Shown here: positions 1 to 35,406 of the stretch, piece after piece | Layout of the letters: every line of letters begins with the position of its first letter | Numbering within the stretch: the first letter of the stretch is position 1 | DNA from: a virus | Reading direction: 5' to 3' (one strand) | Virus record (IMG/VR): IMGVR_UViG_3300028025_001976 | Coordinates: 1-35,406 of that record | DNA length: 35,406 bases | Notes under the pieces: model-generated | Seen by the model: the letters and a program-made list of their open reading frames with translations, nothing else | Databases searched by the model: none | What the model was told of the DNA's origin: nothing | Made by a program: the position numbers and the translations under genes

Positions 1-128
1 ACCACGGTTGCCTTTTTTCCATTGATCGTAAAAATCCCCCGCAATTTGCTGGCGGCGTTTATCAAAACTAGGATTAGCAAAAAAACGCCTAAAACCGGTA
101 AGCCCAAGCTGGGCACGGTAAATAAGTA
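1..128. repeat. Terminal direct repeat (circle closure), left copy
   Basis: Bases 1-128 match 35279-35406 at every position except one (127 is T, its partner 35405 is C). This is the overlap expected when a circularly permuted genome is assembled, giving a unit length of about 35,278 bp. The mismatch falls in the third base of a Leu codon (TTA versus TTG) in the gene that crosses the junction, so it is synonymous and looks like natural variation. A true 128-bp physical terminal repeat is possible but less likely for a P22-like packaging module. Confidence 0.9.
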
Positions 129-213
129 ACTGTCTGATTTCACATTCATACCGATGCCTTTCCAATTGCTTGGCTGATTCGTTGTCGGTACTGCCCCATT
201 GATTCTCCGGCAT
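1..213 (-). CDS. Small basic phage protein crossing the circle junction (N-terminal part)
   Basis: The frame starts with ATG at 213, inside the end of the 146-520 gene, and runs off the left edge of the window. Joined to 35278-35258 it gives 77 residues beginning MPENQWGSTDNES and ending NRGEPGDWR. The product is rich in Arg, Gln and aromatic residues, with a segment RHRYECEIRQLL that recalls the ECEAR/ECEIR core of small phage proteins of unknown function (DUF7696-like, from memory). Its start lies within the upstream gene, so translation is probably coupled. No function is assigned. The alternative frames across this stretch are less protein-like, and this one stays open across the junction. 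Confidence 0.7.
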   Translation of the reverse strand, partial: MPENQWGSTDNESAKQLERHRYECEIRQLLIYRAQLGLTGFRRFFANPSFDKRRQQIAGDFYDQWKKGNRG

Positions 214-520
214 ATGCGTTTAACCCTAGTTCCCGGCCTTTGGCCAAAGTTAATTCATCATTACTATACCAGGGTAGTGAAGGCCGCTTTACTTCTTTTG
301 GGGTCATATCCAGTTCATCTTCAAACCGGCCCTGGTTAATCCACGTGCTTGCATGGGGTATAAAATCCATTTCAGTACCCTTCAGTTTCCAATACGCAAC
401 GTGGTCCTCAATGGCTTCTACGGCCTGGGCTTGTTCGTCTTTAGTAAGGCGGTTAAACGCCCCCAGGGCGGCACGTTTAGCTACCTTCCTGGGGTAATGT
501 TTCCAAAATTGATCAAACAT
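146..520 (-). CDS. Putative replication-associated phage protein
   Basis: This 124-residue product begins MFDQFWKHYPRKVAKRAALG. The pattern FW-x2-YPRK-x2-K-x2-A-x2-AF followed by FIPHASTWINQGRFEDEL is a familiar C-terminal module of phage replication initiator or helicase-loader-type proteins; here it stands almost alone. The ATG at 520 overlaps the stop of the upstream gene (TAATG arrangement), which is why I prefer it to a more distal start. It is the third gene of the minus-strand operon behind the promoter at 1161-1189. Its exact role is an inference: no ATPase or primase motif is present, so it might be a loader or accessory factor. Confidence 0.65.
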   Translation of the reverse strand: MFDQFWKHYPRKVAKRAALGAFNRLTKDEQAQAVEAIEDHVAYWKLKGTEMDFIPHASTWINQGRFEDELDMTPKEVKRPSLPWYSNDELTLAKGRELGLNAYAGESMGQYRQRISQAIGKASV

Positions 521-909
521 TATGCGGCCTGTTTGTTTGCAACATAAACGTATGGTTTGTCCCATGCGCCTACGTTTAAATGAATGTAAAAGGCAGTATC
601 AAAATAATCCGTCATTGAATCGGAACGGTCATACCATTTATCGGCCGGGGCCGTTTTGATAATGTCAATAATCTTGGCAAACAATGGCTGGTGCTGGCCA
701 TAAAATTCAAGGTGGTATTCGTTGATTTGGGCGTAGCCCTTATGGTTCCAGGTTGCCAGGGTATCTAGCATACTAAAATCAATGTCGCTAGAAACGATAG
801 TTACATGGATTGAGTGGGTATCTTTACGTACCGCAAATTTGATGTTTGGAAACGCCGTTTTAAGGGCGTTGCGGATCAATGCGGCGTTTTCTTTGCTCAT
901 ATATGCCAT
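520..909 (-). CDS. LPD29-like protein
   Basis: The product is 129 residues from the ATG at 909, two bases after the stop of the preceding gene; an in-frame ATG at 927 would overlap that gene. The N-terminus (YMSKENAALIRNALKTAFP then IKFAVRKDTHSIHV) resembles large polyvalent-protein-associated domain 29, normally a short alpha/beta module embedded in giant phage or plasmid proteins. The rest (FDTAFYIHLNVGAWDKPYV) is also consistent. Its biochemical activity is unknown. As second gene of the early minus operon it is likely made early. Family assignment is from memory of the motif and is moderately sure. Confidence 0.7.
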   Translation of the reverse strand: MAYMSKENAALIRNALKTAFPNIKFAVRKDTHSIHVTIVSSDIDFSMLDTLATWNHKGYAQINEYHLEFYGQHQPLFAKIIDIIKTAPADKWYDRSDSMTDYFDTAFYIHLNVGAWDKPYVYVANKQAA

Positions 910-911
910 GA

Positions 912-1118
912 TTATTTGCCCGTCCATTTTTTAACAAACTTGGTCAATTTGGCATATTCGCCTTTAGGCAATTCAAACTCTATGTATTCGTTTTCGCCTT
1001 CATCTTCTAGGTCTAGTTCATGCTGGGCACGAAACACTAGGTGGGCAATGGTGCCATCAAGGTCATCCCGGTTAACGGTAATTAAATTTCTAAAATCTTT
1101 AAGTGCTTTTTCGTACAT
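912..1118 (-). CDS. Small acidic phage protein, first gene of minus operon
   Basis: A 68-residue product with a basic N-terminus (MYEKALKDFRNLITV) and an acidic middle (LDLEDEGENEYIEFELP). It is preceded by an AAGGAAAA Shine-Dalgarno and by the promoter/operator/hairpin leader at 1189-1139, so it is the first gene of the leftward transcript. No domain is recognised. Position suggests an early or host-takeover function, but nothing in the sequence proves that. Confidence 0.75.
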   Translation of the reverse strand: MYEKALKDFRNLITVNRDDLDGTIAHLVFRAQHELDLEDEGENEYIEFELPKGEYAKLTKFVKKWTGK

Positions 1119-1138
1119 TTTGTTTTCCTTTTCTAATC

Positions 1139-1154
1139 ACGATCACTTGACCGT
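1139..1154 (-). promoter_or_regulatory. 5'-leader hairpin, copy 1
   Basis: Minus-strand ACGGTCA-AG-TGATCGT forms a 7-bp stem with one G-U pair. It begins 6 nt after the -10 box, so it should lie at the very 5' end of the mRNA, and it is followed 20 nt later by the ATG at 1118 after an AAGGAA motif. Two more hairpins of the same size and position occur at 1916-1931 and 4308-4323. Confidence 0.65.
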
Positions 1155-1160
1155 ATATAT

Positions 1161-1189
1161 AATTTACTAAAGTTTTCTTTAGTTGTCAA
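1161..1189 (-). promoter_or_regulatory. Leftward promoter with palindromic operator in the spacer
   Basis: On the minus strand TTGACA (1189-1184) is followed by a 17-bp spacer and TAAATT (1166-1161), a near-consensus sigma70-type promoter. The perfect palindrome ACTAAAG-TTTT-CTTTAGT (1166-1183) fills the spacer and touches the -10, so a bound protein would block RNA polymerase. The same architecture occurs at 4272-4300 and, less perfectly, at 1880-1908. Predicted start is about 1154, at the first base of a hairpin. Confidence 0.8.
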
Positions 1190-1475
1190 ATATATTTTTA
1201 TTAGGATATTCCCTAATGTTGTTTTTTTACACATAGGTTCCCCAAGGGTGATAAGCCCATCATCCATTCAAGAAGTTATTGCCTGTACCTGAACTAATGC
1301 TACCTAAGTTAATGTTCAATCGTTTAAAGGGTTGTCTATCACCGTTGTCCCTTAAAACTTGTGTAGTGCCCATTTAAGCCTACGTGGCGCATACCGGGTG
1401 CTGGTAGGCCAATCTATTCTTTCCAGCCGGCGATCTAACCGCATTGCTATCGGGGGAAGTCCGATTGAACGGTAC
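1190..1475. other. Stretch without a convincing gene
   Basis: There is no good coding frame here. A 37-codon minus-strand frame (1260-1373, starting MGTTQVLRDNGDRQP) is open but lacks a clear ribosome site, and I give it about 20% chance. The decamer GATTGAACGG occurs at 1463-1472 and again at 1509-1518. A short near-palindrome TTAGG-ATATTC-CCTAA lies at 1201-1216. A plus-strand stem GCCTAC/GTAGGC lies near 1378-1409. The stretch could hold a replication origin or an untranslated RNA, but nothing proves it. Confidence 0.4.
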
Positions 1476-1607
1476 AAAAAGAAAAAGGGCTTTAGGGGTA
1501 ATTCTGTGATTGAACGGCTTAGAAAATACCTCTTATCTTATTTCCTAAACCCACAAAACTACCTCTAAAGCCCTACGGTATCGAGTGTTCAATTCCTCAA
1601 TACGGTA
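1476..1607 (-). ncRNA. Candidate structured RNA ending in an intrinsic terminator
   Basis: On the minus strand three stems follow each other. Stem 1: 1607-1596 with 1585-1574 (12 positions, one C-C mismatch, one U-G). Stem 2: 1573-1560 with 1500-1487 (14 positions, one A-C mismatch), which starts directly where stem 1 ends. Stem 3 is nested in the loop of stem 2: 1548-1539 with 1528-1519 (10 positions, one G-U). A U-rich tract TTTTTCTTTTT (1486-1476) follows immediately. In stems 1 and 3 the imperfect pairs are wobbles only on the minus strand, which fixes the orientation. It lies just downstream of the HTH gene, so it may be its 3' UTR, a processed sRNA, or an unusually large terminator. Confidence 0.55.
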
Positions 1608-1621
1608 ACTATATCATAAAA

Positions 1622-1852
1622 CTAAATCGTGCTTAACTCCGGCCAAATAATTTGCCAAGTCTTAGGAAAAAGGTCTTTCCTGGTAACAAGGCCGGATGAT
1701 TCTTTTTCTATTGTTGCGGCTATCAGCATCAACGGTGCGGCCGGAATTGCATTATTGTTGCGCCATTGACACACCGCCTGGACCGTTACGCCACATAGCT
1801 TTGCTACTTTTGCTGGCCGGCCCAGTAGGTCAATTAGTTGTGCATCAGTCAT
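1622..1852 (-). CDS. Cro/YdaS-like HTH repressor
   Basis: A 76-residue helix-turn-helix protein. Residues about 8-50 read as a Cro/YdaS-type HTH: LIDLLGRPAKVAKLCGVTVQ followed by AVCQWRNNNAIPA, and the C-terminus (LVTRKDLFPKTW then WPEL) is typical of YdaS-like or Cro-like phage regulators. An AAAAAGGAAAATAA leader precedes the ATG at 1852. It is encoded opposite to the early plus-strand operon and next to the degenerate operator at 1889-1906. It is therefore the best candidate to bind the ACTAAAG-N4-CTTTAGT palindromes found at three promoters. No partner CI-type repressor or integrase is visible, so it may time early versus late expression rather than maintain lysogeny. Confidence 0.85.
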   Translation of the reverse strand: MTDAQLIDLLGRPAKVAKLCGVTVQAVCQWRNNNAIPAAPLMLIAATIEKESSGLVTRKDLFPKTWQIIWPELSTI

Positions 1853-1879
1853 TTATTTTCCTTTTTTGCTAAATATTAC

Positions 1880-1908
1880 TTTACAACAACTAAATTTTAC
1901 TTTACATT
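1880..1908 (+). promoter_or_regulatory. Rightward early promoter with degenerate operator
   Basis: TTTACA (1880-1885), 17-bp spacer, TACATT (1903-1908). A degenerate copy of the operator palindrome (ACTAAAT-TTTA-CTTTACA, 1889-1906) overlaps the spacer and -10 but is shifted by 3-4 bp relative to the other two promoters. A weaker site next to the HTH gene would allow autoregulation or delayed shut-off. The promoter drives 1950-4012 or beyond. Confidence 0.65.
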
Positions 1909-1915
1909 TGTAAGT

Positions 1916-1931
1916 ACGGCAATGTTGCCGT
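1916..1931 (+). promoter_or_regulatory. 5'-leader hairpin, copy 2
   Basis: ACGGCAA-TG-TTGCCGT is a perfect 7-bp inverted repeat that begins 7 nt after the -10 box, so it should be the 5' end of the transcript. It is followed by GATAAATAAGGAA and the ATG at 1950. Relative to the copy at 4308-4323 the third base pair is switched from G-C to C-G on both sides, a compensatory change. Confidence 0.7.
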
Positions 1932-1949
1932 GATAAATAAGGAAATAAC

Positions 1950-2159
1950 ATGAATGCAGAATTAAACCAGTTAATGTTAGAACATGAAGAATTCCTGGAA
2001 AAAGCGTTAGATGACATGGAATTTAGTAATGAATTTTTAAGCCAAGAACAAATTGACTGCATACGTCAAGCTTGTGGCAAACCACGAAATAGTCACGTTA
2101 ACCCATTGTTACGTGACGTGATCAACGATTTTGGAAACATTTTTGGAAATGGAAAATAA
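1950..2159 (+). CDS. Small acidic phage protein, first gene of plus early operon
   Basis: A 69-residue, Glu/Asn-rich, probably helical protein (MNAELNQLMLEHEEFLEKAL at the start). It is preceded by a TAAGGAAATAAC ribosome site within the hairpin leader described above. It ends one base before the ATG of the SSB-like gene, so the two are co-transcribed and probably coupled. No domain is recognised. Small acidic proteins in this position are often early regulators, but this is only positional inference. Confidence 0.75.
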   Translation: MNAELNQLMLEHEEFLEKALDDMEFSNEFLSQEQIDCIRQACGKPRNSHVNPLLRDVINDFGNIFGNGK

Positions 2160-2160
2160 A

Positions 2161-2799
2161 ATGATTATTGCAAAACAAACCAGTTCCGGTAGTGACTTTA
2201 AACTACCACCAGCCGGCAGTTTCTTGGCCCGTCTTTACCGCATCATTGACATCGGTACGCAAACTACCGAATGGATGGGTAAGAAAAAAATGCAACGCAA
2301 AATTATTGCAATGTTTGAATTGCATGGTGAAGATAACGATGGCCAGCCATTGCAAACCGCTGACGGTAAGCCACTAATTGTATCTAAACGCTATACGCTA
2401 TCCCTGGACGAAAAAGCCACATTACGTAAGGATTTAGAAGCCTGGCGTGGTAAAGCATTTACCCAGGAAGAACTGGACGGCTTTAACCTGGAAGTCTTGC
2501 TGGGCAAATACTGCATGGTTTCAGTTACCCATTCCACGTATGACGGTAAAGAGTACGCCAACATTGCCGGGATTAGCCAGGTGCCATCAGCATTGAAAAA
2601 GCTTGGCGAACCCGTTGGCGTAAATGATTTATTAATTTTTACCCTTGATCCGTTTGATCAAGATAAGTTCAACAAGCTTTCAGAAGGTATGCAAGGCGTT
2701 ATTAAGAAGTCTGCCGAATACCGCAATACGTTTGAACCTAATGCACCAGTTGTTAGTTCTGCGCCGTCAGAATTGATTGATGACGATATTCCATTTTAG
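2161..2799 (+). CDS. NGO0469-like replication/SSB-like protein
   Basis: The product is 212 residues from the ATG at 2161, just after the stop of the upstream gene; upstream in-frame ATG or TTG codons lie inside that gene. The sequence fits the phage replication protein family called NGO0469-like: LPPAGSFLARLYRIIDIGTQ, then KYTLSL-type strands (KRYTLSLDEKATLRKDLEAW), RGKAFTQEELDGFNLEVLLG and the ending ELIDDDIPF. The acidic DDDIPF tail is the hallmark of bacterial SSB C-termini that recruit replication and repair enzymes. I infer an OB-fold single-strand-binding role at the phage fork, working with the nuclease encoded downstream. Confidence 0.8.
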   Translation: MIIAKQTSSGSDFKLPPAGSFLARLYRIIDIGTQTTEWMGKKKMQRKIIAMFELHGEDNDGQPLQTADGKPLIVSKRYTLSLDEKATLRKDLEAWRGKAFTQEELDGFNLEVLLGKYCMVSVTHSTYDGKEYANIAGISQVPSALKKLGEPVGVNDLLIFTLDPFDQDKFNKLSEGMQGVIKKSAEYRNTFEPNAPVVSSAPSELIDDDIPF

Positions 2800-2807
2800 G
2801 GGGCACT

Positions 2808-3011
2808 ATGAAGCCAATGGTTAAGTTTATTGTTTGTGATCACTATACGGTTAAAACCCATCAGGATATAGGCCACGATGAAGAAACTGAAATCATTGGT
2901 TTCAGTTATGAAGCTTTATCCAAGTTCACCAGGGCTTTAGTTACTGAAGCGGCTTGCCTGGTTAAGGACCCAAAAGATAGAAAATTAATCTTACAAACAT
3001 TAGGTGAATAA
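2808..3011 (+). CDS. Small phage protein of unknown function
   Basis: A 67-residue product starting MKPMVKFIVCDHYTVKTHQD, with two predicted strands followed by helices (FSYEALSKFTRALVTEAACL). It lies between the SSB-like gene and the Cys4 protein. Its stop is immediately followed by the ATG of the next gene, so it belongs to the same polycistronic unit. A GGGGGCACT motif precedes the ATG. No family is recognised. Confidence 0.7.
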   Translation: MKPMVKFIVCDHYTVKTHQDIGHDEETEIIGFSYEALSKFTRALVTEAACLVKDPKDRKLILQTLGE

Positions 3012-3227
3012 ATGAAATGCATTGACTGTAAATGGTATGCCGGTCAAGTTAACGATACATACGGTGTATGTAAACGTTTTCCCCAAACGGCAAACAAAAG
3101 CCAGCATGATTGGTGCGGTGAATACGAAAGCAAAGTTGTTGTTATTACACCGGTTCAGATAGAACCAGTTTTGCCAATAACAATTGAATTTGAAAAACCA
3201 AAACGTGGAAGAAAACCAAAACAATGA
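3012..3227 (+). CDS. Small Cys4 (zinc-ribbon-like) phage protein
   Basis: A 71-residue protein with Cys3, Cys6, Cys20 and Cys35 in the pattern CxxCKWY-x11-GVCKRFP-x11-DWCGEY, a common small phage zinc-binding layout. The C-terminus is basic (KPKRGRKPKQ), which would suit nucleic-acid binding. It starts directly after the preceding stop, and its own TGA overlaps the ATG of the nuclease gene (ATGA). Function is unknown; a DNA-binding adaptor for the adjacent nuclease is a guess based on proximity and charge. Confidence 0.75.
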   Translation: MKCIDCKWYAGQVNDTYGVCKRFPQTANKSQHDWCGEYESKVVVITPVQIEPVLPITIEFEKPKRGRKPKQ

Positions 3228-4012
3228 TAATTAAAGAACGTCAATCGGAAAGTGGGCATTGGTATGATCGTGAAGGAAACCCAGCATATTCTGTTACTGC
3301 CAAGAACGGCCAGCAACGCCCAACAACGTTACGGGATGCAAGATCACTTGACCTTTGCCCTAGCGTTTCAGGAATTATTGGAGTTGCGGCGAAACCAGGC
3401 CTTGATACATGGAAACAACAACAAGTCCTTTTAGCCGCTTTAACGTTACCCAGGAAACCGGATGAACCTGAATCGGATTGGCTATCCCGTGTTATGCAAG
3501 ATTCCAAAGCTACTGGCCGCATTGCCGCTGACCGTGGTACGGCCATTCACGCAACAATTCAGGCGTTTTTTGAAGGTGCGTTGATACCTGAAGCTATGCC
3601 AATGTGCCGGCCGGTTGAGGAAGCCATTAAAGCGCATTTTGGGCCGCTTTTACTATTGCCGGAACTATCCTTTGCCCATCCCCTTGGGTACGGTGGTAAG
3701 GCCGATTTAATAGCCAAATCCAGGCATGATTTTGATGGCGTTGCAATTGACATTAAAACCAAAGAAACAGAAGATATATCCAAGGCCGATATATGGCCCG
3801 AACACGCCATGCAATTAGCGGCTTACCGCATGGGTTTTAATATGCCTAAAGCCCGTTGTGCCAATGTATTTGTTGGTTACAAAATGGTTAACGGAATTAC
3901 CCAGTTTACCGGGGTAAAAGTAGTGGAACATGAACCTGAAGATTTGGACCGTTCCTGGCTTATGTTTACTAAGTTGTTGGAATTTTGGCAGTTAAAAAAC
4001 AATCACAAGTAA
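3224..4012 (+). CDS. PD-(D/E)XK (Cas4/lambda-exonuclease-type) nuclease
   Basis: A 262-residue protein with the full PD-(D/E)XK signature: RGTAIHA with His109, Glu147 in LPELSF, GYGGKADLI with Asp161, AIDIKTK with Asp176 and Lys178 (DxK instead of ExK), and QLAAYR at 197-202, the RecB/Cas4-type motif. This fold cleaves DNA with Mg2+ and in phages commonly supplies a 5'-3' exonuclease for recombination or replication. The ATG overlaps the stop of the Cys4 gene. With the SSB-like protein it forms a plausible recombination-dependent replication pair, although no annealase is visible. Restriction or anti-host nuclease activity is an alternative. Confidence 0.85.
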   Translation: MIIKERQSESGHWYDREGNPAYSVTAKNGQQRPTTLRDARSLDLCPSVSGIIGVAAKPGLDTWKQQQVLLAALTLPRKPDEPESDWLSRVMQDSKATGRIAADRGTAIHATIQAFFEGALIPEAMPMCRPVEEAIKAHFGPLLLLPELSFAHPLGYGGKADLIAKSRHDFDGVAIDIKTKETEDISKADIWPEHAMQLAAYRMGFNMPKARCANVFVGYKMVNGITQFTGVKVVEHEPEDLDRSWLMFTKLLEFWQLKNNHK

Positions 4013-4022
4013 AGGAACCATC

Positions 4023-4151
4023 ATGAAAAAAGCACTATTAGCGTTTGCAACACTTTTTGTAGTTGGTTTTGCCGTGGCCCAGCAAGCACAATGCTGGCAA
4101 CAATACGTTTGCGGTGGCGGCGGTTGCCAATGGGTAACTATTTGCAGATAA
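4023..4151 (+). CDS. Secreted Cys-rich micro-protein
   Basis: A 42-residue frame behind a strong AAAGGA ribosome site 7 bases before the ATG. It starts MKKALLAFATLFVVGFAVAQ, a textbook signal peptide (two Lys, hydrophobic core, AVA-Q cleavage site). The mature part is about 22 residues, with four cysteines, three tryptophans and a GGGG turn (CWQQYVCGGGGCQWVTICR). Spacing from the nuclease gene (10 bp) shows it is the last gene of that operon. It would be exported to the periplasm and could form two disulphides. No family is recognised; possibilities include superinfection exclusion, envelope modulation or toxin-like action. Confidence 0.75.
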   Translation: MKKALLAFATLFVVGFAVAQQAQCWQQYVCGGGGCQWVTICR

Positions 4152-4251
4152 CGTAAGGGCGGTTAACTGGACGTTGAAGGATGCAACAATTTGGGGTTTT
4201 TTCCAGTTTCCACCCAATTAGTAACAGTTTGCCAAATTCACGCCTTACGTT
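4150..4251 (+). other. Structured intergenic stretch between the two plus-strand units
   Basis: AACGTAAGG (4150-4158) pairs with CCTTACGTT (4243-4251), extended by CG/CG after a one-base bulge, enclosing about 80 nt. Inside, AACTGG (4165-4170) pairs with CCAGTT (4203-4208), and its loop contains a GTTG/CAAC mini-stem followed by a T6 run (4195-4200). The element overlaps the stop codon of the secreted peptide. It may be a 3'-stabilising fold or a leaky terminator before the next promoter. I see no coding frame in it. Confidence 0.4.
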
Positions 4252-4271
4252 GTTTATATGCACAATTGCGC

Positions 4272-4300
4272 TTTACAACTAAAGTAATCTTTAGTAAATT
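4272..4300 (+). promoter_or_regulatory. Second rightward promoter with perfect operator in the spacer
   Basis: TTTACA (4272-4277), 17-bp spacer, TAAATT (4295-4300). The operator ACTAAAG-TAAT-CTTTAGT (4278-4295) is a perfect palindrome in exactly the same register as in the leftward promoter at 1161-1189. Its four central bases differ, so the arms rather than the centre are conserved. It drives 4343-5193. Confidence 0.8.
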
Positions 4301-4307
4301 AACAAAT

Positions 4308-4323
4308 ACCGCAATGTTGCGGT
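4308..4323 (+). promoter_or_regulatory. 5'-leader hairpin, copy 3
   Basis: ACCGCAA-TG-TTGCGGT, a perfect 7-bp inverted repeat starting 7 nt after the -10 box. It is followed by GATAAATAAAGGAA and the ATG at 4343. Position, length, loop and downstream leader match the copy at 1916-1931, with one compensatory base-pair switch. Confidence 0.7.
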
Positions 4324-4342
4324 GATAAATAAAGGAATTGAA

Positions 4343-4792
4343 ATGAATAATGAAGAAAAACAAGCAGAAGCTTATTGGGCTTACCAAAACAAACAAGCTA
4401 ACCTACAACGCATGGCAGATAAGGGTTGGGGTGATCGGGAAGCTTATAACAAATTGCTTGTAGAAGAAGCTAAACGTGCCCGTATTCGCAAATACAAAAA
4501 AATAGCTAGTGACGTGTTAATAGGTGCCATGTTTGTTGGATTTGTCCTGGCATTGTTGTTTTTAACCGGGTGCAGTAGCACTTCCGGCACGGTATATAGC
4601 CAAGCCCCTTCCCAGCAGTTAATATTAGATAAACAAGTAGCCGCATTAACCAGGAATGAAGTTATTAATGGGGTTACTGAATGTGAGGGTGCTGGCCTAC
4701 GTGCCCATGTAATTACTACTAAACGGCAGATTAACGGTTTTACCGCCGACATTCCGGTAGAAGTAACTTGTATGCCTAAACATAGATATTAA
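4343..4792 (+). CDS. Membrane protein with internal lipobox
   Basis: A 149-residue product from the ATG at 4343, which has AAAGGA upstream; the GTG at 4322 lies in the leader hairpin and is rejected. Residues 1-52 are charged and helical. Residues about 57-76 form one membrane segment that ends LLFLTGCSS, with a lipobox-like LTGC (Cys77). The rest is a periplasmic-type domain with two further Cys (TECEG and VTCMP). An in-frame ATG at residue 63 (4529), with AGG four bases upstream, would yield a perfect lipoprotein precursor MFVGFVLALLFLTGC. The gene may thus encode a membrane-anchored and a lipidated form. No family is recognised; spanin-like or exclusion roles are possible. Confidence 0.7.
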   Translation: MNNEEKQAEAYWAYQNKQANLQRMADKGWGDREAYNKLLVEEAKRARIRKYKKIASDVLIGAMFVGFVLALLFLTGCSSTSGTVYSQAPSQQLILDKQVAALTRNEVINGVTECEGAGLRAHVITTKRQINGFTADIPVEVTCMPKHRY

Positions 4793-4801
4793 GGGAAAAA
4801 A

Positions 4802-5005
4802 ATGAACGAACATATTTGGACCACCAGCGGCACCGATATAACCATTAGATGGCGTTTAGCCGGCTGGGTGCCCCCTTCAGAAATGCAAGAATACAAAGAT
4901 AAATGGGCTTATTGGCAAAATCTGCCTATGCGTAAATTAGATGATCGGGCCAAGGAACAATACGAACAAGTATTGCGCCGGGCTAAAGTAGCGAGAATTA
5001 AATGA
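4802..5005 (+). CDS. Small conserved-looking phage protein
   Basis: A 67-residue product beginning MNEHIWTTSGTDITIRWRLA and continuing GWVPPSEMQEYKDKW, then a helical basic C-terminus. It is preceded by AAGGGAAAAA. The ATGA overlap with the next gene indicates coupled translation. The GTDIT-RWR-GWVPPSE pattern feels familiar from other uncharacterised phages, but I cannot assign a function. Confidence 0.7.
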   Translation: MNEHIWTTSGTDITIRWRLAGWVPPSEMQEYKDKWAYWQNLPMRKLDDRAKEQYEQVLRRAKVARIK

Positions 5006-5193
5006 AAAAAATTAAAAAAATTGACGATAGAGTTTGGATTGAAAAAGATAAAAACATTTGTGATGATTGTTTTATCCAACGTTTTCCTGATTTTTCTTAT
5101 GAAGGATCAACTGCGCTAACTATTTGGCGCATGGCTTGGGAACTTGCTAGAGAAACCCAGGAAAACGAAAAGAAATTAATTCAACTTATTTAG
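5002..5193 (+). CDS. Small phage protein, last gene of the plus strand
   Basis: A 63-residue product with a Lys-rich start (MKKIKKIDDRVWIEKDKN), a CDDC motif (Cys20 and Cys23) and a helical end. The ATG overlaps the preceding stop. The last 8 bases overlap tail-to-tail with the end of the minus-strand gene 5186-5338, and the plus-strand terminator follows at 5201. No function is recognised. Confidence 0.65.
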   Translation: MKKIKKIDDRVWIEKDKNICDDCFIQRFPDFSYEGSTALTIWRMAWELARETQENEKKLIQLI

Positions 5194-5338
5194 TCTTAGG
5201 GTGGGCCTTGTTCATAGGCTCACTTTCATGTTTTTTAAGTTCTTTTTTTAAGTTGTAAACAGTATTACGCAATGTAATTTGTTGTTGATCTTCACGTTTT
5301 TCGTGCGCTTTTGTTTCTTTATAGAATTTATCAGCCAT
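5186..5338 (-). CDS. Small charged protein at the end of the minus block
   Basis: A 50-residue, very basic, probably helical product (MADKFYKETKAHEKREDQQQ, then LKKELKKHESE). It overlaps the 3' end of the endolysin gene by 8 bp and converges on 5002-5193. It is the last gene of the leftward late transcript, next to the lysis cassette. No function can be read from it, and coding status rests on the open frame, gene overlap and codon content. Confidence 0.6.
   Translation of the reverse strand: MADKFYKETKAHEKREDQQQITLRNTVYNLKKELKKHESEPMNKAHPKTK
5201..5236 (+). terminator. Intrinsic terminator of the plus-strand block
   Basis: GTGGGCCT (5201-5208), 7-nt loop, AGGCTCAC (5216-5223): an 8-bp stem with one G-U pair on the plus strand (an A-C mismatch on the minus strand). 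It is followed by TTTCATGTTTTTT. It lies inside the coding sequence of the opposing minus-strand gene and would stop rightward transcripts before they run into the lysis genes. Confidence 0.65.
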
Positions 5339-5939
5339 TTTGTGCCCCTAGTGCTTTAAGTACCTCAATCATCTTAGATTTCCGGTCATCAAGCCCCAGT
5401 AATCCACCATTAATACGTTTAGTCATTACTTCAAAACTATCTTTAGTGCCTTCATCAGCCAAAGCATTTAACCCTTTTTTATTCCAAAACCAGCCGGCCG
5501 ATAAAGCGGCGTAACGGGGTTCTTCCAATAGTTGGGGGTTAGCTACCAAGTCTAGTCCTAAAGCTTCACCACAATGCGTATAGTTCTCTTTACCCGTAAC
5601 CTGAATTAATCCACGCCCTATGTATTTTGCGCCATCGCCATCTTCAGTATTGCCCATGCGGCCGGAATACACTTTATTGGCTATTTTTTCCGGTTGGCGT
5701 TCAAATTGGCTGGCAATTTCTAGGTCAGGAAAACGGCTTGGCCAGGTTGCCATTAAAGCTTTAGCTGAATAATTCAAGTTTTCTTTAGTGAACTTAAATG
5801 ATCCGCTTTCGTGCATTACCTGGCCCAAAAAACACGCCTGGCGTTTAAAAGTGCTTATGTCGTATTTTTCAAAAGTTTCTAACAATGGTTCAAGCCATTT
5901 ACCTTCTATTTTTAAAGCTAATAATTGGGATTCAATCAT
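5331..5939 (-). CDS. GH19 (chitinase-fold) endolysin
   Basis: A 202-residue glycoside hydrolase family 19 enzyme that cuts the peptidoglycan glycan strand at lysis. Visible motifs: FLGQVMHESGSF with the catalytic acid Glu44, ENLNYSAKAL with the second Glu53, VYSGRMGN, the YIGRGLIQVTGKENY signature and RINGGLLGLDDR near the C-terminus. The length is that of a single catalytic domain. There is no signal peptide or SAR helix, so a holin must release it; the adjacent upstream gene is one. Its start overlaps the holin stop by 8 bp. Confidence 0.93.
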   Translation of the reverse strand: MIESQLLALKIEGKWLEPLLETFEKYDISTFKRQACFLGQVMHESGSFKFTKENLNYSAKALMATWPSRFPDLEIASQFERQPEKIANKVYSGRMGNTEDGDGAKYIGRGLIQVTGKENYTHCGEALGLDLVANPQLLEEPRYAALSAGWFWNKKGLNALADEGTKDSFEVMTKRINGGLLGLDDRKSKMIEVLKALGAQNG

Positions 5940-6336
5940 TTTTTTTAGCTTTCATATCCATGATTTTTTCAAGGGTACGGCCACCAAAATAAAATGACAT
6001 TACCAACATTCCCCATTGGCCTAACAGTTCTACATATTTTTCATTAGCGTTATTACCAAACGCTGACATCATGGCAAAAACAAAATAGCCGCCCAATATA
6101 AAAATCAACGTCATAGGGCGAATGTTTTTGGATAACCAACTATCACTAGCCATATCCGCTTCTGCCCGTTTAGTCACTTCTTGGGCTTCTGCGGTATCAG
6201 CTTGTATTTCCGCTAGTTTGCCTTCCTGGGCCAGTTTGGCTAATTCTAATTGGGCTTGTGCTTTGGCGGCTGGATCAGGAATAAGCTTGTCAATTAGCTT
6301 CATTCCTACGCCAACAATGGTATCTAGTCCTAACAT
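5932..6336 (-). CDS. Three-TM holin
   Basis: A 134-residue protein matching the 3TM holin family. It has an N-terminal hydrophobic or amphipathic start (MLGLDTIVGVGMKLIDKLIPDP), a charged Ala/Gln/Glu coiled segment, the SWLSKNIRP motif, then two membrane segments (about 73-92 and 105-122) and a short Lys-rich tail. It would permeabilise the inner membrane to release the endolysin encoded immediately downstream. Gene overlap with the endolysin supports coupled expression. Confidence 0.85.
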   Translation of the reverse strand: MLGLDTIVGVGMKLIDKLIPDPAAKAQAQLELAKLAQEGKLAEIQADTAEAQEVTKRAEADMASDSWLSKNIRPMTLIFILGGYFVFAMMSAFGNNANEKYVELLGQWGMLVMSFYFGGRTLEKIMDMKAKKND

Positions 6337-6337
6337 A

Positions 6338-6691
6338 TTATTTTCCTATTACGGTTTCGTTAGTGCCCTTACTAATAAGAACCCGGTCTTTATCTACCAC
6401 AACGTTCATTGGGTCACGATCAGCCATTTTGTCTAAACGAACAATCAATTCCTTCATAATTTCAAATTCAGGTTTATCTTGTTTTGGAGTAGCCCCGGCA
6501 ACGCCGTTAAGCATAGAAATCAGGGCAGTAAGCGATGCGCCTAACAATCCCATAACTGCGGCCATCTTACTTTCTTCCAGCACAATTGATGCGCCTACGC
6601 CTATAACAACAATAAAAGTAATGTAGAAAAGGCCTTGTTTGCCGATTGATTTACCAGCTACTTCTTTAGCAGATTCAATATAGTCACTCAT
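6338..6691 (-). CDS. Small membrane protein of the lysis cassette (holin/antiholin candidate)
   Basis: A 117-residue protein with two likely membrane helices (about 20-38, GLFYITFIVVIGVGASIVL, and about 44-61) followed by a soluble tail ending LISKGTNETVIGK. It sits one base upstream of the 3TM holin. Placement and topology suggest a second holin, an antiholin or a pinholin. No family is recognised with certainty, and a virion-membrane role cannot be excluded. Confidence 0.6.
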   Translation of the reverse strand: MSDYIESAKEVAGKSIGKQGLFYITFIVVIGVGASIVLEESKMAAVMGLLGASLTALISMLNGVAGATPKQDKPEFEIMKELIVRLDKMADRDPMNVVVDKDRVLISKGTNETVIGK

Positions 6692-7147
6692 TTAAAAAGC
6701 TTTCAAAATAAATTTTAGCCATAAGGTAACAATTAAGGCCGCTACAAAACACCATATCTGTACCCTTCTTACGTCTTTTAAATCATGCTGAAAATCTTCA
6801 TTGGCCTTACGTTCCATGTTTTCAATATCCAGCTTAATTTTTAATACCGCTTCCCACTCTTTTGCACCGTACTTTTTTACAAAATCAATTTTAACTTTTG
6901 CTTCCTGGTCGCTAATTTGTTTCTTTTTTTGCCAATCTTCTAATGCTTTAATTAATGCCGTTTGTTTCTTAAACTCTGCTTCCCGTGCGGCCCTACGTCT
7001 TTCTTGGGCTTTTTGTTGCGCTATATCTGTACCGTCTTGCTGAATTCCTTCAATACTTTTGGATAAACTTTTAGCGGCTTCCCGGCTTTTATCAAAGCTA
7101 CCGGAAAGAGTTTTTACTCCTTCTGTTAATCCAAACGGGTCTGACAT
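6692..7147 (-). CDS. Coiled-coil protein with C-terminal membrane anchor
   Basis: A 151-residue protein. Residues 1-125 are highly charged and helical with Lys/Glu/Gln repeats (QQKAQERRRAAREAEFKKQT), predicted coiled coil. Residues about 130-148 (IWCFVAALIVTLWLKFIL) form one C-terminal membrane segment. The N-terminus has no signal peptide, so a tail-anchored inner-membrane protein is expected. Being directly upstream of holin-type genes, it may modulate lysis or act like a spanin subunit, but the topology is inverted relative to Rz. Confidence 0.6.
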   Translation of the reverse strand: MSDPFGLTEGVKTLSGSFDKSREAAKSLSKSIEGIQQDGTDIAQQKAQERRRAAREAEFKKQTALIKALEDWQKKKQISDQEAKVKIDFVKKYGAKEWEAVLKIKLDIENMERKANEDFQHDLKDVRRVQIWCFVAALIVTLWLKFILKAF

Positions 7148-7171
7148 TCCGGTTCACTTTCTTTTACCGTC

Positions 7172-7405
7172 CTATTTGTTGGTTAACCAATGCACCGCCC
7201 AGCCGCCCAGGGTGCTTAATGAAGTTAATATCCCAATAGCTAACCAACTGGCCCCTTTTTGATGGGCTTGGTTTTCTAATAATTTTTCTATGTTGGTTTC
7301 CATCTTATCCATTTTCTTTTGCATTGCATCAAATTTATCTTCGTAATTTTCTACTTTTTGCCAAAGAACCCCATAGCGCACTAAATCTATTTTTCCATCT
7401 TCCAT
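7172..7405 (-). CDS. XhlA-like coiled-coil/TM lysis protein
   Basis: A 77-residue protein: a helical region (VENYEDKFDAMQKKMDKMET, then NIEKLLENQ) followed by one membrane helix (about 52-72, ASWLAIGILTSLSTLGGWAV) and a short basic end. This layout is that of haemolysin XhlA-type or holin-associated proteins in phage lysis cassettes. It starts two bases after the tail protein gene. The assignment is by architecture only. Confidence 0.6.
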   Translation of the reverse strand: MEDGKIDLVRYGVLWQKVENYEDKFDAMQKKMDKMETNIEKLLENQAHQKGASWLAIGILTSLSTLGGWAVHWLTNK

Positions 7406-7407
7406 GA

Positions 7408-8121
7408 TTATGTTTTCATAATGTACGCTAATGCGTAGTATGGTGGCAAATTAGCATTTGTACCGCTAGTTCCGGCTGAAGCTAATGTAATTCCAGTTGT
7501 TTCTGTTGATGAAACAGTAACGCCAGTATTGCTTGGAAATGGTGCTTGGTTTCCGTTTGTTGGTACATTGCTAACATTGCTTGAAATAATATGATTGTGG
7601 CCAGGATCAGTTAATGTATGGGTATGGCTTACAACAATTGAATCAGCAGAACCGCCAGTTGCACCTACTGCATAAGTTGATCCAGCGGCAATAACAAATC
7701 GGTTGCGTAAATCCGGGGTTGAATTGGTACCATCGCAAAGCACCCATCCGGATGGAATGGAACCTAAACTACCTGACCAAATAATAATCATGCCAGTAAT
7801 AAATGCGGCCGATACCGCTGGGGCATTTTGCAATATTGGATATAAATTATCTAAAGTTTGCAATGTAACCGCATCAGCAGTTTGAATAATAAATTTATAG
7901 CTATAACCGGTTTGCATCCAAATTTCACTTGGCGTTCTACCGTAAGCATCTAAAACAATAGGATTGCTATTAGCAATAGTTCCATCTACTGTTGTATAGG
8001 TTGACAATGGCGTACTTGATCCAGCCTGGTAGGTATATATCAATCCACCAGCATTTGGTATGCCGTTATTGTCAAAAAATTGTTGGCCATTGCCAACTGG
8101 GGATAAAAGGACCGATGGCAT
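7408..8121 (-). CDS. Tail spike/fibre protein with P22-type head-binding and collar domains
   Basis: A 237-residue protein. Residues about 10-75 (GQQFFDNNGIPNAGGLIYTY, AGSSTPLSTYT, NPIVLDAYGRTPSEIW) resemble the N-terminal head-binding domain of the P22 tailspike, which docks on the tail machine. From about 108 (MIIIWSGSLGSIPSGWVLCD) it has a phage tail-collar domain with TPDLRNRFVI and the His-rich SHTHTLTDPGHNHI metal-binding loop found in receptor-contacting fibre tips. So it is a short adhesin. Its start overlaps the ejection-protein stop (TAATG). Confidence 0.85.
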   Translation of the reverse strand: MPSVLLSPVGNGQQFFDNNGIPNAGGLIYTYQAGSSTPLSTYTTVDGTIANSNPIVLDAYGRTPSEIWMQTGYSYKFIIQTADAVTLQTLDNLYPILQNAPAVSAAFITGMIIIWSGSLGSIPSGWVLCDGTNSTPDLRNRFVIAAGSTYAVGATGGSADSIVVSHTHTLTDPGHNHIISSNVSNVPTNGNQAPFPSNTGVTVSSTETTGITLASAGTSGTNANLPPYYALAYIMKT

Positions 8122-10511
8122 TATTTTTGTTCCTTACCGTAATTAATAAATTCACTTATTTTATTGAGTTCTTGCTTGTTTTTGCGGTTTTTATAAAGCA
8201 ATGTTCCAACAGTTGTTACTGGTGCTGGAACACCAGCAATTGCAGAAGTAGCTACGTCAGTTGCAATTTGTGCCGCTAAATTTTTAAATTGTGCGGCAGA
8301 ACCGGAATAATTAACAGAACCTTCAGGCACGGTTTTAACGTCAATTGCTACATCATTTAATGTGCGATAACGTTCTGCGCCTTTTTTACCAAATATAAGG
8401 TCAAGCTTTCCTGATTTATCAAGCTTAGTAATCATATTGTTTAGGCCGGTTGGCGTAACAATAGGATTGCCATTAATATCCCGGCTTACGCCTTTAATTG
8501 CTTCATTTTTAATTTGTTCTGCTACTACGCCACGCAATTCATTAATCATGGCTTGGCCTTCAGGACCGGCTTTTTCAAGAGTTTTAAAGATTTCTTCTAC
8601 CCTAGATTTAGGTCCTTTAAGCATTGAATCTTCTACTAAAGTTTCAATAGGAACCCTACGTTCAGTTGTGCCTTTTTTAATAGCAGTAATATTAGAAATT
8701 GCTGGGTTTTCTTCAAACTCTTTCATGTAACGATTATTTAATGCCCTGGCTTCTTTATACAAAGTGCCGCCAGCATCTTTAGTAATATTATCAATTTCAT
8801 TACGTATTTTGCCGCCGTGGAACCCGTTAGAAGTGCCAAATTCAGTTTCAGCATTAATTAATGCACGTACATCTTCTAATTGCCGCAAATTAACTGAACC
8901 AACTTTATCAATATCATTGGCTTTTAAATCTTCTTCTACCATTTTAAGAATGGGGTTTTGATCGTATTGAGTAGGACGTTTAGTTTTAATGTTTTCTATG
9001 TAATCAAGAATTGGTTTATAGGGAACTTGTTGTAAAGTTTCCCCGGCAACATCAGCGGCCGTATAAGCGGCATCTTTTTCTTGTTTACGCAAATTTTTAT
9101 AGTTATTTGTAACCGTAACAAAATCTTGGCCAAGATCGCTACGGTCAACGCCTGTTTTTTGGGCACCAGTTGCGTAAATTTCAGCATCAAGGTTATCAAT
9201 AAGTTCTTTATTAAGCTTGGAATAATTTTGACGTAACGGCTCACCAGTAATTGCATCTTTAGCTTTTTCACGTGCCCAGTTAATATCTTGAAAATTACGG
9301 GTAACAATGTCACGTGGTAAATCCATAGGCACAAGTAATTCACGGGCTTTAGCCTGGCGCAATTGGCCGGCACTTAATTCAGCGGCACCTACGCTACGCA
9401 AATTGGGGTTTTCTTCCCCTTTTAAGCTTGGGAATTTTTCTTGAACTTTTCCTTTAACAGTTTCATATTGAGTTGCAAGTTGTTCTTTAGCTTTAGGTAA
9501 TACTTCTGTACCAGTTTCATATGCTTTTTTTCCACCTTTATATGTTAATGCACCGGCACCAATTGTGGCGGCGTTCATAAACCAGGCTACATCAGATTTA
9601 TTCATGCCAGTTTCTTTAGCAATGTAATCTGCGCCTTTATCCATGTTTTTGCCAACATAATCCATAAAACGATTAGCGGCTTCAGAATTGTATGCTGGGT
9701 CATTAGTAATGCCAAAAGCTTTACCAATAGGACGTTCAGCAAATTGTGTAATTTTATCTAGGGCTTCAGTAGCTATTTTTGTATCGCCAAATTTATCAAT
9801 TAATTTGGCAAACGGTTCACCTACAAATTTAACTGCGGCCGGGATTGAACCATAAAGCACGTCACCTAATGCGGCGGCTTGTTTAGGCAATGTATTTGTG
9901 TAGTAATCAGAACTGGTTAGTTGGTTTCTAGCATTACTAAATTGATCGCTAACCGCTTCCCTAGTAGATGGCGCATAAACGCCTTGGCGGCTTGTATATT
10001 TAAACCCTGGTATGCCTAAATCATCATCACCAGTTAAATCTACTGGTGACTGCCAACTGGCTTTAGGATTAATTTCTACGTGAACCGGGTCTTTTGCACC
10101 ATATGGACGATGCAAACCATAAGTAGCTAAAAAAGAATCAGGAACGCCAGGCAAAATATCAATGCCCATGCCTTTTTCGTGACTGCTATATCCTGGCGGC
10201 GCAACTAAATTAGGGTTTGTATTACGCTGGGAAAACAATTCGGATTGTTTTGAAAAATCACGAAATCCGCTAGTAATAGGTAATGGCTCACCTTTTGGGT
10301 TTAATTCTTTATTAGCAATCCAATCACGGGCCGCAATATCAATACGTTCTCTAAGGGCCGGATCAAGTTTTTCTAAATCAACTTTTGGTGTTTCAATAGG
10401 TTTTGCATTGTTAAATTCAGCCGGTGCTGGGCTTACAGTAACAAATTTATTTTTTAAATATTTAAGCCCCGGAACCAAGTCCAATTCTTCATCAAAAGTT
10501 GTATTAGCCAT
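8121..10511 (-). CDS. DNA-ejection protein with N-terminal M15 peptidase domain
   Basis: A 796-residue, mostly helical protein in the position of P22 gp16. Residues about 50-150 carry an M15/VanY-type DD-peptidase signature: TSGFRDFSKQSELFSQR, PGYSSHEKGMGIDILPG with His111 and Asp118, and YGLHRPYGAKDPVHVEI with His144 (zinc ligands His/Asp/His). A membrane-compatible stretch near 315-330 (FMNAATIGAGALTYKGG) and a C-terminal Ala-rich stretch (near 745-775) could insert into the envelope. It is probably packaged in the head and injected with DNA, cutting peptide cross-links. The enzymatic head on an ejection protein is known in podoviruses, though usually as a transglycosylase. Confidence 0.82.
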   Translation of the reverse strand: MANTTFDEELDLVPGLKYLKNKFVTVSPAPAEFNNAKPIETPKVDLEKLDPALRERIDIAARDWIANKELNPKGEPLPITSGFRDFSKQSELFSQRNTNPNLVAPPGYSSHEKGMGIDILPGVPDSFLATYGLHRPYGAKDPVHVEINPKASWQSPVDLTGDDDLGIPGFKYTSRQGVYAPSTREAVSDQFSNARNQLTSSDYYTNTLPKQAAALGDVLYGSIPAAVKFVGEPFAKLIDKFGDTKIATEALDKITQFAERPIGKAFGITNDPAYNSEAANRFMDYVGKNMDKGADYIAKETGMNKSDVAWFMNAATIGAGALTYKGGKKAYETGTEVLPKAKEQLATQYETVKGKVQEKFPSLKGEENPNLRSVGAAELSAGQLRQAKARELLVPMDLPRDIVTRNFQDINWAREKAKDAITGEPLRQNYSKLNKELIDNLDAEIYATGAQKTGVDRSDLGQDFVTVTNNYKNLRKQEKDAAYTAADVAGETLQQVPYKPILDYIENIKTKRPTQYDQNPILKMVEEDLKANDIDKVGSVNLRQLEDVRALINAETEFGTSNGFHGGKIRNEIDNITKDAGGTLYKEARALNNRYMKEFEENPAISNITAIKKGTTERRVPIETLVEDSMLKGPKSRVEEIFKTLEKAGPEGQAMINELRGVVAEQIKNEAIKGVSRDINGNPIVTPTGLNNMITKLDKSGKLDLIFGKKGAERYRTLNDVAIDVKTVPEGSVNYSGSAAQFKNLAAQIATDVATSAIAGVPAPVTTVGTLLYKNRKNKQELNKISEFINYGKEQK

Positions 10512-11953
10512 TATTGATATTGACCTTTAGCTAAACGATGCAAAACTACGGAATCTTGTCTTAATTTTTTAAATTGCGCTTCAGTCATTCTTCCAGTAAT
10601 TTGATCAATTCTTGCTTGTTTTTCAGCTTCAGGCAATTTTGATTCAGCAATGTTATCAATTTGGAAAATACGTGGGTCATAATGTTCGGCCCATTTGTTT
10701 TGGAATTTTTGTTGCTGAATGTAACCGTTAACGTCACCACGTTTTTCAACAAATTTATTAAGTCCTTGGGTGTAAAGTTCTGCCGCTTTTGTTTCAGCTT
10801 TAACTTGTTGCATTACGCCAGCAAGGGCCTTTTCATCAATGTTTTCACTACCGGAAAGCTTGGCGTTTAATTCACGGGAAGAATCAGTTTTATCCAATCC
10901 CATAACCTGGGCGTTTCTAGCCTGAACCTGGGCAATATTTTTAACCAATGAATCCAATTCAGCATCACCAAATACATATTTGCCGCCCTGGCGAGCCATT
11001 TGGAAAACTTTAGAACCGCTTGCGCTGGCTAAGTATTGCTCTACTTTATCAACACTTAAAGCTAAATCTTTAATGGTTTTAGTGGCCATGTTAGCTTCTG
11101 TAACATTGGCTTTACCTTTTGAATAAGCTTCTTCTTGAAATTTATTAAGATTTAATGGATTAGCTGGGCCGGTGTAACTCATAGAAGAATCTTCTTGAAT
11201 TATCTTAGGCAATGCCTTACCGCCAGGTTCGGTTGTTGCGCCACCCGTAGGTGTAACGCTACCCTGGCCGCCGCCCAATGGGGCAGTAGAAACAGTAGGA
11301 CGTTCACCAGCAACGGAAGGTTGTGTAACCGTTCCAACAATTTGATTTCCAATAGTTGTAGTACCAGCTTTAGGTGAAAATTGATCAATTAACTGGGTTG
11401 GCGTTAATGATTCGTTACGGGATTTCATTAATGACTGTGCATCAATTACTGAATTTTCAGGCCTGGCTTGCCAGCTTTTAATTTGACCATCTGCCGCTTG
11501 CGATAATTGTGGGTAAAACTCTTTTAATCTTTGTAGCGATCCAATAATTTCGGTGTTTGTTACTGGTTGCCCATTAGCCGCTAATTGTCCGTAATTGCCA
11601 TAAATAGCGGCAAAAGGTTTGCGGTTTTCTTCAGATAGTGAATTTAAAGCTTTATTAGTTTCAATATGATTTTTAGTTAAACCAATAATTTTGTCAGCAT
11701 AATCAGGGCCAGTTAACGGTGCAATAGAAATTAATGCTGGCATTTGTTTTAAATCAAAAGAACCATCTGAAAGTTTATTTGTAGGATCAGCCATAAAATT
11801 TTTAATTATTGGCATTTCTTTTTCTTTTTCCCGTGCTACTGCCGCTTGACGGTTAAGAACGTCCATTTCAGCACCGTATGCCCCAGCCTTCATTATTTCA
11901 GCTAATGACATACCAGTAACTTTTGGGTTTAAATCTGCGGTAAATCCAGCCAT
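10511..11953 (-). CDS. DNA-ejection (internal virion) protein, gp20-like position
   Basis: A 480-residue, mostly helical protein starting MAGFTADLNPKVTGMSLAEI, with a Gly/Thr/Pro-rich linker around residues 205-250 and long helices thereafter. Position between the gp7-like and M15-domain ejection proteins, and helical content, match the P22 gp20 slot. The N-terminal ADLNPK motif is repeated in a small protein at 28922-29188. It overlaps the next ejection gene by one base (TAATG). Identity with gp20 is positional. Confidence 0.7.
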   Translation of the reverse strand: MAGFTADLNPKVTGMSLAEIMKAGAYGAEMDVLNRQAAVAREKEKEMPIIKNFMADPTNKLSDGSFDLKQMPALISIAPLTGPDYADKIIGLTKNHIETNKALNSLSEENRKPFAAIYGNYGQLAANGQPVTNTEIIGSLQRLKEFYPQLSQAADGQIKSWQARPENSVIDAQSLMKSRNESLTPTQLIDQFSPKAGTTTIGNQIVGTVTQPSVAGERPTVSTAPLGGGQGSVTPTGGATTEPGGKALPKIIQEDSSMSYTGPANPLNLNKFQEEAYSKGKANVTEANMATKTIKDLALSVDKVEQYLASASGSKVFQMARQGGKYVFGDAELDSLVKNIAQVQARNAQVMGLDKTDSSRELNAKLSGSENIDEKALAGVMQQVKAETKAAELYTQGLNKFVEKRGDVNGYIQQQKFQNKWAEHYDPRIFQIDNIAESKLPEAEKQARIDQITGRMTEAQFKKLRQDSVVLHRLAKGQYQ

Positions 11954-11978
11954 ATTGTCACCTAAACTTTAAAAAAAA

Positions 11979-12638
11979 TTAACCAGTTTTTCGCATACCG
12001 TAAAGCATTGCGTAATTGCTAATATTATTTAAACCACTAGCATACGCATTAGCTTGGCCCATTGTTCCAGCCGCTTGTGCATTACCAATGCTTGAAAGCA
12101 TATTAGAAGCATTAGCGGTAGCCCCACTAGCGGCAGTTGCCGTTGTTGCATTAGCTTGTTGTCCTACGTTTGTAAGAGCATTTACATTACTAACTACGTT
12201 TGAACGGTTTGCTTGATAAGCATTAAATGCATCCATTAATGAATTTCCAGCATATCCTTGGGCAAACTGTTGGGCACCTTGTATTGCATTTCCACTAACT
12301 AATCCACCAGCGGCATTAAGTTGGGAATTTAATTGCCCCATACCTTGATCTAATCCAAATTTGTAATTTGGCATTAATCTAGTCAAATCGTCCATTGATG
12401 GCTGGGCAGTTAAATAACCGGTGTCAGCCATTTGGTTGTATAAATTTGCCCCTCTTTCGCCGGTAGCCCGGTAAGGTGCGTTTTGTTCATTAATTTTGTC
12501 AAACATTGCTTGGTTATATTGCAAACCCCGTTCTGCTTGTTGGCCATATTGATCAGCGGCTTTACCAGCGGCTTGTGATTGCATATAGCTAGAAGCTACT
12601 GACCCAACTACTACGGCACCGGCTACCCATCCTGACAT
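11979..12638 (-). CDS. DNA-ejection protein, gp7/gp14-like
   Basis: A 219-residue Ala/Asn/Gln-rich protein. It starts with a hydrophobic glycine-rich helix (MSGWVAGAVVVGSVASSYMQ), then SQAAGKAADQYGQQAERGLQ and alternating helical repeats, the pattern of small podoviral internal virion proteins (P22 gp7; T7 gp14 analogue) that form the outer-membrane part of the ejection channel. The gene overlaps 12623-13135 by 16 bp. It is the first of three consecutive ejection genes in transcription order. Confidence 0.78.
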   Translation of the reverse strand: MSGWVAGAVVVGSVASSYMQSQAAGKAADQYGQQAERGLQYNQAMFDKINEQNAPYRATGERGANLYNQMADTGYLTAQPSMDDLTRLMPNYKFGLDQGMGQLNSQLNAAGGLVSGNAIQGAQQFAQGYAGNSLMDAFNAYQANRSNVVSNVNALTNVGQQANATTATAASGATANASNMLSSIGNAQAAGTMGQANAYASGLNNISNYAMLYGMRKTG

Positions 12639-13135
12639 AGCAATTCCCCCTCTAATGTTTGATCTAACAAAAGCTTTTCTGCTTTTGCATTTTTAATTTG
12701 TAATGTAACTCTATTTTCGCCTAAACCGCACTCCGGCACAATATATAAACGTTCTTCAATAACTGCTAAATCTTGGCAATTATCGGGGTTTTCGTAAATA
12801 TCTACCCAAACTACTTCTTCTTCAAAAACACGGCCAACACGTTGTGCCCCAGCTTTTGCTTCAAATTCCATAGGGGCAGTCATCATTTTGACTGTATCTT
12901 CCACGTTTACGGCAATAGTGCCTTTTTCTAACCTAATTTTGTAATCGGTTTTATGTTCTGCGCCGGTTAATACGGTCCAAGGCGGTATTGTAATTTTGCG
13001 TTCATAAATCCCTGGCAAAAACGTATGTTCTGTAACTATGTCAGCTTGTGACATTTTCAATAATTCAGCTTGCAAATTCTCTATTTGCGTTTTTACCGCC
13101 AATTGTTTAGAAGGGTTTACATAAACAAGGTTCAT
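12623..13135 (-). CDS. Cupin-like phage protein
   Basis: A 170-residue protein. The core reads like a single-domain cupin barrel: TEHTFLPGIYERKITIPPWT, VLTGAEHKTDYKIRLEKGTI, MEFEAKAGAQRVGRVFEEEV and VWVDIYENPDN. In many phages such cupin-like proteins lie beside tail genes; function is unknown, and the metal-binding His pattern here is incomplete (one clear His in AEHKTD). The ATG overlaps the preceding stop (ATGA). A structural or tail-assembly role is inferred from position. Confidence 0.65.
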   Translation of the reverse strand: MNLVYVNPSKQLAVKTQIENLQAELLKMSQADIVTEHTFLPGIYERKITIPPWTVLTGAEHKTDYKIRLEKGTIAVNVEDTVKMMTAPMEFEAKAGAQRVGRVFEEEVVWVDIYENPDNCQDLAVIEERLYIVPECGLGENRVTLQIKNAKAEKLLLDQTLEGELLCQDG

Positions 13136-13386
13136 GGGTTGTAATACGGAACTTTATAGGGTTGACCGTTAACCGTAATATTAATAAAACCTACTGGATT
13201 GGCCGGCAATGCCGCTGAACCAGTTGTGGCCGTACTAGCTGAAGTAAAGTTTAGTATTGCAAGAAAAAACTGTTGCCACGCCCTTGTTGGCCGTTTAGTT
13301 TGTTCATCCAAAAATGGTGATTGTGGATAAGGGTTATTTTGGGAATTTGCCCAAACGCCGCCTTGATTTCCAGGTGTATTTGCCAT
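13132..13386 (-). CDS. Small tail-machine-associated protein
   Basis: An 84-residue protein with a Pro/Asn/Gln-rich start (MANTPGNQGGVWANSQNNPY), a TKRPTRAWQQFFLAILNF motif (amphipathic helix) and a C-terminal strand pair GFINITVNGQPYKVPYYNP. This layout is common for small proteins encoded beside gp10-type tail genes. One-base overlap with the gp10-like gene. It could occupy the position of a needle or plug adaptor; no direct evidence. Confidence 0.65.
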   Translation of the reverse strand: MANTPGNQGGVWANSQNNPYPQSPFLDEQTKRPTRAWQQFFLAILNFTSASTATTGSAALPANPVGFINITVNGQPYKVPYYNP

Positions 13387-15488
13387 TAGTTAACCCCAGC
13401 ATCCGCTTTTAAGTTGGCCGCAGTTATTACCGCTTTAACTGGATCAGTTACTACTACTTCAAATATTCTATCCCTAGATTGGCCTAATCTACGCCAAATT
13501 GCACGGTTTTGGTATGCGCCTTGTACGCCAATGCTGGACCAATGCTCATTGGACCATGTAGAACCGCCATCATCTGACCAGCGCAACATAGCCTGGGGCG
13601 CAGAACCATCAGGCAAACCAACGCCAGGTTGGAAATGTATCTGTAATTCATGGAAATATTGGCGTTGATAATCGCTAATTAAATGCGGTGCCCGGCGTAA
13701 TCTACGTATTTCATCGCCATTATCGGTGTAATTTAAAGCATCTAATTGGTAAACGTTGCCGTTTTCCCAATCGCCAACAAGATTAAGCCCTTGGAAGCTT
13801 GCATGGCAGTTGCCACGATGACGGTGATAAACGTTTTGATTATCTACCCAAAGCCATTTATGCCACATTCCCGTGGAAATATCAAAAGCCCAAGTTAAAT
13901 CAAGGGTTGGAAAGCTAACTACATAAACTTCATGGCCTTCTAATTGATAGGTCCACGCCCTGGCATCATCAATAAATTGATCGGTCAATGTTTGTTCTAC
14001 GGCGTGGGTTGATATACGGGTTGGTACGTACCCATTCATCATCATAACTTGGGCCTGGCCACGAATATTCCGGCTTACGTAAGCAAACGAATTGCCTACC
14101 CTAGCTATTGAAAACTTGGCCGCTATACCGTGCTGGGTGGATGTCCCAGGAATACGCTGAAAAGCAAAAGGGAACAATCCGCTATTTACCCAAACTTCGC
14201 TGGAAACTTCACCCATTAAATAAACTTCACGATGGTCCACAATAAGCGATACCAAATCATCCGGTGCGCCATCTTTTGAACTAAATGCTAATGCTGAAGA
14301 AATTGGCGATAAAGGGTCTGAAGAACCAAATTGTTGCGTATTAGGCCGGTTATAAACAAAATAATTGTCAACAGTATCTACTACGTCAGCACCTTCAAAC
14401 GGGCCATCATTAGTAGGCAATACGCTAAAATTTAACGCATAAACGGTAGTAGAACTTACAGTTTGTGTAGTGCTAACAACATAAGTTCCGGCCCCACCGT
14501 TACCAGTACCAAACGTTAATGTAAGGGTTAACCCTGTACCATTTCCGCTGGTTGTTGTGCTTGATGGGGTTCCTGGCACTATTGAATAAACGCCATTATT
14601 TATAGTTGTAAGGCCAGTAACCGCACCGCTACCACCAATAGTTGCTACCGTGTAAGTAGCTTGTTGACTATAAACGCCACCAGTAACCGTAATAGTGTCA
14701 CCTACGGCATAACCGGTGCCGGCCGCAGTAATGCTAAACGATAATGCCGCAGTACCGCCAAGGGCCGTAATAACGGTTCCTAAAGCAATGCCAGTTCCAG
14801 TAATAGTTTGACCTGGATATAAAGTGCCGCTAGTAACCGCAGTAACGGTTAATGTAGTTCCTGAAATGCTTCCAGTAACAACTGCACCAACGGCCGCAGT
14901 ATTAATATCTTCAGAAGCAATAGTTTGTGAACGGTTTACTGTATAAGTCCCAACGCCGCCCGTGCCTGTACCTAATGCGGTAACAACTGTTTGCGGCAAT
15001 ATTCCATCGCAAAACACTTGTTGATTAATGCCAATTGTTCCGCTTTTCATTAATGTTACTGTCAATGTTGTTCCGCTAATAGAACCAACAAATTCAGCAT
15101 TGTTTGGGTTTGAAATACGCCAGGTATAACGGTATTGACCATCCACAATGTAAACATTTATGCCGTTATCGGTAATTCCAACAATGCCTGAACTGGTGTT
15201 TAAAGCCCCAATATGGACCGGATTAAACGTGGAATCAATAACGTAAACGTCAGATTGGCATACCGCCACTAAATAATCGCCACCGGAAACAGTACGCATA
15301 CCACGCACTTCGCCAGTATCTAAAATACATTTAATGGTTAAACCTGGGGTTGGATATAAGGCAATTACCCCGTTTTGACCAGGTTGTTTTAATGGGTCAA
15401 TTTCAGGACGAAAATTGATACATTCCTGGGCATCTTGGTAGATAGACGGGGCTTCATACGATGGGCCAACAAATCCAAAATCGGGCAT
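13386..15488 (-). CDS. P22 gp10-like tail (DNA-stabilisation) protein with inserted beta repeats
   Basis: A 700-residue protein. The N-terminus (MPDFGFVGPSYEAPSIYQDA, QECINFRPE) and C-terminal half (SSEVWVNSGLFPFAFQRIPG, WAFDISTGMWHKWLW, RRLGQSRDRIFEV) are typical of phage stabilisation protein gp10, the beta-propeller tail hub that plugs the P22 portal. Residues about 135-350 (bases about 14438-15085) are an insertion made of [11 protein letters not shown]...GTYTVNRSQT beta repeats plus a GTGYAVGDTITVTGG module. The same repeat type interrupts the gp4-like protein next door. Expected propeller core is therefore split by a decoration domain. Confidence 0.88.
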   Translation of the reverse strand: MPDFGFVGPSYEAPSIYQDAQECINFRPEIDPLKQPGQNGVIALYPTPGLTIKCILDTGEVRGMRTVSGGDYLVAVCQSDVYVIDSTFNPVHIGALNTSSGIVGITDNGINVYIVDGQYRYTWRISNPNNAEFVGSISGTTLTVTLMKSGTIGINQQVFCDGILPQTVVTALGTGTGGVGTYTVNRSQTIASEDINTAAVGAVVTGSISGTTLTVTAVTSGTLYPGQTITGTGIALGTVITALGGTAALSFSITAAGTGYAVGDTITVTGGVYSQQATYTVATIGGSGAVTGLTTINNGVYSIVPGTPSSTTTSGNGTGLTLTLTFGTGNGGAGTYVVSTTQTVSSTTVYALNFSVLPTNDGPFEGADVVDTVDNYFVYNRPNTQQFGSSDPLSPISSALAFSSKDGAPDDLVSLIVDHREVYLMGEVSSEVWVNSGLFPFAFQRIPGTSTQHGIAAKFSIARVGNSFAYVSRNIRGQAQVMMMNGYVPTRISTHAVEQTLTDQFIDDARAWTYQLEGHEVYVVSFPTLDLTWAFDISTGMWHKWLWVDNQNVYHRHRGNCHASFQGLNLVGDWENGNVYQLDALNYTDNGDEIRRLRRAPHLISDYQRQYFHELQIHFQPGVGLPDGSAPQAMLRWSDDGGSTWSNEHWSSIGVQGAYQNRAIWRRLGQSRDRIFEVVVTDPVKAVITAANLKADAGVN

Positions 15489-15497
15489 ATCTTGACC

Positions 15498-16694
15498 TTA
15501 ATTAGTAAAACCACCGGTAAGAATCCAGCCAGCATCCTTTGCCCGGCTCATTAGCAATGCATCCTGGTAACGTGATACTTGCATTGGTTGCATATTGGTA
15601 CGTTTAACGGTTGATTTAGCTTGGGCGGCATACGTAGTAATCATGCCTAAAATAGCTGGATCGGTTTTACCGTACATAGGAAGTAAACGTTCAGCTAAAC
15701 ACCAGCGCAACGCCATTGAATAGCCCTGTGGAAGCACCACATCTTCATAAAGGGTTTCGTAACGTTGAAATACGGTTTTGGCAAACATATGCATTTCGCC
15801 CTGGCTTGGATTAGGCCATAAAAATAAATTAGCTGAATCTGCGCCGGGATTGAAATAAAGGGCTTTTGGCCAAGGACCATTTAGCGTTTTAAGGCCAATA
15901 GCGTTGTAGTTAACCAAGTTAATAACGGCTACTGGATAGTCAATACCGCCATTAATTACTGGGCTACCGCTTTGGCTTGTATTGATACGTACATAAGCAT
16001 AATCAATGCTTAATGGCTTTTGATAATAAGCCTGGATGTTTGTGTCAACAATGGTGCCGGTAATCGTTGTGGAAGCTACGGTTTGGCTTGCGCTAACGGT
16101 ATAAGTACCTACGCCGCCTGTACCGCTAATTAAGCCAGTAATGCTTGTTCCACCAGTAACGCCAGTTCCGCTAATAACTGAACCAATGCCAATGCTTCCG
16201 GACGTTACGGCCGTTACTGTTAATGTTGTCCCTGATATAGAACCGGTAAATACTGGGGTTTGTGTACCTTGAACAATGTTTAATTTATATGTGCCAACTT
16301 CGTTAACGTTGCCGCCAGCACCAGTTAAAAATTGAACAATTTTGGTTCCAGTTGTAATGCCGGGGCCGCTTAGATATTGGCCTTGGGCTACTGCGCCTTG
16401 GGTTACGCTAGTAACAGTCAATACATCGCCTGAAAACGTGCCGGTAAAGTTTGCACCAATAAAGTTTAGAGTTTGCGGATCGGGGCCAATAGTGTATTGG
16501 GTTTGACCTGGCACTACGTTTGAAATGATTTCAGTAGTGTTAAATACAATAAAATCTTCGTTTGACCATTGATCAATCATATCGTTTAGCATATCTAAAC
16601 AATCAATTGCGGCATCAGAAGTTGGGGCTTCCCCAGCCGCTAATGCGCCAATGTCTTTTAGTGAACGGCTAATAATATCAATTGGCGTTGTCAT
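15498..16694 (-). CDS. P22 gp4-like tail accessory factor with inserted beta repeats
   Basis: A 398-residue protein. The start ([20 protein letters not shown], then [18 protein letters not shown]) and the end ([20 protein letters not shown]) fit P22 gp4, the first protein to attach to the portal after packaging. P22 gp4 is about 166 residues; this version is over twice that, mainly because residues about 79-205 are an insertion of two [21 protein letters not shown] beta repeats. It lies directly upstream of the gp10-like gene as in P22 order. Confidence 0.85.
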
Positions 16695-16697
16695 AAT

Positions 16698-17012
16698 TTA
16701 TTCAATCGTAAAAGTGCCGGCTAACCAAGGAAATTCCACTTTTTTTGGACCTTCAAGGGCGTTTATTTGATTTTCAATACCTAATTTTATAAGATTTACT
16801 TCATCAATAGTGGTGTCTTTTTCAATCCATTGAACTAAATCTGATTCAACAATAGTTGATAAAGGTTTGTTAGCTACGCCAGGTGAAAATGTATGATTTC
16901 CGCTTGATTGAACTGTTGTTTGACCATCGGTTCCGGAAAGCAAATATTGAACGCTTATGAGTTCATCTTGATTTGCAAATAATTCTAAAAATGACCAAGA
17001 ATAATTAATCAT
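16698..17012 (-). CDS. Small fibre-associated protein (DUF7936-like)
   Basis: A 104-residue product from the ATG at 17012, which overlaps the previous stop (ATGA); the upstream TTG is unnecessary. Features: MINYSWSFLELFANQDELIS, VQYLLSGTDGQTTVQSSGNH and the ending PWLAGTFTIE. This fits a small phage family met next to fibre genes. It probably binds or decorates the fibre, but no function is established. Confidence 0.65.
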   Translation of the reverse strand: MINYSWSFLELFANQDELISVQYLLSGTDGQTTVQSSGNHTFSPGVANKPLSTIVESDLVQWIEKDTTIDEVNLIKLGIENQINALEGPKKVEFPWLAGTFTIE

Positions 17013-17353
17013 ACTTCTACCCAAGAAGTAGTTGGTTCATCCCATGAATATAATTTTCCATCGGTAGGATAAGAACTGGGTGCTTCCCATAGCCAAGTAG
17101 AATGATTTAACGTCCAACTTGCATAAGGTTGTGGCTCATAAAATACATCATTTGTTGCATCATATACATAACCAACACTAGCATAATTTCCTCTTAATGG
17201 AGTTCCGCCAAGTTTGTGCTGATTCCCATACGTGTTGTATGAAGTTTGTATCCATTGACCAGGGCTTGTATCAACAAAAGTATCAAAAAATTCAGGTTCA
17301 GCAACAATAACTTGAATAACTTGCCCATTAAGAACTTTAGCAAAATGGCTCAT
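17009..17353 (-). CDS. Small Trp-rich fibre-associated protein
   Basis: A 114-residue protein starting MSHFAKVLNGQVIQVIVAEP, with WIQTSYNTYGNQHKLGGTPL, YDATNDVFYEPQPYASW and three terminal W motifs. This is a frequent companion of phage tail fibres (a W-repeat beta domain), possibly an accessory tip or chaperone. ATGA overlaps with both neighbours place it in the fibre operon. Confidence 0.7.
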   Translation of the reverse strand: MSHFAKVLNGQVIQVIVAEPEFFDTFVDTSPGQWIQTSYNTYGNQHKLGGTPLRGNYASVGYVYDATNDVFYEPQPYASWTLNHSTWLWEAPSSYPTDGKLYSWDEPTTSWVEV

Positions 17354-20259
17354 GCGGTATAACTCCCTGATGCAGTAAATTTGATAATAGTATTTGAACC
17401 TGAAGTAGTTACAGTTGGGCTTCCAGTAGTTGTTCCTGAATATGCGCTAGTTGGAACAGAAAGAATGACTACACCTGAACCGCCATTACCGCCAGGATAA
17501 TCTACGCTTCTGTTAGAAGCACCGCCACCACCACCGCCTGTATTAGCAGTTCCGTTTTGAGGTCTAGTTGCTGGAACATTGCTTGAATTGTTTGCGCCAC
17601 CGTTACCACCACCACCAGCACCGCCGGTTCCAATAGTTGCAGTTCCACCGGCTTCATTGCCGCCCATACCACCACCGCCACCAGCATAAGTTACGGATGA
17701 TCCTGTAATAGATGAAGCAGTTCCGGCACCACCAGCACCGCCAGTTGTTCCTGAACCATTACCACCTACTGCACTTGCACCGCCGCCGCCGCCTGTGTTG
17801 TAACTTGTGCCTAAAGAAGTTCCATTTCCACCGGTATTGCCCTGGCCTGAAGTTCCTGAACCACCGCTACCATTTGGAGAACCACCACCGCCTGAACCGC
17901 CTGATCCACCAGCATTACTTGCGCCACCGCCATAGCCACCAGCTATTGCAGTCAAACCAAAAGCAGTTGAATTATTTCCAGCAGAACCATTTCTATTGGC
18001 TGAAGAAGTTGATCCAGCACCGCCGGCACCAACAGTAAATGAATAAGTTGTTCCAGTTACTAATTGTTGGTTTGATCCTGTTATTAAACCACCAGCACCA
18101 CCGCCACCACCAAAATCGCCGCCACCACCACCGCCACCAGCCGCAATTAAATAATCAGCAAAATATACCGATGTTCTAATTGTTATTGAACCAGCACCGT
18201 TGGTAATTATTATTCCGGCACCAGCGGTTAATGTAGCTTTTGTAAGAGTGTTTCCAGTTGTATTGCCAATTAATAGTTGGCCATTGGTATAACTTGTTTG
18301 GCCTGTTCCACCATTGGCTACTGGCAATGTGCCTGAAGCACTTGAAACGCTAATGCCAGTTAAACTTGAACCTGAACCGCTAAATGTAGTGGCCGCTAAA
18401 GTTCCAGTTGATGGATTAAAGCTTAATCTTGTGGATGATGTTTCTAAAGCTTGATTTCCAGTAGTGCCATTGGACCATACGGGATATACAGTTGCATTAG
18501 TAGTTGTATCGTCAACAATTGCTAAATTAGCGGCATTTGTAGCATTAGTAACGGCAGTTGTGCTTATTGTTGATACCACTTGGGCGGCAGTTGCGGCAGT
18601 AAATGCGCTAGTGCCATTACCATAAGCCAAACCAGTTAATGTTGCAACGCCTGTACCGCCTTGCGCTACTGTTACTACTGCATTAGTAGTTAATACAGTT
18701 GCAGAAGCATTAGGGAATGTAAATGTTTTGAGTGCGGTTGCTGGGCCTGATACGGCAAAAAATCCATTGCCAGTACCGCCATTTGCGCCAGGTAATATTC
18801 CTGAAACAGTTGTAGTTAAATCAATTTTTCCATAACTTGGTGCCGCACCAACGCCACCTGAAATTAAAGCATTGCCAGTTGCAACGCCAGCTAATTTAGA
18901 TAATGCAGTAGTTGTTGAAGCATAAAGAATATCGCCTACTGTATAGCTTGCAAAACCAGTACCACCGTTTGCGGCCACCAATGTACCGGCTAATGTTACT
19001 ACGCCAGTTGTTGCGGTTGATGGTGTTAAGCCAGTTGTTCCAGCACTAAATGATGAAACGTTTGCCGCCACACTTGACCAGGCCGGTAATCCAGCAACAA
19101 CAGTTAATACTTGGCCAGTTGAACCAATTCCTAATCTTGCGGCAGTTGTTGGGGAAGATTCATAAATAATATCCCCAGTAGTAGTCATGGGGTTAAGTGC
19201 ATTAAATGCGGCAGTAGCAGTAGTTTGTCCTGTACCGCCATTACCTATTGCCAACGTACCAGTTACACCAGTTGTCAGCGGAAGGCCTGTAACGTTAGTC
19301 ATTACACCGCTTGCTGGAGTTCCCAGGGCTGGCGTTACTAATGTTGGGCTAGTAGCAAATACTAATGCGCCTGAACCAGTTTCATCGCTTACTGCGGCCG
19401 CTAAATTAGCAGAAGTTGGGGTTGCCAACCAGGTTGCTACGTTAGCACCCAGGCCGGTAACGTTACCAATTGCTGGGGTAATTGTTGTATTTGTAACGCC
19501 AGTAATCTGCCCTTGTGCATTTACGGCAAATACTGGGGTTGCAGTTGCGGAACCATAAGTTGATGCCGGTACGCCAGTATTGGTAATGCTAAATTCAAAG
19601 CCAGTTAATGTAAGCCCTGTTCCAGCAGTATAGGTTGCTGAAGTAGTAAATTGGGACCAGTTAACGGCAGTTACGCCTAATGTTCCACCTGGTTGTGCGG
19701 TACAAAACCATGCACCGCCTTTTTGTGTTCCATATTCAATAAAACTAATAGCGGCAACTAATTCATCCCAAACATTTGCATCCAGGGAACGTGTCCATGC
19801 AGTTGCAGAAGCCAAATAAATACCGTTATTAGCGGCAGTTGATTGGTCTTTAACTAATACACGATCACCGGCCAACGTGGTGTAACCATCAATAGTCTGC
19901 AAACCTGACAATGTAATATTTGTAAGGGTAGCTACGGCACAAGGTTGTTTCCAGCTAATTCCAGCGGCATAAGATTGCAATGCCAACAAGTTAACAATGT
20001 CATTTGCGCCGGTTGGTTGGGTTGTAATAGTGCCCGTTGTAGTTGCAATGTTAGTAAATACACCCGTTGAAGGGCTTGTAGAACCAATTGGTGAACTATC
20101 TAACGTGCTATTTGTAATTGTTAGCCCGGATTGAATAGGGTTAGCCGTTGCATAAAACGGCGTTCCCTGGCCAATAAAAGTATTAAAGGACCCATCTAAA
20201 TTGAAGTAGGCCTGAACTGGTAATAAATTCTGTACCGCAGAATTAGATGGGTTGGTCAT
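17350..20259 (-). CDS. Large tail fibre with GGTG repeats and Gly-rich adhesin domain
   Basis: A 969-residue fibre. Residues about 1-250 form the attachment region and beta segments. Residues 250-690 hold repeats centred on NGGTG or QGGTG (GNGGTGQTTATAAF, AANGGTGFASY, GANGGTGNG, AQGGTGVAT, VANGGTGQTSY), typical of trimeric phage fibre shafts. From about 697 (ADYLIAAGGGGGGGDFGGGG) to about 930 there is an extreme Gly/Ser/Asn-rich domain like the poly-glycine-II sandwich of T-even gp38 adhesins, the host-binding tip. The last strand region ends IKFTASGSYTA. Its place between coat and gp4 genes is unlike P22. Receptor binding is inferred. Confidence 0.85.
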   Translation of the reverse strand: MTNPSNSAVQNLLPVQAYFNLDGSFNTFIGQGTPFYATANPIQSGLTITNSTLDSSPIGSTSPSTGVFTNIATTTGTITTQPTGANDIVNLLALQSYAAGISWKQPCAVATLTNITLSGLQTIDGYTTLAGDRVLVKDQSTAANNGIYLASATAWTRSLDANVWDELVAAISFIEYGTQKGGAWFCTAQPGGTLGVTAVNWSQFTTSATYTAGTGLTLTGFEFSITNTGVPASTYGSATATPVFAVNAQGQITGVTNTTITPAIGNVTGLGANVATWLATPTSANLAAAVSDETGSGALVFATSPTLVTPALGTPASGVMTNVTGLPLTTGVTGTLAIGNGGTGQTTATAAFNALNPMTTTGDIIYESSPTTAARLGIGSTGQVLTVVAGLPAWSSVAANVSSFSAGTTGLTPSTATTGVVTLAGTLVAANGGTGFASYTVGDILYASTTTALSKLAGVATGNALISGGVGAAPSYGKIDLTTTVSGILPGANGGTGNGFFAVSGPATALKTFTFPNASATVLTTNAVVTVAQGGTGVATLTGLAYGNGTSAFTAATAAQVVSTISTTAVTNATNAANLAIVDDTTTNATVYPVWSNGTTGNQALETSSTRLSFNPSTGTLAATTFSGSGSSLTGISVSSASGTLPVANGGTGQTSYTNGQLLIGNTTGNTLTKATLTAGAGIIITNGAGSITIRTSVYFADYLIAAGGGGGGGDFGGGGGAGGLITGSNQQLVTGTTYSFTVGAGGAGSTSSANRNGSAGNNSTAFGLTAIAGGYGGGASNAGGSGGSGGGGSPNGSGGSGTSGQGNTGGNGTSLGTSYNTGGGGGASAVGGNGSGTTGGAGGAGTASSITGSSVTYAGGGGGMGGNEAGGTATIGTGGAGGGGNGGANNSSNVPATRPQNGTANTGGGGGGASNRSVDYPGGNGGSGVVILSVPTSAYSGTTTGSPTVTTSGSNTIIKFTASGSYTA

Positions 20260-20271
20260 AAAACTTCCTAA

Positions 20272-20601
20272 TTATTGGGCATCTACTGGTGTTACGTACA
20301 AAGTTGAAGTACCGCTTACGGTAATTGCTGAAACATAATACGGAATAGTTGGAACGGCTAAAACTACTGAAGTATCATGGTTTAACGTGTAATCGCCTGG
20401 GGTTCCAGCCGCCGGATGAACCGCATTTGTTGATGCGGTAGCAATCTTAATAGCAACGGGCACGGTACCGGTATTGGCAAATTCTGCCCAATTAATTTGG
20501 TCATTACTGTTAGTAGTAATTAATACTGGCGTAGAAGCAGTAGTAGTGACCGCAATAATGGTTGTTTTGCCAACTGGTCTAATTCCAATTGTAGTAGTCA
20601 T
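20272..20601 (-). CDS. Small beta-rich virion protein
   Basis: A 109-residue Thr/Ile/Val-rich product starting MTTTIGIRPVGKTTIIAVTT, with alternating hydrophobic/polar strands typical of an Ig or jelly-roll decoration protein, including INWAEFANTGTVPVAIKIAT. It lies between the coat region and the fibre gene in a run of three beta-rich small proteins. It could be a head decoration or a fibre-anchoring protein. No family is named. Confidence 0.65.
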   Translation of the reverse strand: MTTTIGIRPVGKTTIIAVTTTASTPVLITTNSNDQINWAEFANTGTVPVAIKIATASTNAVHPAAGTPGDYTLNHDTSVVLAVPTIPYYVSAITVSGTSTLYVTPVDAQ

Positions 20602-20603
20602 GA

Positions 20604-20927
20604 TTATCCCGCAGTTGTAGGTAATGGACCTTCAATACGTACAACGTCAACATAATAAGCACCAGCGGCCGGTGTCAATGCACCAGCGGTACAGTTACCA
20701 AATTGAACGCTTAATGTATTGGCGGCTGAAACACGTGCATCAGCAATAAAAATGCCAGCAGTCTGTGCGCCAGCGCACGATACGTTTACATGGTCGGTTG
20801 TTAATAGTCCAGCAACAGTAAAAGTTTGTGCGGCAGTAATGTTAGCGGCAACTTCGGCTGGGGTAATTGATGGTTGGATGTAGAAAGTTTGAATTGCATT
20901 TCCACGGGCAATAGTGGTAGATGGCAT
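20604..20927 (-). CDS. Small beta-rich virion protein
   Basis: A 107-residue product starting MPSTTIARGNAIQTFYIQPS, with Thr/Ala/Val strands and two Cys (VSCAG and GNCTAG). An AAAGGAAATACT ribosome site precedes the ATG. It follows the terminator at 20972-20998 in transcription direction, so either read-through or a nearby start supplies it. A structural role is inferred from position and composition. Confidence 0.65.
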   Translation of the reverse strand: MPSTTIARGNAIQTFYIQPSITPAEVAANITAAQTFTVAGLLTTDHVNVSCAGAQTAGIFIADARVSAANTLSVQFGNCTAGALTPAAGAYYVDVVRIEGPLPTTAG

Positions 20928-20971
20928 AGTATTTCCTTTAAATGAGGATGATTAATTATAAGCTTAAAAAC

Positions 20972-20998
20972 GAAAAAAACCACCCTTTATGGGGGTGG
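20972..20998 (-). terminator. Intrinsic terminator after the decoration-type gene
   Basis: On the minus strand CCACCC (20998-20993), 7-nt loop, GGGTGG (20985-20980), then TTTTTTTC (20979-20972). It is a clear Rho-independent terminator downstream of 21025-21447, likely partial because co-directional genes follow. Confidence 0.8.
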
Positions 20999-21024
20999 CT
21001 TTCCTCACTATTTCCTAGTCCCTA

Positions 21025-21447
21025 TTAAGGTAGGAATGATAAATCGTAACCATAAACATAAACGTCCATAGTGGCGGCCGCACCTTGTGCAGTACCAACG
21101 TTTACATACAAGTTACCACCAGTTTGTAGTGCAGTTGATGCAACAGTACGCTGGCTAACAACAGTAGAACCGGTCAATGCTGATAAAGCGGCATTGGCTA
21201 CGATTGCAGTACCACCAGCGGAAGGTGCAGTAAATACACCGGCGGCGGCAGTTGTCAAGCTGGTTGATGCATTAGTGAAAATAACGTTTGATACAGAATA
21301 CGAATTGGTATTAACAATAGGTAGAACGGTATCGCCGGTTGCGTTGACGTTTACACCCTGGAAAGAAGCTAGAACACGAATAGCCTGGTTGCTAGATAGA
21401 TTCGATGGGTGATTTGTTACGGTTGTTGCTGGGCCTGGATTTGCCAT
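21025..21447 (-). CDS. Putative head decoration/structural protein
   Basis: A 140-residue Ala/Thr/Ser/Val-rich product starting MANPGPATTVTNHPSNLSSN and ending MDVYVYGYDLSFLP, beta-rich and without charged clusters. It is flanked by terminators on both sides (21474-21498 before, 20972-20998 after), so it has its own expression step right after the coat gene. An AAGGAATTAATATC ribosome site precedes it. Position after the coat gene suggests a capsid decoration protein; unproven. Confidence 0.65.
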   Translation of the reverse strand: MANPGPATTVTNHPSNLSSNQAIRVLASFQGVNVNATGDTVLPIVNTNSYSVSNVIFTNASTSLTTAAAGVFTAPSAGGTAIVANAALSALTGSTVVSQRTVASTALQTGGNLYVNVGTAQGAAATMDVYVYGYDLSFLP

Positions 21448-21473
21448 GATATTAATTCCTTAAATTTAATGTT

Positions 21474-21498
21474 CAAAAATGGGGGGTTTGATCCCCCC
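21474..21498 (-). terminator. Intrinsic terminator after the coat gene
   Basis: On the minus strand GGGGGG (21498-21493), 6-nt loop ATCAAA, CCCCCC (21486-21481), then ATTTTTG. The stem is short but all G-C. It directly follows the coat stop codon, where phages often place attenuators so that coat mRNA exceeds downstream messages. Confidence 0.75.
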
Positions 21499-21505
21499 TA
21501 TTTCA

Positions 21506-22744
21506 TTACGATGCGATACGGCAAGCCAATTCAGGGTACAAAGGTGCCCAGCCATACAGAACGTCCAAACGTGTTGGGATGGAATCGTTGTTAATGGTGT
21601 ATTGACGGACCACACGGATTGACAAACCAAGTTCTTTATCAGAAGCACGGCCAGCAAAATGAACGCCTTCAGGCAATTCTAAGTCAGCACAAGCTAAAGT
21701 AAACGCATTGCGGTGCATCAAAATGTTCTGTGGTGAAGTTACGCCAGTATTGTTGAATGGGGTAACAGTCTGTGAACCGCTTGATGTAACGCTAACGTTT
21801 TGGAACTGGCCAGCAGTAATAACGGCTGGAACAACAGTAACAGTTGCAGTACCACCGGAACCAATTGCAGTTGTAGATTGAACTACAAAATTACGCAATT
21901 TGCCATAAGATTGACGGTTTTGTGGGTTAACCGCAAATACGCCAGCAATGGTAAATGTATCGCCCTGGTTCAATGTAGCGGCCGCAGAAGTAGCACCAAT
22001 AGTGATGTTGCTTGAATAAGCCCATCCGCTAGTTAGGAAGCCAGTTGCAGTTGTTACGTTGCAAGACAATGTTGCGGAAGCATAAGAACCGAACGTTTGT
22101 GATACAACGTTTTGATCCATGTACCAGTTCATACCACCGGAATCACGGCCCATCAAGCCCTTAGTGTATTGGCTTGAAATCTGTGATGTTGGTACAAACA
22201 AACCTTTTAAGCTATCAACAATGGTTGAAGAAGTAAATGGCTCGATTGTGCATGAACGGCGGCCATCACGTGGTGCGCCTTCAGAATCAAGGTAAGCGGC
22301 CGCAGTAAGGTAAGTAATCAAACCAGTTGGGGCAGTACCAGCGGTACCAACGATGTTGGCGGTATTGTTTTTAGCAGTTACCAGGCCATCACGGTCCATT
22401 TTGTTAGCAACAGTAGCAATTGCTGGCTTCAGAATACGATCAGAGAACATATCTAAAGACAATGCCAAATCTTGGGTTGTGAACTGGGTAGAAACTTGGA
22501 ACTGTGTTGACAATGTAACTGGTACTGAAGTTTCATTGAAATCTTCAACTACTAGGTTAGGACCAATTGCGCCAAGGAAACGGCCAGGACGGCGAACGTT
22601 AACAGTTTGGCCAATTTTTGCGCCAACTACGGCAAACTGGTCATCATAGTTACGGTCAACTTGGCCTGTAAATGTAAGTTCGTTTTCTAGGACCATCAAC
22701 GCTTCGTTGGTGATCTTGCTAATGGTTAATAAATTATTACTCAT
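21506..22744 (-). CDS. P22-type major coat protein
   Basis: A 412-residue HK97-fold coat protein of the P22 gp5 type. The start MSNNLLTISKITNEALMVLE, the GRFLGAIGPNLVVEDFNETS region (N-arm and E-loop), STQFTTQDLALSLDMFSDRI, the FTIAGVFAVNP segment in the inserted domain and the end VVRQYTINNDSIPTRLDVLY-GWAPLYPELACRI all match that family. Length is close to P22 gp5 (430). An AAGGAATTATC ribosome site precedes it. It follows the scaffold gene, as expected. Confidence 0.93.
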   Translation of the reverse strand: MSNNLLTISKITNEALMVLENELTFTGQVDRNYDDQFAVVGAKIGQTVNVRRPGRFLGAIGPNLVVEDFNETSVPVTLSTQFQVSTQFTTQDLALSLDMFSDRILKPAIATVANKMDRDGLVTAKNNTANIVGTAGTAPTGLITYLTAAAYLDSEGAPRDGRRSCTIEPFTSSTIVDSLKGLFVPTSQISSQYTKGLMGRDSGGMNWYMDQNVVSQTFGSYASATLSCNVTTATGFLTSGWAYSSNITIGATSAAATLNQGDTFTIAGVFAVNPQNRQSYGKLRNFVVQSTTAIGSGGTATVTVVPAVITAGQFQNVSVTSSGSQTVTPFNNTGVTSPQNILMHRNAFTLACADLELPEGVHFAGRASDKELGLSIRVVRQYTINNDSIPTRLDVLYGWAPLYPELACRIAS

Positions 22745-22776
22745 GATAATTCCTTAAAAATTAAATTAGGTTTACC

Positions 22777-23703
22777 TTATCTAATCTTCCCGGCCTGTCG
22801 TGCGGCTTTCCATTGTTGGTATGACATATCGTTGCCATCCATACCTACATCAGCTACGCCACCCGTGGACCTTAAAGGACGAATAGGTTCAGGTGCTTTA
22901 GACTTCGCCGCAACAGTTTTCTTTTCCGCTTTTACTGGTTCTTCAGTCTTTTCAAACTTAGCTTCCAGCTTCCCAATAAGCTTTAATGCGCTTGCAGTTG
23001 ACATGGTAGAAAGCTTTTCAGCTATATCGTCATCACTTGCTAGTTCATATAGGATTCTTGGCCCTACATTACTTTCAAGTATTGCATCACGTACCGTGTC
23101 GTTTACCTTCACATTACTTGATGCCACCATATCTTCGTAATCGGGCAGTTCAGCAATCGTTGCTTCAAGTTTTTCTTGCCAGGTTTGGATAACCTTTTGC
23201 TTTTGAACTTCAAACTCTTTTTGCTTAACTTCCAATTCACGCTTTAATAACGCTTGTTCCGCTGACCATTGCGACAATGCTTCTGCATATTCAAACGCAT
23301 CTTTGTAATTGTCAGGGGTTGGCTTTTGAGTGCTTTCAGGCTGGGCTTGCGCCGGTTGTGCCTGTTTACCTTCAAGTGCCGCCAAACGTCTTTCTGCTTC
23401 TTCTGCCCTGGCTTCAGCTTCTTTACGTTGCTTTGTCAGTTCAGAAAACCGCTTTTCTAACTTTGGGTTTTGCTTCTTTTCATCTGTTCCGGTCGCTTCA
23501 TCATCAGCTAATTTTGGTTCACTCTGTCCTTCTTTAGCCGCTGGCTCTACTGGAGTTTCCTCAACAGTAGCCGCAGTTGGGCTTTCTTCGGAAGCTAAAC
23601 CTAATTTATCAGCATTAAATTCCGCTAAATTTTCACTTGTTACTACCGTACTAGCCTGTTTAGGTTGTTCGGCTACTACTTCTGCTACTTGTGCTTCTGA
23701 CAT
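22777..23703 (-). CDS. Scaffolding protein
   Basis: A 308-residue, highly charged protein. The N-terminal half is Glu/Ala/Pro-rich and disordered, residues about 85-190 form a long coiled coil (ELTKQRKEAEARAEEAERRL), and the C-terminus is basic and ends AWKAARQAGKIR-like helix-turn-helix, the part that contacts coat in P22 gp8. Position between portal and coat is diagnostic. It is removed from the procapsid during maturation. Confidence 0.85.
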   Translation of the reverse strand: MSEAQVAEVVAEQPKQASTVVTSENLAEFNADKLGLASEESPTAATVEETPVEPAAKEGQSEPKLADDEATGTDEKKQNPKLEKRFSELTKQRKEAEARAEEAERRLAALEGKQAQPAQAQPESTQKPTPDNYKDAFEYAEALSQWSAEQALLKRELEVKQKEFEVQKQKVIQTWQEKLEATIAELPDYEDMVASSNVKVNDTVRDAILESNVGPRILYELASDDDIAEKLSTMSTASALKLIGKLEAKFEKTEEPVKAEKKTVAAKSKAPEPIRPLRSTGGVADVGMDGNDMSYQQWKAARQAGKIR

Positions 23704-23759
23704 GGTTATGATCCCAAGAATTAACCCTATGAATACACCATAGGTAGTGTTGTTAAGTA

Positions 23760-23788
23760 ATCTTAATACTATATCTAGTGTTTTGCAA
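23760..23788 (-). promoter_or_regulatory. Possible late promoter before scaffold and coat
   Basis: On the minus strand TTGCAA (23788-23783), 17-bp spacer, TAAGAT (23765-23760), each 4 of 6 matches to sigma70 boxes. It starts at the edge of the portal stop codon. A 6-bp stem CCTATG/CATAGG follows near 23726-23744 in the scaffold leader. Extra transcription of scaffold and coat would make sense; no operator palindrome is present. Confidence 0.35.
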
Positions 23789-26005
23789 CTACATCATTTG
23801 TTGGGGCGGTTGTTGTGGCGGTTGTCCTTGCGGCATTTGTTGGGCTTGTTGCGCCATTTGTTGTTGTTGTGCCATTTGTTCCTGGCTTGGTGCCATCACG
23901 GCCATATTATCTTCAATGGCATTGGTGGCTTTATCCATCATTTGATACTGTTCTTGGTTTCTATTCATAATTTCAGCTTCTAACCTGGCGGTGTCCATTT
24001 GGCCAAGAATCAGCTTCATCAATGCTTCAATTTCGGTCTTGTTTTGGCTTGTCAATGAACGGGTATTTTGGTCACGCATCTTAACTTCAGCGGCAATAAC
24101 GGCACGGCGGTCCTCACCAGTTTGACGTACTGCTTCTACATCGGTGCGGTACTTCATTACCATTTGCATAACTTCCATTTGCTTTTGCATAGCTTGCATT
24201 TGTTGCTGATTAGCGGCTAATTGCATCTGAACTTGTGGCGGTATTGGTGATTTTTCATCAATTTGGGCCATTGGGTTAACTGCCGCTAGGCGGTCTGCAA
24301 TAATGTCTGCACCAGGGAAATCCATATTCCTGAAGATTAAATCACCGGCTTGGGCCATTAAGTTAGGATCAGCGGCCAGTAATGACATCATGGAATCAAC
24401 TGCTTCTTGGCGTTTGGTGTTGTAACCAGGGCCAGTTTCCATAACTACGTCATATTCGCCCACGGTTACGTCATTTAATATCTTTTCAATGCCGTTTTCA
24501 TCTGATTCGCCTGTGCGCTGGTTAATGGTGGTTAATTCGGGTTTACCATCATCACCAATAATCCGCATTACACGTTCCTGGCTATAAATCTTAGGGATCA
24601 AATCAAGGATAATCCGGCCAGTATGAGCAATTGAACGGGTCAAATTGTCGTAATAGTGGAAATTGGTCATATCCACTTGTTGTTGCTGGCCTTGCAATGC
24701 TTTGCCGCTAATGTTGCCCATTGGTAACTGGTTAGGATCAACAATGCCTACTACGGCTTGTAAATCCTGGGTAATTGCTTGGGCGGCCGCCATAATTGCT
24801 ACTGGTGGTTGTTCCGGTGCCTGGCGAATTGGGGGCGGTGCTGGCTGGCCGTTAATGTCTGTTTGTTTGTAACGCAGATAAGAATAGGACGTATTGTTTG
24901 CACTAGCCCATTCTGATTCGTGGTTTTCGTCTTGGCCTTCTGCCATGATCCATTTAGCTTTCGGTGCCAGGGCTACCGATTCAGTCATGGATGTTTGCCA
25001 AAAGTTATACATACGCTGGGGGTCTTTAGCCATACGTACAAGGCCAAACTTCTTGCGCTTGTTATCTACTACGCATTGCTGGCCATAAGTTGGCACGATT
25101 GGTATGTATTTGCCGGCCCAGGTACCTTCTTCTAACACTTGCATGGCCGTCAATTTGCACCATTTAATGCTTTTTCTAAATGTTTTTCTGCGGCTTACTT
25201 CAAAAACTCCAGCCAGTTCCATTGTTTCTGCGCTTGGCAATTCATCTTCATAGGCGGTTGTGCCGTCCGATAAAAGAACTAAGGAAGTGCTTTCAATACG
25301 GGTATAAAAGTATTCTGCAATGCGTATATCGTGTTTTGTTACCCATTCGCTATTGCTATCACCGGTTCCACGGGCTGAAAAGCTACCGCCATCATCTGCA
25401 TCCGGGTACATTTTCCTAAAGTTTTCTTTAGCCATTACTACGGTAACAAGGCATTTTTCTGCATCGGAACCGTCCGGGGCAGTTGAATTAGGATCAAAAT
25501 AAACGGTAAATGGGTTATCAATTGGCTTAATGTAGATTTCCTGGTCAAACGAATCAGGGCGTACATAATCAGTAGTTACACGCCAATATCCCCATCCCAT
25601 GCGTACTGCAAAGTCAAACGCCGTGTCATACGCATGATCGGCATTGGAATTAACTTCCACGTGCCGGCATATGCCAGTAATCATTTCTGCCATCTTGGCA
25701 TCAGTTTGATTGTTCATGCCCTGGCACTTAATCCGTGGGCGTTGCTGGCGTTGCTGGTTACAAATCTGTCTTACATATGCATCAACTTTATTGATGGTTA
25801 GGCATGGCCTGGCTTCCAGGTTACGGCTATTTTGGATTTCTACTGGCCATTGATCACCAGCGGCAAACTTTACGTCATCTAGGGCTTCTGCACGATTAGT
25901 AGTATCGGCTTCTGCGGCCTGGCGTAAGAATTCAATTGCTTCTGAAATCCGGGGATCGCCGTCCGCATCGCCGTAATATTTTTTTTCATCGTAGTTGTCA
26001 GCCAT
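23789..26005 (-). CDS. P22-like portal protein
   Basis: A 738-residue portal (P22 gp1 type, about 725 residues). Visible: GDPRISEAIEFLRQAAEADT, FAAGDQWP, RPCLTINKVDAYVRQICNQQ, RMGWGYWRVTTDY, NPFTVYFDPNS, and a long C-terminal helix with a very Gln/Met-rich barrel-like tail (QQQQMAQQAQQMPQGQPPQQ). It forms the dodecameric ring through which DNA is packaged and ejected. It is separated from terminase by two bases. An exact 16-bp copy of the operator core lies inside at 25416-25431. Confidence 0.93.
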   Translation of the reverse strand: MADNYDEKKYYGDADGDPRISEAIEFLRQAAEADTTNRAEALDDVKFAAGDQWPVEIQNSRNLEARPCLTINKVDAYVRQICNQQRQQRPRIKCQGMNNQTDAKMAEMITGICRHVEVNSNADHAYDTAFDFAVRMGWGYWRVTTDYVRPDSFDQEIYIKPIDNPFTVYFDPNSTAPDGSDAEKCLVTVVMAKENFRKMYPDADDGGSFSARGTGDSNSEWVTKHDIRIAEYFYTRIESTSLVLLSDGTTAYEDELPSAETMELAGVFEVSRRKTFRKSIKWCKLTAMQVLEEGTWAGKYIPIVPTYGQQCVVDNKRKKFGLVRMAKDPQRMYNFWQTSMTESVALAPKAKWIMAEGQDENHESEWASANNTSYSYLRYKQTDINGQPAPPPIRQAPEQPPVAIMAAAQAITQDLQAVVGIVDPNQLPMGNISGKALQGQQQQVDMTNFHYYDNLTRSIAHTGRIILDLIPKIYSQERVMRIIGDDGKPELTTINQRTGESDENGIEKILNDVTVGEYDVVMETGPGYNTKRQEAVDSMMSLLAADPNLMAQAGDLIFRNMDFPGADIIADRLAAVNPMAQIDEKSPIPPQVQMQLAANQQQMQAMQKQMEVMQMVMKYRTDVEAVRQTGEDRRAVIAAEVKMRDQNTRSLTSQNKTEIEALMKLILGQMDTARLEAEIMNRNQEQYQMMDKATNAIEDNMAVMAPSQEQMAQQQQMAQQAQQMPQGQPPQQPPQQMM

Positions 26006-26007
26006 AT

Positions 26008-27291
26008 TTATCCCATCCAGCCTACTTGTGCCCGTTGATTAGCCCGTTTTGGTTGGGCTTTTCTAGGTTCATTAATCATTAAACCAATGTACCGGAAGGC
26101 ATCGGCCCCGTGCGAATATTCGTCATGTAGTGGCTTGGCACTAAACATTTTCGTATCAGGGTCAACGTCATACCGATAGTGTCTAAGGCATTGTAAGCCT
26201 TCTTCGGTATTTTGCCTATCAAAATAGCATTTAGAAAAGATGGTCCTGGCCGCATTAATACTGTCTGCAACTGGCACCCGGTCCAGGATTTGTACCTTCA
26301 TTCCGGTGGCCCGTACTATTTCCTCAATTGATTTACCGGTACCCAAGGATTTAGCTTTAGCATCGTGCGGTAGCCATATCGTGTCATACATATACCCGAA
26401 TGATTGAAGCTTGGCCATGTAATAACTTATGGTTTGCTGGCTATCTTCAAAATATCGTAATAACCTAGTTTCCTGGCCAACAAATTGCAGTAGCCACACG
26501 GCCGTTTGATCGGCCCACCCCAAATCAAAAACTGCATGAACGGGTTTGGTGGCATCGTAAGGCACGTTACATATGCGGCCCTCTAATTCAGCCATAGTGA
26601 CTTCTTTAGCAAATATGGCACCATTGACCGTCTGCCGGGGAATTCCTTCCCAAACGTTGTTATAAGCTTCTGTGTCCCTACCTTGAAGGGTTCGCCTTTC
26701 CAAATCTAACACTTCAGGGAACCAGGGGTTATCGGACCAATTAATCTTTTGAACTACTGCGTTTTCCGGTGGGTTCATAACAAACCGCTTCCAGGTTTCA
26801 TCAGTAGGCAATTCAGGATTAAAGCTAATCCATATTTCAGAATCAGCTTTTCGTATGGTTGGAATCAGGACGTTCCAGCTATTAGGGCTTACAGATTGGG
26901 CTTCTTCCACCCAACAAATATCAATGCCTTCAATGGATTTAACGTTGTTTGTGTTGTTTTTAACGCCTACAAATATGAATTCGGTGCCGTTTATGCCCCT
27001 AATGGTGCGTTCAGTAATTTCGTAATGGGCTTCTATTTCCAAGTTAAATATTTGATCACATAGCAGTTTATGGACCGAATCTTTAATACTGGTTTGGTAT
27101 TCACGGGCGCATAGTACCCGTATGGTTTGTTCGCACCCTTTAAGAAGTAATGCCCTGGCTATGTTCCAGGATTTGGAACCACCACGCCCACCGTATAAAA
27201 CTCTATACCTGGCATGGGCTGGTTCAAATAAACATTTAAGCTTTGCCGGGAACCGTGCCTTGGCTTTAGCTTCCTGGATTGTCTGTGACAT
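26008..27291 (-). CDS. Terminase large subunit (PBSX/Terminase_3 type)
   Basis: A 427-residue packaging motor from the ATG at 27291; a TTG 15 bases upstream is unnecessary. Walker A GGRGGSKS (residues 34-41) and Walker B IDICWVEE (123-130, with the catalytic Glu pair) form the ATPase. The nuclease domain shows HAVFDLGWADQTAVW and a late HDEYSHGADAFRY motif, both with metal-binding Asp residues. It cuts and translocates DNA into the procapsid. It overlaps the small-subunit gene by 26 bp and lies next to the portal. Confidence 0.93.
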   Translation of the reverse strand: MSQTIQEAKAKARFPAKLKCLFEPAHARYRVLYGGRGGSKSWNIARALLLKGCEQTIRVLCAREYQTSIKDSVHKLLCDQIFNLEIEAHYEITERTIRGINGTEFIFVGVKNNTNNVKSIEGIDICWVEEAQSVSPNSWNVLIPTIRKADSEIWISFNPELPTDETWKRFVMNPPENAVVQKINWSDNPWFPEVLDLERRTLQGRDTEAYNNVWEGIPRQTVNGAIFAKEVTMAELEGRICNVPYDATKPVHAVFDLGWADQTAVWLLQFVGQETRLLRYFEDSQQTISYYMAKLQSFGYMYDTIWLPHDAKAKSLGTGKSIEEIVRATGMKVQILDRVPVADSINAARTIFSKCYFDRQNTEEGLQCLRHYRYDVDPDTKMFSAKPLHDEYSHGADAFRYIGLMINEPRKAQPKRANQRAQVGWMG

Positions 27292-27583
27292 TACCTGGTT
27301 CTTCAAATATCAATGTAAAGCCAGCTTTCAGTTGTGATCCATCAGGGCCTTGTAGTTCTTGAATGGCTACTGGTTTGCCATCCATCCTATCCATGATTTC
27401 CTTTACGGCCCAAGGTTCACCTTCAATAGCGGCATCTACTAGCTTCTCGCTAACCTGGCGTAACTTCAATTGATCGTTCTGTACCAGCACCCTACGCAAT
27501 TGATCATAAAACAGTTTTCCCTTCCTGGCGTTGTCATTGCCTTCAGGCGCACCCACTTTATTTGTTTCAATTGGTAATGTCAT
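27266..27583 (-). CDS. Terminase small subunit
   Basis: A 105-residue protein. VGAPEGNDNARKGKLFYDQL, then LRQVSEKLVDAAIEGEPWAV and KEIMDRMDGKPVAIQE match small-terminase proteins that recognise packaging sites (DNA-binding helices followed by a DGKP motif). The C-terminal part overlaps the large subunit gene. Position and motif together make this call solid. Confidence 0.82.
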   Translation of the reverse strand: MTLPIETNKVGAPEGNDNARKGKLFYDQLRRVLVQNDQLKLRQVSEKLVDAAIEGEPWAVKEIMDRMDGKPVAIQELQGPDGSQLKAGFTLIFEEPGNVTDNPGS

Positions 27584-27600
27584 GATTTGTAAAGCTTTCT

Positions 27601-27807
27601 TTACTCTGCCGTAGCTGGTTCTTCAGCCTTCTTAACAATTGTAATGTCATCAGGGTTTACTTGGGGTTGCTGGGCAATAAATTGCTCATTAGCCATAGTC
27701 AATAGCCTGTTATGCAATACTTCTACCGCTTCCATTGGAAGCTTCTTTAGTCCAGCCAATACTACCTGGGCTTCTTGAATAGTTAAATCGCCAAAATTAA
27801 TAATCAT
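27601..27807 (-). CDS. Small helical phage protein
   Basis: A 68-residue product starting MIINFGDLTIQEAQVVLAGL with the LTIQEA-VVL-GL-KLP pattern of a small uncharacterised phage family, and an acidic Pro/Glu C-terminus. Its ATG overlaps the stop of the upstream 51-residue gene. It lies directly upstream of the terminase genes. Function unknown. Confidence 0.7.
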   Translation of the reverse strand: MIINFGDLTIQEAQVVLAGLKKLPMEAVEVLHNRLLTMANEQFIAQQPQVNPDDITIVKKAEEPATAE

Positions 27808-27959
27808 TTTTTACCTTTCGTTGTTGATGGTTTTTTTGCCGCTTCACGTTTAACCGAATATGCAATCGCTACTGCCTGGTCAGGTTTCTTACCAGCCTTG
27901 ATTTCAGCTTTTACGTTTTCCTTAAATGCTTTAGGGCTAGTGCTTTTAGTTAATGGCAT
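27804..27959 (-). CDS. Small basic phage protein
   Basis: A 51-residue basic product: MPLTKSTSPKAFKENVKAEI, then KAGKKPDQAVAIAYSVKREA and a Lys-rich tail. The SPKAFKENVKAEI-AGK-QAVAIAYSVKR pattern recurs in many phages, where the protein is unnamed. Stop and next start overlap (ATGA), confirming the frame. A DNA-binding or packaging-associated role would fit the charge and position but is only inference. Confidence 0.7.
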   Translation of the reverse strand: MPLTKSTSPKAFKENVKAEIKAGKKPDQAVAIAYSVKREAAKKPSTTKGKK

Positions 27960-27989
27960 AGTGGTCTTTCGTGTTGTGGCTTTCTTTAC

Positions 27990-28079
27990 TTAAGGCCGGG
28001 TTCTAGGTTTTGCAATAGGTTTGGGCGGCTTTGCCGGCTCAATTACGTTCATTACCCAATCTATAAACCGCTTAAACAT
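27990..28079 (-). CDS. Micro-protein (29 aa)
   Basis: A 29-residue frame: MFKRFIDWVMNVIEPAKPPK with a basic Pro-rich end. The ATG overlaps the upstream stop (TAATG), as in neighbouring genes. The amphipathic N-terminal helix could associate with membranes. It is very short, so coding status rests on the start overlap and open frame. Confidence 0.45.
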   Translation of the reverse strand: MFKRFIDWVMNVIEPAKPPKPIAKPRTRP

Positions 28080-28357
28080 TAGCAATTCCAGTTCTTTAAG
28101 CTTGCTTTAGCCCGTTCCGCTGGTCCTTTAGCGTTCTTTACTACGCCTTCCATCCTAGCGCAAAATGATGCCTTGCGGCCCTTATCTTTTTCTGTCTTAG
28201 GGTTTGGGGCCGGGGGCTTTAGGTTTGCATCGTTTTTAGCGTTGTATTCAGCACGGCCTTTAGCAGTCATGCCGGCACCCTTATCCGTAGGATTGTAGGT
28301 TTTGCCTTTACCAGTAGTTTTATGTTCTATTGGCTTATCGTGTTTTTTAGTAGCCAT
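28079..28357 (-). CDS. DUF6321-like small protein
   Basis: A 92-residue, Lys/Gly/Pro-rich product starting MATKKHDKPIEHKTTGKGKT, with YNPTDKGAGMTAKGRAEYNA and RKASFCARMEGVVKNAKGP. The KSFCARM-G motif is the mark of the DUF6321 family of phage proteins, function unknown. Located between the GroES-like gene and terminase in a run of small basic proteins. Confidence 0.72.
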   Translation of the reverse strand: MATKKHDKPIEHKTTGKGKTYNPTDKGAGMTAKGRAEYNAKNDANLKPPAPNPKTEKDKGRKASFCARMEGVVKNAKGPAERAKASLKNWNC

Positions 28358-28359
28358 GA

Positions 28360-28527
28360 TTACTTCTTCTTAGCAGTCTTAGCGGAATCTTTAAACGCAT
28401 GGGCGGTTGGTGCGCCTTTGCTTCCAGGTTTACGCATTGTTTCTACCTTACCGCCAGCTTCCTTTTGTTTTTCAATCCGTTCTTGCTTCTTATGAATATT
28501 TGAATAAAGTCCGGGTTTAGTTGCCAT
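28360..28527 (-). CDS. Small basic phage protein
   Basis: A 55-residue product: MATKPGLYSNIHKKQERIEK, ETMRKPGSKGAPTAHAFKDS and a Lys-rich end. The KPGLY-NIH-K-RI...MRKPGSKGAPT-AF pattern is common among uncharacterised phage proteins. It overlaps the 3' end of the GroES-like gene by 11 bp. It probably belongs with the other Lys-rich small proteins upstream of terminase. Confidence 0.7.
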   Translation of the reverse strand: MATKPGLYSNIHKKQERIEKQKEAGGKVETMRKPGSKGAPTAHAFKDSAKTAKKK

Positions 28528-28852
28528 TTGGTTGTTCTCCGTCAGTTATAAAGCATACGTCTTGCCATGACATTATCAGATAACGTTCATTGTTAGTAAA
28601 GTATTCTTGATATTTAAGGTATTCGGCATTGGAATCTTTGCCCATCGTGCCAAATCTGACGTATTGACCTACCTCTACCGGCATTGCTTCCCGGCGGCCT
28701 TTTATCTTTTTGCCTGGGCCTACGGCTACTACCGTACCCATGTTATCCACTTCCTGATTATTGACCAGGATTACAGAACTTAAAATGCGTTTATCCGGGC
28801 GAACAACTATCTTGTCCCCCAGCGGTTTTAATATAAAATCTACATCAGCCAT
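28517..28852 (-). CDS. GroES-like co-chaperonin
   Basis: A 111-residue protein of the Cpn10 fold: LKPLGDKIVVRPDKRILSSV, GTVVAVGPGKKIKGRREAMP (the conserved G-V-AVGPG strand), VEVGQYVRFGTMGKD and LIMSWQDVCFITD. GroES-type phage proteins (such as T4 gp31) replace host GroES so that GroEL can fold coat protein. The mobile loop (SSVILVNNQEVDNM) is present. It lies just before the terminase/portal/coat genes in transcription order, which suits a coat-folding role, inferred. Confidence 0.82.
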   Translation of the reverse strand: MADVDFILKPLGDKIVVRPDKRILSSVILVNNQEVDNMGTVVAVGPGKKIKGRREAMPVEVGQYVRFGTMGKDSNAEYLKYQEYFTNNERYLIMSWQDVCFITDGEQPNGN

Positions 28853-28885
28853 GCAAGTTCTCCGATTACTTGTTTGGTTAGAAAG

Positions 28886-28913
28886 CCCCTAGTTTACCTT
28901 CACGTGCTAGGGG
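28886..28913. terminator. Intergenic hairpin, possible weak terminator
   Basis: CCCCTAG (28886-28892) pairs with CTAGGGG (28907-28913) around a 14-nt loop. The plus side is followed by TTTTCGCTTT, the minus side only by CTTTCT, so minus-strand termination would be weak. It sits between 28922-29188 and the GroES-like gene and might limit or process leftward transcripts. Confidence 0.45.
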
Positions 28914-28921
28914 TTTTCGCT

Positions 28922-29188
28922 TTATCCCATATTGTCGTTAGCGTGTTGCTTGGTATTGAATCTGAATTCCGTACCCATATCATCAGCACTACTTTTGAGC
29001 ATATTATTTGGAACTGGTTTAGCCAAAATAGCATCTGCGGCTGGTGTTGCCGTTTTTGCCGCCGGTTTAACGGCTGGCCTTGCAGAACTTAAAGCTTTTC
29101 TGCGTTCCAAATAATCTTCCATTTTGACCATTTCCAGCAAATCCATAGATTTACTGCCCTTGGGGTTTAGATCAGCATTGAAGCCCAT
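28922..29188 (-). CDS. Small protein sharing an ejection-protein N-terminus
   Basis: An 88-residue product starting MGFNADLNPKGSKSMDLLEM. The GF-ADLNPK-x3-M-LxEMxK start is like the first 22 residues of the ejection protein at 10511-11953 (AGFTADLNPKVTGMSLAEIM). The remainder is Ala/Pro/Lys-rich and disordered. The common motif might be a virion-targeting or assembly tag. No other similarity recognised. Confidence 0.65.
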   Translation of the reverse strand: MGFNADLNPKGSKSMDLLEMVKMEDYLERRKALSSARPAVKPAAKTATPAADAILAKPVPNNMLKSSADDMGTEFRFNTKQHANDNMG

Positions 29189-29190
29189 GA

Positions 29191-29415
29191 TTAGTCGCAG
29201 TTTTGGTAGCAGTCACGGGTATGCGTATAGCAAATACCAGCGGTACGGCCTGTGTTGAACTGTTTGTCAGCACCGGTCATATCTTCTTTGCCCATTGCTA
29301 CGCCATTAACGATTTTGCCGTGGCGTTCACCAGTAGCATCGCTAGAATCAACGCCTTTAGGTGCAGTTGCGCCAGTTGTTGAAGGTACGCCCTTCATTGA
29401 ATCCATTTTGCCCAT
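29191..29415 (-). CDS. Small hydrophilic phage protein
   Basis: A 74-residue Gly/Thr/Asp-rich product starting MGKMDSMKGVPSTTGATAPK and ending CYTHTRDCYQNCD with three closely spaced Cys. A strong TAGGAGAA ribosome site precedes the ATG. A TTGACA box (29479-29474 on the minus strand) lies upstream but no good -10 partner is visible. Function unknown; probably structural or regulatory. Confidence 0.65.
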   Translation of the reverse strand: MGKMDSMKGVPSTTGATAPKGVDSSDATGERHGKIVNGVAMGKEDMTGADKQFNTGRTAGICYTHTRDCYQNCD

Positions 29416-29480
29416 GATTAGTTCTCCTATGTGATGGGGTAATACAAACTACATTTTCCGCTATTTTACTACTTTGTCAA

Positions 29481-32315
29481 TTATTCACGTGAATATTCAC
29501 GCACTATTTGTGGCTCAAAAGATATACCAACTCCGGTGTTTTGATTAAAGTAACCGTGGTACCCAGCTTCACGCATCATGCGTTCAATATCATTAGCTTT
29601 ACCGGCACTATCCAATATGCCGTTTTTATCACGATTAAAGTTATCTGCCATACGAATAATCCCGGCTGGATCAGCTTCAGTATCGTAAAAATGGTTTAAA
29701 TCTGCTTCGTATTGATTGCGGCCAAGCCCAGGTTCACGCATCCCAGGTTCATTGTAAAAATAGGTGCGTTCTTTTATTGATCCTGGAAGGGCCAATCTTT
29801 TAGCTTCTGCGCCCCGTATTCCATAACCATATTTGGCCGGATCAGTTGATTCCAAATCTGATAAATTGGAATAATGGTAGCCCTTGTGGCTTACCCCGTG
29901 TTCCGGAAATAAATTGCCTTTAATGTAATCAGGCATTTCGCCCTTGTAGCCAGCTTCCAGCATATCCGGTGGTAACGCTACGCCTTGTTGTTTAGCGTAC
30001 TGCCATTGGCCGCCTAAGTCACGCAAAATGGCATCGTATTGGTCAGGCGATTCGCCACGATGTACGGCTTGGTCCCTGGCTATCCTAGTTGACATCATTT
30101 TTTGTTCAAGATCAGCATTAATGCCGGAATAGTTAACAAAACTGTTTTGGCCCCTGGTTTCAGCGGCGGCCGCTACCCTGGCCAATGGGCTTAATGTTTG
30201 GGCATGGGCACCGTAAGCAGTTTCTTCACCTTTACGGCCAAACGTTGCCCCGGTTGTGCCGTGGCCAAAAAAATCATGGACCGCCCGGAATTTCTCATTA
30301 CTATTAAGGCCATAAAATTCATCCATTTCGTTTAGCAATGGGTGTACGTCACCGCCACGGTAGGTATATAAATGGTTGTTTACCAGGGCATCCCGTAGCA
30401 TTTCCCTGGAATCAAGGTAATTAGCATCGCCTTGGTGATACGACAATTTCATACCGCCTTTAACCATGTCATCAAATTGCTGGTCAATTTCTTTTCTTAA
30501 CTGGGCATATGATTTTTCTACCAAATCATCGTAATCTTTAATCCCATACTGCTTCATCATGTCAGGGTATTTAGCCATGTAATCATCATAAATGGCGTTT
30601 TTTAGCTGGGGTGAAACGCTATCTTTAGTCAACAAATCATAGGTTCTAGCTATGGAATGTTGTTTGCTTAGGGATGATTCAGGCATATCCTTAATGGCCC
30701 GTAGGTCAAAATCAGGATTATGCTTTTGCGCTAATGCTAAAGCTTTGTTGAACTCCGGGTTGCCTAAGTTGGCTTGGATGAATTCGGCCTGTTTCGCAAT
30801 GTCATCCGGATTGCTTCCTCGTGTGATTCTGCCGGCGTTCTCAATAAGGCCGCCTGGTAATCTTGTTTGTTCATTTCCGGCAATCCCAAACTTTTCAAGG
30901 TTTGATTGTGGTTCTCCCACCCTTCTAAAATTTCCTTCATCTTTAAACCCCTTTATGTCTAAGCTTTGTGATGGCTGGTTAATAGTTCCAGGTGTTTTTG
31001 TAGTAATAATTGCTTCATCAGGGTTTATGTCTAACCCGTATTGATTTGGCGCATTTTGGTATGGAAAGTTTTGACGCAATTCTTCAGGGCTTAAATTCAT
31101 CCTGTTTTGAACCATACGTGCTTCTGCTTCACCGCCATGCTTTAAATATGTTTCATAACCCAGTTTTTGTGGGTCCATTTCTATATATTTTTTTGATAAT
31201 TGATCACGCTGGGCCATTAAATTATCGTAAGTGCCTTTATCCCCAGCTTTTAATGCAACACTAGCTTCTTTATTTAAAGCTTCAATGTTTGTCATTATTC
31301 CTTGTTTTTGATTGGCAAAATATTGCATTAATTGCGCTGAATTGGCACCACGGTTAAATTCTTCTATACCTTGTATGCCGTGCGTTAACTCATGCAACAT
31401 AGTAGAACGGGCTTCATCAGGCGATAAATAAGCGGCTAACGTTATTTCATTTTCTTTTTGGTTATAACTGCCCTTAACGCCGCCATGACCGCTACCAACT
31501 TTAACTTTAATTTCACCTAATTCCGGATAAGCTTTGAGCAATTCAGGGTGTTCTAATACGTCTTTTACTTTTACTGGCGTTGTTTCTAAAACGTTGTATT
31601 CATCAAGCTTTTGGCTTCTAAAATCTTTATAAGCTTGAAATTCTTTTTCCGTCATTTTGTGAATTTCGGGTGGGCTACGGCCATACTTAGCTTCTTCAGC
31701 TTTGTTTAAATAAACTGACCAAGGCCCAATATCTTTAGCGGCCATATATTGTTCGCTAAACATATCGCCTTTTTGTTTCATTTTGGCAAATTGATCACTA
31801 AGTTCTGTACGCCATTGGTTATCAAGGCCCCGTACCATGCCAGTAGCTTCTAATATTTCTTCCGGCTTGGACCCTTTGGCTTCCATTTTTCCAGCCTGGA
31901 ACGCCATTTCAGGTTTCCATAGCTTTGATTCCGGCCCCATAATGCTTGCGCCAACTGGTACGTTTTTAGTAACTTTAGCGGCCCCGGCTAATGGCAATCC
32001 AACGTTCATAACTACATCAAAAGTAGGTTCAAAACGCCCCGTTTTCCATACATCCAGGCGATTGCCGCCGGTCCTTACTACTTCATTAGAATTTCTAAAT
32101 GGATAATCGCCTTGGCCCCAACGTTCTACTTCTTCCGGTGCTTTACCTAAAAGAAACTCACCCAGGGTTGTTCCCCCAATTAATGGAACGTAATCTTTAA
32201 CGTAATATTGATCAGCATATTTTTTGGCAATTTTTAGCATTTCCCCAATTCTTGCTACATTGGGGTTAACGGTTGGTATAGGGCCAACGGTGCCTAGTTC
32301 GTATTCTTCTGCCAT
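29481..32315 (-). CDS. Large polyvalent protein with zincin-like and ART-like modules
   Basis: A 944-residue multidomain protein. Residues about 265-330 contain STMLHELTHGIQGIEEF, an HExTH zincin motif in a context like polyvalent-protein domain LPD23. Residues about 665-725 contain FRAVHDFFGHGTTGATFGRK and LSPLARVAAAAETRGQNSFV, another conserved polyvalent block. From about 805 (HKGYHYSNLSDLESTDPAKY) to the end, the layout is like the ADP-ribosyltransferase-type module of polyvalent proteins. Such proteins are thought to be injected with phage or plasmid DNA to counter host defences. Helical linkers separate the modules. Enzymatic activities are inferred, not shown. Confidence 0.75.
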   Translation of the reverse strand: MAEEYELGTVGPIPTVNPNVARIGEMLKIAKKYADQYYVKDYVPLIGGTTLGEFLLGKAPEEVERWGQGDYPFRNSNEVVRTGGNRLDVWKTGRFEPTFDVVMNVGLPLAGAAKVTKNVPVGASIMGPESKLWKPEMAFQAGKMEAKGSKPEEILEATGMVRGLDNQWRTELSDQFAKMKQKGDMFSEQYMAAKDIGPWSVYLNKAEEAKYGRSPPEIHKMTEKEFQAYKDFRSQKLDEYNVLETTPVKVKDVLEHPELLKAYPELGEIKVKVGSGHGGVKGSYNQKENEITLAAYLSPDEARSTMLHELTHGIQGIEEFNRGANSAQLMQYFANQKQGIMTNIEALNKEASVALKAGDKGTYDNLMAQRDQLSKKYIEMDPQKLGYETYLKHGGEAEARMVQNRMNLSPEELRQNFPYQNAPNQYGLDINPDEAIITTKTPGTINQPSQSLDIKGFKDEGNFRRVGEPQSNLEKFGIAGNEQTRLPGGLIENAGRITRGSNPDDIAKQAEFIQANLGNPEFNKALALAQKHNPDFDLRAIKDMPESSLSKQHSIARTYDLLTKDSVSPQLKNAIYDDYMAKYPDMMKQYGIKDYDDLVEKSYAQLRKEIDQQFDDMVKGGMKLSYHQGDANYLDSREMLRDALVNNHLYTYRGGDVHPLLNEMDEFYGLNSNEKFRAVHDFFGHGTTGATFGRKGEETAYGAHAQTLSPLARVAAAAETRGQNSFVNYSGINADLEQKMMSTRIARDQAVHRGESPDQYDAILRDLGGQWQYAKQQGVALPPDMLEAGYKGEMPDYIKGNLFPEHGVSHKGYHYSNLSDLESTDPAKYGYGIRGAEAKRLALPGSIKERTYFYNEPGMREPGLGRNQYEADLNHFYDTEADPAGIIRMADNFNRDKNGILDSAGKANDIERMMREAGYHGYFNQNTGVGISFEPQIVREYSRE

Positions 32316-32323
32316 AGCTAATT

Positions 32324-32671
32324 TTAAATTACTTCTATCATTACATCAATGCCGCCACCCTTACGTTGTTCGCCACGTTGAATCATTAGTACGTCAATAT
32401 TGCCATCGCATGAAAATACGTTTGCTTCTTCTAAACCGTCTAAAACTGCTTTCAAACGATTATCCAAATCCGTGACTACCTTGGACCTGGGATAAAACCA
32501 CATAGTCACTTCTAGCCGTTTATCGCCAAATTTGGGTATTTTTTGTTCATGCACACAAGCCCATACTGCTTTTTTATATTCCCGGCCAGCTTGGCTTAAA
32601 ACAGTATTGCCCCTAAAGTTACGCCAATAAGTATTAACGCTGGGTGGGTAGGGCAGTTTAATTATTGTCAT
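32324..32671 (-). CDS. rusA: RusA-type Holliday junction resolvase
   Basis: A 115-residue RusA homologue (E. coli 120). LPYPPSVNTYW at the start and VTDLDNRLKAVLDGLEEANV-FSCDG give the three catalytic aspartates Asp68, Asp70 and Asp89, in the same register as D70/D72/D91 of E. coli RusA. It resolves recombination or replication branches before packaging. The gene overlaps the HNH gene by 14 bp, forming a DNA-processing cluster. Confidence 0.92.
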   Translation of the reverse strand: MTIIKLPYPPSVNTYWRNFRGNTVLSQAGREYKKAVWACVHEQKIPKFGDKRLEVTMWFYPRSKVVTDLDNRLKAVLDGLEEANVFSCDGNIDVLMIQRGEQRKGGGIDVMIEVI

Positions 32672-32945
32672 TTAACAATTCTTGGGTTTTTTCGTACAAA
32701 TCTTCTTCGCTGAAGCCCCAGTATTTTTGAAAGCCCCGGTGGCCAAGGGAATGAACGCTGGTATTTCCAAGGCGATGGTGCCACATACACAAGGGTATCG
32801 TATTAGCACTTTTTCTTGGTTGGCCATGTCTGCGAATATGATGGATTTCCACGGGTGTATCGGTATCAAGGATTCCGTTTTGTTGGCACAATATGCACCC
32901 CAATCTAGCCAGCTTCGCATAATAATCTTTTTCCGTTTTAGTCAT
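32658..32945 (-). CDS. Ref/DUF968-like HNH nuclease
   Basis: A 95-residue HNH-type nuclease. Cys17/Cys20 (GCILCQQ) and Cys53/His57 (PLCMWHHR) bind structural zinc; EIHHIRRHG (His35, His36) and WHHRLGN supply the catalytic beta-beta-alpha core. The ending HSLGHRGFQKYWGFSEEDLY matches the Ref or YbcO/DUF968 family, RecA-dependent nucleases in phages. It sits between a resolvase and a putative PD-(D/E)XK protein. Confidence 0.85.
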   Translation of the reverse strand: MTKTEKDYYAKLARLGCILCQQNGILDTDTPVEIHHIRRHGQPRKSANTIPLCMWHHRLGNTSVHSLGHRGFQKYWGFSEEDLYEKTQELLNDNN

Positions 32946-33429
32946 CTAACCAATTGTCATCGTTTTTAATGCGTTCATTATTGTTCCATATTAAATCTGA
33001 TTGCGGAACAAAATAAGCCCATCTGCCTGTATTTTGGGGGTCGGCCCAATATTTTTGTTGTTTAGCATCTTTGCCGTACATATACCCATGTATTGCATAT
33101 TTACCCAATAATCCCGTCACCAGGTAAAAGCGGCGGTTATTATCATCAGTAGGATGAACGATAAGTTGCCCATTAGCATAATGGGTTTGCCTTACGTCAT
33201 GGGGGCCTACGTCAGTTGCGCCAGGGGTTCCTTTTGACCAAAATATGCCAAGGTGTTTTGCCAGGGCACATTCGCCCATTGCCCCTTCAATACTCATTTG
33301 CCAGGCGTTGGTATCTTTAGCCCCGTACCTATGCTTTGATCCGTTTTGAATACATTGGACCGTGCGCTGGGTGCCTACCAAGGCGGCCATTTGTATTTCG
33401 GCCGGGGTTAACTCAATCAGAATAGGCAC
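32938..33429 (-). CDS. Phage protein, possible PD-(D/E)XK-fold
   Basis: A 163-residue product if translation starts at GTG 33429, which has AAAGGA seven bases upstream; a TTG at 33447 is less attractive. Core motifs: ELTPAEIQMAALVGTQR, SIEGAMGECALAKHLGIFWS, GATDVGPHDVRQTHYANGQL and FYLVTGLLGKYAIHGYMYGK. Glu in GAMGE, Asp in TDVG and the DVRQT strand are reminiscent of a PD-(D/E)XK active site (with Arg for Lys), in a family seen in many phages without a name. Gene overlaps both neighbours. Nuclease activity is a hypothesis. Confidence 0.68.
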   Translation of the reverse strand: MPILIELTPAEIQMAALVGTQRTVQCIQNGSKHRYGAKDTNAWQMSIEGAMGECALAKHLGIFWSKGTPGATDVGPHDVRQTHYANGQLIVHPTDDNNRRFYLVTGLLGKYAIHGYMYGKDAKQQKYWADPQNTGRWAYFVPQSDLIWNNNERIKNDDNWLDD

Positions 33430-33586
33430 TAGCCATTCCTTTAGCAATATCTTCTAATTGCTGGGATAGATCGGTAATATCTATTGCTATTTCGTATGCT
33501 TTTTTATATTCGCCCTGAATTGTGGCGGCATGAAAATCTTTCATTAATTTGTGCAATGCAAGATAAGGTGTTGAATAGTCAATCAT
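33413..33586 (-). CDS. Small helical phage protein
   Basis: A 57-residue product MIDYSTPYLALHKLMKDFHA, then ATIQGEYKKAYEIAIDITDL: two helices, acidic. The ATG overlaps the stop of the upstream leucine-zipper-like gene, and the 3' end overlaps the next gene by 17 bp. It lies within the chain of coupled small genes upstream of the nucleases. Function unknown. Confidence 0.7.
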   Translation of the reverse strand: MIDYSTPYLALHKLMKDFHAATIQGEYKKAYEIAIDITDLSQQLEDIAKGMASAYSD

Positions 33587-33729
33587 TTAGTTGTTCCCCC
33601 GTAAACCTGGCTTTCCAAGTGTTTAATTTGATTACGTAATTGTTCGTTTTCTGCTTTTAATCGGTTAACTTCAAGTAAATGCAAAAGAAACGGTGCCCAT
33701 TCTTCAAAATCTTCATCTAACTGGCTCAT
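33583..33729 (-). CDS. Small coiled-coil protein
   Basis: A 48-residue product: MSQLDEDFEEWAPFLLHLLE followed by a heptad-like segment VNRLKAENEQLRNQIKHLES, a likely parallel coiled coil (leucine-zipper-like). Both ends overlap neighbours by an ATGA. The acidic start and coiled coil suggest a dimeric adaptor. Not assigned to a family. Confidence 0.68.
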   Translation of the reverse strand: MSQLDEDFEEWAPFLLHLLEVNRLKAENEQLRNQIKHLESQVYGGTTK

Positions 33730-33908
33730 TTCTCTTGTGCCTTTCTTAGTATTGCTCTAGCAAATTCAATTAGCTTATCTTTTGGTACATTCCATAAATT
33801 TAAAGGGTCTGCAACAGTAATAATTGCTTCATCTGATAATTCTTTAAACTTTGTTTCCAATACCCAAGTTACTGTTGGCTGACCATCTGTTGTGCTGGTT
33901 GTGTTCAT
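33726..33908 (-). CDS. Small protein with shared FARAILRKAQEK end (paralogue A)
   Basis: A 60-residue product ending LIEFARAILRKAQEK and containing ELSDEAI. The C-terminal 13 residues equal those of 34096-34335, and the DNA at the two gene ends (33726-33765 and 34096-34135) is identical for 40 bases. The LSDEAI/LTDEEI plus FARAILRKAQ layout recalls DUF551/Eaa-type phage accessory proteins. The stop overlaps the next ATG. Confidence 0.65.
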   Translation of the reverse strand: MNTTSTTDGQPTVTWVLETKFKELSDEAIITVADPLNLWNVPKDKLIEFARAILRKAQEK

Positions 33909-34099
33909 TTCTCTTGTGCCTTTTCTATTTCATGCACTTTGCTCATAGCTTGTGTTGCTAAGTTGTGCATATCTTTGTACTTGCGCTTCCATTCCTCGAT
34001 TTCGGCTTGTTGCTTGCGTAGCATGGCTACTGCTTTTTTAACATGGTGGTATCTAAAGCCGTGTGTGTCCATTGCATCAGCCAATTCATTTGCGTTCAT
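33905..34099 (-). CDS. Small helical protein with shared KAQEK end
   Basis: A 64-residue product: MNANELADAMDTHGFRYHHV, then a charged helix (AEIEEWKRKYKDMHNLATQA) likely to form a coiled coil. Only the last residues (KAQEK) and the 19-base junction 33905-33923 are shared with the flanking paralogues, so the common end was probably acquired by recombination at the junction. Function unknown. Confidence 0.62.
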   Translation of the reverse strand: MNANELADAMDTHGFRYHHVKKAVAMLRKQQAEIEEWKRKYKDMHNLATQAMSKVHEIEKAQEK

Positions 34100-34335
34100 T
34101 TCTCTTGTGCCTTTCTTAGTATTGCTCTAGCAAATCTAACCATGTCATCATCAAATTCTCGGTACTCAAATACGCTTGAATCCTTAGTCAGTTCTAATAT
34201 TTCCTCATCTGTTAGTTCTGCTTGTTTTTTAGTTACTTTAATTGCGGAGTTTAAGCCTTTGACAATATCCTCTTTATTTGCAAAAGCACCTAATTCAATT
34301 AACTCTACAAACGATTCAATCAGTTTTAAATTCAT
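34096..34335 (-). CDS. Small protein with LTDEEI/FARAILRKAQEK module (paralogue B)
   Basis: A 79-residue product with a unique N-terminal helical part (MNLKLIESFVELIELGAFAN) and a C-terminal AELTDEEILELTKDSS ... MVRFARAILRKAQEK module. The module is shared with 34341-34688 and 33726-33908; 24 bases encoding the AELTDEEI part are identical at 34199-34222 and 34429-34452. This looks like reshuffled gene ends. No activity is known. Confidence 0.65.
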   Translation of the reverse strand: MNLKLIESFVELIELGAFANKEDIVKGLNSAIKVTKKQAELTDEEILELTKDSSVFEYREFDDDMVRFARAILRKAQEK

Positions 34336-34340
34336 TTCTC

Positions 34341-34688
34341 TTACGCCTTTCTTAGTATTGCCCTGCCAGCTTCAATCAAGCAATGGTCATCACTTGAATA
34401 AACATCAAACTGCACCATTGTGCTAATTATTTCCTCATCTGTTAGTTCTGCTGGCTTTGCGTTTCGATACGCTTGTGAATGAATACCTTTACCATGAGCA
34501 ATAAATTGATAGCATGGGCTACATACATCGCCATTAAAACTGCCTTCATGCTTATGGTTTTCGCAATCCTTCACAACGCACTTTTGTTCTTTTACTGGAT
34601 GGGTATAGAGTGGAATATCAGCAAGACTAGATTTATCTTTGCTTGCATAGTGTTTTCCATCCCAATACGCTACTGGTTCATTGTTCAT
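34341..34688 (-). CDS. Cys/His-containing protein with shared C-terminal module (paralogue C)
   Basis: A 115-residue product. Residues about 5-30 (VAYWDGKHYASKDKSSLADI-PLYTHP) are like phage Eaa-type proteins. Residues about 35-75 contain CVVKDCENHKHEGSFNGDVC-SPCYQF, four Cys and two His that may bind zinc. The end is AELTDEEI ... AGRAILRKA, then TAA, where the paralogues have CAA: a C-to-T change removed the last QEK. The former stop still overlaps the next start region. Function unknown. Confidence 0.65.
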   Translation of the reverse strand: MNNEPVAYWDGKHYASKDKSSLADIPLYTHPVKEQKCVVKDCENHKHEGSFNGDVCSPCYQFIAHGKGIHSQAYRNAKPAELTDEEIISTMVQFDVYSSDDHCLIEAGRAILRKA

Positions 34689-35026
34689 TTGGTTAATCTT
34701 TCAAGGTTACGGTTACTGGCTTCCTGGGTACGCCAAGCTTCAAACCGTAGCTTTGCCGCTTCCAGGCGGTACTTCCACATTTCAGTTTTAAACGTAGCCG
34801 CACCAATGGCTTTGCATAAGTCCTGGTATTCCTGGCTGGCGTAAGCTTCACGTTCCTGGGCACCCAAACTTTGTTCGGATGACTGTTTCATTTTGATACT
34901 ACGCAATGAATGGCGATAAGCTTCCAACTCTGCCAGTTCGCCCTTGGCTTTAGCATATTCCGGGGCAAATTCGTATAGGTAATCTACACAATCATTGGGA
35001 TCAACAACACGGGAATCGGGTTTCAT
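34685..35026 (-). CDS. Helical phage protein
   Basis: A 113-residue, charged, nearly all-helical product: DYLYEFAPEYAKAKGELAEL, MKQSSEQSLGAQEREAYASQ, WKYRLEAAKLRFEAWRTQEA, then SNRNLERLTK. The S-EQSLGAQEREAYAS-YQDL and E-WRTQEASNR patterns are common in phages under no functional name. ATGA overlaps on both sides tie it into the small-gene operon. Confidence 0.75.
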   Translation of the reverse strand: MKPDSRVVDPNDCVDYLYEFAPEYAKAKGELAELEAYRHSLRSIKMKQSSEQSLGAQEREAYASQEYQDLCKAIGAATFKTEMWKYRLEAAKLRFEAWRTQEASNRNLERLTK

Positions 35027-35166
35027 AGGGCCTGGAAGTAAAGGCCAACTGAACCAATGGCATAACCTAAAAACGATATACCCAAGCCCATTTGACCGTT
35101 AATAAAAGAATTTATTGAAATACAAAAATAAATTACGCCAACAGTTGCTATCAATAGCGGTGACAT
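35023..35166 (-). CDS. Two-helix membrane micro-protein
   Basis: A 47-residue product (48 if the preceding ATG at 35169 is used): MSPLLIATVGVIYFCISINS, then FINGQMGLGISFLGYAIGSV: two hydrophobic segments with a short polar turn. It is probably an inner-membrane hairpin, a recurrent type of small phage protein. Start and stop overlap neighbours. Function unknown. Confidence 0.68.
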   Translation of the reverse strand: MSPLLIATVGVIYFCISINSFINGQMGLGISFLGYAIGSVGLYFQAL

Positions 35167-35261
35167 CATTTTTCAAACCATATTTTAAGTATTACAAAAA
35201 GGGCAAAACCCCAAACAATTACACCGCTGAAAAAGAAAAATATAAAAATTAATTCACTCAT
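35166..35261 (-). CDS. Single-TM micro-protein (31 aa)
   Basis: A 31-residue product: MSELIFIFFFFSGVIVWGFA, then LFVILKIWFEK, nearly all membrane helix. Its ATG overlaps the stop of the junction-crossing gene and its stop abuts the next start, as with the other genes in this chain. The overlaps and hydrophobic design make a real gene likely. Function unknown. Confidence 0.6.
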   Translation of the reverse strand: MSELIFIFFFFSGVIVWGFALFVILKIWFEK

Positions 35262-35406
35262 CGCCAATCCCCCGGTTCACCACGGTTGCCTTTTTTCCAT
35301 TGATCGTAAAAATCCCCCGCAATTTGCTGGCGGCGTTTATCAAAACTAGGATTAGCAAAAAAACGCCTAAAACCGGTAAGCCCAAGCTGGGCACGGTAAA
35401 TAAGCA
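35258..35406 (-). CDS. Small basic phage protein crossing the circle junction (C-terminal part)
   Basis: The continuation of the gene at 1-213 when the map is circularised. It ends NRGEPGDWR with TGA at 35258-35260, overlapping the ATG of the next micro-protein. Only the copy of the overlap plus 21 further bases is seen here. Confidence 0.7.
   Translation of the reverse strand, partial: LIYRAQLGLTGFRRFFANPSFDKRRQQIAGDFYDQWKKGNRGEPGDWR
35279..35406. repeat. Terminal direct repeat (circle closure), right copy
   Basis: Right-hand copy of the sequence at 1-128, with the single synonymous C/T difference at 35405. Joining the copies restores one uninterrupted 77-codon minus-strand gene (213 to 1, then 35278 to 35258), which supports a circular map. 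Confidence 0.9.

Follow-up and report, generated by a model that had tools for sequence, protein, structure and literature searches.

A pseudoknotted RNA family with a predicted promoter and terminator precedes a second structured RNA in freshwater P22-like phages

INTRODUCTION

Leaders of the lambda 6S / PR'-tR' type consist of a constitutive promoter, a short RNA and a terminator, and a longer unit is obtained by read-through. For lambda 6S, no conserved fold with a pseudoknot is known. In the pistol ribozyme, the loop of a 5' hairpin base-pairs where the next two stems meet; the strand it pairs with lies on the 5' side of this junction, and the ribozyme contains a conserved unpaired active site. 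Two other RNAs that bear on this study, Betaproteobacteria-1 and EGFOA, are said to have their source in Weinberg 2017, and our text searches for both names returned no relevant literature. The put RNA of phage HK022 comprises ~70 nt folded into two adjacent stem-loops right after an early promoter (PMC9378689).

In this study, we analysed virus record IMGVR_UViG_3300028025_001976 over its whole length of 35,406 nt (referred to as the window) and describe a structured RNA, RNA1, together with the RNA that follows it, RNA2.

RESULTS

Phage record and gene neighbourhood

The 35.4-kb record encodes a P22-type coat protein, a Terminase_3 protein and a P22-like portal protein. The closest cultured relative of the portal protein from a freshwater host belongs to Rhodoferax phage P26218 (43% identity), and the protein is closer to those of two uncultured Manatee Spring phages (68% identity). 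The RNA1 carriers are a common group of freshwater P22-like podoviruses. An exact-pattern scan for RNA1 and a protein scan for its upstream neighbour, an HTH protein, revealed no host or prophage relatives in the GTDB species genomes. The window also encodes a Cpn10 (GroES-like) chaperonin (28517-28852, minus strand; PF00166, E 9.6e-10), a protein with the large-polyvalent-protein domain LPD29 (520-927, minus strand) and a protein combining the large-polyvalent-protein domain LPD23 with a DUF6782 metallopeptidase domain (29481-32315, minus strand).

RNA1 is separated by 14 nt from the stop codon of the HTH gene (Table 1), whose product matches the PHROG 35 transcriptional repressor (E 1.3e-15) and PF15943 (E 3.3e-08). 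A palindrome, ACTAAAG-NNNN-CTTTAGT, can be seen in the sequence at the 1161-1216 promoter of the leftward genes. A similar motif lies at 1869-1906, in the stretch that separates the HTH gene from the genes running rightward. The site at 1161-1189 is predicted to be an early promoter, probably regulated by the HTH protein, and the palindromes or motifs at 1161-1216 and 1869-1906 are probably operators of this protein.

Table 1. Features of the RNA1-RNA2 region and of sister loci
Feature	Position	Strand	Basis or remark
HTH protein, 76 aa, phage repressor / Cro / YdaS type	1622-1852	minus	gene upstream of RNA1
Extended -10 promoter TGATATAGT, predicted, near HTH stop codon	1608-1616	minus	consensus match
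Hairpin A, 1602-1596 with 1585-1579, loop GA-AUUGAAC-A	1579-1602	minus	fold; conserved or compensatory inner pairs
Pseudoknot 5' strand AUUGAAC, hairpin A loop	1587-1593	minus	partner 1515-1509
Stem B, 1573-1552 with 1508-1487, 22 positions, 21 pairs, one A/C mismatch	1487-1573	minus	fold and relatives
Stem C, 13 bp, 1551-1539 with 1528-1516, apical loop 1538-1529	1516-1551	minus	enclosed by stem B
Pseudoknot 3' strand GUUCAAU, 7-nt bulge at stem B/C junction	1509-1515	minus	partner 1593-1587
U-tract TTTTTCTTTTT, predicted RNA1 3' end, intrinsic-terminator-like	1476-1486	minus	T run in relatives
RNA2, W type, structured, directly 3' of RNA1	1228-1466	minus	covariation; no Rfam match
Promoter-like site TTGACA-17-TAAATT, upstream of gene 1118-912	1161-1189	minus	consensus scan, 10/12
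RNA1-b examples	L280:574-707, L204:6512-6646, L274:5142-5273 and others

Fold and covariation of RNA1

The minus strand of region 1466-1612 folds with a minimum free energy (MFE) of -54.2 kcal/mol, compared with -29.7 +/- 3.8 for shuffled sequences (z -6.5, 0 of 200 shuffles being as good), and the plus strand folds less stably (-39.2, z -3.7). A preliminary description of the region had proposed a structured RNA on the minus strand, made of three stems and a U-tract. Our analysis agrees with it on the stems and their order, on the strand and on the U-tract, and the structured nature of the RNA is borne out both by the fold and by covariation in relatives. The dimensions needed correction: the second stem is present but extends over 22 positions rather than 14, and the third stem, which it encloses, contains 13 bp instead of 10. 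From the first stem, described with 12 positions, the inner part that forms hairpin A is kept, while the outer pairs do not form in 18-36 of the 59 relatives. The G-U pairs that had been given as the only imperfect pairs of two stems on this strand do exist, alongside true mismatches (C/C and A/C). Stem C stacks on stem B, and the bulge GUUCAAU, which separates C from the 3' half of B, is complementary at all seven bases to AUUGAAC of the A loop, forming a 7-bp pseudoknot that was absent from the preliminary description.

Relatives were collected by searching IMG/VR with the HTH protein (80 loci) and with an RNA pattern (62 contigs, many of them overlapping), and a covariance model constructed from 29 sequences found RNA1 in 51, then 36 loci. 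In 59 distinct aligned sequences, 94.3% of the RNA1 cells were paired, 33 of the 52 pairs showed compensatory changes, and covariation reached 0.354, against 0.153 after shuffling and at most 0.079 when the pairing was slid; many loci are closely related, so the cell counts overstate the number of independent events, which the slid controls and a count of changes on a tree (see below) offset in part. Stem B was paired in 98.4% of its cells, with compensatory changes in 14 of 21 pairs, and stem C in 95.8%, with 7 of 13. The feature is far beyond chance, and this covariation search in related phages, which the preliminary description had called for, was decisive for recognizing it as a structured RNA. 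Since G-U cells outnumber A-C cells by 281 to 69 in these relatives, RNA1 appears to be transcribed from the minus strand. Of 17 near-full-length phage records, 14 contain one RNA1 copy per genome. Matches of the RNA1 model on the reverse strand mirror the palindromic stem and were discarded.

We fitted the alignment to the nested pairs, with the pseudoknot left out of the model. Among the 59 distinct relatives, 99.8% of the 413 pseudoknot cells were nevertheless paired, five of the seven pairs carried compensatory changes, and the covariation of the pseudoknot taken alone was 0.559, compared with 0.148 for shuffled controls. Its 5' strand occurs in 12 versions of seven letters each, and the partner strand matches in 58 of the 59 sequences. 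A tree built without the pseudoknot columns requires at least 45 pair changes, a figure that is indicative given the short sequences behind the tree. This covariation is unusually strong for a pseudoknot, and the pairing might be intramolecular or might join two molecules. As an additional observation, a 10-base repeat, CCGTTCAATC, is found on the minus strand at 1517-1508, where it contains a pseudoknot strand, and again at 1472-1463, just upstream of RNA2. The idea that the copy 3' of RNA1 competes with the pseudoknot was set aside, the repeat being confined to close relatives of the window.

Comparative sequence shows that RNA1 folds into hairpin A at its 5' end and a long hairpin in two parts (first B, then C), with the 7-bp pseudoknot between A loop and bulge, and that the U-tract comes next. 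No ATG is seen in the RNA1 of the window, and its length in relatives (120-131 nt) varies by differences that are not multiples of three. With a predicted promoter and terminator of its own and no conserved reading frame, RNA1 may be a trans-acting phage sRNA. No Rfam 15 family matched RNA1 in the window at the gathering threshold, and a relaxed threshold added only sub-threshold microRNA hairpin models (E 0.019 and above). RNA1 represents a structured RNA family that is new and has no entry in Rfam 15.

Promoter and terminator of RNA1

A -10 element of the TGNTATANT type is located 6-7 nt upstream of the conserved AUUGAG of hairpin A, and the motif TRTGNTATA(G/T)T is conserved near the HTH stop codon in HTH-linked relatives. 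Of 55 distinct relatives, 50 carry a -10-like hexamer at constant spacing, with four unrelated contexts of the upstream gene among them. The RNA1 cassette comes after at least four unrelated genes: besides the HTH gene of the window, it also lies 3' of a second HTH family, and, with no repressor upstream, 3' of a PAPS-reductase-like gene in L107 and 3' of DUF5672 genes in L089, L104, L106 and L115. The predicted promoter has no clear -35 box. From the position of the -10, the start of RNA1 is predicted near 1602-1601, and the outer pairs of the formerly described 12-position stem (1607-1604) are not conserved because they are situated upstream of this start. We infer that RNA1 has an extended -10 promoter of its own, adjoining the stop codon of whichever gene precedes it. 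The earlier suggestion that the RNA is made from the repressor transcript is not supported, given this conserved -10 before the hairpin and the presence of RNA1 3' of non-repressor genes, and RNA1 probably does not arise as a by-product of that transcript.

At the other end, the 9-bp base of the long hairpin (GGGCUUUAG/CUAAAGCCC) is directly followed by UUUUU, in the manner of an intrinsic terminator, and in every one of the 59 aligned relatives, four or more of the last five bases of RNA1 are U. The size of the enclosed region, previously considered too big for a normal terminator, is therefore not a valid ground for excluding termination at this site. An ordinary intrinsic terminator has a short stem with a 3-8 nt loop and no further conserved structure, and RNA1, in which hairpin A and the pseudoknot are conserved besides the stem, does not correspond to this type. 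A consensus scan did not list the RNA1 terminator.

RNA2 and the shared unit

The RNA2 of the window belongs to what we call the W type. Its 27 tested pairs were 97.7% paired, 12 of them with compensatory changes, and covariation was 0.403, against 0.150 for shuffled controls and at most 0.059 for slid ones. The core pattern of this type, TGAACAYTAHCYTNGGNAGCATTAGTTC, occurs in 115 viral contigs. When folded alone, RNA2 showed no excess stability by MFE, and the structure proposed for it consequently rests on covariation. The window's RNA2 is not Betaproteobacteria-1, since region 1100-1700 gave no match to RF02932 at the threshold of 49.4 bits. This threshold is reached downstream of RNA1 in L046, L125, L106 and others, with one match of 89.9 bits.

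RNA2 follows RNA1 in 86 of the 87 RNA1 loci, that is, in all those long enough to tell, one contig ending too early. It is Betaproteobacteria-1 in 44 of the 87 loci by pattern, plus L125 by Rfam, the W type in 38 and a third type in 3. The pattern of the third type retrieved 25 contigs. RNA1 or a relative was found upstream in 82 of 84 W loci and in 21 of 22 third-type loci, counts that include four loci missed by the pattern and reassigned by eye. In L277, L193 and L234, a third- or W-type RNA2 comes after other hairpins that fit no RNA1 class and are possibly further variants. The third type bears a weak, sub-threshold likeness to EGFOA RNA (RF02955), L099 scoring 22.3 bits for a gathering threshold of 37.7; RF02956, considered as a companion family of EGFOA, turned out to be the entry DUF2693 and gave no supported match. 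A small conserved hairpin, TTAGG-N6-CCTAA, lies 3' of RNA2. For a duplex between RNA1 and RNA2, cognate pairs performed no better than non-cognate pairs.

The spacer between the U-tract of RNA1 and RNA2 measures 6-23 nt, which leaves no room for a separate RNA2 promoter. In 13 distinct loci without RNA1, Betaproteobacteria-1 starts directly after a -10. RNA1 therefore looks like a 5' module that is optional and sits between the promoter and RNA2, in a unit with the order promoter, RNA1, terminator, RNA2.

Sister classes and published genomes

A second class, RNA1-b (examples in Table 1), shares with RNA1 the promoter position, hairpin A, the long terminator hairpin and the loop-bulge pseudoknot, which has six or more perfect pairs in 37 of 39 sequences and is 99.1% paired; compensatory changes affect 25 of the 46 pairs of this class. 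Complementarity of at least 7 between its A-B linker and apical loop was observed in 66% of cognate and 19% of non-cognate pairs, which makes a second pseudoknot between these two parts likely. A third RNA1-like class, class c, is present in three loci (L266, L276 and L284) upstream of the third RNA2 type and displays the hairpin-loop/bulge complementarity GGUGGAA/UUCCACC. In Rfam, the class c locus L266 resembled only PhrS, below threshold (24.9 of 37 bits), and the class b, MW202674 and MW202753 loci had no Rfam 15 match.

The module is also present in two published phage genomes. In MW202753 (L174; cassette at 1454-1584), the RNA1 model matches with 67.5 bits and the pseudoknot is CUGAUAAC/GUUAUCAG. 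In MW202674 (L173; cassette at 1320-1473), the fold is the same and the pseudoknot is UUGGCGGA/UCCGCCAA; there was no match to the RNA1 model, and almost no sequence likeness despite the RNA1 architecture. Both genomes have the RNA cassette annotated as hypothetical proteins, which are probably spurious.

DISCUSSION

The structure of RNA1 and the transcription unit are well supported. We consider it likely that region 1602-1478 of the minus strand is a stand-alone phage noncoding RNA gene with its own promoter and terminator, which serves as an optional self-terminating module gating RNA2. RNA1 would be transcribed from its extended -10, and most transcripts would stop at the U-tract, as its conserved sequence suggests. 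Read-through past the terminator would supply RNA2, because no promoter fits in the spacer and because RNA2 adjoins the promoter when RNA1 is missing. RNA1 would set the level of RNA2 and would also accumulate as a stable RNA of ~120 nt. Its most likely role would be that of an early RNA that lacks repressor operators and targets an RNA or a protein of the host or the phage, and its terminator might work as a leaky or conditional gate for RNA2. Alternatively, RNA2 may be made from a promoter overlapping the terminator stem of RNA1. A broader proposal, to which we give somewhat less than an even chance, is that RNA1 and RNA2 each make up one half of a phage RNA system that has not yet been described. 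In it, a 5' RNA with a pseudoknot, existing in several sequence classes with one kept architecture, would conditionally gate an RNA2 drawn from at least three interchangeable families, and both would act early on the host machinery.

Other readings of the region have to be weighed against a stand-alone gene. A cis-acting leader, either an RNA-based antiterminator or a ligand-responsive attenuator (HK022 put RNA-like, or a riboswitch with its expression platform), would let the polymerase proceed past the leader's own terminator and later ones into RNA2 and the early genes. We regard this as possible but rather unlikely. RNA1 begins at the predicted transcription start and stops at a terminator before RNA2, it is optional while RNA2 stays, and put RNAs, with ~70 nt and two stem-loops, are likewise situated downstream of early promoters (PMC9378689). 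However, the put RNA as described in that work has no pseudoknot and does not end in a terminator. Moreover, no alternative antiterminator pairing is visible in RNA1, the 22 positions of the terminator stem pair almost perfectly in every relative, and there is a further predicted promoter between RNA2 and the genes. We are more sceptical still of an intermolecular loop-bulge pairing, by which RNA1 would form dimers or rings like the phi29 packaging RNA or other oligomeric phage RNAs. The perfect complementarity of loop and bulge within each phage and its diversification between phages, which would limit cross-pairing, are compatible with such an arrangement, but an intramolecular pseudoknot is a simpler account of the covariation.

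That RNA1 is just the terminator of the repressor gene, or an sRNA released by cleavage from the 3' UTR of the repressor mRNA, seems very improbable. The element does lie 14 nt past the HTH stop codon and end in a U-tract, where a repressor mRNA reading through would end too; yet RNA1 occurs after unrelated genes, non-repressors included, with the -10 at constant distance, many HTH-1 relatives have RNA2 in its place, and a plain terminator would need neither hairpin A nor a covarying pseudoknot. The repressor-gene terminator reading is contradicted by both context and covariation. Least credible of all, to a degree that we hardly take it into account, is a DNA-level element, such as a replication, recombination or packaging site whose inverted repeats mimic RNA stems: the asymmetry between G-U and A-C cells would not be expected from DNA cruciforms, which lack a strand bias, and promoter and U-tract are kept in fixed register, even though the plus strand also folds better than shuffled sequences and replication and recombination genes are nearby.

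RNA1 ties two or three orphan structured RNAs, Betaproteobacteria-1 included, into one ordered phage transcription unit, and this defined order makes the function of these orphan RNAs testable. If the two-RNA system is true, the orphan Betaproteobacteria-1 RNA gains a biological setting. RNA1 classes and RNA2 types are swapped from one phage to another, which suggests that this RNA system is modular and diversifies rapidly.

Among known RNAs, the nearest in location is Betaproteobacteria-1 (RF02932, an sRNA), which is the RNA2 adjoining RNA1 in about half of the loci. It shares with RNA1 the phage group and the kind of promoter that stands in front. RNA1 does not match it in sequence or in structure, and the RNA2 of the window is of another type. 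The sub-threshold likeness to EGFOA RNA concerns the third RNA2 type and not RNA1. ToxI, the antitoxin RNA of type III toxin-antitoxin systems, is small, pseudoknotted and phage-related, as is RNA1. However, ToxI is a repeat array beside a toxin gene, whereas RNA1 is single, with no tandem array nearby, and has variable neighbours (HTH, DUF5672 or PAPS-reductase genes) that are not ToxN-like, and a ToxIN type III antitoxin was rejected on these grounds. As in the pistol ribozyme, a 5' hairpin loop of RNA1 pairs at a junction, but its partner is a bulge on the 3' side, and RNA1 shows no unpaired core that is conserved. RNA1 resembles the HK022 put RNA in its two adjacent hairpins after a predicted promoter, and differs from it by its length of about 120 nt, its covarying pseudoknot and its own terminator, while put acts on the polymerase that made it. 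Finally, the layout of the RNA1 unit is like that of lambda 6S, with the difference that the predicted product of read-through is another structured RNA.
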